A DNA stretch of 64,000 nucleotides from Pseudomonas fluorescens (lineage in GTDB: Bacteria > Pseudomonadota > Gammaproteobacteria > Pseudomonadales > Pseudomonadaceae): assembly GCF_900636825.1 (NCBI RefSeq), contig NZ_LR134318.1, positions 4,077,501 to 4,141,500 of the forward strand, given 5' to 3'. A program made the translations under genes and the position numbers. The notes below the pieces were generated by a model. That model was given only the letters and a program-made list of their open reading frames with translations. It was not told the DNA's origin and searched no databases. Positions 1-64,000 of the stretch are shown here, piece after piece. Every line of letters starts with the position of its first letter. Position 1 is the first letter of the stretch.

Positions 1-475
1 CTACCACCAACGCGCCGACGCATTGCGAAAGAATCGACCAAGCCAAGCTATCGCTGCCTAATATCTGCGCCCAGCTTTGGTGAAGTCGACAAATCCACAG
101 CTGCGCCTGTCCGCGCACTTCTTCACCTGATCGAGCAATCTCCGCTCCCAGCGCAGGCAGCGCACATCCGGCCTCCGGCTGCTCGACGTGAGCCATGCTC
201 AAATAGTGTTTGAGACAGCGCTCGAGCCGTTCACGATCCTGAGTCCCCTCCCCGCCCAGCCGCTCGAGACTTTGCCGCAATTCGCGCTCGACAATCGCGC
301 CGAACAAATCATCCTTGGACGAAAAATGGCTGTAAAAAGCCGCGCCGCTCAGGCCGATTGCTTTCATCAAGCCGTCGACGCCAATCGTTGAGAAACCGGT
401 TTTCTTGGCCGACAGCGCACTGCTCTGCAGCAGCTTTTCACGAGTTTCAAGCTTGTGACTGGCGGAATAACGCAC
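1..475 (-). CDS. TetR/AcrR family transcriptional regulator, C-terminus cut by the window edge
   Basis: The reverse strand reads from a GTG at 475, preceded by a GGAGG-like site, through an N-terminal helix-turn-helix of TetR type (roughly residues 10-55, with the GLSGAAFYSHFSSKDDLF stretch typical of the recognition helix and following turn). It stays open to the left edge, about 158 residues, so the ligand-binding C-terminal domain is incomplete. It is divergent from the SDR gene at 567 with a short intergenic region that contains repeated ACGWTCGTT elements. That arrangement suggests it represses the SDR/isomerase pair and probably itself. The ligand cannot be told from the sequence. The family call is secure; the exact start is less so because no ATG is well placed. 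Confidence 0.85.
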   Translation of the reverse strand, partial: MRYSASHKLETREKLLQSSALSAKKTGFSTIGVDGLMKAIGLSGAAFYSHFSSKDDLFGAIVERELRQSLERLGGEGTQDRERLERCLKHYLSMAHVEQPEAGCALPALGAEIARSGEEVRGQAQLWICRLHQSWAQILGSDSLAWSILSQCVGALVV

Positions 476-524
476 AGAATTTACCTCCACAGGAGCGCCT
501 TGACGTTGTCCGAATCCTAGCATA

Positions 525-548
525 ACGTTCGTTCACTTAACGATCGTT
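525..548. promoter_or_regulatory. Probable operator of the divergent TetR regulator
   Basis: Two copies of ACG(T/A)TCGTT lie 15 bp apart (525-533 and 540-548). The second copy sits in the perfect palindrome AACGATCGTT (539-548). The site is inside the 91-bp gap between the TetR gene and the SDR gene, where a TetR-type repressor would be expected to bind. Assignment to this regulator is inference. Confidence 0.5.
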
Positions 549-566
549 TACTAAAAGGGTTTACCC

Positions 567-1295
567 ATGAATAACAAGAAGGTCGTATTGGTAGTCGGTG
601 CCGGAGACGCCACAGGTGGAGCAATTGCCAGACGCTTTGCCGAGGAAGGATTCATTGCCTGCATCACGCGGCGCAGCGCCGATAAACTGCAACCGTTGGT
701 GGCGGCAATCCAGGCTGACGGCGGCGAAGCCCACGGTTTCGCCTGCGATGCGCGCAAAGAAGACGACGTGATTGCGTTGGTTGAAGACATCGAGACTCGC
801 ATCGGTCCGATTGAAGCCTTTGTGTTCAACATTGGCGCCAACGTGCCTTGCAGTATTCTCGAAGAAACCGCGCGCAAATATTTCAAGATCTGGGAGATGG
901 CCTGCTTCTCGGGGTTCCTCAACGCACGGGAAGTCGCCAAACGCATGGTCACCCGGCAACGCGGCACAATTCTGTTCACTGGCGCGACCGCCGGGCTGCG
1001 TGGGGCTTCCGGTTTCGCTGCGTTCGCCGGCGCCAAACACGGAATCCGCGCGCTGGCGCAGAGCATGGCGCGTGAACTCGGCCCGTTGAATATCCACGTC
1101 GCTCACGTCGTGGTCGATGGGGCTATCGACACCGACTTCATCCGTAACAGTTTCCCCGAGAAATACGCCACCAAGGACCAGGACGGCATTCTCAACCCCG
1201 AACACATCGCCGAAAACTACTGGTATTTGCACAGCCAACCGCGGGATGCGTGGACATTCGAACTGGACCTGCGCCCATGGAACGAACGCTGGTAA
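567..1295 (+). CDS. Atypical short-chain dehydrogenase/reductase family protein
   Basis: A 242-residue protein of usual SDR length with a glycine-rich nucleotide-binding segment near residues 10-18 (GAGDATGG) and the NIGA equivalent of the NNAG motif near 88-91. The usual YxxxK active site is changed: residues 153-157 read FAGAK, so the catalytic tyrosine is phenylalanine while the lysine is kept. The start is supported by an AAAGGG site upstream. It lies 38 bp before a DsbA-fold isomerase gene and is divergent from a TetR gene, so the two are probably one small regulated operon. Substrate unknown; without the tyrosine, ordinary SDR redox chemistry is doubtful. Confidence 0.85.
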   Translation: MNNKKVVLVVGAGDATGGAIARRFAEEGFIACITRRSADKLQPLVAAIQADGGEAHGFACDARKEDDVIALVEDIETRIGPIEAFVFNIGANVPCSILEETARKYFKIWEMACFSGFLNAREVAKRMVTRQRGTILFTGATAGLRGASGFAAFAGAKHGIRALAQSMARELGPLNIHVAHVVVDGAIDTDFIRNSFPEKYATKDQDGILNPEHIAENYWYLHSQPRDAWTFELDLRPWNERW

Positions 1296-1333
1296 GCCCT
1301 TCAGCCGAACAACAAAAACGAGAGAGCGGCACG

Positions 1334-1930
1334 ATGAACAAAACCGTTGAATTCTATTTCGATCTTGGCAGCCCTGCGACTTACCTGGCCTACACCCAAC
1401 TGCCGAAAATCTGCGCCGAAACCGGCAGTGATCTGATTTACATCCCGATGTTGCTGGGCGGTGTGTTCAAGGCCACCGGCAACGCGTCCCCGGCCATGAT
1501 TCCGGCCAAGGGTCGCTACATGTTTCAGGATCTGGATCGCTATGCCAAACGCTATGGCGTACCGCTGAAATTCAATCCGCATTTCCCAATCAATACCCTG
1601 ACACTAATGCGTGCGGTGGTGGGCATTCAACTGCGTCAGCCTGCGCGTTTCCAGGCGTTTATTGATTGCCTGTTCACCGCGCTCTGGGTTGAAGGCCGAG
1701 CACTGGACGAACCAGACACCGTCGCGTCGCTGTTGAATGAACACGGCTTTGATCCTCAGGAGGTCTTTGCGCTGACGCAAGACGAATCGGTCAAAGCCGC
1801 ACTCAAGGACAATACCGAGACGGCCATCAAACGCGGCGTTTTTGGCGCACCGAGTTTTTTCGTCAGCGACCAATTATTCTTCGGCCAGGATCGTCTGGAC
1901 TTCGTTGCCGAGGCGTTGCGCCAAGACTGA
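1334..1930 (+). CDS. DsbA-like 2-hydroxychromene-2-carboxylate isomerase family protein
   Basis: A 198-residue protein beginning FYFDLGSPATYLAY, the N-terminal motif of the HCCA isomerase / kappa-class GST branch of the DsbA fold. The cis-proline region near the C-terminus reads GVFGAPSFFV, also typical. Known members use glutathione to isomerise aromatic breakdown intermediates, but many Pseudomonas members are uncharacterised. The ATG at 1334 was chosen because earlier in-frame starts overlap the SDR gene and give a non-homologous leader. It probably forms an operon with the SDR gene. The fold is clear; the substrate is unknown. Confidence 0.85.
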   Translation: MNKTVEFYFDLGSPATYLAYTQLPKICAETGSDLIYIPMLLGGVFKATGNASPAMIPAKGRYMFQDLDRYAKRYGVPLKFNPHFPINTLTLMRAVVGIQLRQPARFQAFIDCLFTALWVEGRALDEPDTVASLLNEHGFDPQEVFALTQDESVKAALKDNTETAIKRGVFGAPSFFVSDQLFFGQDRLDFVAEALRQD

Positions 1931-1942
1931 TTCCAAGCATGA

Positions 1943-1968
1943 CTCGGGCGCTGGCAACAGCGCCCGAG
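1943..1968. terminator. Bidirectional hairpin between convergent genes
   Basis: A perfect 11-bp stem, CTCGGGCGCTG and its complement, with a GCAA tetraloop, sits between the convergent isomerase and aminopeptidase genes. There is no good T-tract, so termination strength is uncertain. Confidence 0.65.
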
Positions 1969-1978
1969 CCTCCCGCGC

Positions 1979-3787
1979 TTAAATAGCCGCAGTGCGCGTC
2001 TTCAACCATTGCAGTGCAGCGCCCTCGACCAGCGGGCTCAAGCGCTCACGCACCTGCGCGTGGTAATCGTTGAACCACTGTTTCTCTTCCTGAGTCAGCA
2101 ACGACGGCACCAGGCAACGGGTGTCGATCGGGCACAAGGTCAAGGTTTCGAACTCGAGAAACTCGCCAAACTCGCTGCTGCCCGCTTCGCGATTCATTGC
2201 CAGGTTCTCGATCCGCACGCCCCAACGGCCCGGGCGATAAGTCCCCGGCTCGATCGAAGTGATCATCCCCGGCAACATCGCCGTCTGCGGTGCGGGCGCT
2301 GCCTGATAGGCAATCACCTGCGGGCCTTCGTGCACGTTGAGGAAATAACCGACGCCATGACCGGTGCCGTGGCCGTAATCGACGTTCTCGGCCCAGATCG
2401 GCGCACGCGCGATCGCATCGAGCAGCGGCGACAAAATCCCTTTCGGAAACCGCGCTCGCGACAGCGCAATCACGCCCTTGAGCACGCGGGTGCAATCGCG
2501 CTTCTGCTCTTCAGTCGGCGTGCCGACCGGCACCATCCGCGTGATGTCGGTCGTCCCGCCCAGATACTGACCACCGGAATCGATCAACAGCAGCCCACTA
2601 CCCTCAATCACCGCGTGCTCTTCTTCCGTGGCGTGATAGTGCGGCATCGCACCGTTGGAGTTGAATGCGGCGATCGTGTTGAAACTCAGCGACACATAAT
2701 CCGGACGACGTTCCCGGGCGGCCGTGAGTTTCTCGTCGATGGTCAGCTCGGTAATTCGCTCACGACCCCAGGCCGACTCCAGCCACGCGAAGAACTCGCA
2801 CAATGCCGCGCCGTCCTGCTCCATCGCTTTGCGGATGTGCTGGGCGTCGGCCTCGCTTTTTTGCGACTTGGCCAACGTGGTCGGGTTCAGACCTTCGACC
2901 AGCGTCACCGCGCTGTCGAGGTTATCCAACAAGCCGCTGGTGACCCGCGTCGGATCCACCAGCAGAGTCGCGCCACTCGGCACGTCGCGCAGGGCGGAAG
3001 CGACTTCGCTGTAATCGCGCAAGGTCACGCCGTCTGCCTCCAAAACGGCACGCAAATCGGCATCCACCTTGCTCAGCGCCACGAACAGTGTCGCTTGCTG
3101 TTGATTGATCAAGGCAAAAGACACGAAGACCGGGTTGAACGACACGTCGCCGCCGCGCAGATTGAACAGCCAGGCGATGTCGTCGAGGGTTGCAATGAAG
3201 TGCCAATCAGCGCCGCGCGCCTGCAACGTTTCACGCAAACTTGCGAGCTTCTCGCCCCGGCTCACGGTCGCTTGCGGGGGCAAATGCTGATAAATCGGCG
3301 CGTTGGGCAGGCTTGGCCGGTCGCTCCAGACTTCGTTCAGGAGATCGATGTCTGTGCGCAAACGAGCGCCGCGCGCTTCCAGCTTGCTGCTCAAAGTACG
3401 CGCCGAAGCTACCGCCATCACCGCACCGTCGACCGCTACCACACCGCCCTCGGGCGTCTGCTCGGCCAGCCAGTCCAGCGGGCTCGGTTGACCCGGTTGC
3501 AGTTTGACCAGTTCGATGCCGCTGCCGTTGAGTTCTTTGCTCGCCTGCTCCCAGTAACGACTGTCGGCCCAGACACCAGCGAAATCGGCGGTGACGATCA
3601 AAGTGCCGACCGAGCCGTGGAAACCCGAAAGCCATTGCCGGCCCTGCCAATAACCGGGCAAGTATTCCGACAAATGCGGGTCGGCGGACGGCACCAGCAG
3701 CGCATGAATGCCTTCGCGGCGCATCAATTCACGGGTATGCGCAAGGCGCTGGGGCACCGATCCTTCGGTCAAGGTCTGGGTACTCAT
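1979..3787 (-). CDS. M24 family aminopeptidase P (Xaa-Pro aminopeptidase)
   Basis: A 602-residue cytoplasmic peptidase of the long, eukaryote-like aminopeptidase P type, which removes N-terminal residues preceding proline. Two creatinase-type N-terminal domains (about residues 15-300) precede the pita-bread catalytic domain (about 310-540). The metal ligands are visible in context: IDSGGQYLGGTTDITR (two Asp), GTGHGVG (His), SIEPGTY (Glu) and GVRIEN (Glu). Two consecutive ATGs occur; the second (3787) is preferred because AGGAG lies at normal distance only from it. No signal peptide. It stands alone between convergent and co-directional unrelated genes. Confidence 0.92.
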   Translation of the reverse strand: MSTQTLTEGSVPQRLAHTRELMRREGIHALLVPSADPHLSEYLPGYWQGRQWLSGFHGSVGTLIVTADFAGVWADSRYWEQASKELNGSGIELVKLQPGQPSPLDWLAEQTPEGGVVAVDGAVMAVASARTLSSKLEARGARLRTDIDLLNEVWSDRPSLPNAPIYQHLPPQATVSRGEKLASLRETLQARGADWHFIATLDDIAWLFNLRGGDVSFNPVFVSFALINQQQATLFVALSKVDADLRAVLEADGVTLRDYSEVASALRDVPSGATLLVDPTRVTSGLLDNLDSAVTLVEGLNPTTLAKSQKSEADAQHIRKAMEQDGAALCEFFAWLESAWGRERITELTIDEKLTAARERRPDYVSLSFNTIAAFNSNGAMPHYHATEEEHAVIEGSGLLLIDSGGQYLGGTTDITRMVPVGTPTEEQKRDCTRVLKGVIALSRARFPKGILSPLLDAIARAPIWAENVDYGHGTGHGVGYFLNVHEGPQVIAYQAAPAPQTAMLPGMITSIEPGTYRPGRWGVRIENLAMNREAGSSEFGEFLEFETLTLCPIDTRCLVPSLLTQEEKQWFNDYHAQVRERLSPLVEGAALQWLKTRTAAI

Positions 3788-3843
3788 CATGTCTCCTGCT
3801 AATCACTTCATCATTATTGTTCGTCGCCGTTGATCCGGCTCGT

Positions 3844-5010
3844 TTAAAGCCCTGTCGCCCAGAATGCCGGAGCACTGGCGCAGGCGGTCTTGATCAGGTC
3901 GACAGCCTTGTCGACGTCCTCGGCCGTGGTGAAACGGCCCAGGCTCAAGCGAATGGTACGGCTCGCCAAATGCGCATCGTGCCCGAGCGCCAGCAGCACA
4001 TGGGAAGGCGTGTTGCTCGCAGAGTTGCAGGCCGAGGTCGCGGAGAAAGCAATCGAATGGCCGAGCGCGGCGCTGTTGAATTCCCCTTCACTGAACGTCA
4101 GGCTCAAGGTGTGCGGAATACGTTGTCTGGCGCAACCGTTGAGACGTACGCCTGGTAGGCTCAGCAGCGCTTCGAGTAACCGTTCACGCAACGCGACAAT
4201 GGACTTTTTCTCCTCGTCGAACGCCGCAGCGGCCAAGGCGAACGCTGCGCCCATGCCGGCAATCTGATGGGTCGCCAAGGTTCCCGAGCGCAATCCGCCT
4301 TCGTGGCCGCCGCCGTGAATTTGCGCCTGCAGACGTTGTTGCGCGCGCGGGCCGACGTACAAGGCGCCGATGCCTTTTGGGCCATAAAGTTTGTGAGCGG
4401 AAAACGACATCAGATCGACCGGCCATTGCGCCAGATTGATCGCCACTTTACCGGCGCCCTGGGCCGCATCGACATGGAACAGCGCCTCGCGAGCGCGCAC
4501 GACCTCGCCGATGGCCTGAACATCGTTGACCGTGCCCAGCTCATTGTTGACCAGCATCAGCGACACCAGAAAAGTGTCATCACGCATCGCTTCACTGACC
4601 GCGTGCGGGGTGATCAAGCCATTGGCGTCGGGCACCAGATACGTCACGGCGATGCCGCCGTCCTGCAACTGTCGGGCGGTGTCGAGAACCGCCTTGTGTT
4701 CAATCTGGCTGGTAATGATGTGGCCACCGGACACGCCGCGCGCCTGAGCGACGCCCTTCAGCGCGAGGTTATTGGATTCGGTGGCACCGGAGGTCCAGAC
4801 GATCTGTTCGGCTTGCGCACCAACCAGTTCGGCGACTTGCCGGCGAGCCTGCTCGACCGTTTGCCGGGCCTGCTGGCCAAAGGCATGGGAGCTGGACGCA
4901 GGATTGCCGAAATTACCGTGGAACCCCAGGCATTCGATCATCACCTGGATGACCCGCTCGTCCACCGGGGTGGTGGCGGCGTAATCGAAATACAGCGGAC
5001 GTGTGTTCAT
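3844..5010 (-). CDS. Cysteine desulfurase (class V aminotransferase, IscS/NifS-like)
   Basis: A 388-residue PLP enzyme that removes sulfur from cysteine for Fe-S clusters or other thio-cofactors. It shows the NifS/IscS N-terminal YFDYAATTP, the ATESNN motif, the PLP lysine in FSAHKLYGPKG, and a catalytic-loop cysteine in SATSACNSASNTPSHVL, a sequence close to IscS. No scaffold (iscU), regulator or Fe-S assembly partner is adjacent, so it is a second, stand-alone desulfurase rather than the housekeeping isc operon member. The partner is unknown. It lies 56 bp downstream of the aminopeptidase-gene start on the same strand. Confidence 0.9.
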   Translation of the reverse strand: MNTRPLYFDYAATTPVDERVIQVMIECLGFHGNFGNPASSSHAFGQQARQTVEQARRQVAELVGAQAEQIVWTSGATESNNLALKGVAQARGVSGGHIITSQIEHKAVLDTARQLQDGGIAVTYLVPDANGLITPHAVSEAMRDDTFLVSLMLVNNELGTVNDVQAIGEVVRAREALFHVDAAQGAGKVAINLAQWPVDLMSFSAHKLYGPKGIGALYVGPRAQQRLQAQIHGGGHEGGLRSGTLATHQIAGMGAAFALAAAAFDEEKKSIVALRERLLEALLSLPGVRLNGCARQRIPHTLSLTFSEGEFNSAALGHSIAFSATSACNSASNTPSHVLLALGHDAHLASRTIRLSLGRFTTAEDVDKAVDLIKTACASAPAFWATGL

Positions 5011-5215
5011 AAAAGACTCGCAGAGCGTGTTCCGGGATCAGGAGGCTCGTTTCTGCAAACAGCACAGCGCAGCCTTGTGAGCTGCGCGCGGGTTCGAGAG
5101 CGTCATCAATACCTGATCGGATGCCGTTAAAGAAGAACAACTTCATTTAAAAGTGCGTAGGAACGCTCCTGAAGCCGAGCTTAACAGGCATCGGGTCGGC
5201 GGTTGAAGCAAAGCG

Positions 5216-5830
5216 TCAGCTAAAGCTTTCGAGAAGTAACGGGTACAGCGAGATCACCAGTAACGCGGCCATGCCCCAGTTGAATACGCGCAACCAGCGC
5301 GGCTCTTTCAACACATTGCGCAACAATGTGCCGCAAGCCGCCCAGACACCAACGCTTGGCAAGTTGATGATGGCGAACACAGCGGCAATCACCACGACAT
5401 TGGTGAAGTAGCCCTGCATCGGCGTATAAGTGCTGATGGCACCGATGGCCATGATCCACGCTTTCGGATTGACCCATTGAAACGCCGCTGCGCCCAGGTA
5501 ACTGATCGGCTTGGCTTCGCCTCGCACGTTATCGCCGACCGGCCCCGAGTGGGCGATTTTCCACGCCAGATACAAAAGATACGCCGCGCCAGCGTAGCGC
5601 AGGATCGTGTAGAGAATCGGATAGGTCTGAAACACCGCGCCGAGACCGAAGCCCACCGACACCACCAATACAAAGAAACCGCACGAAATCCCTAACATGT
5701 GCGGAATGGTGCGGTTGAATCCGAAGTTCACCCCCGACGCCAGCAGCATGGTGTTGTTCGGCCCCGGAGTGATTGAGGTAACCAGGGCAAACAAAGCGAA
5801 GCCGAGCAGCAGGTCGAGCGAGAGGTTCAT
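5216..5830 (-). CDS. LysE/RhtB family amino-acid exporter
   Basis: A 204-residue inner-membrane protein with about six hydrophobic segments and the family signature TPGPNNTMLLASGVNFG near residues 20-38. LysE/RhtB proteins export amino acids or related small molecules; the substrate cannot be assigned from sequence. The length is normal for the family. It is a single gene with no obvious operon partner; the small lipoprotein gene upstream on the same strand is separated by about 100 bp. Confidence 0.9.
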   Translation of the reverse strand: MNLSLDLLLGFALFALVTSITPGPNNTMLLASGVNFGFNRTIPHMLGISCGFFVLVVSVGFGLGAVFQTYPILYTILRYAGAAYLLYLAWKIAHSGPVGDNVRGEAKPISYLGAAAFQWVNPKAWIMAIGAISTYTPMQGYFTNVVVIAAVFAIINLPSVGVWAACGTLLRNVLKEPRWLRVFNWGMAALLVISLYPLLLESFS

Positions 5831-5931
5831 GGTGAGGCAATCCGTGAGGTCATTCAGGTAATGACCCTATCCCACACCGCCGGGGAAACCCACGGACAGT
5901 TGGACGAAACTTCAAGCGGTACAGTTTCGAA

Positions 5932-6201
5932 TCAGCTTGGACGACCGTGCAGCTGTACGGCACGTTCGGCGCTCATCTCACCTTGCTTGTCGAAACCGAA
6001 AGTCTTCTGCGACTGACCGAGCAATTGGGCTTTTTTCGCATGGTATTCATCGAAGGACAAGCCGCTGCGATTGAGTGATTCCATGGCCAGTTCACGGGAT
6101 TCTTCGGCCGTGTATGGACGCAATTCCGGGGAAACATGGGTGGCGCAACCGGCGAGTACAGAGACAGCGAGCAGCAGCAAAACAGTCAGTAAATGGTTCA
6201 T
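5932..6201 (-). CDS. Small outer-membrane or periplasmic lipoprotein
   Basis: An 89-residue protein with a hydrophobic leader (residues 1-18) and a clear lipobox VLAGC, so the mature protein would be lipidated at Cys. The mature part is charged and probably helical, with no recognised enzymatic motif. The ATG at 6201 was chosen over one 13 codons earlier because it puts the leader at the N-terminus and has AGGA upstream. Function unknown. Confidence 0.8.
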   Translation of the reverse strand: MNHLLTVLLLLAVSVLAGCATHVSPELRPYTAEESRELAMESLNRSGLSFDEYHAKKAQLLGQSQKTFGFDKQGEMSAERAVQLHGRPS

Positions 6202-6332
6202 GGGAGCGTCCTGGCGAGCAATGTGGGAGTCGATGGACAAAGGCTACGCCCGGCCACGCTCGCGCAAAAATCAACACTCTCAATAGTCGCTATCAGGAAT
6301 TGGGCATGACTGCCCAACCGGACCCTCCGTGG

Positions 6333-6409
6333 AGGAGCTGCCCGTGGCTGTGATCCTTTGATCTGCCTTTTAATAGAAACCAAAAGATCGCAGCCCCGAC
6401 AGCTCCTAC
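6333..6409. repeat. Intergenic REP-like inverted repeat (GGAGCTG...GATCGCAGC type)
   Basis: Imperfect inverted repeat with arms containing GGAGCTG and AGCTCC, and TGATC(C)TTTTGATC against AAAAGATCGCAG. The same core recurs at about 7912, 17021, 23668, 24664 and 38690, so it is one dispersed family. This copy is diverged on its left arm. Confidence 0.75.
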
Positions 6410-6774
6410 GCTGTGACATTGCATTGAACCAGATGGCAGTGCAGCGCATCGTCGTGACTGCGGGCGATGCTGCTCAATACCTGGAACGAATTGAAGGTGA
6501 CGGTTCTGGCCTGATGCCTGTGGATCAGGTGCCAGAAGTCCTGTTCGCCGCTTTCAAAACTGCGGAACGCCGCTTCCCCTGCCTCTCTGGTTTGCCACTG
6601 CAGAAAACTCAAGACCCGGCGCCCGTCATCGCTGGCCTGCACGCTGGCGCTGACAAAACCCTCATAGCGCTGAGCCAGACGTTCGGTCTGCATCGACAGC
6701 GCACTGACCAACGCCGGTTGCTGACGCGGCTCGATTTCGAATTCGATCAATTGGCTAAAACTGCGGTTGTTCAT
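6406..6774 (-). CDS. Antibiotic biosynthesis monooxygenase (ABM) domain protein, probable SoxR target
   Basis: A 122-residue ferredoxin-like small protein. The N-terminal strand FSQLIEFEIEP, the helix with QTERLAQRYEGFVSASVQAS and the strand RRVLSFLQWQT follow the ABM dimer pattern (about residues 5-100). Known ABM proteins act on quinones or polyketides or are heme-degrading; which applies here is not visible. It is divergent from soxR with a MerR-type promoter whose 19-bp spacer holds a SoxR-like box reading toward this gene. In P. aeruginosa a putative monooxygenase gene (PA2274) next to soxR is a known SoxR target. Its 3' end overlaps a REP-like repeat. Confidence 0.85.
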   Translation of the reverse strand: MNNRSFSQLIEFEIEPRQQPALVSALSMQTERLAQRYEGFVSASVQASDDGRRVLSFLQWQTREAGEAAFRSFESGEQDFWHLIHRHQARTVTFNSFQVLSSIARSHDDALHCHLVQCNVTA

Positions 6775-6823
6775 TTAAAGCCCCCACTCGTCGTAAGCCG
6801 AGCCTTGCGACTCGAAGGCCTGC

Positions 6824-6854
6824 AGGGTAAAACCTCTAGTTAAGTCAAGGTCAA
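6824..6854 (-). promoter_or_regulatory. SoxR-type promoter and operator
   Basis: On the reverse strand TTGACC (-35, 6849-6854) and TACCCT (-10, 6824-6829) are separated by 19 bp, the long spacer typical of MerR-family promoters. Between and over them lies the imperfect palindrome CCTCTAGTTAAGTCAAGG (6833-6850), 14 of 18 matches to the E. coli SoxR box. Its orientation points to the monooxygenase gene. Confidence 0.85.
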
Positions 6855-6867
6855 GAGCATTTTCGCA

Positions 6868-7320
6868 ATGATCACTCCGGAAAACCGGCACAAGCAGCTC
6901 ACCGTCGGTGAAGTGGCGGCACGTAGCGGCGTCGCGGTTACGGCCCTGCATTTTTATGAATCGAAAGGCTTGATCACGAGTCAGCGGAATGCCGGCAATC
7001 AGCGCCGTTATCCGCGTGAAGTGTTACGACGCGTGGCGCTGATCAAAGTCGCGCAACGCCTGGGAATTCCACTGGCAGAGATTGGTTTGGCGTTGAACAA
7101 TTTGCCAAATGACCGTGCACCGTCAGCAGCCGACTGGAAGGTGCTCTCCGCGCAGTGGCGAGAGGAGCTCGATGAGCGCATCGAGCAACTGACGCTGTTA
7201 CGTGACCAGCTCAATGGCTGCATTGGTTGTGGATGTCTGTCCATGGACGCCTGCCCGCTGCGCAATCAGGGCGACGTGCTTGGCGAGAAAGGACCGGGGC
7301 CGCATTTTCGCGATGCGTGA
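6868..7320 (+). CDS. soxR: Redox-sensitive transcriptional activator SoxR (MerR family, [2Fe-2S])
   Basis: A 150-residue MerR-family regulator with the N-terminal winged helix-turn-helix (residues about 10-80, [24 protein letters not shown]), a dimerisation helix, and the SoxR cysteine cluster [12 protein letters not shown] that binds a [2Fe-2S] centre, followed by PLRNQGD. In pseudomonads SoxR responds to redox-cycling compounds such as phenazines and controls a few transport and oxygenase genes. It is divergent from the ABM monooxygenase with the SoxR-like box in the shared promoter region. Start and length match the family. Confidence 0.95.
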
Positions 7321-7448
7321 CTGAGCGTCTGTCTGGCATGCGCGACGCTCGTCGGGTGAAAGTCCTCGAAGCGCGGGCGGTTCTATAGTGATTCTTCCGG
7401 AAAACCGGTGCAGTCCTCACAGGTAGAACAAAAATCAGGGAGAACGTC

Positions 7449-7907
7449 ATGAGCGTCAAACCCATTCCCGAGGGGTATCACAGCATTACCCCCTATCTCG
7501 GCATCCATAAGGCGGCCGAAGCCATCGATTTCTACAAAAAAGCCTTCGGCGCCACCGAAGTCATGCGCCTGACCATGCCCGATGGTGCTATCGGGCATGC
7601 CGAGCTGCGCATTGGCGACAGCGCCATCATGCTTGGTTCGCCTTGCGATCAGGGACCGTTGAGCAACCCGGATCACGCGGTGTCGGTCGGTTTGCATTTG
7701 TACGTCACGGACGTCGACAGATCGTTCCAACAGGCACTGGAAGCTGGCGCGACAACGGTGTCCGAGGTCAAGGATCAGTTTTACGGTGACCGTTGCGGGA
7801 CGCTGAAAGACCCGTATGGGCATCTGTGGTTTCTGGCGTCGCGCAAGGAGGATTTGACCCAAGAGCAGATTAGCCAGCGGGCAATGGAGATGTTTCAGCA
7901 GGGTTGA
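7449..7907 (+). CDS. VOC family protein, PhnB-like glyoxalase/bleomycin-resistance fold
   Basis: A 152-residue protein with the PhnB-like pattern: YHSITPYLGIHKAAEAIDFYKKAFGA at the N-terminus, the strand IGHAELRIGDSAIMLGS, and YGDRCGTLKDPYGHLWFLA near the C-terminus. Proteins of this subfamily are mostly uncharacterised; some members of the wider VOC superfamily bind metals or antibiotics. A stem-rich repeat follows directly. GGGAG lies before the ATG. No operon partner, function unknown. Confidence 0.88.
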   Translation: MSVKPIPEGYHSITPYLGIHKAAEAIDFYKKAFGATEVMRLTMPDGAIGHAELRIGDSAIMLGSPCDQGPLSNPDHAVSVGLHLYVTDVDRSFQQALEAGATTVSEVKDQFYGDRCGTLKDPYGHLWFLASRKEDLTQEQISQRAMEMFQQG

Positions 7908-7911
7908 GGCC

Positions 7912-7978
7912 CTGCAGGAGCTGCGGCACGCTGCGATCTTTTGATTTTGGAGGATCGCAGCGTGCCGTAGCTTCCACA
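7912..7978. repeat. REP-like inverted repeat
   Basis: Left arm GGAGCTGCGGCACGCTGCGATC and right arm GATCGCAGCGTGCCGTAGCT form a long hairpin just after the VOC gene stop. It is a copy of the dispersed family described at 6333 and may also serve as a transcription stop. Confidence 0.85.
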
Positions 7979-8023
7979 CGCTTAACCGTAAGTGCGAAAC
8001 ATTTGCTTTCACATCGCGTTTCA

Positions 8024-8049
8024 GGATTTTCTTTGTTCGTCCGTCTTAT
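8024..8049 (+). promoter_or_regulatory. Possible ECF-type promoter of the fpv operon
   Basis: GGATTTTC (8024-8031) followed by CGTCCGTCTTATA (8038-8050) lies about 110 bp before fpvG and resembles iron-starvation (FecI-like) ECF promoters. No PvdS-type TAAAT-N16-CGT box and no good Fur box was found here. This is a visual resemblance only. Confidence 0.3.
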
Positions 8050-8158
8050 ATAGATGCAGGCCGATCGCGTAGGCAAAAGCCACGACCGGCCTATCGGGGA
8101 TCTCCGTGCTGCGAAGCCCGTGGTACGCGCCCTTTCACCACATCAAGACGCGAACATC

Positions 8159-9358
8159 ATGTCAAAGAAATCCCGCTCCAAACTGTGGTTCCTGGTCCAT
8201 AGCTGGCTGGCATTACCGATCTGGTTTTTTGTCCTGATCGTATGTGTCACCGGCACCCTTGCGGTGGTCAGCCAGGAAATCGTCTGGCTCGCCAACCCGC
8301 AGATGCGCGCCAGCCAGCCGTCGGACGATGCGCCGCGCCTTGGTTATGAAGAAATCATCACGGCGATCAAGGCCGCAGAACCGCAAGCCCTGGTGCAACG
8401 CATCAGCCGCCCCGACGAATCGCATTTCGCGCTGGATGTCACCCTAAGCTACCCCGACGGGCGTTCGCTGGTGACGTACGTCAACCCGTACACGGGCGCC
8501 ATCCAGGGCACCGCGCCGGAGTTCAATTTCCAGGCCTTTACTCGCGCCCTGCATGGCTGGTGGCTGGTGCCATTCACAAACGGTTACAGCTGGGGCTGGT
8601 ATCTGGTGTCGGCGCTGAGCCTGCCACTGCTGGCATCGCTGATTACCGGACTGGTGGTGTACAAGCGTTTCTGGAAGGGTTTTTTCAGGCCCACTCTGCG
8701 TATTCGGCACGGCGCACGCATCTTCTGGGGCGATTTCCATCGCCTCAGCGGTATCTGGTCGATCTGGTTTATCGCGGTGATTTCCATCACCAGCACCTGG
8801 TTCCTGATCGAAGCGGCGCTCTTCGACAACCACATCTCGATCTCCAGCGAAACGGTCATTCCGGCCATGGCACGGGACGCCGTACCGTTGACCGCCGATG
8901 GCCTGCCACCGGCCCGACTGAATCTCGACCGCGCCATCGAAATCGCCCAGGAAAAGATTCCCGGTCTTGAGGCCAGCGTCATCAACATGCCATTCAATGC
9001 CTACAGCCACCTCGATATCCGCGGCCGCGGCTGGTATCCGCTGATGTATCAGAGCGCAACGCTCAATCCGTTCAGCGGCGAGCTGGCATCGTCGCGCGTA
9101 CTGTCCGATCGCACTTCGCTGGAGTTCGTCACCGAATCCATGCGTCCGTTGCACACCGGCGATTTCGGCGGGTTATGGATCAAGCTGATCTGGTTCTTCT
9201 TCGGTCTGCTGCTGAGCATGATGGTCCTCAGCGGCCTGCTGATCTGGACCAAACGCACCGCCCTGGCCACGGCCAACGCGCTGAAGCGCGAGAACAAAAA
9301 GCAGCGCGCCAACACGCAACCGCTCATTCACCGTGAACCGTCGGAGGCCAATCTGTGA
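8159..9358 (+). CDS. fpvG: PepSY-associated transmembrane protein, FpvG-type inner-membrane iron reductase
   Basis: A 399-residue inner-membrane protein with four main hydrophobic segments (about residues 8-35, 140-170, 195-225 and 335-370) and PepSY-type periplasmic regions; conserved histidines sit in or near the helices (VHSWLALP, RALHGWW, FHRLSG, PLHTGD). In P. aeruginosa FpvG is needed to reduce iron in ferripyoverdine and release it in the periplasm. The call rests on the PepSY_TM fold plus the whole downstream gene order, which matches fpvGHJK-fpvCDEF. The ATG at 8159 gives an N-terminus just before the first helix. It overlaps the next gene by four bases. Confidence 0.88.
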   Translation: MSKKSRSKLWFLVHSWLALPIWFFVLIVCVTGTLAVVSQEIVWLANPQMRASQPSDDAPRLGYEEIITAIKAAEPQALVQRISRPDESHFALDVTLSYPDGRSLVTYVNPYTGAIQGTAPEFNFQAFTRALHGWWLVPFTNGYSWGWYLVSALSLPLLASLITGLVVYKRFWKGFFRPTLRIRHGARIFWGDFHRLSGIWSIWFIAVISITSTWFLIEAALFDNHISISSETVIPAMARDAVPLTADGLPPARLNLDRAIEIAQEKIPGLEASVINMPFNAYSHLDIRGRGWYPLMYQSATLNPFSGELASSRVLSDRTSLEFVTESMRPLHTGDFGGLWIKLIWFFFGLLLSMMVLSGLLIWTKRTALATANALKRENKKQRANTQPLIHREPSEANL

Positions 9359-9897
9359 GCAATTCCACGACCGCCCCGCAACCTTCGCGCCTGAGCCAGC
9401 TGTGGCACAAATGGCGCTTTCACATCAACGTATTGCTGCTGGTAATCCCGCTGGGGTTCATGCCCAAGTACTTTTCCGACGCTGCGCTGTTTCGCGGCGA
9501 TAGCGGACTTGGCGAGCGCGAGGTCGGCGAGATTCAGGTCGGGCCATGGAGCCTGCGCCTGGCCGAACTGCGTAACGAAGCACCGCGCGCCGATGGTCCG
9601 GCCGGCTATCTGAAAGCCTTCAGTGCTGCCCTGTGCGATGCCTGTATCGAACCGGTCAAGGCGACTTACCTGCGCATCGGCAAGCCGCGCAGCCTGCGTG
9701 CCGCCGGGGTGATTTTCTTTGGCACGCCGTATCGCATGGGCACGCAGCTGCCGATCCCGGAAAAGACCAAACCCGACGCCGAGCTGTGGATCACCATGGA
9801 AGGCTGGGACGGCAGCATGCATCAGGCCTCGATTCCCCTGAGCCAGGCCTCCCCCGCGACCATCGCCTGGCTGAACAAACAAGGAGCCAAACCATGA
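9355..9897 (+). CDS. fpvH: FpvH-like membrane-anchored protein
   Basis: A 180-residue protein with one N-terminal hydrophobic helix (about residues 24-42) and a periplasmic remainder that includes a close cysteine pair (CDACIEP). It starts with GTG overlapping the fpvG stop (GTGA), so the two are translationally coupled. In P. aeruginosa fpvH follows fpvG and takes part in iron release from pyoverdine; its biochemical role is unclear. The assignment is by position in the operon and overall features. Confidence 0.75.
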   Translation: MSNSTTAPQPSRLSQLWHKWRFHINVLLLVIPLGFMPKYFSDAALFRGDSGLGEREVGEIQVGPWSLRLAELRNEAPRADGPAGYLKAFSAALCDACIEPVKATYLRIGKPRSLRAAGVIFFGTPYRMGTQLPIPEKTKPDAELWITMEGWDGSMHQASIPLSQASPATIAWLNKQGAKP

Positions 9898-10235
9898 GCC
9901 AACTCGCACGCCCTTCGCGCCCGTTTTTGAGCGCCGCGCTGCTGGTGCTGAGCGCCGGTTTCAGCGCTGGAGCACTGGCCCACAACCCGATGTGCGAATG
10001 CAAGGCCATCGATGCTGAACAGATCAAATGCACCGGTGGCTTTTCCGACGGCAGCGGAGCGCCGGGGGTGACCCTCGACGTGATCGGCTACGACGAAACC
10101 ATTCTGGTACCCGGCAAGCTCGGCAGCGATTCGACCCTGACCTTCAAAAAACCCGGCGCCGAATTCTACGTGTTGTTTGACGCAGGTCCCGGGCATGTGG
10201 TCGAAATCGATCAAGCGGATATCGAAGCGCCATGA
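9894..10235 (+). CDS. fpvJ: FpvJ-like periplasmic small protein
   Basis: A 113-residue protein with a signal peptide (about residues 1-28, ending ALA) and a mature N-terminus rich in cysteine (HNPMCECKAIDAEQIKC), a pattern that could bind metal or form disulfides. The rest is predicted beta-rich. It overlaps fpvH by ATGA and the next gene by ATGA. It occupies the fpvJ position; molecular function not established from sequence. Confidence 0.72.
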   Translation: MSQLARPSRPFLSAALLVLSAGFSAGALAHNPMCECKAIDAEQIKCTGGFSDGSGAPGVTLDVIGYDETILVPGKLGSDSTLTFKKPGAEFYVLFDAGPGHVVEIDQADIEAP

Positions 10236-10807
10236 GTACACCCACCACCCAGATCGTGCGCCCGGCGGGTGCCGGCCACGAAACCCTGAACGTGCTGTTG
10301 TTATGCCTGTTGATCCTGGCGATTGCCGGCTCGGTCGTCGCGTGGCGCGGGGTTTCCCATGAACCGGAGCCCGTCGCCAGCAACCAGTACGACGCCCGCC
10401 GCGACCTGAGCGCCGCTGAACAGGGCATCTATGCCGACCTGCGGGTGACTCTCGACGAGATCCGCTTGCTTCGCGAAGAGCAAAAGGCCCTGCCGACTCC
10501 GCAAGCCCTGGCCGACGAAGGTTTCGCGCCGTTTGCCCAGGATGCCAGCTCGGTCAGCCGTGGCGGCCATGCGTGGCAGATGCTTTCCGACAGCACCTAT
10601 TTCGGTCGCAGCGCCACACCTGATGTGGCCGGTTCGTTCCTGATGCGCGTCGGTACTGACCTCAACGCTGCGCCTGACATTTGGCTGAACCGGGGCGCCG
10701 ATCTGGTGCCGGTTAAGGATCTGTCTGACGCCGCGCTGTCCGCTGCCGGCTGGAAACAGATCGTCGCGCAATTCGATGCCGGGGTTACCCGCGAACATCG
10801 CCATTGA
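10232..10807 (+). CDS. fpvK: FpvK-like single-pass membrane protein
   Basis: A 191-residue protein with a single hydrophobic helix near residues 17-36 (NVLLLCLLILAIAGSVVAW) and a periplasmic domain of about 150 residues. Start overlaps the fpvJ stop (ATGA). It matches fpvK by order and topology and resembles small membrane proteins found next to zinc/manganese-type ABC transporters in pseudomonads. It may anchor the FpvG/H/J assembly; that is inference. Confidence 0.72.
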   Translation: MSTPTTQIVRPAGAGHETLNVLLLCLLILAIAGSVVAWRGVSHEPEPVASNQYDARRDLSAAEQGIYADLRVTLDEIRLLREEQKALPTPQALADEGFAPFAQDASSVSRGGHAWQMLSDSTYFGRSATPDVAGSFLMRVGTDLNAAPDIWLNRGADLVPVKDLSDAALSAAGWKQIVAQFDAGVTREHRH

Positions 10808-10842
10808 ATCCTCGCCTTCATTCGAGAGAAGACCGCTTGCCC

Positions 10843-11772
10843 ATGTCCATTTCATCGCCTCGCCGTCCGTTGTTACGTGTTTTTCTGGCGTGCCTTTGCG
10901 CCTGTCTGCTGAGCCCGCTGGCCAGCGCCGAGCAGGCCAAACGCCTGCGCATCGGCATCACCCTGCACCCGTATTACAGCTACGTGGCGAACATCGTCGG
11001 CGACGAGGCCGAGGTCGTGCCGCTGATTCCCGCCGGTTTCAATCCGCATGCCTATGAGCCTCGTGCCGAAGACATCAAACGTATCAGTGGCCTGGACGTG
11101 ATCGTGCTCAACGGTGTCGGTCATGACGATTTCGCCGACCGGATGATCGCCGCCAGCGAAACTCCAGACATCAAGACCATCGAAGCCAACGAGAACGTGC
11201 CCTTGCTCGCTGCCACCGGCGTCGCCGCGCGCGGGGCCGGCAAAGTGGTCAACCCGCACACGTTCCTCTCGATCAGCGCCTCCATCGCCCAGGTCAACAA
11301 CATCGCCCGCGAACTGGGCAAACTCGACCCGGACAATGCCAAGACCTATACGCAGAACGCCCGCGCCTATGGCAAACGCCTGCGGCAGATGCGTGCCGAC
11401 GCGCTCGCCAAGCTGACCCAGGCGCCGAACGCGGAACTGCGCGTCGCCACGGTGCACGCGGCTTATGACTATCTGCTGCGGGAGTTCGGTCTGGAAGTGA
11501 CAGCGGTGGTCGAACCGGCCCACGGTATCGAGCCAAGCCCGAGCCAATTGAAGAAGACCATCGACCAGCTGCGCGAACTCGATGTGAAAGTGATTTTCTC
11601 GGAAATGGATTTCCCTTCCAGTTACGTTGACACCATTCAACGTGAGTCCGGCGTGAAACTTTATCCGCTGTCGCATATTTCCTACGGCGAATACACCGCC
11701 GACAAATACGAAAAGGAAATGACCGGCAACCTCAACACCGTGGTCCGCGCGATCCAGGAGTCGGGGGCATGA
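10843..11772 (+). CDS. fpvC: Metal ABC transporter substrate-binding protein, FpvC-type
   Basis: A 309-residue ZnuA/PsaA-family (cluster A-I) periplasmic protein with a signal peptide (about residues 1-28). Metal-site signatures are intact: NPHAYEP, NPHTFLS, HAAYDYL and SEMDFP, so three histidines and an acidic residue are available. In P. aeruginosa FpvC is the periplasmic metal-binding member that accepts iron released from ferripyoverdine. The ATG at 10843 was preferred to an upstream ATG at 10804 because it puts the signal peptide at the N-terminus. It overlaps fpvD by four bases. Confidence 0.88.
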   Translation: MSISSPRRPLLRVFLACLCACLLSPLASAEQAKRLRIGITLHPYYSYVANIVGDEAEVVPLIPAGFNPHAYEPRAEDIKRISGLDVIVLNGVGHDDFADRMIAASETPDIKTIEANENVPLLAATGVAARGAGKVVNPHTFLSISASIAQVNNIARELGKLDPDNAKTYTQNARAYGKRLRQMRADALAKLTQAPNAELRVATVHAAYDYLLREFGLEVTAVVEPAHGIEPSPSQLKKTIDQLRELDVKVIFSEMDFPSSYVDTIQRESGVKLYPLSHISYGEYTADKYEKEMTGNLNTVVRAIQESGA

Positions 11773-12617
11773 CTTCAAAAGAAACCCTCCTCGTCGATAG
11801 CAGTGAAAACCCTGTGGGAGCGAGCTTGCTCGCGAAGGCGCCGGATCCGGCCACATCTTTGTTGAATGACCCAGCGCATTTGCGAGCAAGCTCGCGCCCA
11901 CAGGGATTGGGGCCGACGCTGGATTTTGCGCAGATTGGTCTGACGTTGGGGCGCACGACGATTCTCGACAAGGTGACTTTCCAGGTGCAGTCCGGCACGG
12001 TGCATGCCTTGGTCGGCCCTAACGGTGGCGGCAAAAGCTCGCTGATCAAGACCTTGCTCGGGCAGATGCCCCATCAGGGTCAGCTCAGCCTGCAATGGCC
12101 CGGCGAACCCGGCGTCATCGGTTACGTGCCCCAGGCGCTGGAATTCGATCGCGGCCTGCCGATGACGGTCGACGATTTCATGGCTGCAATGTGTCAGCGC
12201 CGCCCGGCGTTTCTCGGTTTGAGCAAGCGTTACGCCGCCGCCATCGGCGAGGCGCTGGAACGCGTCGGCATGCAGGACAAGCGCAAACGGCGGATGGGCG
12301 CGCTGTCTGGTGGCGAACGGCAGCGAGTGCTGCTCGCACAGGGCCTGATCCCGGCGCCGCAACTGCTGGTGCTGGATGAACCGATGTCAGCGCTCGACGA
12401 AGCGGGGATCCAAGTGTTTGAACGGCTGCTCAATGACTGGCGCGCAGCGGGCATCACCGTGCTGTGGATCGAGCACGATCTGGAAGCCGTCGGGCGCTTG
12501 GCCAATCGGGTGACCGGCCTCAACCGCCGCGTACTGTTCGACGCCACACCCCAGCAGGCACTCACCCCGGAACGCCTGCTGAGCCTGTTTTCCACCCATC
12601 CACGGAGCGCTGTCTGA
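11769..12617 (+). CDS. fpvD: ABC transporter ATP-binding protein, FpvD-type, with a REP-encoded N-terminal insert
   Basis: A 282-residue ABC ATPase for the metal transporter. The ATPase core begins near residue 49 (LDFAQIGLTLGRTTILDKV) and has Walker A GPNGGGKSS, signature LSGGERQR and Walker B LLVLDEP. The start codon overlaps the fpvC stop (ATGA). Residues about 14-46 are encoded by a 96-bp REP pair and include PVGASLLAKA, a peptide typical of translated Pseudomonas REP sequence. The insert is 32 codons and keeps the frame. An internal start after the insert is possible but I see no strong ribosome site there. Family and role are secure; the N-terminus is the uncertain part. Confidence 0.85.
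   Translation: MTSKETLLVDSSENPVGASLLAKAPDPATSLLNDPAHLRASSRPQGLGPTLDFAQIGLTLGRTTILDKVTFQVQSGTVHALVGPNGGGKSSLIKTLLGQMPHQGQLSLQWPGEPGVIGYVPQALEFDRGLPMTVDDFMAAMCQRRPAFLGLSKRYAAAIGEALERVGMQDKRKRRMGALSGGERQRVLLAQGLIPAPQLLVLDEPMSALDEAGIQVFERLLNDWRAAGITVLWIEHDLEAVGRLANRVTGLNRRVLFDATPQQALTPERLLSLFSTHPRSAV
11810..11905. repeat. REP pair (BIME-like) inside the fpvD coding sequence
   Basis: CCCTGTGGGAGCGAGCTTGC at the left and its near-complement GCAAGCTCGCGCCCACAGGG at the right bracket a 96-bp element with two facing REP units. REP elements are nearly always intergenic; this one lies within the first 50 codons of an ABC ATPase gene in frame. Confidence 0.9.
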
Positions 12618-13516
12618 TGAGTTACGAAGCATTTCGTCTGATGGTTCAGGGCTGGGCCTCCTCGGGTTATCTGCCGGAAGCGCTGGCCTACGGTTTTGTC
12701 GTCAATGCGTTGCTCGCCGGGCTATTGATCGGCCCGGTGCTTGGCGGTCTGGGCACGCTGGTGGTGGTCAAGCGCTTCGCATTTTTTTCCGAAGCGGTCG
12801 GCCATGCCGCGCTGACCGGTGTGGCCATCGGCATTCTGCTTGGCGAGCCTTACACCGGCCCTTACGGCAGCCTGTTCGGCTACTGCCTGCTGTTCGGCAT
12901 CCTGCTCAATTACCTGCGCAACCGCACCGGCCTGGCGCCGGATACGTTGATCGGGGTATTTCTCTCGGTATCGCTGGCGCTGGGGGCGAGCCTGCTGCTG
13001 ATCCTCGCTGGCAAAATCAACGTGCACATCCTCGAAAACGTGTTATTCGGTTCGGTACTCACGGTCAATGGCAATGATCTGGCGGTGCTGGCTATCGTCG
13101 GGTCTCTGGTCATGGCCCTGGCCCTGCCGCTGTACAACCGCATCATGCTAGCCAGTTTCAACCCGCAACTGGCGGCGGTGCGCGGCGTGGCGGTGAAAAC
13201 GCTGGATTATCTGTTCGTGATCCTGGTGACACTGATCACCGTGGCGGCGGTGAAAGTCATCGGTGCGATTCTGGTCGGTGCGTTGCTGGTGATCCCGGCC
13301 GCCGCGGCACGCTTGCTCAGCCAGTCGCTCAAGGGCTTTTTCTGGTGTTCGGTATTGATCGCCACCGTCAGCACCTTGTGCGGGATTCTCGCGCCGATTG
13401 TGTTCGACCTGCCGATTCCGTCGGGCGCGGCAATCATTCTGGTCGCCGGCATTGCCTTCGCCCTCGCCGCCGTCGCGCGCGGTGTCGTCCCCAGCCTCAA
13501 AGGGAACCTTGGATAA
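12617..13516 (+). CDS. fpvE: Metal ABC transporter permease, FpvE-type
   Basis: A 299-residue polytopic ABC-3 family permease with about eight to nine hydrophobic segments, starting MSYEAFRLMVQGW; the ATG overlaps the fpvD stop. Motifs typical of ZnuB/MntB are visible (KRFAFFSEAVGHAALTGVA near residue 55 and the conserved cytoplasmic loop near NPQLAAVRGV). With FpvD it would move iron delivered by FpvC across the inner membrane. The next gene starts directly at its stop codon. Confidence 0.88.
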   Translation: MSYEAFRLMVQGWASSGYLPEALAYGFVVNALLAGLLIGPVLGGLGTLVVVKRFAFFSEAVGHAALTGVAIGILLGEPYTGPYGSLFGYCLLFGILLNYLRNRTGLAPDTLIGVFLSVSLALGASLLLILAGKINVHILENVLFGSVLTVNGNDLAVLAIVGSLVMALALPLYNRIMLASFNPQLAAVRGVAVKTLDYLFVILVTLITVAAVKVIGAILVGALLVIPAAAARLLSQSLKGFFWCSVLIATVSTLCGILAPIVFDLPIPSGAAIILVAGIAFALAAVARGVVPSLKGNLG

Positions 13517-14422
13517 ATGGCTTCTTCATTTCGTAAACTGACTCTGGCCATGGCGCTGTGCGGCGCGGTCTGCCTGCCAATAATGGCCGCCGAAAGCGCT
13601 ACACCGCTGCGGGTGCTGGCCTCGTTGCCGATCACTTATGGCCTGGGCGAAGTGCTGCTCAAGGGCACCGACGTCAATCTCGAACGCGCCGCTCCGGCCA
13701 ATCTTCCGGGCAGCCGGCAAAGCGCTTACTTCACCGGTCGTGGTGCGCCGGCGCTGAGCAAACTGGCGACCGACGCGGATGCAGTGATCGGCGTGCGCTC
13801 GCTGTGGCCAGACGATCAGCTGTACCCGATTGCCCGACGCAGCAACATCCGCATCGTCGAAGTCGATGCGGCGCGTCCGGTGGATGGCGCATTGCCTGGT
13901 ATCGCCGTGCAACCGGGGCTTACCGTCGACGGCTTGAACAGTCAGCCATGGCTGGCGAGCAATAACATGGGGCGCATGGCGGACGTCATCGCAGCCGATC
14001 TGGTGCGCCTGGCGCCAACCGCCAAAAGCAAAATCGAAGCCAACCTTGCGGCGCTGAAACAACGCCTGCTCAAACTCAGCGCCGACAGCGAGGCACGGCT
14101 GGCCAGCGCCGATAACCTTACTGTGCTGAGCCTGAGCGATCACTTTGGTTATCTGATCGGTAGCCTCAATCTGGAGCTGATTGGCCAGGATTCACGGGCC
14201 GACACCGAGTGGACGCCCGAGGATCTGAAGAAACTTACGGCAACGCTCAAGGACAACGATGTGGCGCTGGTATTGCACCATCGACAGCCCTCGGACGCAG
14301 TGAAAGCAGCAATCGCCGAATCCGGCAGCCAATTGCTGGTGCTGAGCACCGATGCGGCGGACCCGGTGGCGGAGCTGGAAGGGAATGTCGACTTGTTGCT
14401 CAAGGGTTTGAGCGGGGCCTGA
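13517..14422 (+). CDS. fpvF: Second substrate-binding protein of the operon, FpvF-type
   Basis: A 301-residue periplasmic protein with a signal peptide (about 1-24, ending AMA-like) and the ZnuA-like helical-backbone fold. It lacks the metal-site motifs of its neighbour FpvC: the NPHAYEP position reads SRQSAYF and the NPHTF position reads ASNNMG, so the usual histidines are missing. In P. aeruginosa FpvF binds pyoverdine-iron together with FpvC, which agrees with a ligand other than bare metal. It starts immediately after the fpvE stop. A hairpin terminator lies 80 bp downstream. Confidence 0.82.
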   Translation: MASSFRKLTLAMALCGAVCLPIMAAESATPLRVLASLPITYGLGEVLLKGTDVNLERAAPANLPGSRQSAYFTGRGAPALSKLATDADAVIGVRSLWPDDQLYPIARRSNIRIVEVDAARPVDGALPGIAVQPGLTVDGLNSQPWLASNNMGRMADVIAADLVRLAPTAKSKIEANLAALKQRLLKLSADSEARLASADNLTVLSLSDHFGYLIGSLNLELIGQDSRADTEWTPEDLKKLTATLKDNDVALVLHHRQPSDAVKAAIAESGSQLLVLSTDAADPVAELEGNVDLLLKGLSGA

Positions 14423-14502
14423 TTCATTTAGATCGGGTTACCGTTTATCGCTAGCAGGGCGAATTCCCACAGGAGCAGTCAGCTCTAACGTCAGACATGA
14501 AA

Positions 14503-14535
14503 AAACCCGCTGCCCCTCACGGGTTCAGCGGGTTT
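14503..14535. terminator. Bidirectional terminator between fpvF and the MbtH gene
   Basis: Stem AAACCCGCTG / CAGCGGGTTT with a 13-base loop, A-rich on the left and followed by GTTTT on the right. It sits between convergent genes. Confidence 0.85.
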
Positions 14536-14550
14536 GTTTTGGCCGGACGC

Positions 14551-14775
14551 TTATTGCGCCGCGGCCTGGGCTTCCATTTTCTGGCGCAGACTCAACGGGC
14601 GCATATCGGTCCAGACTTCCTCGATGTAGGCCAGACATTCCTTTTTCAAGCCACTCTTGCCCACTGTCCGCCAACCTTGCGGCACGGCTTTGTAATCCGG
14701 CCAGATCGAGTACTGCTCTTCATGGTTGACCACGACTTGAAAGAGGATGTCCTCGCGGTCGAATACTGACGTCAT
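14551..14775 (-). CDS. MbtH-like protein for pyoverdine NRPSs
   Basis: A 74-residue MbtH-family protein. It shows the family order: [10 protein letters not shown] (residues about 17-26), VPQGWRTVG, and [14 protein letters not shown]. MbtH proteins bind the N-terminal part of NRPS adenylation domains and help them fold or activate. In P. aeruginosa the equivalent PA2412 lies next to pvdH, as here. The ATG at 14775 has GGAGA upstream; the longer open frame has no homology. It probably shares the PvdS-controlled transcript of pvdH, 83 bp upstream. Confidence 0.93.
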
Positions 14776-14858
14776 GCTGGTTCTCCATCGCTGTAAGGGT
14801 GGGCTGCACAAGAAGTGCAGCCGGGTATGTAGAAAGAACGTTCGGCGCGCTGGAAAAT

Positions 14859-16283
14859 TTACAGCGTGGCTTTCACAGCGCTCGTTGCAGCAGATAAGGC
14901 GCGGCCGAAGATCTCGGCCACGCGATCGATTTCGATGGCGGTAATCACCAGGGGCGGGAGGAACCGCACCACCGCGCCGTGACGCCCGCCGAGTTCCAGA
15001 ATCAGCCCGCGCTTCAGGCACTCCCGTTGCAGCAGCGGCGCCAGACGGGCGAAGGCCGGAGGATGGCCGAGGGCGTCCGGCACGCCGTTGGGGTCGACCA
15101 GTTCAACGCCAAGCATCAAGCCACGCCCGCGAATGTCGCCCAGTTGCGGAAAGTCGCGCTGAAGGATGCGCAGATGTTCGCTGAGGCGTTCGCCCATCGC
15201 GGCGGCGTGCTCGCAGACCTTGTGTTCAAGCAGGTAGCGCATCACCGCCGACCCTGCCGCCATCGCCATCTGATTACCGCGGAAAGTGCCGGCGTGCGCT
15301 CCCGGTTGCCAGGTGTCGAGCCAGTCGCGATAGACCACCACCGCCAGCGGCAGGCTGCCGCCGATGGCTTTCGACAGCACCACCACATCGGGAATGATGC
15401 CGGCAAGTTCGAAGGCAAACATCTTGCCGGTGCGCGCGAACCCGCTTTGGATCTCGTCGACGATCAGCGCCACCCCGGCCTTCTCGGTGATACGGCGCAG
15501 GCCTCGCAGCCACTCGATGTCCGCCGGAATCACGCCACCCTCGCCCTGCACCGCTTCGACGATGATCGCCGCGGGCAGCTGCACGCCGGCTTCCGGATCG
15601 CTGAGCAAGTTTTCCAGATAGCTTAGATTGGCTTTTACGCCAGCCACGCCGCCGAGGCCGAACGGGCAGCGATAGTCATAGGGGAACGGCATGAACTGCA
15701 CACCACTGCTGAGCAATGCACCCAGCGGTTTTTTTGGCCCCAGGCTGCCCATCAGGCTCAGTGCGCCCTGACTCATGCCGTGATAACCGCCGGAAAACGA
15801 CACGACGGTACTGCGCCCGGTGGCGGTGCGTACCAGCTTCAATGCCGCTTCCACGGCGTCGGTGCCGGTCGGCCCGCAGAACTGGATTTTCGCTTCGGCC
15901 GCCAGTGCCGGTGGCAGCAAACCTAACAGATCCTGGACAAACCGATCCTTGACCGGGGTGGTGAGGTCGAGCGTGTGCAGCGGCAGCTCATCAGCCAGCA
16001 CTTGCTGGATCGCGTCGATCACCACCGGATGATTGTGACCGAGCGCCAGCGTGCCGGCTCCGGCCAGACAGTCGATAAACGTGCGTCCTTCAACGTCCTC
16101 GACGTACAGGCCTTTGGCGCGCTTCAGCGCCAAGGGAATGCGGCGTGGATAGCTGCGGGCATTGGATTCCTGTTGCGATTGACGGGCGAGCAACGGCGAC
16201 TCATTGAACTGGTACAGCGTTTCGGCCGGCGCTGAAGCGACCCGGGCCGACGACTCTTCGATAAGGCTGGTGGCGACTGACAT
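14859..16283 (-). CDS. pvdH: L-2,4-diaminobutyrate:2-oxoglutarate aminotransferase PvdH
   Basis: A 474-residue class-III PLP aminotransferase, which makes 2,4-diaminobutyrate from aspartate semialdehyde and glutamate; diaminobutyrate is the third amino acid loaded by PvdL. Seen: [34 protein letters not shown], the [17 protein letters not shown] block with Asp contacting PLP, and the PLP lysine in [15 protein letters not shown]. The ATG at 16283 gives the family N-terminus; an open frame reaches further upstream but into the promoter. A PvdS-type box lies 100 bp before the start. Confidence 0.95.
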
Positions 16284-16383
16284 CTCTCGACCCCTCAATT
16301 CGCTATAAATAGTGACCAAAACAGCACCGGGCAGGTGCGCGTTCCGGTCGCGGGGCGCACTTGCAGGTTTTCCTGTTCTGGAG

Positions 16384-16407
16384 ACGCTTAAGCGAGGCAA
16401 GGATTTA
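16384..16407 (-). promoter_or_regulatory. PvdS-dependent promoter (iron starvation box) of pvdH
   Basis: On the reverse strand TAAAT (16403-16407), a 16-bp spacer, then CGT (16384-16386), a perfect match to the known PvdS promoter TAAAT-N16-CGT. It is 100 bp upstream of the pvdH start. Confidence 0.9.
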
Positions 16408-16424
16408 GGCCCTCGGTCGACGCG

Positions 16425-16910
16425 TTATCGCGGCAGCGCCAAGGGTTTGGTCATCGGCAAGGCCCGCAGGCCTTGGTGCAGCGCAGCTGGTGCTGTTTCG
16501 CGGTAGCCCAGATGTCGATAAAAAGCTTCACCGGTGCGGGTGCTGTTGAGACTCGCGTGGGACACGCCAAGAATCCGCAACCAGCCTTCAAGGTCATCAA
16601 TCAATGCTCGACCGATGCCCCGACGAAAGCATTCGGGCTGGACATGGCACAGCGTGATGTCGCCACGGGCGCTGGCCATCCCGACGCCCACCGGTTTGTC
16701 TTGCAGCAGCGCGATGCTGAGGTAAACGCGCGAATCGGCGAGCCAAAGGCTGAGCTGCGCGGCGTTGTGTTGCTCGACCCAGGCGCTGACCCGTTGGGCA
16801 TTGTTGCGGTGGTCGAGCGCGCAGCCGATACGGATCGAACGTTCGATGATGCGGTGGATGATGCCGGCGTAGGCCAACGTAGCCTGACGAATGCTGATGC
16901 GTGCTTCCAT
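16425..16910 (-). CDS. GNAT family N-acetyltransferase
   Basis: A 161-residue acetyltransferase with the acetyl-CoA binding segment VQPECFRRGIGRALIDDLE (R/Q-x-x-G-x-A type, about residues 88-106) and a C-terminal strand with STRTGEAFYRHLGYRE, both typical. Substrate unknown. The ATG at 16910 is chosen because a GGGGGA site precedes it; an ATG seven codons earlier has none. Its 3' end is only about 20 bp from the pvdH promoter box, so read-through is possible, but nothing ties it to siderophore synthesis. Confidence 0.82.
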   Translation of the reverse strand: MEARISIRQATLAYAGIIHRIIERSIRIGCALDHRNNAQRVSAWVEQHNAAQLSLWLADSRVYLSIALLQDKPVGVGMASARGDITLCHVQPECFRRGIGRALIDDLEGWLRILGVSHASLNSTRTGEAFYRHLGYRETAPAALHQGLRALPMTKPLALPR

Positions 16911-17020
16911 GGCGCTGTCCCCCCAATCCATTGAGTCAAAGCAGCGTCGAACTTACCCTCACTTCAGCCGGATAGCGAACCCTGAGAAGTTACATTTGAT
17001 GTGCCGCATCACAAATCCCT

Positions 17021-17127
17021 GTAGGAGCTGTCGAGTAAAACGAGGCTGCGATCTTTTGATCTTTTTTCAGGATCAAAAGATCAAAAGATCAAAAGATCAA
17101 AAGATCGCAGCCTTCGGCAGCTCCTAC
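17021..17127. repeat. REP-like inverted repeat containing an 8-bp tandem array
   Basis: Arms GTAGGAGCTG and CAGCTCCTAC enclose GAGGCTGCGATCTTTTGATC and, on the right, four tandem copies of GATCAAAA (17071-17102) before GATCGCAG. It lies between the acetyltransferase and the two-component system. Confidence 0.88.
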
Positions 17128-17143
17128 AAGGGATGCGGTGAGG

Positions 17144-18469
17144 TCAGACGGGTTGCAACGGCATGGTCAATTCGACCCGCAAGCCATCCAGGCGGCTGTC
17201 GAAATGCAGCGCACAGTCGCAACGCTGGACGATCGCCTGAACAATCGCCAGGCCCAGGCCACAGCCGGTGCTTTGCCCATTTCGCCAGAAGCGCTGGGTC
17301 AGATGCTGCAGATCATCCGGTGCGATGCCCGGGCCGTGGTCGCGCACGATGAACCGCACGCGGTTGCCGATGGTTTCCAGGCTCAGCTCCACCGCACAAT
17401 CTTCGGGTGTATGGCGCAAGGCGTTATCGAGCAGATTGCGCAGCGCCGCAATCGACAGCACGGCCGGCATCTGCAGCGGAGCTGCCGAAAGTCCGGCAGG
17501 CAGTTGCAGTTGGATCCGCCCGCGCTCGCCGCCGGTGGCATCCTGAATCGCCAGTCTGGCGACCTGTTCGGCGCTGCATTGGGAGCCGTCATCAAACGAC
17601 AGACTGCCCTCGACTCGCGCCAGCAACAACAATTGTTCAAGGGTGCGGTGCAAGCGATCGGCGCCCTCCTCGGCTCGCGCCAGCGACTGATCGCGGGCAA
17701 CGCCATCGGTCATCCGCGCTACCTGCAGGTGGGTCTTGATCGCTGTCAGCGGACTGCGCAATTCATGGGCGGCATCGCCGGTCAGGCGACGTTCGCGCTC
17801 GATGGTTTTGCCGATGCGCTGGAACAACTGATTCTGGGTTTCCAGCAGCGGTTTCAGCTCGCTGGGAAATGATTGCAGCTGCAACGGCTCGAGCGAATCG
17901 GCATTGCGCCGCATCAACGCCTCGCGCAGGCGATTCAGCGGCGCCAGCCCCTGACCGATGCCCAGCCACAACAGACACAGGCAACCGAGCAGCGCCACGC
18001 CCACCGGCACCGACGCCGCCAGCAGGATCGACATGTTCAACGCTTCGCGCTCGATCTGCCGGTCTGCCGTGGTAATGCGTACATCGCCGCGCGCCAGGGT
18101 GAAGCTGCGCCACGGCGCGCCGTCGATCATCTGATCGTGAAAGCCCATTTTTTCGGCTTCAAGCGCTTGTTCGGGATTGTTGTGGCTACGGGCGAGAATT
18201 TCCCCGCGCAACGAACTGACCTGACAGGCCATGCCGCCCGGAATATTCAATTGTTCGGCACTGAAATGCGTGCCTTCGCCTTTGCTCGGCAAGGTCGGCA
18301 GCTGCTCCAGCAACCCGGCGACCATGCGCGCCGAAGCCACCAGACGCTGGTCGAGGGAAAACATCATCTGGTTGCGCAGATCACTGAGCATCCACGCCGC
18401 CGCCAGTGCCCAGATCAGCGCGAACGCCGCGCCGAGGGTCAGGCTCAGACGCAATCGCAGACTCATCAC
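17144..18469 (-). CDS. dsbS: Sensor histidine kinase, DsbS-like
   Basis: A 441-residue inner-membrane kinase: N-terminal helix (about 8-28), periplasmic sensor of about 135 residues, second helix (about 155-180, LLAASVPVGVALLGCLCLLWL), a short linker, HisKA with the H-box AAHELRSPLTAIKTH (His near 234), and an HATPase domain ending in GCGLGLAIVQ. The sensor contains one cysteine (GGMACQVSS). Its start overlaps the response regulator stop by four bases. It sits upstream of dsbD/tlpA/dsbG as in the P. aeruginosa dsbRS system, which responds to copper and thiol stress. That naming is by synteny. Confidence 0.82.
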   Translation of the reverse strand: MMSLRLRLSLTLGAAFALIWALAAAWMLSDLRNQMMFSLDQRLVASARMVAGLLEQLPTLPSKGEGTHFSAEQLNIPGGMACQVSSLRGEILARSHNNPEQALEAEKMGFHDQMIDGAPWRSFTLARGDVRITTADRQIEREALNMSILLAASVPVGVALLGCLCLLWLGIGQGLAPLNRLREALMRRNADSLEPLQLQSFPSELKPLLETQNQLFQRIGKTIERERRLTGDAAHELRSPLTAIKTHLQVARMTDGVARDQSLARAEEGADRLHRTLEQLLLLARVEGSLSFDDGSQCSAEQVARLAIQDATGGERGRIQLQLPAGLSAAPLQMPAVLSIAALRNLLDNALRHTPEDCAVELSLETIGNRVRFIVRDHGPGIAPDDLQHLTQRFWRNGQSTGCGLGLAIVQAIVQRCDCALHFDSRLDGLRVELTMPLQPV

Positions 18470-19146
18470 TTGCCTTGATCTCCACCGTCCGCCGGGCCGA
18501 GGCGATAGCCCAGACCGCGTACAGTTTCAACGATGCCTTTGCCCAGTTTGCTGCGCAGGTGATGGATATGCACGTTCAGTGCGTTGCTCTCCAGTTCATC
18601 GCTGAAACCATAGACGCTGTCTTTCAGCTGTTCGGTTGACAGGACCCGACCGCGATTGTGCAGCAGCGCTTGCAACAACGCTTGCTCACGCCGTGACAAA
18701 TCCACCGGTTGCCCCGAGAGCATGGTTTCGCGGCTGCTCGGGTCATAGGTCAGTGCGCCGTGTTCGATCAGATTCACGCTGCGCCCGGCCACGCGGCGCA
18801 ACAGGGTCTGCAACCGAGCGAACAGCTCGCGCAGGTCGAACGGTTTGAGCAGGTAATCGTCAGCGCCCGCCTGCAAGCCGTCGACGCGGTCGGTCACCGA
18901 ATCGCGCGCGGTCAGAATCAGCACAGGAATTTCCAGTCCGCTATGACGCAGTTGCTGCAGCAACTTGAGGCCATCTTCGTCGGGCAGGCCGAGATCGAGC
19001 ACCATCACGTCAAATTCGGCGACCTTGAGCATCGCCCTTGCCTTCGATGCGGTGTTGACGTGCTCGACGGTCAGGCCCTGAGCAGTCAGGCCGGCCACGA
19101 TGCCGCTGGCGATCAATTCGTCGTCTTCGCAAACCAGTACGTGCAT
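18466..19146 (-). CDS. dsbR: OmpR-family response regulator, DsbR-like
   Basis: A 226-residue regulator: receiver domain (about 1-115) with acidic pocket CEDDE and phosphoacceptor Asp in VMVLDLGLPDEDG, the conserved Lys in LLKPFD, and a C-terminal winged helix ending VRGLGYRLG. ATG at 19146 was chosen because it begins exactly at the receiver strand MHVLVCEDD. It is divergent from the thiol-redox genes, with the hemopexin-like gene between. A direct repeat GGTTAATC before dsbD is a candidate binding site. Confidence 0.86.
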   Translation of the reverse strand: MHVLVCEDDELIASGIVAGLTAQGLTVEHVNTASKARAMLKVAEFDVMVLDLGLPDEDGLKLLQQLRHSGLEIPVLILTARDSVTDRVDGLQAGADDYLLKPFDLRELFARLQTLLRRVAGRSVNLIEHGALTYDPSSRETMLSGQPVDLSRREQALLQALLHNRGRVLSTEQLKDSVYGFSDELESNALNVHIHHLRSKLGKGIVETVRGLGYRLGPADGGDQGK

Positions 19147-19435
19147 GGATACCCCGCCAGGAAAAGCCTGAGTCAAACAGATCAGGATTAAGCGGTAATT
19201 ATGGCGCGGTCGGGGTCTCACGCAAAGCAAATAACTCTCAATGAAATATGCCCAGCCACCATCAGTGTTATTCCGTCAAGTTTCATATCGAAACACTCCA
19301 AAGCGCGAAGGAAGTTTCAACTAAGCGCACAAACGAATACGCTAACTTCGAACCATTCAATAGTACTTAAAACACATCAACTGATTCCATGCGTCATCCT
19401 TTACTCCAATGCATCTTCAACAGGAACTATTATTC
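19147..19435. other. AT-richer spacer between dsbR and the hemopexin-like gene
   Basis: About 290 bp with lower GC than flanking genes. It contains a TTAATC element on the reverse strand (19186-19191) near the dsbR start and no open frame I can support. It probably carries the divergent promoters. Confidence 0.5.
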
Positions 19436-20131
19436 ATGGATAGAATGAAAAACATTGTCGCGGTCGACTGGCGCTCCGGGCCGGATCTTATTTACTTCTT
19501 TTTCAAAGACACTAAAACATACTCTCGCGTCGACATGGCTGAGCGAGAAGTAATGAAGGGACATCCGACCACCGTAGACGGGCATTGGGATACATTTTCA
19601 CCTCATGTAGCCAGTCTGCGTTTCGGCTTCACTACGACTTCGCTAGGCTGGAACGCGGGAAGTGACGAAGATATTGCCTGGTTGTTTTACACACAGGGAG
19701 ATACGCCCATGGTGTGCAAATACAATCAGGATACCGACACTGTCGCCGGCACTTATAAAGTTGCCAATTCATTGTGGGCGCCGATTCTGCCGTACTTTTT
19801 CAAGATAATCGCAGGGACATGGTGGGAAACCGTCGGCTATCCATCACTGTTCAAATTCTTGCTGAACGATGGGCATTACCTCACTTTCGATTTCAAGCGG
19901 AACAGCCTCACCCGCCAGGCGTTCACTACGTCCACCGGCATGCGCGCCTTGGCACCCTACGCAAACAGAATCGTGACGGCTGCACAATATGACCGAACAC
20001 TGTCCGACAGTCACTTGTACATCTTCCTGACCGGCGAGGAATATCTGGTTTACAACATTCCGCAGAACAGACTGGTCCAGGGCCCGTCAAAAGTATCAAA
20101 TGCGACCTGGCCAGGCCTGTTGACCAACTGA
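19436..20131 (+). CDS. Hemopexin-like four-repeat protein
   Basis: A 231-residue protein with four repeats of about 55 residues, starting near residues 1, 56, 118 and 175. Each has a hydrophobic or aromatic strand (DLIYFFFKDTKTYSRVD, DIAWLFYTQGDTPMVCKYN, SLFKFLLNDGHYLTFDF, HLYIFLTGEEYLVYN) then a polar turn and a tryptophan or hydrophobic end; the last reads YIF-GEEY-VYN and ends ATWPGLL, very like a hemopexin blade. No signal peptide is evident. Bacterial hemopexin-repeat proteins (for example Photorhabdus photopexins) are known; their role is poorly defined. AGGA lies 10 bp before the ATG. The upstream 230 bp are AT-richer than the surroundings, suggesting acquisition. Confidence 0.75.
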   Translation: MDRMKNIVAVDWRSGPDLIYFFFKDTKTYSRVDMAEREVMKGHPTTVDGHWDTFSPHVASLRFGFTTTSLGWNAGSDEDIAWLFYTQGDTPMVCKYNQDTDTVAGTYKVANSLWAPILPYFFKIIAGTWWETVGYPSLFKFLLNDGHYLTFDFKRNSLTRQAFTTSTGMRALAPYANRIVTAAQYDRTLSDSHLYIFLTGEEYLVYNIPQNRLVQGPSKVSNATWPGLLTN

Positions 20132-20137
20132 AAGCCG

Positions 20138-20170
20138 AGCGGGGCCGGATGGTTTACCATCGGCCCCGCT
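20138..20170. terminator. Strong hairpin after the hemopexin-like gene
   Basis: Stem AGCGGGGCCGATGG-like (one bulged G) against CCATCGGCCCCGCT with a TTTA loop, beginning 7 bp after the stop codon. No T-run follows. Confidence 0.7.
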
Positions 20171-20239
20171 TGCGGAAGGTTCCAGTCTCGACTTATCGCG
20201 ACTATTGACCCTGAGTCGTCGACAATGCCGCTTGCAGAT

Positions 20240-20258
20240 GGTTAATCATCGGTTAATC
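20240..20258 (+). promoter_or_regulatory. Tandem GGTTAATC repeat, candidate response-regulator site before dsbD
   Basis: GGTTAATC occurs at 20240-20247 and 20251-20258, an 11-bp period typical of OmpR-family tandem sites. It lies about 50-65 bp before the dsbD start. Binding by the DsbR-like regulator is inference. Confidence 0.5.
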
Positions 20259-20304
20259 GCCAACCGCCACCGTGTCTTCACTTGCACAGGGACAAGGCTT
20301 CTCC

Positions 20305-22038
20305 ATGCGTCATTTTTTTCTGTTATTCGCTCTGCTGATTTCAAGCCTGGCCCAGGCTGGCAATAATCCGTTTGAGACCAAACCCGACTTTCTGCCGGTC
20401 GACAAGGCGTTCGTGCTGACTTCCGAGCGTCTGCAATCGGGCGAAACCCAGCTGTTCTGGCAGATTACCGATGGTTATTACCTGTATCAGAAACGCCTGA
20501 AGTTCGAGGGTCTGAGTGCCGAACAACAACCGGCGCTGCCTGCTGGCGAATCTCACAGCGATGAGTTTTTCGGCGAGCAACCGGTCTATCGGCAAGGCCT
20601 GGAGGTGAAGATTCTGGCCTCGGCAAGCGGCCAGATCAAAGTCAGTTATCAGGGCTGCGCCGATGCTGGGCTGTGCTATCCGCCGCAAACTCGAGTGATT
20701 GACCTGGGTGGCGAAGCCACCGCGACCGCGGGTACACAAGCGCCGGACCAGGCCTTGGCCAGCGGCTTGCAACAACGCGCACTGGGCTGGAGCCTGCTGG
20801 TGTTTTTCGGCCTTGGCCTGTTGCTGGCCTTCACCCCATGCACATTGCCGATGCTGCCGATTCTCGCCGGTATGGTGGTCGGCAGCGGCGCGACGCCGCG
20901 CCGTGGTTTCGCGCTGGCCTGCAGTTATGTGATCTGCATGGCGCTGGTTTATGCATCGATGGGCGTGATTGCCGCATTGCTCGGGGCGAACCTGCAGGCC
21001 TGGTTGCAGAACCCTTGGCTGCTCGGCGCTTTTGCGGCGATCTTCGTCGTGCTGGCATTGCCGATGTTCGGTTTCTTTGAACTGCAACTGCCGGTGGCGC
21101 TGCGTGATCGTCTCGAGCATGCCTCGCGTAACCGCAGCGGTGGCAGCCTCGTCGGTGCCGGGATCCTCGGTGCGTTATCCGGCTTGCTGGTCGGCCCCTG
21201 CATGACCGCGCCGCTGGCCGGTGCGCTGCTGTATATAGCGCAAAGCGGCAATGCGTTGCACGGTGGCTTGATCCTGTTTTCGCTCGGCATCGGCATCGGC
21301 GTCCCGCTGTTGCTGCTGGTCACCGTCGGCAACCGCTTCCTGCCAAAACCGGGTGCCTGGATGAACCTGCTCAAAGGCGTGTTCGGTTTCCTCTTCCTCG
21401 CCACCGCTGTGCTGATGCTGCGTCCGGTGCTGGATCCCTCGGTGTGGCTGGGCCTGTGCGGCGCGCTGCTGCTGATCGCCGCTTACAGCGCCTGGAAACA
21501 GTCCGAAGGTTACGGCCGGGTCGCACAGATGTTTGGCGCGACCTCGCTGCTGCTGGGTTTGTGGGGCAGTCTGCTGGTGATCGGCGCGGCGGGTGGCAGC
21601 GATGATCCGTACCGCCCACTTGAAGTTTACAGCGCCGGGCGCACGGTCAGCGCCGCGTCCGATGGCCATGAAGCGTTCACGACCATCAAGGATCCGGTCG
21701 CCCTGCAACGCGAACTTGATACGGCGAAGACCCAAGGCCAATGGGTCTTGCTCGATTACTACGCCGACTGGTGCGTGTCGTGCAAAGTCATGGAAAAAAA
21801 GGTGTTCGGCAAGGACAACGTCATGCAGGCATTGAGCGATGTGCGCCTGCTCAGGCTCGATGTCACTGCCGACAATGCCGCCAGCCGCGAGCTGCTCAGC
21901 CGTTACAAAGTGCCAGGCCCACCGAGTTTCGTGTGGATCGGTGCGGACGGCGAAGAGCGGCGCAGCCAGCGCATCACCGGTGAAGTCGATGCCGACACGT
22001 TCCTGCAACGCTGGAACGCTACCCGAGACGCCAATTAA
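20305..22038 (+). CDS. dsbD: Protein-disulfide reductase DsbD
   Basis: A 577-residue protein that carries electrons from cytoplasmic thioredoxin to periplasmic thiol proteins. Signal peptide (about 1-19), N-terminal DsbD-alpha domain with the cysteine pair in YQGCADAGLCYPP, eight-helix membrane domain (about 155-440) with the cysteine sites FTPCTLPM and VGPCMTAPL, and a C-terminal thioredoxin-like domain with DWCVSCKVME. The ATG at 20305 gives the signal peptide directly. It starts an operon with the TlpA-like and DsbG genes, overlapping the next ATG by one base. Confidence 0.94.
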   Translation: MRHFFLLFALLISSLAQAGNNPFETKPDFLPVDKAFVLTSERLQSGETQLFWQITDGYYLYQKRLKFEGLSAEQQPALPAGESHSDEFFGEQPVYRQGLEVKILASASGQIKVSYQGCADAGLCYPPQTRVIDLGGEATATAGTQAPDQALASGLQQRALGWSLLVFFGLGLLLAFTPCTLPMLPILAGMVVGSGATPRRGFALACSYVICMALVYASMGVIAALLGANLQAWLQNPWLLGAFAAIFVVLALPMFGFFELQLPVALRDRLEHASRNRSGGSLVGAGILGALSGLLVGPCMTAPLAGALLYIAQSGNALHGGLILFSLGIGIGVPLLLLVTVGNRFLPKPGAWMNLLKGVFGFLFLATAVLMLRPVLDPSVWLGLCGALLLIAAYSAWKQSEGYGRVAQMFGATSLLLGLWGSLLVIGAAGGSDDPYRPLEVYSAGRTVSAASDGHEAFTTIKDPVALQRELDTAKTQGQWVLLDYYADWCVSCKVMEKKVFGKDNVMQALSDVRLLRLDVTADNAASRELLSRYKVPGPPSFVWIGADGEERRSQRITGEVDADTFLQRWNATRDAN

Positions 22039-22919
22039 TGCTGACTTTCACCCTCGGCACCTTCGCCATCGCGCTTAATCACCTGCTGCTGATCAGTGCC
22101 TTGGCGCTGGCGACCTTTGTCGGCTGGCGGGTGGCCAAGCGCGGCGGCGATAACCCCGAGTCGGCGTTGTTCAGCCTGTTTTTGCTCGGCATGCTCGCGG
22201 CGCGCGTAGCCTTTGTGGCGTTGTACTGGAATCATTATCGCAACGATCCCTGGCAGATCGTCGATTTGCGCGATGGCGGCTTTCTCGCCTGGCCGGGCGT
22301 GATCGTATTGCTGCTGGCCGCGTTCTACCGCGGCTGGCGCCGGCCGGGACTGCGTCGTCCGCTGGGCGCGGGCGTGGCCAGTGGCGTGATCTTCTGGTTA
22401 CTGGCGACCTTGTCGCTGAATATCTACGAGCAAGGCACACGCCTGCCGGAGATTTCCCTGCGCAACGCTGCCGGGCAAACCATTCAACTGAGCGACTATC
22501 AGGGCGGCCCGCTGGTGATCAATCTGTGGGCGACCTGGTGTCCGCCGTGCCGGCGCGAAATGCCGGTGCTGGAAAGCGCACAGCAACAACGTCCCGACCT
22601 GACCTTCCTGTTTGTCAATCAGGCCGAGAGCATGCAAAGCGTCGCCACGTTTCTCGAAACTCAAGGGTTGAGCCTGAACAACGTACTGTTTGATCGCAGC
22701 GGTCGTCTGGGTCAGGCCGTTGGTTCCATGGCATTGCCGACTACGCTGTTCTATAGCCCGGATGGTCGTCTGCTGGCCAGTCACCTCGGCGAGCTGTCTA
22801 ACGCCAGCCTGGCCCGTGCCCTGGAAAATTTCGAGACCCCGGCTGCAAACCCAAATCAGGCCACCGCACCGGCCACCTCTGCAAGGAAACTGCCATGCCC
22901 CGCCTCCGCCACCTGCTGA
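22038..22919 (+). CDS. TlpA-family membrane thiol:disulfide protein with N-terminal multi-helix domain
   Basis: A 293-residue protein. The N-terminal half has about four membrane helices (residues 8-130), followed by a periplasmic thioredoxin-like domain with active site WATWCPPCRREMPVL near residues 158-172 and the cis-proline MALPTTLFY. Such fusions act as membrane-tethered reductases fed by DsbD. It overlaps the dsbD stop by one base and dsbG by 25 bases, so translation is coupled. In P. aeruginosa the equivalent place holds a dsbE-like gene. Confidence 0.88.
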   Translation: MLTFTLGTFAIALNHLLLISALALATFVGWRVAKRGGDNPESALFSLFLLGMLAARVAFVALYWNHYRNDPWQIVDLRDGGFLAWPGVIVLLLAAFYRGWRRPGLRRPLGAGVASGVIFWLLATLSLNIYEQGTRLPEISLRNAAGQTIQLSDYQGGPLVINLWATWCPPCRREMPVLESAQQQRPDLTFLFVNQAESMQSVATFLETQGLSLNNVLFDRSGRLGQAVGSMALPTTLFYSPDGRLLASHLGELSNASLARALENFETPAANPNQATAPATSARKLPCPASATC

Positions 22920-23665
22920 CGCTGACTGTAGGCTCTGCCCTGCTGCACCTGCCCGTGGCATATGCCGCTGAAGAATTGCCCGCGGCGATCAAGCAGATAG
23001 AAGCCAAAGGCGCGAAAATCGTCGGCCAGTTCGATGCGCCCGATGGCCTGCGCGGTTACGCGGCGCAATTTCAGAACCGCGGCATGGCGCTGTACCTGAC
23101 ACCGGACGGCAAGCACGTTCTGCTTGGCAATCTCTACGACGCCGATGGCAAGGATCTGAGCAGCGAACCGCTGCAGAAGCTGGTCTACGCGCCGATGTCC
23201 AAGGAAGTCTGGGCCAAGTTCGAGGCGAGCAACTGGATTCAGGACGGCAACAAGGATGCACCGCGCACCGTCTACCTGTTCAGCGACCCCAACTGTCCCT
23301 ACTGCAACATGTTCTGGGAACAGGCGCGGCCATGGGTCAAGGCCGGCAAGGTGCAGTTGCGGCACATCATGGTCGGGATCATTCGCGAGGACAGTCCGGG
23401 CAAATCGGCAGCATTGCTGGCGGCAAAGGATCCGGCCAAGGCACTGGAAGATCACGAAAAGGCTGGCAAGGGCAGCACGCTGAAAGCCTTGAAAAATATT
23501 CCGGTGGCGGTGCAGACCAAACTGGCGGCGAACATGCAGTTGATGGAAGACCTGGAATTGCAGGCCACTCCGGCGATTTTCTATATGGATGACAAAGGTG
23601 AGCTGCAACAGCAGCAAGGCGCGCCTTCGCAGGACAAATTGGTGAAGATTCTGGGGCCTAAATAA
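22895..23665 (+). CDS. dsbG: Thiol:disulfide interchange protein DsbG
   Basis: A 256-residue periplasmic protein: signal peptide (about 1-24, ending AYA), N-terminal dimerisation domain (about 25-85), linker helix and a DsbC/G thioredoxin domain with active site FSDPNCPYCNMFW and cis-proline QATPAIFY. DsbG protects and repairs single cysteines in periplasmic proteins and is kept reduced by DsbD, encoded two genes upstream. A REP-like hairpin follows the stop within a few bases. Confidence 0.93.
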   Translation: MPRLRHLLTLTVGSALLHLPVAYAAEELPAAIKQIEAKGAKIVGQFDAPDGLRGYAAQFQNRGMALYLTPDGKHVLLGNLYDADGKDLSSEPLQKLVYAPMSKEVWAKFEASNWIQDGNKDAPRTVYLFSDPNCPYCNMFWEQARPWVKAGKVQLRHIMVGIIREDSPGKSAALLAAKDPAKALEDHEKAGKGSTLKALKNIPVAVQTKLAANMQLMEDLELQATPAIFYMDDKGELQQQQGAPSQDKLVKILGPK

Positions 23666-23667
23666 GC

Positions 23668-23742
23668 AAGATCAAAAGATCGCAGCGTGCCGCAGCTCCT
23701 ACACACGTCCCCTGTAGGAGCTGCGGCACGCTGCGATCTTTT
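23668..23742. repeat. REP-like inverted repeat between dsbG and the hydrolase gene
   Basis: AAAAGATCGCAGCGTGCCGC at the left and GCGGCACGCTGCGATCTTTT at the right are perfect reverse complements; CAGCTCCTACA / TGTAGGAGCTG continue the stem. It fills the gap between convergent genes. Confidence 0.92.
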
Positions 23743-24554
23743 CAATGATGCTTTGCCAGAAATTGCGACAGCGCTTCGGTGACAAACTCTGGGTTCTCCA
23801 GATTGGAAATATGCCCCGCCTCCGGCACCAACGCCCAAGGACAACCGATCAGCTCGGCCATTTCCTTCGCCTCTGACGGCGGCCGTGGTTTGTCCTGATC
23901 ACCGCACAGCACTAACATCGTCGCCGCATTCAATTCGCTCAGGCGCGGCAACAGATCATCCCGGCCAAAGGTTATACGCCCCATTGGCACGATACTGTCG
24001 CGCAGCCGATCGGCGGGATACGCCGCCAGTTTCGCGCGAAAATTCTGATACAGCGCCGACTGCGGATCAATTCCCGGACGGAAGAAAATCGGCACGACAA
24101 TGTCGAGCAAAGGCTCGGAAATCTCGCCGGTGTCTTCGATCTGCTTGAACAGTGAGAAGTAATACTGGCGGGTAGGTTCAGGCTCGACGCCGAGGTAGGT
24201 GTCCATCAACACCAGGCCGTTGATCCGCTGCGGTGCCGCCAATGCCAGGCGAGCCCCCCACATGCCGCCGACTGAGAGCCCGATCAACGTCACGTGATCA
24301 ATGTCCAGGTGATCGAGCAAGGCCTGCGCCTGACGGGCGATGTCGTCCAGTGATGTCGTGCCTTGCGGCAGTGGGCCTGACTCGCCATGACCCCAGAGGT
24401 CCAGGGCAATGACCCGATAATCCGCCGCCAGCGCCGCGATCTGCGGCGCCCACATGGCCTGATCCCACAGATAGCTGCCGGCCAGCAATACGGCCGGGCC
24501 GGTGCCTTGATCAATGTAATGCAGCGCTTGTCCGTCAACCGTGAAAAAAGGCAT
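23742..24554 (-). CDS. Alpha/beta-fold hydrolase
   Basis: A 270-residue hydrolase of the carboxylesterase/3-oxoadipate enol-lactonase-like branch: HGESG turn, nucleophile elbow GLSVGG (Ser near residue 93), acid in CGDQDKPRP and catalytic His in EAGHISNLENPE. The length is normal. Its substrate is not apparent. It lies just downstream, across a REP element, of pvdL on the opposite side, but is read in the same direction as pvdL; the REP pair between them probably limits read-through. Confidence 0.88.
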   Translation of the reverse strand: MPFFTVDGQALHYIDQGTGPAVLLAGSYLWDQAMWAPQIAALAADYRVIALDLWGHGESGPLPQGTTSLDDIARQAQALLDHLDIDHVTLIGLSVGGMWGARLALAAPQRINGLVLMDTYLGVEPEPTRQYYFSLFKQIEDTGEISEPLLDIVVPIFFRPGIDPQSALYQNFRAKLAAYPADRLRDSIVPMGRITFGRDDLLPRLSELNAATMLVLCGDQDKPRPPSEAKEMAELIGCPWALVPEAGHISNLENPEFVTEALSQFLAKHH

Positions 24555-24663
24555 CGATTCACCTGCGCGTTAAAAAACAGAACCGGCAGATTGGGCTGCC
24601 GGTTGGTTGTCGTCAATCGGGAAATCATGCGGTTTGTGTTGTGCAAACGATGTCAAAAAAGCA

Positions 24664-24741
24664 AAAAGATCGCAGCCTGCGGCAGCTCCTACAGAGAACA
24701 TCGCGTTTCCTTGTAGGAGCTGCCGCAGGCTGCGATCTTTT
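24664..24741. repeat. REP-like inverted repeat directly after pvdL
   Basis: AAAAGATCGCAGCCTGCGGC and GCCGCAGGCTGCGATCTTTT are perfect reverse complements joined by AGCTCCTACA / TGTAGGAGCT. It begins 5 bp after the pvdL stop and may protect or end that long transcript. Confidence 0.92.
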
Positions 24742-24746
24742 GATTT

Positions 24747-37745
<12,999 letters not shown>

Positions 37746-37899
37746 GAGGTTTCCTGCCTGAATTCGGCTTGCTAGTGGAATCGGGTTGCTGCGTCACGCC
37801 CTTCCGAGGGCATGCAGGACGCGGTCTACGCCGACCGCGCAAGGCATGGGAATGCGGTGTGGCCGGGGAGTCGTACCCCGGAGCCATTCACCAATGAGA

Positions 37900-37923
37900 A
37901 CGGATGAAGTCTGGAAATAATTA
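37900..37923 (-). promoter_or_regulatory. Probable PvdS-dependent promoter of pvdL
   Basis: On the reverse strand TAATT (37919-37923), 16 bp, CGT (37900-37902). The -35 differs from the TAAAT consensus at one base; spacing is exact. It is 155 bp upstream of the pvdL start. Confidence 0.72.
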
Positions 37924-38012
37924 GTCGCCAGGCTGGATCGCCAATGGGGCCGGGATGCGGCGACGTGTCGCAGTTCTCACAATGCACCGGCATGGATCAT
38001 TAATTCTCTTTC

Positions 38013-38032
38013 TCAATTGACAATCATTATCA
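38013..38032 (+). promoter_or_regulatory. Fur box upstream of pvdS
   Basis: TGACAATCATTATCA at 38018-38032 matches 14 of 15 bases of the core TGATAATCATTATCA. It lies about 85 bp before the pvdS ATG, agreeing with the known Fur repression of pvdS in pseudomonads. Confidence 0.88.
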
Positions 38033-38115
38033 TTCAACATAATTTGTCGCTCGATGTGTAGGACGGCCCTGCCCCAAAGGCCTCCCACTAACCAATTGGC
38101 AGCAAGGTGATTTCC

Positions 38116-38670
38116 ATGACGGAACAAGTATCCACAAGCAGGTGCGATTCACCGCTACTTCAGGCATTCGTCGACAATCGACTGATTCTGGTCAAGATTG
38201 CAGCTCGTATCACGGGCTGCCGTTCGCGCGCCGAAGACGTGGTGCAGGATGCGTTTTTCCGACTGCAATCGGCACCACCGATCACGTCGTCCATCAAGGC
38301 GCAACTGAGTTACCTGTTCCAGATCGTGCGCAACCTCGCCATCGATCACTACCGCAAACAGGCGCTTGAGCAGAAATATTCCGGGCCTGAAGAGGAAGGG
38401 CTGAACGTGGTTATTCAGGGTGCTTCGCCGGAAACCTCGCACATCAACTTCTCGACCCTGGAAAACATTGCCGACGCGCTGACCGAGCTGCCCAGCCGCA
38501 CGCGTTACGCCTTCGAGATGTACCGTCTGCACGGCGTGCCGCAAAAGGACATCGCCAAGGAACTCGGCGTGTCGCCGACCCTGGTCAATTTCATGATTCG
38601 CGATGCTCTGGTGCACTGCCGCAAGGTGTCGGGCAGTCGTCGGGATGTGGTGATTGCGGGGCGTCGCTGA
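38116..38670 (+). CDS. pvdS: Iron-starvation ECF sigma factor PvdS
   Basis: A 184-residue extracytoplasmic-function sigma factor. Region 2 (about residues 12-85, with RAEDVVQDAFFRLQ and LFQIVRNLAIDHYRKQ) and region 4 (about 118-172, LTELPSRTRYAFEMYRLHGVPQKDIAKELGVSPTLVNFMIRDAL) are clear, with no anti-sigma gene beside it. PvdS directs transcription of pyoverdine genes from TAAAT-N16-CGT promoters, three of which occur in this window. The ATG at 38116 was chosen over one three codons earlier because AAGGTG is well placed. A Fur-like box precedes it. Divergent from pvdL. Confidence 0.96.
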   Translation: MTEQVSTSRCDSPLLQAFVDNRLILVKIAARITGCRSRAEDVVQDAFFRLQSAPPITSSIKAQLSYLFQIVRNLAIDHYRKQALEQKYSGPEEEGLNVVIQGASPETSHINFSTLENIADALTELPSRTRYAFEMYRLHGVPQKDIAKELGVSPTLVNFMIRDALVHCRKVSGSRRDVVIAGRR

Positions 38671-38689
38671 GCCGGCGTCGTCCAATAAA

Positions 38690-38766
38690 AAAAAGATCGC
38701 AGCCTTCGGCAGCTCCTACAGAGGAATGCGTTCCCGAGTAGGAGCTGCCGAAGGCTGCGATCTTTT
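38690..38766. repeat. REP-like inverted repeat between pvdS and the acetylase gene
   Basis: AAAAAGATCGCAGCCTTCGG and CCGAAGGCTGCGATCTTTTT are perfect reverse complements, continued by CAGCTCCTAC / GTAGGAGCTG. It separates the convergent pvdS and pvdYII-like genes and may end both transcripts. Confidence 0.92.
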
Positions 38767-38780
38767 TGGTTTATGCGGTA

Positions 38781-39794
38781 TCACGCCAATTTGCACCGAT
38801 CAAAAAACCGCTCGCGCCCCAGTATCATCAGCGCCGCACGCTTGTGCGGGAAGTCGAATTCCTTTTCGCAGTGGAAACATTGATTGTGCATATGGCCGAT
38901 CATCTTCGCGTTGTCGGCACGCGGCTCGGCGACGACTCGCTGGGTCCGCGGATCATCCAGAAACAGGTAATGCACCAGCGCCGATAACCAGCTCGCGACT
39001 TTGTGCGGGCCGCGGTGATCTTCTTCCCCCACCAGCATGTGAATGCCCCGGTCGTAATCGCCGGCATCGTAGAACGGCGCGATGCGGTCTTCCTTGGCCC
39101 AATACGCCTCGAAATAGGCAAACGGCTGATCATCGAAACAGCCGATCAACGTCAGCGTGTGCGGATCGGCATCGAGTTTGCTCAAGTACTCGCGGTGCTT
39201 TTCGATGCTGCCCTCCTCCTGCCAGAAACTGGCGACCCGTGGGCTGTTCTGCCAGCGATTGAAACGCGGCAGATCCTCTTCGATTTCCACCGTGCGCAGC
39301 GAAATCCATGCACCCAGACGCGCATCGAAACGCCGATAGACTTCCCCACGCGGCTTCACCGCACGCAGCGGATGGCGCTTGCCTTGGCTGATGACCATCT
39401 GCTGCGGATAGCTGACGGTCAGCGCAGTGCCAAGCCACGGTTGCGGCAATTGCCAGAACAACGTGCGCTCGCAGCGATATTCGCCCGCTACTTCGGTGTT
39501 CACCAGCAAACCACTGAGCAACGCCTCGGTTGGCGGCTGATCCAGTTGCCAGGTCAATTGCTGACACTGCGGATCGCGGGCGAACAGCCAATAGCAGGCC
39601 GCCCACAACGCTTGCCCGGGCGGCAAGGCAAAACGCTCATCGAGCTGGATCGGCCCTTTGGCTTCACGATCCAGACGCAGGCGAATCAGCGGCTGCCCGT
39701 CCAGGCTCAGGCTCAGACGGCTTTCGGTGGCGTCGGCTAGCAATTCACTGCCCGAAGGCAAAGCCAGGGCGGTCAGGTCATTCAGATTGGACAT
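38781..39794 (-). CDS. pvdYII: Hydroxyornithine N-acetyltransferase (PvdYII/IucB-like GNAT)
   Basis: A 337-residue siderophore-type acetyltransferase. The C-terminal IucB-like GNAT domain (about 155-330) includes RFNRWQNSPRVASFWQEEGS, QPFAYFEAYWAKEDRI, GIHMLVGEEDHRGPHKVASWLSALVHYLF and VAEPRADNAKMI, all typical of hydroxamate siderophore acetylases; the N-terminal part is less conserved. In type II P. aeruginosa PvdYII acetylates N5-hydroxyornithine for pyoverdine. Its place beside pvdS and its perfect PvdS box support the same job, so this strain's pyoverdine probably contains acetyl-hydroxyornithine. The start codon falls about 41 bp from the promoter -10. Confidence 0.9.
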   Translation of the reverse strand: MSNLNDLTALALPSGSELLADATESRLSLSLDGQPLIRLRLDREAKGPIQLDERFALPPGQALWAACYWLFARDPQCQQLTWQLDQPPTEALLSGLLVNTEVAGEYRCERTLFWQLPQPWLGTALTVSYPQQMVISQGKRHPLRAVKPRGEVYRRFDARLGAWISLRTVEIEEDLPRFNRWQNSPRVASFWQEEGSIEKHREYLSKLDADPHTLTLIGCFDDQPFAYFEAYWAKEDRIAPFYDAGDYDRGIHMLVGEEDHRGPHKVASWLSALVHYLFLDDPRTQRVVAEPRADNAKMIGHMHNQCFHCEKEFDFPHKRAALMILGRERFFDRCKLA

Positions 39795-39800
39795 GGGTCG

Positions 39801-39843
39801 GGCTCACGATAATCATCGACAGTTAGTCGATGTGACGTGAGCC
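39801..39843. repeat. Nested inverted repeat across the acetylase promoter
   Basis: Outer arms GGCTCACG (39801-39808) and CGTGAGCC (39836-39843) and inner arms CATCGAC (39814-39820) and GTCGATG (39826-39832), loop AGTTA. All arms are perfect. The outer right arm covers the CGT -10 element of the PvdS promoter. Confidence 0.85.
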
Positions 39844-39858
39844 GAACGGGGAAATTTA
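39835..39858 (-). promoter_or_regulatory. PvdS-dependent promoter (iron starvation box) of the acetylase gene
   Basis: Reverse strand TAAAT (39854-39858), 16 bp, CGT (39835-39837), a perfect PvdS consensus with the flanking CC and run of C typical of these boxes. Confidence 0.92.
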
Positions 39859-39881
39859 GGCGCGAGCAAAAAATTGCTGCC

Positions 39882-40679
39882 TCAGCGTTGAGGAACCGGC
39901 ACCACCGCAATCCTGTACGGGTCGAAGATTTTCAGCATTTCGCCGTTGTCCCGCAGCCCTTGCAACAACTTGCCGAACGCTTCTGCGGTGATCGGCGCGG
40001 TCGGACGCAGAATGGCGTAGTGGTGGTAGACCTGATCAGTGCGCTGCGACACCAACAACTCGTCGCGGACTTTTTCGTTGCGCAGCAGGTAATCGCTCAG
40101 GTATGAACGGGTCACCAAAGCGATGTCGGCACGGCCGCGCAGCACCATCAACAGGTTGCTGTCGTGGGAATAGGTCAGCGTGGCTTTGAAGTTCTGCGCG
40201 AGGAATTTCGGGTCGGCGTTGAAGTTGGCAAATTCGTAGTGATAACCGCTGAACAATGCCAGGCGCTTGCCTTTGAGATCGGCGAAATATTGCTCCTGAC
40301 GACCGGGCTCGCGCTGCGCGACGAAAATCTCGGCATCTTCCAGGCCCATGTCGACATCGCTGTGAGGGATGTTCTTCCAGCCCCACTCCGGGTTTTCGAA
40401 AATCGCCATGTCGATCCGGCCTTGCTTGAAATCACCGAAACGTCGCGGAATCGAAGTCGGCACCAGAACAAACTGATATTCGCTCTGCAGCCGGTTCAAT
40501 GACTCGATCAATTGCGGCAGTAATCCCGTATCGGCACCGTTTTCCGGGCGAATCGTGTAAGGCGGAAAATGCGCAGCGCCGACCCGGACCAATTGCGCTG
40601 CTTGAGCGGGCAATACCCAAAATGCAGCCAGCACCACGAGGAAAACCCCCGCAGCCGTCCGAATTGGCGAAGACTTCAA
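39882..40679 (-). CDS. Periplasmic solute-binding protein-like (type 2, SBP family 3)
   Basis: A 265-residue protein with a signal peptide (about 1-27, ending AQA-AQ) and a periplasmic-binding-protein type 2 fold: RVGAAHFPPYTIRP near the N-terminus, the hinge segment DLKGKRLALFSGYHYEF, and the second-lobe stretch RGRADIALVTRSYLSDYLL. No transporter genes are adjacent, so it may be an orphan receptor or an enzyme-like stand-alone member. The ligand is not predictable. It ends 24 bp before the acetylase promoter box and is read in the same direction. Confidence 0.82.
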   Translation of the reverse strand: MKSSPIRTAAGVFLVVLAAFWVLPAQAAQLVRVGAAHFPPYTIRPENGADTGLLPQLIESLNRLQSEYQFVLVPTSIPRRFGDFKQGRIDMAIFENPEWGWKNIPHSDVDMGLEDAEIFVAQREPGRQEQYFADLKGKRLALFSGYHYEFANFNADPKFLAQNFKATLTYSHDSNLLMVLRGRADIALVTRSYLSDYLLRNEKVRDELLVSQRTDQVYHHYAILRPTAPITAEAFGKLLQGLRDNGEMLKIFDPYRIAVVPVPQR

Positions 40680-40771
40680 AACACCCCACTCCCCGAAAAA
40701 ATAACGATCAATGCATTCAAGCTAGGCGGTTTCGCCCAGTTAGCCAGTTTCCCGGCCGGATAGAAAGCGCT

Positions 40772-41395
40772 TCAGCGCTCTTCGAGGACCAGAATCAGCG
40801 CCTCGTCGGCCAATTGATCGAGGCTCAAACTGCCGCCGGCACGGAACCAGGTGGTGGTCCAGGACAGCGCGCCAGTGAGGAAACGTCGGGTAATAAATAC
40901 GTCGCCGCGAATGAACCCGGCGTCCTTCGCTTCGCCGAGTACTTGCAGCCAGATATCTTCATAGATGTCGCGCAAGGCCAGCACTTTGGCCTGGCCTTCT
41001 TCAGACAACGAACGCCATTCGTAAACCAGCACCGCCATGGCTTCGCCGCTACCGCCCATGATCGACTGCAATTCACACCGAATCAGCGCCAGCACCCGCT
41101 CGCGCACATTGCCGGCGTCGGCCAGCGCAGCGCGCATCAACGCGGTGTTGTAACGAATGGTCTCCTCCATCACCGCCCGGAGGATTTCGTCCTTGCTTTT
41201 GAAGTGATGAAAAATGCTTCCCGACTGAATCCCCACTGCTCCGGCCAGGTCGCGCACCGTGGTGCGTTCGTAACCCTTGTTGCGGAACAGGTGGGCCGCC
41301 ACTTGCAGCAATTTGCCACGGGCGCTGTCGGGGTCGGTCAACTGACCGCTGTCGACCAGTTCGCGCATGACGCCCAGGGCTTTTTGCTCGTTCAC
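40772..41395 (-). CDS. atuR: TetR-family repressor of acyclic terpene utilisation, AtuR
   Basis: A 207-residue TetR regulator: N-terminal HTH (about residues 25-75, TTVRDLAGAVGIQSGSIFHHFKSKDEIL) and an all-helical ligand domain. It is divergent from atuA, and the 184-bp gap contains two copies of an 18-bp inverted sequence, as expected for AtuR, which in P. aeruginosa represses the atu operon by binding this interval. The inducer is probably a terpenoid intermediate. No other TetR target is close. Confidence 0.9.
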   Translation of the reverse strand: MNEQKALGVMRELVDSGQLTDPDSARGKLLQVAAHLFRNKGYERTTVRDLAGAVGIQSGSIFHHFKSKDEILRAVMEETIRYNTALMRAALADAGNVRERVLALIRCELQSIMGGSGEAMAVLVYEWRSLSEEGQAKVLALRDIYEDIWLQVLGEAKDAGFIRGDVFITRRFLTGALSWTTTWFRAGGSLSLDQLADEALILVLEER

Positions 41396-41472
41396 CCGTT
41401 CTCTCCTACAGTCGATCAGTCTGTTGCCCCCCGAAACCGCAGGGTTGCGCGCAATTTAAGCCGCCAGCGGCA

Positions 41473-41490
41473 ACCAAGCAAGCGCTTGGG
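41473..41490. promoter_or_regulatory. AtuR operator, site 1
   Basis: ACCAAGCAAGCGCTTGGG, matching the reverse complement of site 2 at 17 of 18 positions. It lies nearer to atuR. Confidence 0.78.
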
Positions 41491-41516
41491 CAGAAGATAA
41501 TTTCAACTGTTTACAA

Positions 41517-41534
41517 ACCAAGCGCTTGCTTGGT
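41517..41534. promoter_or_regulatory. AtuR operator, site 2
   Basis: ACCAAGCGCTTGCTTGGT, the inverted copy of site 1, 44 bp apart start to start (about four helical turns). It lies 45 bp before the atuA start codon. Confidence 0.78.
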
Positions 41535-41579
41535 AGCCTCCAGACACTTCTGCCGCAGGTTGCTGAGTCGGAGATCAAA

Positions 41580-43364
41580 ATGTCCACCACGGTTCGCATC
41601 GGATGCGCCAGCGCATTCTGGGGAGATACATCGACCGCCGCCGCGCAGTTGGTAGACGGCGGCAAGCTGGATTATCTGGTGTTCGATTACCTCGCCGAGA
41701 TCACTCTGTCGATCATGGCCGGCGCACGCATGAAGGACCCGCAGGCGGGGTTCGCCGGGGACTTCATCGACATCCTCACACCCTTGCTGCCGCAACTGGC
41801 GGAGCAGAACATTCGCGTCATCAGCAATGCCGGCGGGGTCAATCCGCAAGCCTGCGCCGCCGCCCTGCAAGCGGCCTGCGACAAGGCCGGCATTGACTTG
41901 AAAATCGCCGTTCTGCTGGGTGACGACCTGCAGCCGCAATTCAAACAACTCGGCGGCATTCGCGAAATGCTCAGTGGCGCCCCGCTGCCGCCAATATGCG
42001 TGTCGACCAACGCCTACCTTGGCGCGCCAGGCATCGTAGAAGCCCTGCGTCTGGGCGCCGACATCGTTATCACCGGGCGGGTCGTCGACAGCGCCGTGGT
42101 CAGCGCCGCGCTGATGCACGAATTCGGCTGGGCATGGCACGACTACGACAAACTCGCCCAAGCCGCGCTGGCCGGGCACATCATCGAGTGCGGTGCGCAA
42201 TGCACCGGCGGCAATTTCACCGATTGGCGCGACGTGCCGGATTACGAAAACATCGGGTTTCCAATCGTCGAGGTCAGCGCCGACGGCCAGTTCGTCGTCA
42301 GCAAACCTGAAGGCTCCGGCGGATTGATCACGCCGCTGACTGTCGGCGAACAGATGATCTACGAGATTGGCGATCCGCAGGCGTACCTGTTGCCGGATGT
42401 GATTTGTGATTTCACCCAGGTCAAACTTCGGCAGCAAGGCAAAAACCTCGTGCATGTGCACGGCGCGAAGGGCCTGCCGCCGACCGACCAATACAAGGTC
42501 AGCGCCACGTACCCGGACGGTTTCCGCTGCACCGCGAGTTGCCTGATCGCCGGCATCGACGCGGTGGCCAAGGCACGCCGCGTCAGTCAGGCGATTCTCG
42601 ACAAGACCGCGCAGATGTTCAGCCAGCGCGGTTGGGCGCCTTACACCGAAACCAATATCGAACTGCTCGGCAGCGAAGCCACTTACGGCCCCCACGGCCA
42701 GCGCCAGGACAGCCGCGAAGTGGTGATCAAACTCGCCGTGCGTCATCCGAGCAAACAGGCACTGGTGATGTTCTCCAGGGAAATTGCCCAGGCCGCGACC
42801 GGCATGGCGCCGGGGCTTACCGGAATCGTCGGTGGCCGGCCGACGGTGTACCCATTGATTCGCCTGTTCTCCTTTCTGATCGATAAAAGTGTCTGCACCG
42901 TGCAAGTCGACCTCGCCGGTGAACGCCATCCGTGCGCCCTGCCCGCTGTGCAGGCGCTCGACAGCCAGGACTTGCCGATTGCCCATCAACCGCCAAAACC
43001 GCAAGGCCGTGCCGACACCAGCGTGGCGCTGGTGAAACTGGCCGTGGCGCGTTCCGGCGACAAAGGCAATCACAGCAACATCGGTGTGCTGCCGCGCCAG
43101 CCGGAATACCTGCCGTGGATCGCCGAAGCGCTGACGCCAGAGGTGATGGTCGAGTGGATGCGCCACGTGCTTGACCCGATTCACGGCCGCGTCGAACGCT
43201 GGTATCTGCCCGGCACCCACAGCCTCAACTTTCTCCTGGAAAACGCCCTCGGCGGTGGCGGCGTGGCCAGTCTGCGCATCGATCCGCAGGGCAAAGCCTT
43301 CGCCCAGCAACTGCTGGAAATCCCGATTCCGGTGCCAAAAAGCATCGCCGAACAGCTCGATTAA
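41580..43364 (+). CDS. atuA: Acyclic terpene utilisation protein AtuA
   Basis: A 594-residue protein of the AtuA/DUF1446 family. The large N-terminal domain (about 1-440) starts [24 protein letters not shown], and a separate C-terminal domain (about 475-590) contains [17 protein letters not shown]. Required for growth on citronellol and geraniol in P. aeruginosa, but its reaction is not settled. ATG at 41580 has GGAG upstream; the longer frame runs into operator site 2. First gene of the atu operon. Confidence 0.93.
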
Positions 43365-43378
43365 AGAGGATGGTGTGC

Positions 43379-44263
43379 ATGGCTTACGCGTCGATTTTCC
43401 GCGCCGATCTGTTCAGCGGCCAGACCATCATCGTCACCGGCGGCGGCAGCGGCATCGGCCGCTGCACCGCGCATGAACTGGCAGCGCTTGGCGCGAAGGT
43501 GCTGCTGGTCGGGCGCAAGCCGGAAAAACTCGAAAAGGTCGCCGCCGAAATTACCGAGGACGGCGGCCACGCGCACTGGCAGGCCTGCGATATCCGCGAT
43601 GAAGAAGCGGTCAAGCAATTGATCAAGACGCTGGTCGCCGAACACGGGCCCATCCACGGTCTGGTCAACAACGCCGGCGGCCAATACCCGTCGCCGCTGG
43701 CCTCGATCAATCAGAAAGGTTTTGAAACCGTGCTGCGCACCAATCTGGTCGGCGGCTTTTTGATGGCGCGCGAAGTGTTCAACCAGTCGATGAGCAAACA
43801 TGGCGGCAGCGTCGTCAACATGCTCGCCGATATGTGGGGCGGCATGCCCGGCATGGGCCACTCGGGCGCAGCACGTTCGGGAATGGACAACTTCACCAAG
43901 ACGGCCGCGTTTGAATGGGGTTATGCCGGAGTGCGAGTCAACGCCGTGGCGCCGGGCTGGATTGCATCCAGCGGCATGGACACTTACGAGGGCGCGTTCA
44001 AAGCCGTGATCCCGACCTTGCGCGAGCATGTGCCGCTCAAGCGTATCGGCACCGAGTCGGAAGTCAGCGCGGCAATCGTGTTTCTGCTCAGCCCGGCGGC
44101 GGCGTTCATCAGCGGCAGCACGGTGAAAATCGACGGTGCGGCCAGCCTCGGCAGCCGTGCATGGCCCCTGCACAAGGCCAGCCACAGCGAATCCTTCAAC
44201 GGTTTTCACCGCGCCTATTTACCGGATGTGCTTCGTCCCGACGTCCTCAAGGACAAGGAATAA
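43379..44263 (+). CDS. atuB: SDR-family protein AtuB
   Basis: A 294-residue SDR with an intact TGGGSGIG cofactor motif (residues 20-27) and NNAGG near 98. The catalytic dyad is replaced: the segment reads GHSGAARSGMDNFTK near 160-174, giving Ser where Tyr and Arg where Lys is expected. The pattern is nearer to 2,4-dienoyl-CoA reductases than to alcohol dehydrogenases. In P. aeruginosa AtuB is part of the citronellol/geraniol route; its precise step is not established. The second ATG (43379) is taken because AGAGGA is 8 bp upstream. Between atuA and atuC. Confidence 0.9.
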   Translation: MAYASIFRADLFSGQTIIVTGGGSGIGRCTAHELAALGAKVLLVGRKPEKLEKVAAEITEDGGHAHWQACDIRDEEAVKQLIKTLVAEHGPIHGLVNNAGGQYPSPLASINQKGFETVLRTNLVGGFLMAREVFNQSMSKHGGSVVNMLADMWGGMPGMGHSGAARSGMDNFTKTAAFEWGYAGVRVNAVAPGWIASSGMDTYEGAFKAVIPTLREHVPLKRIGTESEVSAAIVFLLSPAAAFISGSTVKIDGAASLGSRAWPLHKASHSESFNGFHRAYLPDVLRPDVLKDKE

Positions 44264-44265
44264 CC

Positions 44266-45882
44266 ATGGCGCAGATCCAGTCTCAACTCGACCCGCACAG
44301 CGAAGCGTTCGCACGAAACCGCGCGGCCATGCTCGCCGCCATCGAACAAGTGCAGCAACTCGAACAGAACCTGCTGAACAAAGCCGCCGGGGCTAAAGAG
44401 AAATTCGACAAACGCGGGCAACTGCTGCCGCGCGAACGCCTGAATCTGTTACTCGATCCCGGTGCGCCTTTTCTTGAACTGGCCAGCCTTGCCGGCTACA
44501 AATTGCACGACGACAAGGACGGCAGCTCGGCCGGTGGCGGGCTGATCGCGGGCATTGGTTACGTCTGCGGTATCCGGGCGATGGTGGTGGCGAACAACAG
44601 CGCGATCAAGGGCGGCACCATCTCACCGAGCGGCTTGAAAAAATCCCTGCGCCTGCAACAGATAGCCCGCGAAAACAAACTGCCGATGATCACCCTCGCC
44701 GAAAGCGGCGGCGCCAATCTCAATTACGCCGCGGACATTTTCGTCGAAGGCGCGCGCAGCTTCGCTAATCAGGCGCGGATGTCGGCGATGGGGTTGCCGC
44801 AGATTACCGTGGTACATGGTTCGGCCACCGCTGGCGGTGCCTATCAACCGGGGTTGTCGGATTACGTGGTGGTCGTGCGCGGCAAGGCCAAGCTGTTTCT
44901 CGCCGGCCCGCCACTGCTCAAAGCCGCGACCGGAGAAGTCGCCACCGACGAAGAGCTGGGCGGTGCGCAGATGCATGCGCAGGTTGCCGGGACGGCTGAA
45001 TACCTCGCCGAGAACGATGCCGACGCTGTGCGCCAGGTGCGGGAAATCCTGCGCATGCTGCCATGGAACGAGCAATTGCCCTGGCTGCCGGAGCCGCAAT
45101 ATAAAGAGCCGCTCTACCCCATCGAAGAGTTGCTCGGACTCATCCCCGACGATCCGAAAAAACCCTATGACGTGCGCGAAATCATCGCGCGCATCGCCGA
45201 CGAATCCTGCTTCGTCGAATTCAAAGGCGAATACGATCAGCAAACCGTGTGTGGCCAACTGAAGATTCAGGGGCGCGCCTGCGGGTTCATTGGCAATAAC
45301 GGCCCGATCACACCGAACGGCGCGAGCAAGGCTGCGCAATTCATCCAGTTGTGCGACCAGAGCCAGACGCCGCTGCTGTTTTTCCACAACACCACCGGTT
45401 TCATGGTGGGCACCGAATCGGAACAGCAAGGTGTGATCAAACACGGCTCGAAGCTGATTCAAGCGGTGGCCAACGCACGGGTGGCTAAACTGACGATCGT
45501 TGTCGGCGGCTCCTACGGCGCCGGCAATTATGCAATGTGCGGACGCGGTCTCGATCCGCGTTTCATCTTCGCCTGGCCGAACAGCCGCACCGCAGTGATG
45601 GGCGGCGCCCAGGCCGGTAAAGTGCTGCGCATCGTCACCGAAGCCAAACAGCTCAAGGACGGACTGGTGCCGGATCATAAGATGCTCGACATGCTCGAAC
45701 AAATGACCGCACAGAAGCTCGACGGCCAGTCCACCGCGCTCTATGGCAGCGCCAATCTTTGGGACGATGGCCTGATCGATCCGCGCGACACCCGTACCTT
45801 GCTCGGCTATCTGCTGGATATCTGCCATGAAGCCGACATCCGCACCTTGCAACCCAACAGCTTCGGCGTCAGCCGCTTCTGA
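44266..45882 (+). CDS. atuC: Geranyl-CoA carboxylase carboxyltransferase (beta) subunit AtuC
   Basis: A 538-residue carboxyltransferase subunit of the acyl-CoA carboxylase family, which transfers CO2 from biotin on AtuF to geranyl-CoA. Seen: N-terminal RERLNLLLDPGAPFLELASLAGY, the oxyanion-forming glycine-rich segments SATAGGAYQPGLSDY and GGSYGAGNYAMCGRGLDPRF, and GAQAGKVL. Length and order match the P. aeruginosa enzyme. An earlier start would run through atuB in another frame and is rejected; AAGGA precedes the ATG. Confidence 0.94.
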   Translation: MAQIQSQLDPHSEAFARNRAAMLAAIEQVQQLEQNLLNKAAGAKEKFDKRGQLLPRERLNLLLDPGAPFLELASLAGYKLHDDKDGSSAGGGLIAGIGYVCGIRAMVVANNSAIKGGTISPSGLKKSLRLQQIARENKLPMITLAESGGANLNYAADIFVEGARSFANQARMSAMGLPQITVVHGSATAGGAYQPGLSDYVVVVRGKAKLFLAGPPLLKAATGEVATDEELGGAQMHAQVAGTAEYLAENDADAVRQVREILRMLPWNEQLPWLPEPQYKEPLYPIEELLGLIPDDPKKPYDVREIIARIADESCFVEFKGEYDQQTVCGQLKIQGRACGFIGNNGPITPNGASKAAQFIQLCDQSQTPLLFFHNTTGFMVGTESEQQGVIKHGSKLIQAVANARVAKLTIVVGGSYGAGNYAMCGRGLDPRFIFAWPNSRTAVMGGAQAGKVLRIVTEAKQLKDGLVPDHKMLDMLEQMTAQKLDGQSTALYGSANLWDDGLIDPRDTRTLLGYLLDICHEADIRTLQPNSFGVSRF

Positions 45883-45912
45883 CCACCACGGATCCTACGG
45901 AGAACAATAACA

Positions 45913-47070
45913 ATGATCTGCACCCCGGAACACGAAGCCCTGCGCCGTACGGTCCGCCAGTTCGTCGCCCATGAGATCAATCCGCATGTGGAGGAATGGG
46001 AAAAGGCCGGGCGCTTTCCCATCCATGAGATCTTCCGCAAGGCCGGCGACCTTGGTTTGCTGGGTATTTCCAAACCGGAAAAATTCGGCGGCATGGGCCT
46101 TGATTACAGTTATTCGATTGTCGCTGCCGAAGAGTTCGGCACCGTTCATTGCGGCGGCATTCCGATGTCGATTGGCGTGCAGACCGACATGTGCACACCG
46201 GCGCTGGCGCGTTTTGGCTCCGACGAATTGCGCGAAGAATTCCTGCGCCCGGCGATCACGGGCGAACAGGTCGGTTGCATCGGCGTGTCTGAAGTCGGTG
46301 CCGGCTCCGACGTTGCCGGGCTGAAAACCACGGCGCGCAAGGACGGCGGTGACTACGTGATCAACGGCAGCAAAATGTGGATCACCAACTCGCCGAGCGC
46401 CGACTTCATCTGCCTGCTGGCGAACACCTCGGACGACAAGCCGCACATCAATAAGTCGCTGATCATGGTGCCGATGAACACACCGGGGATCAGCCTCAGT
46501 TCGCATTTCGACAAGCTCGGCATGCGCAGCTCGGAAACCGCGCAGGTGTTCTTCGACAACGTACGCGTGCCGCAGCGCAACCGCGTCGGCCACGAAGGCG
46601 CGGGGTTCATGATGCAGATGCTGCAGTTTCAGGAAGAACGCCTGTTCGGCGCGGCGAACATGATCAAGGGTCTGGAATATTGCGTCGACAGCACCATCGA
46701 GTACTGCAAGGAGCGCAAAACCTTTGGCAATGCACTGATCGACAACCAGGTGATTCACTTTCGCCTCGCGGAGTTGCAGACCGAAATCGAATGCCTGCGC
46801 GCGCTGGTCTATCAGGCCACCGAGCAATACATCAAAGGCCAGGACGTCACGCGGCTGGCGTCGATGGCCAAGCTCAAGGCCGGACGTCTGGGCCGCGAAG
46901 TCAGCGACAGCTGCCTGCAATATTGGGGCGGCATGGGGTTCATGTGGGACAACCCGGTAGCCCGCGCTTACCGTGACGTGCGGCTGGTGTCGATTGGCGG
47001 CGGCGCCGACGAAATCATGCTGGGGATCATCTGCAAACTGATGGGCATCCTGCCGGGGAAAAAGAAATGA
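45913..47070 (+). CDS. atuD: Citronellyl-CoA dehydrogenase AtuD
   Basis: A 385-residue acyl-CoA dehydrogenase. It has the FAD motifs VSEVGAGSDVAGLKTTA (about 123-139) and MWITNSPSADFI, and the C-terminal IGGGADEIMLGIICKLMG. In P. aeruginosa AtuD oxidises cis-citronellyl-CoA to geranyl-CoA, the substrate of AtuC/AtuF. GGAGAA precedes the ATG. Its stop overlaps the atuE start (ATGA), so the two are coupled. Confidence 0.93.
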   Translation: MICTPEHEALRRTVRQFVAHEINPHVEEWEKAGRFPIHEIFRKAGDLGLLGISKPEKFGGMGLDYSYSIVAAEEFGTVHCGGIPMSIGVQTDMCTPALARFGSDELREEFLRPAITGEQVGCIGVSEVGAGSDVAGLKTTARKDGGDYVINGSKMWITNSPSADFICLLANTSDDKPHINKSLIMVPMNTPGISLSSHFDKLGMRSSETAQVFFDNVRVPQRNRVGHEGAGFMMQMLQFQEERLFGAANMIKGLEYCVDSTIEYCKERKTFGNALIDNQVIHFRLAELQTEIECLRALVYQATEQYIKGQDVTRLASMAKLKAGRLGREVSDSCLQYWGGMGFMWDNPVARAYRDVRLVSIGGGADEIMLGIICKLMGILPGKKK

Positions 47071-47864
47071 GCCGCTTGCCCGATTGCCAGACGCTGCTGC
47101 TCGAACCCCATGGCGGCGTGCTGCACATCACCCTCAACCGCCCGGACAGCCGTAATGCGATGAGCCTGCAGATGGTCAGCGAATTGCGCGCGGTGTTGGC
47201 TTCGATCAGCGACGATCGCTCTGTGCGGGCACTGGTCCTCAGCGGTGCGGGCGGGCATTTCTGTGCCGGCGGCGACATCAAGGACATGGCCGATGCGCGG
47301 GCGCAGGGTGCCCACGCCTACCGCGAACTGAACCGTGCGTTTGGCGCGCTGCTGGAAGAAGCGCAACACGCGCCGCAAGTCTTGATTACGCTGCTGCAAG
47401 GCGCGGTGCTCGGCGGCGGGTTCGGTCTGGCGTGTGTCAGTGATATCGCAGTCGCCGATCACAAGGCGCAGTTCGGCTTGCCGGAAACCAGCCTTGGTCT
47501 GATCCCGGCGCAGATCACACCTTTCGTAGTGCAGCGCCTTGGACTGACTCAAGCCCGCCGATTGGCTCTGACGGCGGCACGTTTCGACGGCCATGAGGCG
47601 CATCGGCTGGGCCTGGTGCATTTCGTCGAGCAGGATGCGCAGGCGCTGGCCGAGCGGCTGGATGAGGTGTTGCAGCAAGTGCTGCGCTGCGCGCCGCAGG
47701 CGAATGCGATGACCAAGAAATTGTTGCTGGCGAGTGCCGGGCAGCCGTCGACTGAGCTGCTCGATGACGCCGCTCAGTGGTTCAGCGAAGCGGTGATCGG
47801 CGAGGAAGGGATCGAGGGCACATTGGCTTTTGTGCAAAAGCGTAAACCGCGGTGGGCCACCTAA
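47067..47864 (+). CDS. atuE: Isohexenylglutaconyl-CoA hydratase AtuE
   Basis: A 265-residue crotonase-fold protein with the oxyanion-hole segments GAGGHFCAGGDIKDM (about 63-77) and QGAVLGGGFGLACVSDIAVAD, and the C-terminal helix typical of the family. It hydrates isohexenylglutaconyl-CoA after carboxylation of geranyl-CoA. The catalytic-region glutamate in FGLPETSLGLIP is present. It overlaps atuD by four bases. A REP element separates it from atuF. Confidence 0.92.
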   Translation: MSRLPDCQTLLLEPHGGVLHITLNRPDSRNAMSLQMVSELRAVLASISDDRSVRALVLSGAGGHFCAGGDIKDMADARAQGAHAYRELNRAFGALLEEAQHAPQVLITLLQGAVLGGGFGLACVSDIAVADHKAQFGLPETSLGLIPAQITPFVVQRLGLTQARRLALTAARFDGHEAHRLGLVHFVEQDAQALAERLDEVLQQVLRCAPQANAMTKKLLLASAGQPSTELLDDAAQWFSEAVIGEEGIEGTLAFVQKRKPRWAT

Positions 47865-47871
47865 AAGCTTC

Positions 47872-47946
47872 GCTAGCAGGGCTAGCTCCCACAAGGAATT
47901 TGCGTCGCTCACAAACCTGTGGGAGTGAGCCTGCTCGCGAAGAGGC
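47872..47946. repeat. REP pair between atuE and atuF
   Basis: GCAGGGCTAGCTCCCACA and TGTGGGAGTGAGCCTGCTCG form facing REP units of the GTGGGAGCGAGC family also found in fpvD. It lies in the 117-bp gap within the operon, where it may reduce or shape atuF transcript levels. Confidence 0.88.
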
Positions 47947-47981
47947 CATCACATTCACCGCCAAATTTCAGGAACCCCACC

Positions 47982-49943
47982 ATGCCCGCCATCCACAAAA
48001 TCCTGATCGCCAACCGCGGTGAAATCGCCTGCCGCATCCAGCGTACCGCCCAGGCGCTTGGCTACCGCACCGTCGCCGTTTACAGCGACGCTGACGCCGA
48101 TGCGCTGCATGTGCAAATGGCCGATCAAGCCGTGCGCATCGGCCCGGCGCCGGTGCAGCAATCCTACTTGAATATCCCGGCGATTCTCGACGCGGCCCGC
48201 CGCAGCGGCGCCGATGCGATCCATCCCGGTTATGGTTTTCTCTCGGAAAACGCCGGTTTCGCCCGTGCCTGCGCGGAGGCCGGCCTGATCTTCATCGGCC
48301 CCAGCATTGAAGCCATCGAACTGATGGGCAGCAAACGCCTGTCGAAAATCGCCATGCTCGACGCCGGCGTGCCATGCATCGCCGGTTACCAGGGCGCAGC
48401 GCAGGACGACGCCACGTTGCTCGATGAAGCCGAACGCATTGGTTATCCGCTGATGATCAAGGCCAGCGCCGGTGGCGGCGGACGCGGTATGCGTCTGGTG
48501 CACGACGCCAGCGATCTGCCGGCGCAACTGCGCACCGCGCGTTCCGAAGCGCTGAACGGGTTTGGCAGTGACGAACTGATTCTTGAACAAGCCTTGATCG
48601 AACCGCGCCATGTCGAGGTGCAGCTGTTCGGTGACCAACAGGGCAACCTCGTCTATCTCGGCGAGCGCGATTGTTCGATCCAGCGCCGCCATCAGAAAAT
48701 CATCGAGGAAGCGCCCTGCCCGGTGATGACCGCCGAGTTGCGTCTGGCCATGGGCGAAGCGGCGCTGAAGGCCGGTCGCGCAGTCAATTACGTGGGCGCA
48801 GGCACCGTGGAATTTTTGCTCGACGCGCGCGGGCAATTCTATTTTCTGGAAATGAATACCCGCCTGCAGGTCGAGCATCCGGTAACGGAGTTGATCACCG
48901 GACTGGATCTGGTCGCTTGGCAACTGCGAGTTGCCGAAGGTCAGCCGCTCCCCTTGAGGCAGGAGCAGATTCGCCTCGATGGCCATGCCATGGAAGTACG
49001 CCTCTACGCCGAAGATCCCGCAACGGATTTTCTTCCGCAGACCGGGCGCATCGTGGCCTGGGAACCGGCGCTGGGACACGGCGCGCGGATCGATCACGGT
49101 CTGCTGGAAGGCCAGTCAGTCAGTCCGTTCTACGATCCGCTGCTCGGCAAACTCATTGCCTACGGTGCCACCCGTGCAGAGGCGCGGCGCAAGTTGTTGC
49201 GCGCGGTACAGGATACGGTGCTGCTGGGCGTCCAAAGCAATCAACGCTTGCTCGAAGCGCTGCTGCAACATCCGCAATTCATTGACGGGCAATTCAGCAC
49301 CGCTTTCATCCAGCAACATTTCTCAAGCCATGCCTGCCTGAACGCATTTGTGCCGACGGCAGAGCAACTGGCGGTTGCTGCGGTGTTGTTTTATCAGGCC
49401 AGCGCCCTGCCCCATCGTGCAGCGCTGAGCGGCTGGCGCAACAACGCCAGCGTGCCGTTGCATTATCGTTTGGGCAGTGAAGAGCAGAACTGGACGCTGG
49501 AACTGCTGGCACGCACATCGGGGAAATTCGAAGTACACGTTGGCGAGCGCAGGCTGGAAGTCAACGTTATCAACCACAGCGCGCAGTCGGTGAACCTGGA
49601 GATCGACGGCCTGCGTCAACGTCATGCCTATCGGCTGGACGCCGAGCAGGTTTGGCTGTTCACCCATCCCGGCAGCCTGCGCCTGGAGGATCGAACTCAT
49701 GCGCGGATCGACAGTCAGACCAGCGTCGCTTCCGGCACCCTGAAAGCACCGATGGACGGCGCGATTGTCGACGTCCTGGTCAGCGAAGGCAGTACGGTCA
49801 GCAAAGGCCAGTTGCTGGTGGTGCTGGAGGCAATGAAAATGGAGCATCCGCTGAAGGCCGGCATCGATGGCGTGCTCAAACGGGTGCAAGTGAAGGTCGG
49901 CGATCAGGTAAAAAATCGTCAGGTTCTGTTGCAGGTCGAGTAG
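47982..49943 (+). CDS. atuF: Geranyl-CoA carboxylase biotin-containing (alpha) subunit AtuF
   Basis: A 653-residue biotin carboxylase/carrier protein: biotin carboxylase domain from KILIANRGEIACRI (about 4-450) with the ATP-grasp segment KASAGGGGRGMRLV and EMNTRLQVEHPVTE, and a C-terminal biotinyl domain with the lysine in EAMKMEHPL (near residue 615). It carboxylates its biotin and AtuC transfers the carboxyl group to geranyl-CoA. ATG at 47982 is taken; the longer frame would translate the REP (GVSLLAKR), which is not credible protein. Confidence 0.94.
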   Translation: MPAIHKILIANRGEIACRIQRTAQALGYRTVAVYSDADADALHVQMADQAVRIGPAPVQQSYLNIPAILDAARRSGADAIHPGYGFLSENAGFARACAEAGLIFIGPSIEAIELMGSKRLSKIAMLDAGVPCIAGYQGAAQDDATLLDEAERIGYPLMIKASAGGGGRGMRLVHDASDLPAQLRTARSEALNGFGSDELILEQALIEPRHVEVQLFGDQQGNLVYLGERDCSIQRRHQKIIEEAPCPVMTAELRLAMGEAALKAGRAVNYVGAGTVEFLLDARGQFYFLEMNTRLQVEHPVTELITGLDLVAWQLRVAEGQPLPLRQEQIRLDGHAMEVRLYAEDPATDFLPQTGRIVAWEPALGHGARIDHGLLEGQSVSPFYDPLLGKLIAYGATRAEARRKLLRAVQDTVLLGVQSNQRLLEALLQHPQFIDGQFSTAFIQQHFSSHACLNAFVPTAEQLAVAAVLFYQASALPHRAALSGWRNNASVPLHYRLGSEEQNWTLELLARTSGKFEVHVGERRLEVNVINHSAQSVNLEIDGLRQRHAYRLDAEQVWLFTHPGSLRLEDRTHARIDSQTSVASGTLKAPMDGAIVDVLVSEGSTVSKGQLLVVLEAMKMEHPLKAGIDGVLKRVQVKVGDQVKNRQVLLQVE

Positions 49944-50013
49944 TCGCCCAGACACAAGCGCGGGGTTTGACTACGCTCTGATGAATCAGAACGCGGAAAT
50001 CAGGAACCCTGCG

Positions 50014-50556
50014 ATGCCCCATTGGCTGGTCATAGATCTGGAAGCCACTACCGATGAAGGTGGCTGGCCGGTCACGGAAATGGAAATTATCGAAATCGGT
50101 GCGACGCTGGTTGACCGCACCGGGCGCGAGCAGGATCACTTCCAGCGCTTCGTCAAACCGACACGGCGCCCGCTGCTGACATCGTTCTGTCGGGAGCTGA
50201 CGCACATCACCCAGGCCAATATCGATTCAGCGCAGCCACTGACCGAGGTCTGGCCGGCGTTCGAACGCTGGCTCGCACAACATCAACCTCGGCTCGAAGG
50301 CTGGGCCAGTTGGGGCGATTACGATCGCAAGCAATTGCTTCAGGAGTGGCAGCGCCTGCACATCGACAGCGGCTTGAGCCGCGTGCCGCACATGAACCTC
50401 AAGCAACGCTTCGCCAAGGCCCGCCGCCTGGAGCGGCCGTTAGGTCTCAACGGCGCATTGCAACTGGCTGGCATGCAGTTCTCAGGGCAGCAACATCGGG
50501 CGCTGGAGGACGCACGCAATACCGCGCGTTTATTGCCGCTGGTGCTGCCGCTTTAG
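50014..50556 (+). CDS. DEDDh-type 3'-5' exonuclease family protein
   Basis: A 180-residue RNase T/DnaQ-family protein. The ExoI motif WLVIDLEATTDEGGW (Asp and Glu), the ExoII region NIDSAQP...WGDYDRKQL (Asp) and the ExoIII motif QQHRALEDARNTARLL (His and Asp) give the four acidic residues and the histidine. Members degrade single-stranded RNA or DNA; the substrate is unknown. The ATG at 50014 has AGGAA upstream; one 11 codons earlier is less well placed. It follows atuF by 70 bp but is unrelated to terpene use. Confidence 0.85.
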   Translation: MPHWLVIDLEATTDEGGWPVTEMEIIEIGATLVDRTGREQDHFQRFVKPTRRPLLTSFCRELTHITQANIDSAQPLTEVWPAFERWLAQHQPRLEGWASWGDYDRKQLLQEWQRLHIDSGLSRVPHMNLKQRFAKARRLERPLGLNGALQLAGMQFSGQQHRALEDARNTARLLPLVLPL

Positions 50557-50626
50557 GGACGTGACGAGGTTGCAAGCCTTGTGCATACTGGCCGCCCCCT
50601 TTTAAGCCCTTTTCGAGGAATCGCCC

Positions 50627-50911
50627 ATGTTTAAAGTCAACGAGTACTTCGACGGCACCGTCAAGTCGATCGCCTTTGGCACTGCTGAGGGTCCCGCGAC
50701 TATCGGCGTCATGGCCCCGGGCGAATACGAATTCGGCACCAGCCAGCGTGAAATCATGCATGTGGTCTCCGGCGCCCTGACCGTCAAACTGCCGGACAGC
50801 ACTGATTGGGAAACCTTCGCTGCTGGCAGCCAGTTCAACGTACCGGCCAACAGCAAGTTCCAGCTGAAAGTCGCGGTCGATACCGCTTATCTGTGCGAGT
50901 ACCGCGGCTGA
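50627..50911 (+). CDS. ppnP: Pyrimidine/purine nucleoside phosphorylase PpnP
   Basis: A 94-residue single-cupin protein of the YaiE/PpnP family, which splits nucleosides with phosphate to base and ribose-1-phosphate. The family opening [16 protein letters not shown] and the cupin stretch [23 protein letters not shown] are seen. Length is typical. GAGGA lies before the ATG. A strong terminator follows 25 bp after the stop. Confidence 0.92.
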
Positions 50912-50935
50912 TCCTGCGGATTTTCCTTGCGCAAA

Positions 50936-50967
50936 AAAATGCCCGTGTCCAACGACACGGGCATTTT
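50936..50967. terminator. Bidirectional rho-independent terminator
   Basis: A perfect 14-bp stem AAAATGCCCGTGTC / GACACGGGCATTTT with a CAAC loop, between convergent ppnP and the MOSC gene. Confidence 0.95.
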
Positions 50968-50982
50968 CGTTTCGGCGTCCGC

Positions 50983-51789
50983 TTACTCGAGGATCTCTAC
51001 CGGCATGCCGACCTCGAGGTAACCGTTGCTATCGTTGACCAGGTTCTGGCCGAACATCGCGCCATCCGCCGTGGCGCGGAGTTTTTGCAACGTCGCAAAC
51101 GGCTCGCGATCAGCGCTGCGCTCGCCGGTTTGTGGATCGACGGTGGTCATGATGCAACGCGCACACGGCTTGACCACGCGAAATTCAACGTCGCCGATGC
51201 GAATACGCTTCCAGTTATCCTCGGCGTAGGCCGCACTCCCCTCGATAACCAGATTCGGGCGGAAACGCAGCATCTCCAACGACCGCCCGACTTTCTCCGA
51301 CAAGTCCAACCGGGAGGCTTCGCCGATCAACAGCAACGGATAGCCATCGGCGAACGCCACCTGGTCTTCGTCCTTGCCGAAACCTGATTGCGTGGTTCGC
51401 GCCCGCTCCAATGGCATTTGCACCAGACGCGTCGGCTTGCCAAGAAACTCGCTGACGAAACGCGCCGCGTCTGCGCCGGCGTCGGGCACGCGCAAGGTGT
51501 CGCGCCAGATCGTCACGCCGCGAAGTTCGGCGTCTTCGCCAGGCAACGGAATGTCGATCGAACCTTGCTGGGGGGCTCTAAGGGTCAAACCGCCGCCGGC
51601 ATTCCACAACGCCGACAGCTGGCTCATCTTCGCTTCGGCACGCTGGGTCAAGAAACGGCCACTGGCTTCATCCACCAGCATCCAGCGTCGATCACCCGCC
51701 AGGCCCAGCCTGTCCAGCTCGCTGCGTTGCAGCTCTTCGCCTTGGCCGGATTTCAACGGGTAACGATAAAGCGCACTCAGCCGCAGCAT
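50983..51789 (-). CDS. MOSC domain protein (YcbX-like)
   Basis: A 268-residue protein with an N-terminal MOSC beta-barrel domain (about 1-120, YRYPLKSGQGEELQRSEL) and a MOSC domain (about 125-268) with the molybdenum-binding cysteine in VKPCARCIMTTVDP. YcbX-type proteins reduce N-hydroxylated compounds such as 6-N-hydroxylaminopurine. Whether this one uses that substrate is inference. The ATG at 51789 is preferred over an in-frame TTG just before; GGGAAG lies upstream. It may use the cofactor made by moaB/moeA/mobA further right. Confidence 0.88.
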   Translation of the reverse strand: MLRLSALYRYPLKSGQGEELQRSELDRLGLAGDRRWMLVDEASGRFLTQRAEAKMSQLSALWNAGGGLTLRAPQQGSIDIPLPGEDAELRGVTIWRDTLRVPDAGADAARFVSEFLGKPTRLVQMPLERARTTQSGFGKDEDQVAFADGYPLLLIGEASRLDLSEKVGRSLEMLRFRPNLVIEGSAAYAEDNWKRIRIGDVEFRVVKPCARCIMTTVDPQTGERSADREPFATLQKLRATADGAMFGQNLVNDSNGYLEVGMPVEILE

Positions 51790-51887
51790 GGCCAACTTCC
51801 CTGGAGGATAAAAGCGCCACCCTATACGAGCTTCATGCGCGAATCAAAGGCAGAGTTTGCACACTCCAGGTCAATCTGAAATGCCGA

Positions 51888-51997
51888 CTTGTAGCGAGGG
51901 GATTCATCCCCGATCGACTGCGCAGCAGGCCCCGCTTGCTGGATGTAGATCAAGCGGCCGCTACGCGCCCATCGGGGATAAATCCCCTCGCTACAAG
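51888..51997. repeat. REP-like inverted repeat (CTTGTAGCGAGGGG type)
   Basis: Outer arms CTTGTAGCGAGGGGATT and its near-complement AATCCCCTCGCTACAAG, with a second stem around GCAAGCGGGG-like bases. A different repeat family from the GGAGCTGC type. It lies between the MOSC and cheV genes. Confidence 0.88.
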
Positions 51998-52006
51998 AGC
52001 ATGTGA

Positions 52007-52942
52007 TCAGGCCGGCACGGCGTCGAGCATCAAACGCTGGCGCACGACGTCAACCAACTTGTCCGGCTGGAATTTGGAAAGGAAATTGTCGCAGCCGACT
52101 TTCTTCACCATCGAGTCGTTGAAACTGCCGGATAGCGAGGTGTGCAGCACCACGTACAAACCACGCAGACGCGGGTCGTTACGGATTTCGGTGGTCAGAC
52201 GGTATCCGTCCATTTCCGGCATTTCCGCATCGGTGAAAATCATCAGCAGTTTGTCGGTCATGTTCACACCGGTATCGGCCCAGGCCTTGAGCATGTTCAA
52301 GGCTTTCAAACCGTCACTGGCGATATGCATCTTCACGCCCAACTGGCCGAGGGTGTCACGCAATTGCGAAAGCGCCACGTTGGAGTCGTCGACCAGCAGC
52401 ACTTCGCGCCCACGCGCACGTTCCAGCACCGGATCTTCGAGTTTTTCCCGCGAGACCTTGGCGTTGTAAGGGACGATCTCGGCGAGTACTTTTTCCACGT
52501 CGATGATTTCCACCAACTGATCGTCGACCTTACTGATCGCGGTCAGATAATGCTGACGGCCGGCACTGGCTGGCGGCGGCAGAATGGCCTCCCAGTTCAT
52601 GTTGACGATGCGGTCGACGCCGCCGACAAGGAACGCCTGCACTGAGCGGTTGTATTCGGTGACGATGATCGTGCTGTTCGGCCCCGGCACCAGCGGGCGC
52701 ATGCCGATCGCCTGGGACAAGTCGATGACCGGCAAGGTCTGCCCGCGCAGATTGACCACGCCACAGACAAACGGATGGCGCTGCGGCATCAAGGTGAGCT
52801 TGGGCAGTTGCAGCACTTCCTGAACCTTGAACACGTTGATCGCGAACAATTGGCGTCCGGCCAGACGAAACATGAGAATTTCCAGGCGATTCTCACCCAC
52901 CAGTTGTGTGCGTTGGTCTACCGTGTCGAGAATGCCGGCCAT
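52007..52942 (-). CDS. cheV: Chemotaxis coupling protein CheV
   Basis: A 311-residue CheW-receiver fusion. The CheW-like domain (about 20-165) has FRLAGRQLFAINVFKVQEVL and GVVNLRGQTLPVIDL; the receiver domain (about 180-300) has the phosphoacceptor Asp in LLMIFTDAEMPEMDG and the Lys in NFLSKF. CheV couples receptors to CheA and adapts by phosphorylation. The ATG at 52942 has AGGAG 6 bp before it and is preferred over one 11 codons earlier. It is divergent from the HPt-like gene. Confidence 0.95.
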   Translation of the reverse strand: MAGILDTVDQRTQLVGENRLEILMFRLAGRQLFAINVFKVQEVLQLPKLTLMPQRHPFVCGVVNLRGQTLPVIDLSQAIGMRPLVPGPNSTIIVTEYNRSVQAFLVGGVDRIVNMNWEAILPPPASAGRQHYLTAISKVDDQLVEIIDVEKVLAEIVPYNAKVSREKLEDPVLERARGREVLLVDDSNVALSQLRDTLGQLGVKMHIASDGLKALNMLKAWADTGVNMTDKLLMIFTDAEMPEMDGYRLTTEIRNDPRLRGLYVVLHTSLSGSFNDSMVKKVGCDNFLSKFQPDKLVDVVRQRLMLDAVPA

Positions 52943-53395
52943 CAATGACTCCTGGGCTTGTTCTGATGAATTCACTAAGTGTGTTTATCGGCCGCGATGG
53001 ACGAACCTTGATGCGCGCAAAAAACCTGATCAAAATGCCATAAACGCTTATTGATGTCACATTAACATCATGGTTTACTGGCTTCGTGAAATTTGTCTAC
53101 TACACTCTTCCCGGCGCGACCTCTGTTTGCGCCGTAGGTTCCCTCATCTAAGGGATTCCCCTATCTTCAATCAGGCCCAACCTGATATTCGCAATATCCA
53201 ATAGCCATTAATGTGACGCCATTCTCATTGCATGAACGGAGTCAGGCTATTGTGTGCGATCGCAGTTCAGCGGAATCCCACCCCCTGGAAAACCTCGGGT
53301 CGTGCCTGTGCACGGCTGAGCGCGGTCGGCCGATGATTCATGATCGGCGCCACACACGGCATTCCCTCATCAGACGTGACGCTGTGGAGATAAGC
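52943..53395. other. Long gap between cheV and the HPt-like gene
   Basis: About 450 bp, AT-richer near 53040-53240. A hairpin-forming TGATGT...ACATCA element lies at 53052-53070. It should hold both promoters. I see no gene: the open frame reaching back to 53213 lacks a plausible ribosome site and its extra N-terminal residues look non-coding. Confidence 0.45.
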
Positions 53396-53866
53396 ATGCC
53401 AATCGACCGAAAAGACTGGGCACAACGCTTCCCCGAGTTCATGGTCGAGGCCGAAACGCTGCTGGCCAAGTCCGAAGAATGCCTCAGCCATCTGCAACTG
53501 ATCAGCAATGACAAGGATGCCATCGACTGCATGCTGAGCACGCTGCTCAAGCTTGCGGGTCGCGCCGAGGCGTTGGCTCTCGAAGCGATTGCCGAGTTTT
53601 CCCTGCACATCTACAGCCTGCTCAATCTGACCCGCGATCAGGTCGACCTTCACGAACAGGCTCTTGATGCACTGAGGGATTGCTTTACGTTGATGGCGTG
53701 GCAACTGGAATTGGTCGACCCGAAAACCGGGCAACTCAGTCTCGATGAGAGTGAACAGGCCGCGCTGGTTGATGCCCTGGCGTTTCAGGTAGGCCAAATT
53801 CATTTTCAACCGACGCAGACGAGCAAACGTTTGCTGCCATTGACCTACCTCGAGCGGCAGGCCTGA
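53396..53866 (+). CDS. HPt-like helical protein lacking the canonical histidine
   Basis: A 156-residue, mainly helical, cytoplasmic protein. Residues about 45-78 (LSTLLKLAGRAEALALEAIAEFSLHIYSLL) follow the pattern of the CheA P1/HPt helix pair that in CheA reads as AHTIKG followed by GLEAIAELAH, but the phosphorylated His position is Ser/Thr (48-49) and only a later His (71) remains. Its function is unknown; it may compete with or bridge CheA-like proteins. ATG at 53396 has GGAGA 5 bp before it. It lies between cheV (divergent) and a NarL-type kinase gene. Confidence 0.65.
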   Translation: MPIDRKDWAQRFPEFMVEAETLLAKSEECLSHLQLISNDKDAIDCMLSTLLKLAGRAEALALEAIAEFSLHIYSLLNLTRDQVDLHEQALDALRDCFTLMAWQLELVDPKTGQLSLDESEQAALVDALAFQVGQIHFQPTQTSKRLLPLTYLERQA

Positions 53867-54279
53867 CCGATAAAATTGCGCCGAGCGCGCAGTCTTGAAG
53901 TCTGCCGAATGTCGTTATCGAGGGCTGCATACCTGCCAGCGACAAATCGAATCAAATAATTACACCTGATTGATGCGGATATCTTCGCATCGACCTCAGG
54001 GTTTACCCCGTGTTTAAAAACTGATTTTGAACAATCATCGGTATCTATGGGAAACAATAAACAGGCTTTTTCCATTATGGAACTAACGTCCAATCGAGAC
54101 GTATTTCCTGACCGACTGGACATATATGGCGAACGCGACCAACGGTATGTTAAGTGGTATTATGCCGACCGTTAGTTGCCTCGTGTTAATGGCACGATGA
54201 TTTCAATGTCCCGGTTTCCAGCGAAGTTAACGGCCTTATATCGTTCACCGCGTCGTTGAATCAATACATCACAGAAAGC
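53867..54279. other. AT-richer spacer before the sensor kinase gene
   Basis: About 410 bp, clearly AT-richer than neighbouring genes. Several short inverted sequences occur (for example ATGCGGATAT...TCGCAT near 53974-53990) but no open frame or RNA I can identify. Confidence 0.45.
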
Positions 54280-55242
54280 ATGTCCAGACAGAGACCGCCA
54301 GCCTCCCGCCGGTCTATCCGCAGCGAACATCCATTGGCTCCATCCGCTATGTACGCCAGCCTCAAGTCAATCACCACATGGCCTCCCTCGCGGGAAAATG
54401 CCCGCCGGTTTACCCTCATATTGAGTGTGGCGGCGACACTCGGCAGCGTGCTGACCTATGGTTTTGCTGCGCCACTCAGCCTGGGTTTGCTGTTACTCAA
54501 CGTCGCAGCCACTGCGTGTGTGTGGGTGCAATATCGGCTCTCACGCAAATCGATCAAGTTCCAGCCGCAGGAACTCGCCGACCGCCTGTTGCAAGTCCAG
54601 GAAAACGAGCGTCATCGGCTCAGCCGTGAACTGCACGACGATATCGGCCAATTGCTGACTGCCGCCAAACTGCAAAGCGAATGGCTCAAACGTCGAATGC
54701 CGCAGGAGTTGCAAGAGCAGTGCATAGCGCTGTGCGACACCCTTGAAGAAACCCTCAACAAAGTGCGCGATGTTTCGGCCATTCTCAATCCTCGCCAGCT
54801 GACCAGCCTGGGCCTCGAAGCGAGCCTGCGCGCGCATCTGCTGAAGACGCTGACCAACACGGACATTCACTGGAGTCTCGATTGCCAGCAGCGCCTCAAT
54901 GGCATTCCGGAAGAAATGGCGGTGGTTGCGTTTCGCCTCGCTCAAGAATCCGTGACCAATATCCTGCGACACGCGCAGGCCAATAATCTGTTGATCCGCG
55001 TGCAACGTCTGCCGCAGGGCCTTACGCTGCTGATCAGCGATGACGGCCTGGGATTTGCCCCCGCCGCCAATCCGGGACGGGAAGGACAACGCGGCATGGC
55101 CGGGATGGCCGAACGGGTTGAACAACTGGGTGGCACCTTGACGGTCACCAGTGAGCCGGGCAAAGGCACACAAATCGAAGCACTTCTGCCCTGGGCGCCC
55201 CGTGCACTCGAACGGGCCAGTACCAATAAGGTTATGCGTTGA
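54280..55242 (+). CDS. NarL-type sensor histidine kinase
   Basis: A 320-residue kinase with two close membrane helices (about residues 45-85, TLILSVAATLGSVLTYGFAAPLSLGLLLLNVAATACVWV), no large periplasmic sensor, a HisKA_3 domain with phosphoacceptor His in ERHRLSRELHDDIGQLL (near 125) and an HATPase domain with QESVTNILRHAQANN and DDGLGF. The signal is unknown; it may sense membrane state or a cytoplasmic cue. The start is uncertain: ATG at 54280 was taken, but ATG at 54349 and a TTG at 54256 are possible. Its last codons overlap the regulator start. Confidence 0.88.
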   Translation: MSRQRPPASRRSIRSEHPLAPSAMYASLKSITTWPPSRENARRFTLILSVAATLGSVLTYGFAAPLSLGLLLLNVAATACVWVQYRLSRKSIKFQPQELADRLLQVQENERHRLSRELHDDIGQLLTAAKLQSEWLKRRMPQELQEQCIALCDTLEETLNKVRDVSAILNPRQLTSLGLEASLRAHLLKTLTNTDIHWSLDCQQRLNGIPEEMAVVAFRLAQESVTNILRHAQANNLLIRVQRLPQGLTLLISDDGLGFAPAANPGREGQRGMAGMAERVEQLGGTLTVTSEPGKGTQIEALLPWAPRALERASTNKVMR

Positions 55243-55898
55243 CTTGTAATTTACTTTTGGTGGATGACCACTCGCTGATCAGGGCCGGCGTGCGCGCTCT
55301 GGTGCTGGATATTCCCGGCTACGCCGTCATCGGCGAAGCCAACGACGGCTCGCAACTGCTAGAAATGGTCGAGCAACTGGCACCTGATATTGTCTTGCTG
55401 GACATTTCCATGCGTGAAACCGGTGGCCTGGAAGCCTTGCAACGGCTCAAACGCGTGCGGCCGCAGAGCAAGGTGCTAATCCTTTCGATGCACACCGACC
55501 CGGCGCTGATCATGCAAGCGCTGGAGTCAGGCGCGCATGGATACCTGCTCAAGGACACCACCGCCACTGAGCTGGAACACGCTCTGGATGCATTGCGCAA
55601 CAACGAGCGCTATCTCAGCCCGGCGATCGCCCACACCGTGATAAATCAGGCGCTGACACGCAATCAGAAACAGCAACCGGAAGTCGCCGACTCGCATAAT
55701 CTGACGGCGCGCCAGTTGGAGATTCTCCGCCTGATCGTCCGGGGCAAATCGACTCGGGAAATCGCCAATGGCTTGGGCCTAAGCATCAAAACGGTCGAGA
55801 CCCACCGCTCGCAGATCATGAAACGCCTGCAAATTTATGACGTAGCAGGCCTGGTGCTGTTTGCCGTGCGCGAGCAGATCATCAGTCTTGATGACTGA
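55239..55898 (+). CDS. NarL/LuxR-type response regulator
   Basis: A 219-residue regulator with receiver domain (about 4-120, phosphoacceptor Asp in PDIVLLDISM, Lys in YLLKDT) and LuxR HTH (about 155-210, LTARQLEILRLIVRGKSTREIANGLGLSIKTVETHRSQI). It starts at a TTG (55239) overlapping the kinase stop (TTGA); no other start lies near and AAGG is close upstream. It forms a translationally coupled pair with the kinase. Target genes are not evident here. Confidence 0.92.
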   Translation: MTCNLLLVDDHSLIRAGVRALVLDIPGYAVIGEANDGSQLLEMVEQLAPDIVLLDISMRETGGLEALQRLKRVRPQSKVLILSMHTDPALIMQALESGAHGYLLKDTTATELEHALDALRNNERYLSPAIAHTVINQALTRNQKQQPEVADSHNLTARQLEILRLIVRGKSTREIANGLGLSIKTVETHRSQIMKRLQIYDVAGLVLFAVREQIISLDD

Positions 55899-56799
55899 CC
55901 GAAGACGGGCCGGACAGCAAAGGTGAATCCTTCGGCAAGTGCACCTGCAGCGCCGCCGGACTCGCCTCGAAACGCAGACTATCGCCTTCCAGCGGTTCAC
56001 CATCGAGATTGATGTACAGCCCTTCGGCGACCTTGATCTCGACCCACGGCAAGCGCACGCGCACAAACATACTGTCGAGGCTGAAGCCGTCGGTCAGCAG
56101 GTTCTTCAGCGTGCCAACCAACTCTTGTGGCGCCGGCAAAATACTGATGTCCAGCAATCCGTCATCCACGCGCGCTTCGGGACATAAAACGTGCCCGCCA
56201 CCGGCCTGCCGGCCATTGCCGATACCCAACGCCAGCAGTTCGCCACTCCAGTGAAAATCCGGCCCCTGCAACTCACCGTACGCTGCATGCAACTCGCTGA
56301 ATCGGGACAATCCGGTGAACAGATAGGCGGCCCCTCCCAAGACTTTCTTCAGATCTTCCGAGGTGTTGGCGGTGACTTGACTGCCAAATCCGCCGGTGGC
56401 CATGTTCAGGAAAATCTGTCCACCGACTTCACCCAGATCAATCGCTGACGGCGGCGTATCAAGCAGTTGCAGGGCCTCGGCCGGCTCCAAGGGAATTCCC
56501 GCCGCGCGAGAAAAATCGTTTGCAGTGCCCAGTGGCAAGAGCACGAGACTGGCCTTTTGTGAACTCTTCGCGAGGGCCTCGGCAATATCCCGCAAGGTGC
56601 CATCACCACCCCCGGCGATGATTTTTGTATAACCCGCCGCCAACGCTTCCTCCACCAGACGCTGAGCGTCGCCCGCTTCCCAGGTCAGTCGCACCGCCAG
56701 CTCCCAGCCTTGCGCGCGCTGGCCCTCGACTGCTGCGCGCACCGATTCGTTGAGTGCCTGCTTGCCATGCAGAATCAATAGCGCCTTGCGTTCACTCAT
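55882..56799 (-). CDS. yegS: YegS-type lipid kinase (diacylglycerol kinase catalytic family)
   Basis: A 305-residue kinase with the nucleotide-binding GGGDGTLRDIAEAL (about 63-76) and the LPLGTANDFSRAAGIP motif, then the beta-sandwich second domain. E. coli YegS phosphorylates phosphatidylglycerol in vitro; cellular substrates are unclear. The ATG at 56799 has GGAG upstream and begins the family N-terminus; the longer frame is not homologous. It overlaps the end of the response regulator by 17 bp on the opposite strand. Confidence 0.92.
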   Translation of the reverse strand: MSERKALLILHGKQALNESVRAAVEGQRAQGWELAVRLTWEAGDAQRLVEEALAAGYTKIIAGGGDGTLRDIAEALAKSSQKASLVLLPLGTANDFSRAAGIPLEPAEALQLLDTPPSAIDLGEVGGQIFLNMATGGFGSQVTANTSEDLKKVLGGAAYLFTGLSRFSELHAAYGELQGPDFHWSGELLALGIGNGRQAGGGHVLCPEARVDDGLLDISILPAPQELVGTLKNLLTDGFSLDSMFVRVRLPWVEIKVAEGLYINLDGEPLEGDSLRFEASPAALQVHLPKDSPLLSGPSSVSHQD

Positions 56800-57028
56800 A
56801 ACGGTTACTCCACAAATGGATGTCGTGCATATCTTGACCATCGCGACCGCAAAAAAAGCCGCAAGATCGACAATTAATTCAGGCGTCTGGCTTGGGCGTC
56901 CTACAAGGCGGTACTTATTCTTACAAAACATGCGGAAACGGCTTAATTGACCTGACCGGATCAGTAGTTCACCGTGCGCTGGCGGTTTAAATTTTCAGTC
57001 CCAATACACAAGGATGTGCATGTAATGA

Positions 57029-57418
57029 ATGGATACACCCTTATCGGTCTCATCGGCTACGCCGACAGGCTTGGCGGTAAATGTGGCATCACAACCGATG
57101 GATATTCACATGCCAGCGCCTGAAGCCAGAAAACCAGTGAGTCAGATTGCTCCGTTCAGCGAAAGCCGCGTCTCGCAGAAAACCGATTTTACGGGCAGTC
57201 CCAAAAGCACCGGAGAATACGATATGGAACCCCGCTTTGCCGAACTGGAAACACACCTCAAGTACATCCGTCGCGACATGGACGAAGTCAGAGGTGACGT
57301 CAAAGCGATCAAACATCGCCTGGCCTATTCGGCAGGTGCGACAGCGGTGGTGCTGGGCCTGCTGGGTTGGGTGGCCAACAGTCGGTTTGATCAACTGGTG
57401 ACCCTGATCGGCCAGTAA
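57029..57418 (+). CDS. Small protein with coiled coil and C-terminal membrane helix
   Basis: A 129-residue protein: a low-complexity, Pro/Ser-rich first half (about 1-65), then ELETHLKYIRRDMDEVRGDVKAIKHRLAYS, a coiled-coil heptad segment, followed by one membrane helix (about 101-117, AGATAVVLGLLGWVA) and a short tail. The second half resembles XhlA-type small proteins. An internal ATG at 57224, preceded by GGAG, could give a 64-residue form holding only the coiled coil and helix. Not recognised; function unknown. A hairpin follows before convergent moeA. Confidence 0.6.
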   Translation: MDTPLSVSSATPTGLAVNVASQPMDIHMPAPEARKPVSQIAPFSESRVSQKTDFTGSPKSTGEYDMEPRFAELETHLKYIRRDMDEVRGDVKAIKHRLAYSAGATAVVLGLLGWVANSRFDQLVTLIGQ

Positions 57419-57427
57419 CCCACGAAG

Positions 57428-57459
57428 TGCAGGCGTCGACGTTCATCGTCGAGCCTGCA
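57428..57459. terminator. Hairpin between convergent genes
   Basis: TGCAGGC-TCGACG and CGTCGA-GCCTGCA with a TTCAT loop (one bulged G) lie between the coiled-coil gene and moeA. No long T-run. Confidence 0.7.
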
Positions 57460-57475
57460 TTCGCGAAGCGAAGGC

Positions 57476-58693
57476 TCAGCCCAGAAGATCGCTGAGTGGG
57501 ATAAAGACGACTTCATCACCGGCCATCAATGTCCGGTTTTCCAGCACTTCGACCAGCCCATCGGCCCAAGCCGCACTGCGCAAAACACCCGAGCTCTGAT
57601 TGCGGTAAATGATCGCCCGACCGTTTTCCAGTCGCCCGCGCAGATACTCACGGCGATTGCCCGGCTGTGGCCAGTCAAAACCCGCTGGCACCGGGAACCT
57701 CAAGGGTTCGACGTCCTTGACACCTTGACGGCGCAGCAAATAGGGACGGGCGAGCAAGGCGAAGGTGACGAGCGTCGAAGCCGGGTTACCGGGCAAGCCG
57801 ATCACTGGCACGTTGCAGAAATGGCCGACGGTCAACGGTTTGCCGGGTTTGATCGCCAGTTTCCAGAGTGCCAGTTCGCCTTCTTCTCGCAATGCGATGC
57901 CGAGAAAGTCAGCTTCTCCCACCGAAACACCGCCGGTGGAGAGAATCAGGTCGACATCCTGCAACTCGCCCAGTCGAGCGCGAGTGGCCGCCAGATCATC
58001 CGGCAGAATCCCGGCATCAACCACTTCGCATCCCAAGCGCTGCAGCCAGCTGCAAAGAAGCACACGATTGCTGTTATAGATCTGCCCCGGGCCCAGCGCC
58101 TGTCCGGGCTCGACCAACTCGTCACCGGTGGACAGCACCGCGACACGAGCCTTGCGCACAACGTTCAGACCGGCGCAGCCCAAGGAAGCGCACAAGCCTT
58201 GTTCGATCGGGCCCAGGCGATTTCCGGCTTGCAGAATCAACTCACCAGCGGTGGTTTCCTGGCCTTGCGGGCGAATGTTCTGTCCTACCGTCAGGGCCTC
58301 GTTGAAGCAAACCCGTTCATCGCCTTGAACCACGGCGTTTTCCTGCATTTCAACGCAATCGGCACCTGACGGGACTGGCGCGCCGGTGAAGATCCGCGCG
58401 CACGTGCCAGGCTGCAACGGTTCAGGGGCTTGCCCGGCGAAGATCTTCTGGCTGACGGGCAATGCCTCGCCGGTCCAATCGGCCAACCTGAGGGCGTAGC
58501 CATCCATGGCACTGTTCGGCCATGGCGGGAGGTCCAGCGTCGAGATCAGATCGTCGGCCAGCACGCGCCCATCGACCTGGGCCAACGGCAGATATTCGCG
58601 CTCGGTGATCGGCGAGGCCTCTGCCATTTCCAGCAGACGGGCCAGTGCGGCCTCGACCGGCATCAGCGTGCCGGTCTTGCCCGGCTTACCCAC
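57476..58693 (-). CDS. moeA: Molybdopterin molybdotransferase MoeA
   Basis: A 405-residue MoeA, which inserts molybdate into adenylylated molybdopterin. It has the N-terminal MPVEAALARLLEMAEASPI, the DVRPKG-like segment NIRPQGQETTAGELIL, the conserved VAVLSTGDELVEPG (about 178-191), LSTGGVSVGEADF and GLPGNPAST near the C-terminus. The chosen GTG at 58693 overlaps the moaB stop by eight bases and gives typical length; an ATG ten codons later is possible and the longer frame through moaB is not. It forms an operon with moaB. Confidence 0.92.
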   Translation of the reverse strand: MGKPGKTGTLMPVEAALARLLEMAEASPITEREYLPLAQVDGRVLADDLISTLDLPPWPNSAMDGYALRLADWTGEALPVSQKIFAGQAPEPLQPGTCARIFTGAPVPSGADCVEMQENAVVQGDERVCFNEALTVGQNIRPQGQETTAGELILQAGNRLGPIEQGLCASLGCAGLNVVRKARVAVLSTGDELVEPGQALGPGQIYNSNRVLLCSWLQRLGCEVVDAGILPDDLAATRARLGELQDVDLILSTGGVSVGEADFLGIALREEGELALWKLAIKPGKPLTVGHFCNVPVIGLPGNPASTLVTFALLARPYLLRRQGVKDVEPLRFPVPAGFDWPQPGNRREYLRGRLENGRAIIYRNQSSGVLRSAAWADGLVEVLENRTLMAGDEVVFIPLSDLLG

Positions 58694-59225
58694 GGGATTC
58701 ACAAGGCGCCGCCTGTTTGAGATGGGTAACGAAATTGCACGGACGATGACGCGCGTCCAGTTGCTCGCCGAGAATGCCGTCCCAGCCGGTACGCACGGCG
58801 TTCGTCGAACCTGGCAAGCAGCAGACCAGCGTGCCGTTGGCCAAACCGGCCAGCGCGCGGGATTGCACGGTTGAGGTACCGATATCCGCCACCGAGATTT
58901 GCCGGAACAACTCACCGAAGCCGTCCACTTGCTTATCCAGCAAGCAGGCAACGGCTTCCGGGGTGCTATCACGTCCGGTAAAACCGGTACCACCGGTGAT
59001 CAGCACGACCTGCACAACATCGTCGGCAATCCAGTTCGCGACTTGCGCGCGAATTTTGTACAAGTCATCTTTAAGCAACACCCGCGCTGCCAGGTTGTGG
59101 CCAGCCGCTGCCAGGCGGTCGACGAAGACCTGGCCGGAGGTGTCGGTTTCCAGCGTTCGAGTATCGCTGACAGTCAGCACCGCTATATTGAGCGGTACGA
59201 AAGGTACATCAGCCTTGGCTTTCAT
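58686..59225 (-). CDS. moaB: Molybdopterin adenylyltransferase MoaB
   Basis: A 179-residue MoaB/MogA-fold protein with LNIAVLTVSDTRTLETDTSGQ, VVLITGGTGFTGRDSTPEAV (about 94-113) and LPGSTNAVRTGWDGIL. It adenylylates molybdopterin before MoeA adds molybdenum. ATG at 59225 fits the family N-terminus. It is divergent from mobA with an 80-bp gap and coupled to moeA downstream. Confidence 0.93.
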   Translation of the reverse strand: MKAKADVPFVPLNIAVLTVSDTRTLETDTSGQVFVDRLAAAGHNLAARVLLKDDLYKIRAQVANWIADDVVQVVLITGGTGFTGRDSTPEAVACLLDKQVDGFGELFRQISVADIGTSTVQSRALAGLANGTLVCCLPGSTNAVRTGWDGILGEQLDARHRPCNFVTHLKQAAPCESRG

Positions 59226-59306
59226 AGGCTCATCCAGTTGTAGGGGAAACAGCCCGGTGTTATATCACAGCGCCCCCTTTTTTCGCCGCCCCTGTGGAGA
59301 GCCGCC

Positions 59307-59909
59307 ATGCCCTTGAATAAGCCATTGCCACTCTGTTCGATTCTGCTTCTGGCGGGCGGACGCGGCCAGCGCATGGGTGGCCAGGACAAGGGGTTGCTTC
59401 CATGGCTGGGCGAGCCTCTGATTGCACACTTGCAGCGCAAGGTGCGTGCGCTGACGGACGATCTGATTATCTCGTGCAACCGTAATCGAGAGCTCTACGC
59501 GCCATTTGCTGATCAGCTGGTGATGGACGACGAAAGCGGTTTTCCAGGGCCACTCGCCGGGATTCGTGCAGGCCTGAAAGCCGCGCGCCATAGCCATCTG
59601 CTGGTGTTGCCGTGTGACGTACCACGCATCGACGCTGCCCTTCTGCAAAGCATGCGCGAGAGCGCTGATCTGCATTCTGAAAAACCTTTAATGTTGCGCC
59701 ATGGCGAACACTGGGAACCCTTGTTGTGTGTCATTCCGGTAGCGCTTTCATCGGCATTCGATGACGCCTGGAATGCCGGCGAACGCAGCCCCGGTCGGGT
59801 GATGCGCAGCCTCGGTGCCACGGCTCTGCAGTGCCCTGAGAACGACCCGCGCCTCGCCAACCTCAACACCCCCGAACTGTTAAGTTCTTACAACACTGTG
59901 TCAGACTGA
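59307..59909 (+). CDS. mobA: Molybdenum cofactor guanylyltransferase MobA
   Basis: A 200-residue nucleotidyltransferase with the signature [18 protein letters not shown] (about 14-31) and [12 protein letters not shown] near 103. It links GMP to the molybdenum cofactor to form the guanine dinucleotide cofactor of DMSO-reductase-type enzymes. Divergent from moaB/moeA, so the three form a molybdenum cofactor locus. GGAGAG precedes the ATG. Confidence 0.94.
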
Positions 59910-59987
59910 CACCACTCAAGGAACTTGCACGCCTTGCATACGTCTCAAGCTCAGTAACCAAAAGAATTCCCATTCGGAGACACACCC

Positions 59988-60209
59988 ATGACTCAACGGA
60001 CCCTCGCCACTTTCATGCTCGCACTGGGCCTGGCCACCCTCGCCGGTTGCTCCTCGCCTACAGTGATCACCTTGAATGACGGTCGCGAAATCCAGGCCGT
60101 CGACACCCCGCAATACGATGATGATTCGGGCTTCTACGAGTTCCAGCAGCTGGACGGCAAAGAAACCCGCATCAACAAGGATCAGGTTCGTACCGTTAAA
60201 GAGCTGTAA
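59988..60209 (+). CDS. YgdI/YgdR family small lipoprotein
   Basis: A 73-residue lipoprotein with leader (1-20) and lipobox TLAGCSS, then the SH3-like YgdI/YgdR domain (VITLNDGREIQAVDTPQYD...EFQQLDGKETRINKDQVRTV). It sits in the cell envelope; function unknown. A CGGAGA site precedes the ATG and a perfect terminator follows 25 bp after the stop. Confidence 0.93.
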   Translation: MTQRTLATFMLALGLATLAGCSSPTVITLNDGREIQAVDTPQYDDDSGFYEFQQLDGKETRINKDQVRTVKEL

Positions 60210-60233
60210 GCTCGGCGTCGAAACCAGATACAG

Positions 60234-60260
60234 AAAAGCCCGCATTCAATGCGGGCTTTT
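60234..60260. terminator. Bidirectional rho-independent terminator
   Basis: AAAAGCCCGCAT / ATGCGGGCTTTT with a TCA loop and T-run between the convergent lipoprotein and pseudouridine synthase genes. Confidence 0.95.
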
Positions 60261-60286
60261 TCATGGGCGCTGGAAATCCTCGGGTG

Positions 60287-61177
60287 TTACCACTGCAAAG
60301 TGATTCGACTTTCGAATTGACGTTCTTCGCCGCTCACCGGATCGATGAATCGCAACCCCTGAGCAAGAAGCTTCAACGGATTGGCGTAATCGTCTTCGAT
60401 GTCTTGCAGGACGTTGGGATAGAACGGATCGTTGCAAATGCTGGCGCCCAACGCGGTCATGTGGACTCGTAGCTGATGCTTCTTGCCGGTCACCGGAAAC
60501 AACCCGTAGCGCCACAGATCGCCGTTCTTCTCCCTGACTTCCACTGCCGTTTCGGTGTTGCTGACTCCCGGCCCTTCCTGCATGCGGAAAAACGGTTCGC
60601 CATCAACCAGACGACTTTTGTGCACCAAAGGAAAATTCAGCTCAGGCAATGCCGGTGCAATCGCTTCATAACGCTTGTCGATCTGCCGCGTCGGAAACAA
60701 CGACTGGTAAGCCGCGCGGGTTTGCGGATTGGCCGAGAAAATCACTAGCCCTGCGGTATGTCGATCGATCCGGTGCAGCGGCACCAGATGGGTATTGTCC
60801 AGACGACGAATCAGCCGCCGCAGCAAAGTTTGCTCAACGTATTCACCTGCGGGCGTCACCGGCAGAAAATGCGGTTTGTCTGCCACGACCAGATGTTCAT
60901 CGGCATACAGAATCGACTCGACCACCGGAATCGGTTTTTCGTCCGGCACTTCGCGAAAGTAATGAATGCGCAAACCTTCCTTATACGGCAGATCCAGCGC
61001 AATCGGCTGACCCTGACTATCCAGCACCCTACCCCGTGCAATGCGGTCCAGCCATTGCTCACGGCCGATGGCCCGGAAGTGCTCGCACAGGCAATCGAGA
61101 ACCGTCGACCAGTTGCCCGGAGGCAGATACAACGTGCTGGCCTGTTGCTGTGCAGCAGAAAATGATGGGGTGGACAT
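60287..61177 (-). CDS. RluA-family pseudouridine synthase
   Basis: A 296-residue enzyme with an S4-like N-terminal segment (about 20-75, WLDRIARGRVLD) and a catalytic domain containing the RluA motif HRIDRHTAGLVIF with the catalytic Asp (near residue 140). It isomerises uridine in an RNA; which RNA is not clear. The ATG at 61177 gives the normal length but lacks a strong ribosome site; one 11 codons earlier is possible. Confidence 0.88.
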   Translation of the reverse strand: MSTPSFSAAQQQASTLYLPPGNWSTVLDCLCEHFRAIGREQWLDRIARGRVLDSQGQPIALDLPYKEGLRIHYFREVPDEKPIPVVESILYADEHLVVADKPHFLPVTPAGEYVEQTLLRRLIRRLDNTHLVPLHRIDRHTAGLVIFSANPQTRAAYQSLFPTRQIDKRYEAIAPALPELNFPLVHKSRLVDGEPFFRMQEGPGVSNTETAVEVREKNGDLWRYGLFPVTGKKHQLRVHMTALGASICNDPFYPNVLQDIEDDYANPLKLLAQGLRFIDPVSGEERQFESRITLQW

Positions 61178-61247
61178 ACGGATATTCAAACTCTCGAGGC
61201 AGGCCGGCATTATCCAACACTTGAGTCAGAAGCAACTAGCCCAATCC

Positions 61248-61565
61248 TCAGGCCGGAATCGACCTGAGCGCCGCCGCTTCTGTGAACTCCTTCAGCCAGC
61301 GCAACACGTCGACCGCCTCCCAGCGCCCCGGATCATACAAGGCGTATAACAAGCCCTGGTAACCGACCACATCCAGTTGTTTGTGGTAGCCGGCGCGTTG
61401 AAACAGCGCCTCGATCTCGGCAAAACACGTATTGAAATGCACTTTGTTAAAGGGCGTCTTGCCTTCCGTGACCAGGCCGTCGAGGCGCAATTCGATGACG
61501 GCCTCGCGCACCACGTCAACCGACATCCGGTTCACGCTGTTCTTCAACTGTTCGACATTGACCAC
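61248..61565 (-). CDS. Small conserved-looking protein of unknown function
   Basis: A 105-residue protein starting at a GTG with GAGGG seven bases upstream. The sequence mixes helices (LKNSVNRMSVDVVREAVIELRL, VDVLRWLKEFTEAAAL) and a central strand-rich part with aromatic residues (YQGLLYALYDPGRWE). No signal peptide or recognised domain. Codon use fits the neighbours and no real gene overlaps it, so I consider it real, but assign no function. Confidence 0.62.
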   Translation of the reverse strand: MVNVEQLKNSVNRMSVDVVREAVIELRLDGLVTEGKTPFNKVHFNTCFAEIEALFQRAGYHKQLDVVGYQGLLYALYDPGRWEAVDVLRWLKEFTEAAALRSIPA

Positions 61566-61728
61566 GGTTTATCCCTCTGACGTCCGGTTTCCTGCGCCAC
61601 CCTGTGATAACCACGGGATGCAGCAGGCTGAAGCATTTACTGTATGAACATACAGTAACCGAATAAACGGCAAAGTGCCAAGGAATGGATAAACGCGCAC
61701 GACCAGCGGAATGCCCAAAAAAATCGCC

Positions 61729-61965
61729 TCAGCGAAGGAAAGCCACCACTTGATCGGCGCTGAACGGCCAGTCCAGCTCCGCACCGGTATCAACGCGGCG
61801 CAGCACCGGAATACGCAAGCTGTAAGCCTCGTACCACGACTCATCTTCGGCAATGTCCACCAGTTCCACCAGCAGACCATGCTCGACAAAGGGCATCAAT
61901 TCGGCTTCGGCGACTTCGCACAGATGACATCCAAGGGTGCCGAACAACTGACATTCAGGAGGCAT
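61729..61965 (-). CDS. Glutaredoxin-family small protein (DUF836-like)
   Basis: A 78-residue protein with the glutaredoxin-type FGTLGCHLCEVAEAEL (CxxC at about 12-15), the cis-proline region LRIPVLRR and a C-terminal FSADQVVAFL. Members are thiol-disulfide proteins of unknown partner. The ATG at 61965 begins the domain; the longer open frame adds a Gly/Pro-rich leader without homology. The start lacks a strong ribosome site. Confidence 0.82.
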   Translation of the reverse strand: MPPECQLFGTLGCHLCEVAEAELMPFVEHGLLVELVDIAEDESWYEAYSLRIPVLRRVDTGAELDWPFSADQVVAFLR

Positions 61966-62173
61966 GATGACTGGCCCAGGTAATGGAGCGCCCATTCTAG
62001 GACGCGCTGGAAAACCCGTCGACCCACCGCCGCCGAAAGGTCCAAGCACACCTGCGGCCACTGCCGCGCAAAACCCTGACGCACATCAGTCCGGCAAAAA
62101 AACGATTAAGCGATGCTCTCGGTCTTTTTGCCTCTACGCTTGAGAGGCCAATGCCCTGACATCGGAGTGTCCA

Positions 62174-63886
62174 GTGTTTGCCAATCTGTTGATCATCCTC
62201 GCCTCGTCGCTCGTGGTAATTGCGCTGTTTCGCCGCCTGCGTCTGCCTCCGGTGCTGGGCTATCTGTGCGTGGGTTTGCTGGTCGGCCCCAGCGCGTTCG
62301 ATTGGGTCAACGAAAGCGAGCATCTGCCAGATGTTGCGGAGTTGGGCGTGGTGTTCCTGCTGTTTTCCCTCGGGCTCGAGTTCTCGTTGTCGAAGATGAT
62401 CGCGCTGCGCCAAGTGGTGTTTCGCCTCGGCAGCCAGCAGGTGCTGATCAGTACCGCGCTGTTGGGATTGCTGCTGATGTGGCTGGGCATGCCGCTGACG
62501 CCAGCCCTGATGCTCGGCGCCGGACTGTCCCTGTCGTCAACGGCGATCGTCAGCAAAGAGCTTGGCAGCCTTGGCGAGGTATTCACCAGCCACGGCCAGA
62601 ATGCGATTGGCGTTTTGCTCTTTCAGGATGTAGTGGCGGTTCTGTTACTGACGCTGGTGCCGGTATTCGCCGGCAACGGTACGCAAGCATGGTACTGGGC
62701 ACTGCCGCTGACACTGGTGAAAACCGTGGTGCTCTTTGTCGGGCTGCTGCTCGCCAGCCGCTGGCTCTTGCCACGGCTGTTTCACGAAGTGGCGGCCTCG
62801 CGCTCGGCGGAATTGTTCGTTTTGCTCGCGCTGGTGATCGTTCTGCTCACTGCATGGCTGACGCATTTGCTGGGGCTGTCGCCGGCGCTCGGTGCCTTTC
62901 TGGCGGGCATGCTGCTCGGTGAAAGTCATTATCGGCACCAGATCGAGGCTGATATCCGACCGTTTCGCGACATCCTGCTCGGGGTATTTTTCGTCAGCAT
63001 CGGCATGCTGATCGATCTGCAACTGTTCGCCAGTGATGGGCTGCTGATCATCGGGCTCACCGTCGGCTTGATGGTGATCAAGGGCATCGTTGTCGCCCTG
63101 CTGGTGAAATGGCGCGGCAGCGACGGTGAAACAGCATGGCGCAGCGGCCTGGCCCTGGCTCAGGGCGGTGAATTCTGCTTTGCGCTAATGGCGCAGATGC
63201 AGCAAAACAGCCTGCTGCCTGAACGGCTCGGCGCCCTGCTGTTGGCGGCGACGTTTTGTTCGATGGTGATGACTCCGCTGTTGCTGCGGGTCGCGCCACG
63301 TATAGCAGCGGCGTTGCATCGCAAACCCAATCAGGCGGCGCAGATCGAAAAGATCAGCGCGCTCAACGCCGACCTCGACCAGCACGTGGTGATTTGTGGC
63401 TACGGCCGAGTCGGCCAATCCATCGGGCGTTTCATGCGCAGCGCCCGGCAACCTTTCATCGCGCTGGACAGCGACCCGGTGCGCGTGCAAGAAGCTGCGA
63501 CCAGCGAAAACGACGTGCATTACGGCGACTCATCACGCGGCGATCTGCTGACGGCGGTTGGCTTGTTGCGCGCGAGATTGCTGGTGATCGCCGTCGATCA
63601 GAGCGACGTCGCCCTGAGCATTCTCATGCAGGCGCGCCGGCTCAATGCCCATGTGCCGATTCTGGTGCGCACCCGCGATGACAGTCAGTGGGCCGAGCTG
63701 AAAGCCGCCGGCGCCACCGAAGTGGTGCCGGAGCTGCTGGAATCGAGCCTGATGCTCGCCTCTCACGCGCTGGTCATGCTCGGCCTGCCGGCGCACCAAG
63801 TGCAGGAACAGGTCGATCAGGTGCGCATCGACCGCTATCGCCTGCTTCACGGTTTCTATTCGGGGGCCGAAGGTGAGGAGACTTAG
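62174..63886 (+). CDS. CPA2-family monovalent cation:proton antiporter with TrkA-N domain (KefB/YbaL-like)
   Basis: A 570-residue protein with about twelve membrane helices (residues 1-385) including LGYLCVGLLVGPSAFDW, FLLFSLGLEFSLSKM and FLAGMLLGESHYRHQIE, then a cytoplasmic RCK/TrkA-N NAD-binding domain (about 400-540, VVICGYGRVGQSIGRFM). Such proteins exchange K+ or Na+ for H+ and may be gated by nucleotides or glutathione. Start is GTG at 62174 with GGAG upstream; no ATG fits better. No KefF/KefG-like ancillary gene is adjacent. Confidence 0.9.
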   Translation: MFANLLIILASSLVVIALFRRLRLPPVLGYLCVGLLVGPSAFDWVNESEHLPDVAELGVVFLLFSLGLEFSLSKMIALRQVVFRLGSQQVLISTALLGLLLMWLGMPLTPALMLGAGLSLSSTAIVSKELGSLGEVFTSHGQNAIGVLLFQDVVAVLLLTLVPVFAGNGTQAWYWALPLTLVKTVVLFVGLLLASRWLLPRLFHEVAASRSAELFVLLALVIVLLTAWLTHLLGLSPALGAFLAGMLLGESHYRHQIEADIRPFRDILLGVFFVSIGMLIDLQLFASDGLLIIGLTVGLMVIKGIVVALLVKWRGSDGETAWRSGLALAQGGEFCFALMAQMQQNSLLPERLGALLLAATFCSMVMTPLLLRVAPRIAAALHRKPNQAAQIEKISALNADLDQHVVICGYGRVGQSIGRFMRSARQPFIALDSDPVRVQEAATSENDVHYGDSSRGDLLTAVGLLRARLLVIAVDQSDVALSILMQARRLNAHVPILVRTRDDSQWAELKAAGATEVVPELLESSLMLASHALVMLGLPAHQVQEQVDQVRIDRYRLLHGFYSGAEGEET

Positions 63887-64000
63887 TCCTGGCTCACTGC
63901 GCCGATCTTGTGCAGCGAGAGGTCGGCGCCGTAATACTCTTGTTCCTGGCTCAGGCGCAGCCCATGCAACGCCTTGATCACGCCATATACGAGGAAGCCA
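63883..64000 (-). CDS. Ammonium transporter (Amt family), C-terminal fragment cut by the window edge
   Basis: The reverse strand from the right edge encodes 38 residues to a TAA at 63883-63885. They read GVIKALHGLRLS, then EYYGADLSLHKIGAVSQD, matching the cytoplasmic tail of AmtB-type transporters that follows the last membrane helix (pattern EE-x-GxDLS-H). Only the tail is visible. It overlaps the stop of the antiporter gene on the opposite strand by a few bases. Confidence 0.82.
   Translation of the reverse strand, partial: GFLVYGVIKALHGLRLSQEQEYYGADLSLHKIGAVSQD

Follow-up and report, generated by a model that had tools for sequence, protein, structure and literature searches.

The fpvD gene of Pseudomonas fluorescens, which encodes an ABC transporter ATPase, carries a REPIN, a pair of facing REP palindromes, within its first codons. 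We propose that this element is translated in frame, that its arms are rewritten from the host's own REP pool, and that only the in-frame outcomes survive, a reading to which we give a probability of roughly 80%. REP palindromes are small, mobile and normally intergenic.

The DNA analysed, called the window here, is a stretch of 64,000 nucleotides from contig NZ_LR134318.1 (positions 4,077,501 to 4,141,500 of the forward strand). All genes discussed at the fpvD locus lie on the plus strand. The fpvD ORF (11769..12617, 282 aa) follows fpvC (10804..11772, start putative), coding for a periplasmic metal-binding protein, and precedes the permease gene fpvE (12617..13516), the ATG of which overlaps the fpvD stop. 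The TGA of fpvC and the ATG of fpvD overlap as ATGA in the window, just as the sequence-only reading had described, and an AGGAG Shine-Dalgarno sequence (11756..11760) is positioned 8 nt 5' of this ATG within the last fpvC codons. The names fpvC, fpvD and fpvE are those we take to apply from operon gene order. Among the NCBIfam equivalogs listed, neither FpvD nor FpvC reaches a cut-off; the nearest for FpvD is AztA (152.7 bits against a cut-off of 220), and the nearest for FpvC is AztC, also below its cut-off. The Pfam ABC_tran domain covers FpvD residues 66-206, C-terminal to the REP-coded segment. The available part of PMC6954188 places fpvCDEF next to fpvGHJK.

The REPIN (11810..11905, plus strand, read in the fpvD frame) is 96 nt long, occupies fpvD codons 14-46 and consists of two REP units and a spacer. 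The 5' unit, GTGGGAGCGAGCTTGCTCGCGAAGGC (11814..11839, plus strand), is translated as (P)VGASLLAKA, and the inverted 3' unit (11876..11901, minus strand) has three changes relative to it. The inverted arms are 41 nt each (11807-11847 and 11868-11908) and 85% complementary, and the ORF crosses the pair without a break. The REP core has 319 matches at no more than 2 mismatches in the window's 6.03-Mb genome (G000), compared to 0 for the reversed control, and the core of the 5' unit is an exact match at G000 4089313-4089335. The predicted RNA fold of window positions 11740-11940 has a z-score of -5.33, and none of 200 shuffles reaches an equally good fold. A chance palindrome is ruled out by this fold and by the 319 versus 0 core matches. 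The facing REP pair that had been reported within codons 14-46 is therefore real. Close inverted REP units, high genomic copy number and a predicted hairpin are all found here, as in other REPINs; the extragenic location is not, and the fpvD copy is a family member by sequence in an unusual place.

The insertion is shared among relatives of the window's strain. The 190 fpvC-fpvD loci gathered include 160 that are distinct by flanking sequence, with a full insert in 111, a remnant in 5, no insert in 43, and a run of Ns in 1 (L155, counted apart). In a tree built without the insert, with a midpoint root for drawing only and with L012 as a full row, every carrier and remnant falls inside one branch of 135 rows (SH-aLRT 98), and all 25 rows outside it are empty. 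Orthologues in distant pseudomonads that carry the same residues without REP symmetry, the observation named beforehand as refuting a REP origin, were not found among these 25 out-of-branch rows, all of which lack the segment. Of the 157 inner branches of the tree, 56 are weakly supported. Presence and absence require 13 changes, which calls for recombination or for multiple insertions. An insert-containing query gave 407 matches, the best 80 of which are all carriers, which is uninformative on frequency; among these 80 are P. koreensis, P. jessenii, P. lini, P. umsongensis, P. frederiksbergensis and P. migulae. An insert-free query, followed over 98 places in rank order, returned 61 loci with a full insert, 31 with none, 5 with a remnant and 1 with Ns, and 12 further loci from lower-ranked matches all lack the insert.

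Comparison of carrier and empty alleles inside the branch shows that they differ in more than the element. The distance from the fpvD ATG to the GPNGGGKS motif is 246 nt in the window versus exactly 141 nt in 18/18 in-branch non-carriers, a net excess of 35 codons in the window; thus, the 96-nt size given for the block in the sequence-only reading stands, but its addition of exactly 32 codons does not. All 18 of these empty rows have Gln at codon 4, and Lys or Arg is found there in 106 of 111 carriers, or 111 of 116 when remnants are included. The expectation that strains with and without the insert would differ by exactly this block also fails, as insert length varies and the empty in-branch alleles belong to another 5' haplotype. 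Excision is an unlikely origin for these alleles, as the five remnants span 159-177 nt and all have Lys4. We read the carrier and empty alleles as either shuffled by recombination or retained since the insertion, which would most simply, though not solely, have been a single event.

Full inserts preserve the reading frame without exception in length. All 111 have lengths divisible by 3, the insert-bearing segments fall into 15 length classes from 222 to 276 nt, and the tree requires a minimum of 62 length changes; all but one (L012) are free of stops, and the 5' REP lies in one phase in 110/110 rows where it is found. The insert-free-query sample gives the same result (61/61 full inserts at 0 modulo 3). 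As a control, a REP-bearing intergenic site between enoyl-CoA hydratase and biotin carboxylase genes, near 47.9 kb in the window, was followed in 30 loci of carrier genomes. Its 27 REP-bearing regions include 7, 12 and 8 with lengths of 0, 1 and 2 modulo 3, respectively, which differs from the fpvD inserts with a Fisher p of 1.5e-18, calculated on rows that are not independent. The REP cluster at this site in the window (47866-47944) contains a GTG that forms a false upstream start of the biotin carboxylase ORF. Elsewhere in the window's genome, 21 of the 42 facing REPINs examined have a length of 0 modulo 3; therefore, a single insertion would often leave the frame intact, which a long run of changes would not. 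An in-frame insertion with a tail made of translated REP DNA, as the sequence-only reading proposed, is supported.

The position of the start signals is equally uniform. The ATGA overlap is present in 160/160 rows, with AGGAG exactly 8 nt 5' of the ATG in 159/160. Between the REPIN and the conserved TLGRT residues, 71 of 110 carriers contain no in-frame ATG, GTG or TTG, and 105 of 110 contain no ATG. A start-type codon, mostly TTG, is present past the REPIN in the other 39, among them the window, which has a TTG there (GGATTGGGGCCG); the rows that share such a codon at any single alignment column number about 16 at most. A GTG opens the 5' REP in 98/110 carriers; initiation there would still translate nearly the whole REPIN. 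The preserved frame and the nearly fixed Shine-Dalgarno sequence and ATG argue that the annotated start is most likely the one used and that the REPIN is translated as an N-terminal tail. This tail is probably disordered: residues 1-46 of an AlphaFold model of FpvD have pLDDT below 50 and no secondary structure, in a model that is poor overall (mean pLDDT 48, 30 sequences) and also below 50 in other parts. Two loci depart from the pattern. L012 (G034) has lost 1 nt and 2 nt within the REPIN relative to L002, in G runs, which creates an in-frame TGA, and in L018 (G046) a REP-internal deletion shifts the frame and brings in a stop. Unless translation reinitiates, FpvD would be lost in both. The G034 assembly is 95% complete, and the L012 frame break is possibly a sequencing error.

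Conservation of the REP arms is at the level of DNA rather than of protein. Across 15 arm codons, which we chose as the columns under the REP units (L012 is excluded from the codon and arm analyses), mean diversity at fourfold sites is 0.079, compared to 0.341 in the FpvD core (p 6.6e-6). Variation at codon positions 1, 2 and 3 is 0.35, 0.25 and 0.33 between the REPs, versus 0.06, 0.04 and 0.32 in the core. With their fourfold sites almost fixed, the arms must be constrained or renewed as DNA; the amino-acid sequence of the tail is under hardly any constraint.

The arms also reflect the REP population of the host genome. Arms were typed as GAGC or GGGC and compared to genome-wide REPs in 60 carrier genomes; 48/60 of the 5' arms and 52/60 of the 3' arms could be typed, and the rest were set aside. 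Among short forms of the 5' arm, the mean genomic GGGC share is 0.75 for 7 GGGC arms and 0.18 for 38 GAGC arms (p 4e-5); for the 3' arm, it is 0.78 for 11 GGGC arms and 0.15 for 33 GAGC arms (p 5e-6). With genomes assigned to a type at a cut of 0.5 in the tables and 0.3 in the pair test, phylogenetically independent pairs give 5.9 agreements and 0 disagreements of 8 for the 3' arm (median p 0.03), and 4.5 and 0.5 of 6 for the 5' arm (median p 0.22). With relatedness taken into account, the link between arm and host REP type is thus only weakly significant. A REP form that is 15 nt longer is found in the 5' arm in 8/110 rows (6 changes), in the 3' arm in 16/110 (16 changes), and in both arms in 1. 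That arm type tracks the host REP population points to concerted evolution, and the pattern favors arms that have been repeatedly overwritten from the host's REP pool.

These observations are consistent with the following scenario. A REPIN would have entered non-conserved N-terminal codons of fpvD most simply once, in the ancestor of a clade within the P. fluorescens group, and would since have been translated as a probably disordered tail that precedes the ATPase domain's first strand. The element would be held open and in frame by selection, since the ATG and Shine-Dalgarno sequence lie upstream in fpvC and no conserved start codon exists past the REPIN, and the amino acids of the tail themselves would be nearly free of constraint. 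The arms would stay REP-like through overwriting by host REPs, by gene conversion or RAYT-linked copying, and the only rewriting outcomes to survive would be those in frame.

Other explanations differ from this scenario at separate points. If FpvD began 3' of the REPIN, the element would simply be an untranslated leader. The available part of PMC3733652 treats most of the N-terminal REPs it describes from P. putida, C. koseri and S. maltophilia as possibly not coding, a false case exists in the window itself at 47919, where the GTG of a REP lengthens the biotin carboxylase ORF, and a start-type codon past the REPIN is present in 39 of the 110 carriers, the window included. However, a leader would be expected neither to keep frame in 111/111 inserts beside nearly fixed start signals, while the intergenic control is free in frame, nor to lack any start codon before TLGRT in 71 carriers and any ATG there in 105. 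We regard a downstream start, one of two alternatives raised in the sequence-only reading, as barely credible. It is also very improbable that the tail peptide is functional and selected as a protein. Although PVGASLLAKA is well conserved, the fourfold sites of the arms are as fixed as their other positions, the residues between the REPs show no codon-position bias, and changes in the arms track host REP type. "Domesticated", in the sense of having acquired a useful function, is a description that the data do not support.

The remaining alternatives concern how the element arrived and why it is kept. Several separate REPIN insertions into one hot spot, instead of one, would account for the 13 presence/absence changes on the tree, and a second site, in a DUF4381 gene, is likewise common to relatives at one position. 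The identical phase of the 5' REP in 110/110 rows argues against repeated insertion, as does the division between Lys/Arg4 in 111/116 and Gln4 in 18/18 rows, which fits one carrier allele plus allele exchange; we consider multiple insertions unlikely. More plausible, though still doubtful, is that the REPIN is kept as an RNA hairpin at the fpvC-fpvD junction, where it would shield the fpvC message from 3' exonucleases and raise FpvC over FpvDE. Without an intergenic gap, such a hairpin would have had to be read in frame, and this role is compatible with translation and in-frame rewriting of the element. The REPIN lies just past the stop codon of a gene for a binding protein within an ABC-transporter operon, its predicted hairpin is strong (the median MFE across 110 carriers is -61 kcal/mol), and in E. 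coli ABC operons the gene that is stabilized is that of the binding protein, a structure being located between malE and malF (PMC5927463, available part). Yet the element is dispensable, since 43/160 rows lack it and 5 retain a remnant; its arms switch form independently; and its hairpins are somewhat weaker than those of 42 facing REPINs elsewhere in the window's genome (median -61 vs -67, for segments bounded slightly differently). Concerted evolution also explains the conservation of the arms, and ribosomes translating FpvD would cross the hairpin. By analogy, an RNA role like that at malE-malF is possible for the fpvD REPIN. Slightly more speculative is the combined proposal that the 5' codons of fpvD permanently house a translated member of the REP pool, which has persisted across a large species clade, is rewritten in frame and doubles as the hairpin that sets binding protein against ATPase, a coding counterpart of malE-malF.

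A further in-frame REPIN is present mid-protein in a DUF4381 gene of the same genome (G000 3341355-3341951; L229:1206-1802). Conserved protein flanks it on both sides, and there is therefore no room for a wrong start. Searches of 28 genomes gave a full-length match to this gene in 16; among the matches listed, those from the other searches are short and mostly REP-like, and G109 is matched in two pieces. The insert in the 16 aligned genes is of VGASLLA type at a shared position in 13, of another REP-like type (VGxGLPxM) at that position in 2 and unrelated in 1, and G109 has none. In L280 (G265), the DUF4381 slot reads CRSCRRLRSF, which resembles a peptide beside the Y1_Tnp gene of L324 in the window's genome, as if another repeat family occupied the same seat.

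The 75 stretches around exact REP-core matches in this genome, among the matches listed, hold at least 81 REP clusters; 54 have some spanning open frame, and 21 hand-chosen frames were inspected. In a two-sided coding test, based on a codon model that was trained on 22 window ORFs and is blind to cases like fpvD, as it requires 20 codons to either side, the DUF4381 gene alone passed among the 81 other clusters examined from the matches listed. A Pfam search finds two Y1_Tnp genes in the window's genome, and no REP of the fpvD type flanks either in the 3.3-kb stretches read. In one of these stretches (L325, G000:C1:3460187-3460495 plus flanks), the Y1_Tnp (RAYT-like) gene is surrounded by repeated palindromes, GTGGGAGCTAGCCCTGCTAGC, of a REP type unlike that of fpvD.

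N-terminal REPs in Pseudomonas had been dismissed as likely annotation errors. Length modulo 3, together with an intergenic control, provides a clean evolutionary test that parts true coding REPs from false ones, and by such evidence the fpvD REPIN appears to be coding, long-lived and still turning over. The site in fpvD is fixed, orthologous and marked by the reading frame, and the turnover of a REP by other genomic copies can be followed there; this is relevant to the long-standing problem of what keeps REP families uniform. The tuning of an operon by a hairpin within coding sequence also becomes testable by synonymous recoding.

REPs proper inside genes are treated, in the literature searched, only by PMC3733652 (2013), the available part of which describes intragenic GTAG/CGTC REPs, single or as dimers, many of which code for 20-30 aa of the ORF product, N termini included. 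Those REPs and the fpvD REPIN are alike in being genic, some of the former also being N-terminal. However, the N-terminal cases of that study were left mostly as possibly non-coding, and the fpvD element would be coding by its cross-species frame and still turning over. We found no description of long in-frame persistence of a REP combined with ongoing rewriting; fpvD or the DUF4381 gene may figure in the supplementary gene list of PMC3733652. In P. fluorescens SBW25, as set out in the available part of PMC3116915 (2011), REPINs are inverted REP doublets with a spacer that form a hairpin, in a genome with over a thousand REPs; they are described there in extragenic space, unlike the REPIN inside fpvD. 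Rickettsia palindromic elements are likewise mobile palindromes fused in frame in conserved proteins, and one such enzyme is active (reviewed in PMC2229807), but they are a different element from the REPIN, and turnover that matches the genomic population is not mentioned for them in the available part of that source. The closest parallel to a possible RNA role is E. coli malE-malF, where the available part of PMC5927463 places an RNA structure just 3' of the binding-protein gene of an ABC operon, as at fpvD; the malE-malF structure is intergenic, whereas the predicted fpvD hairpin lies inside the next gene.
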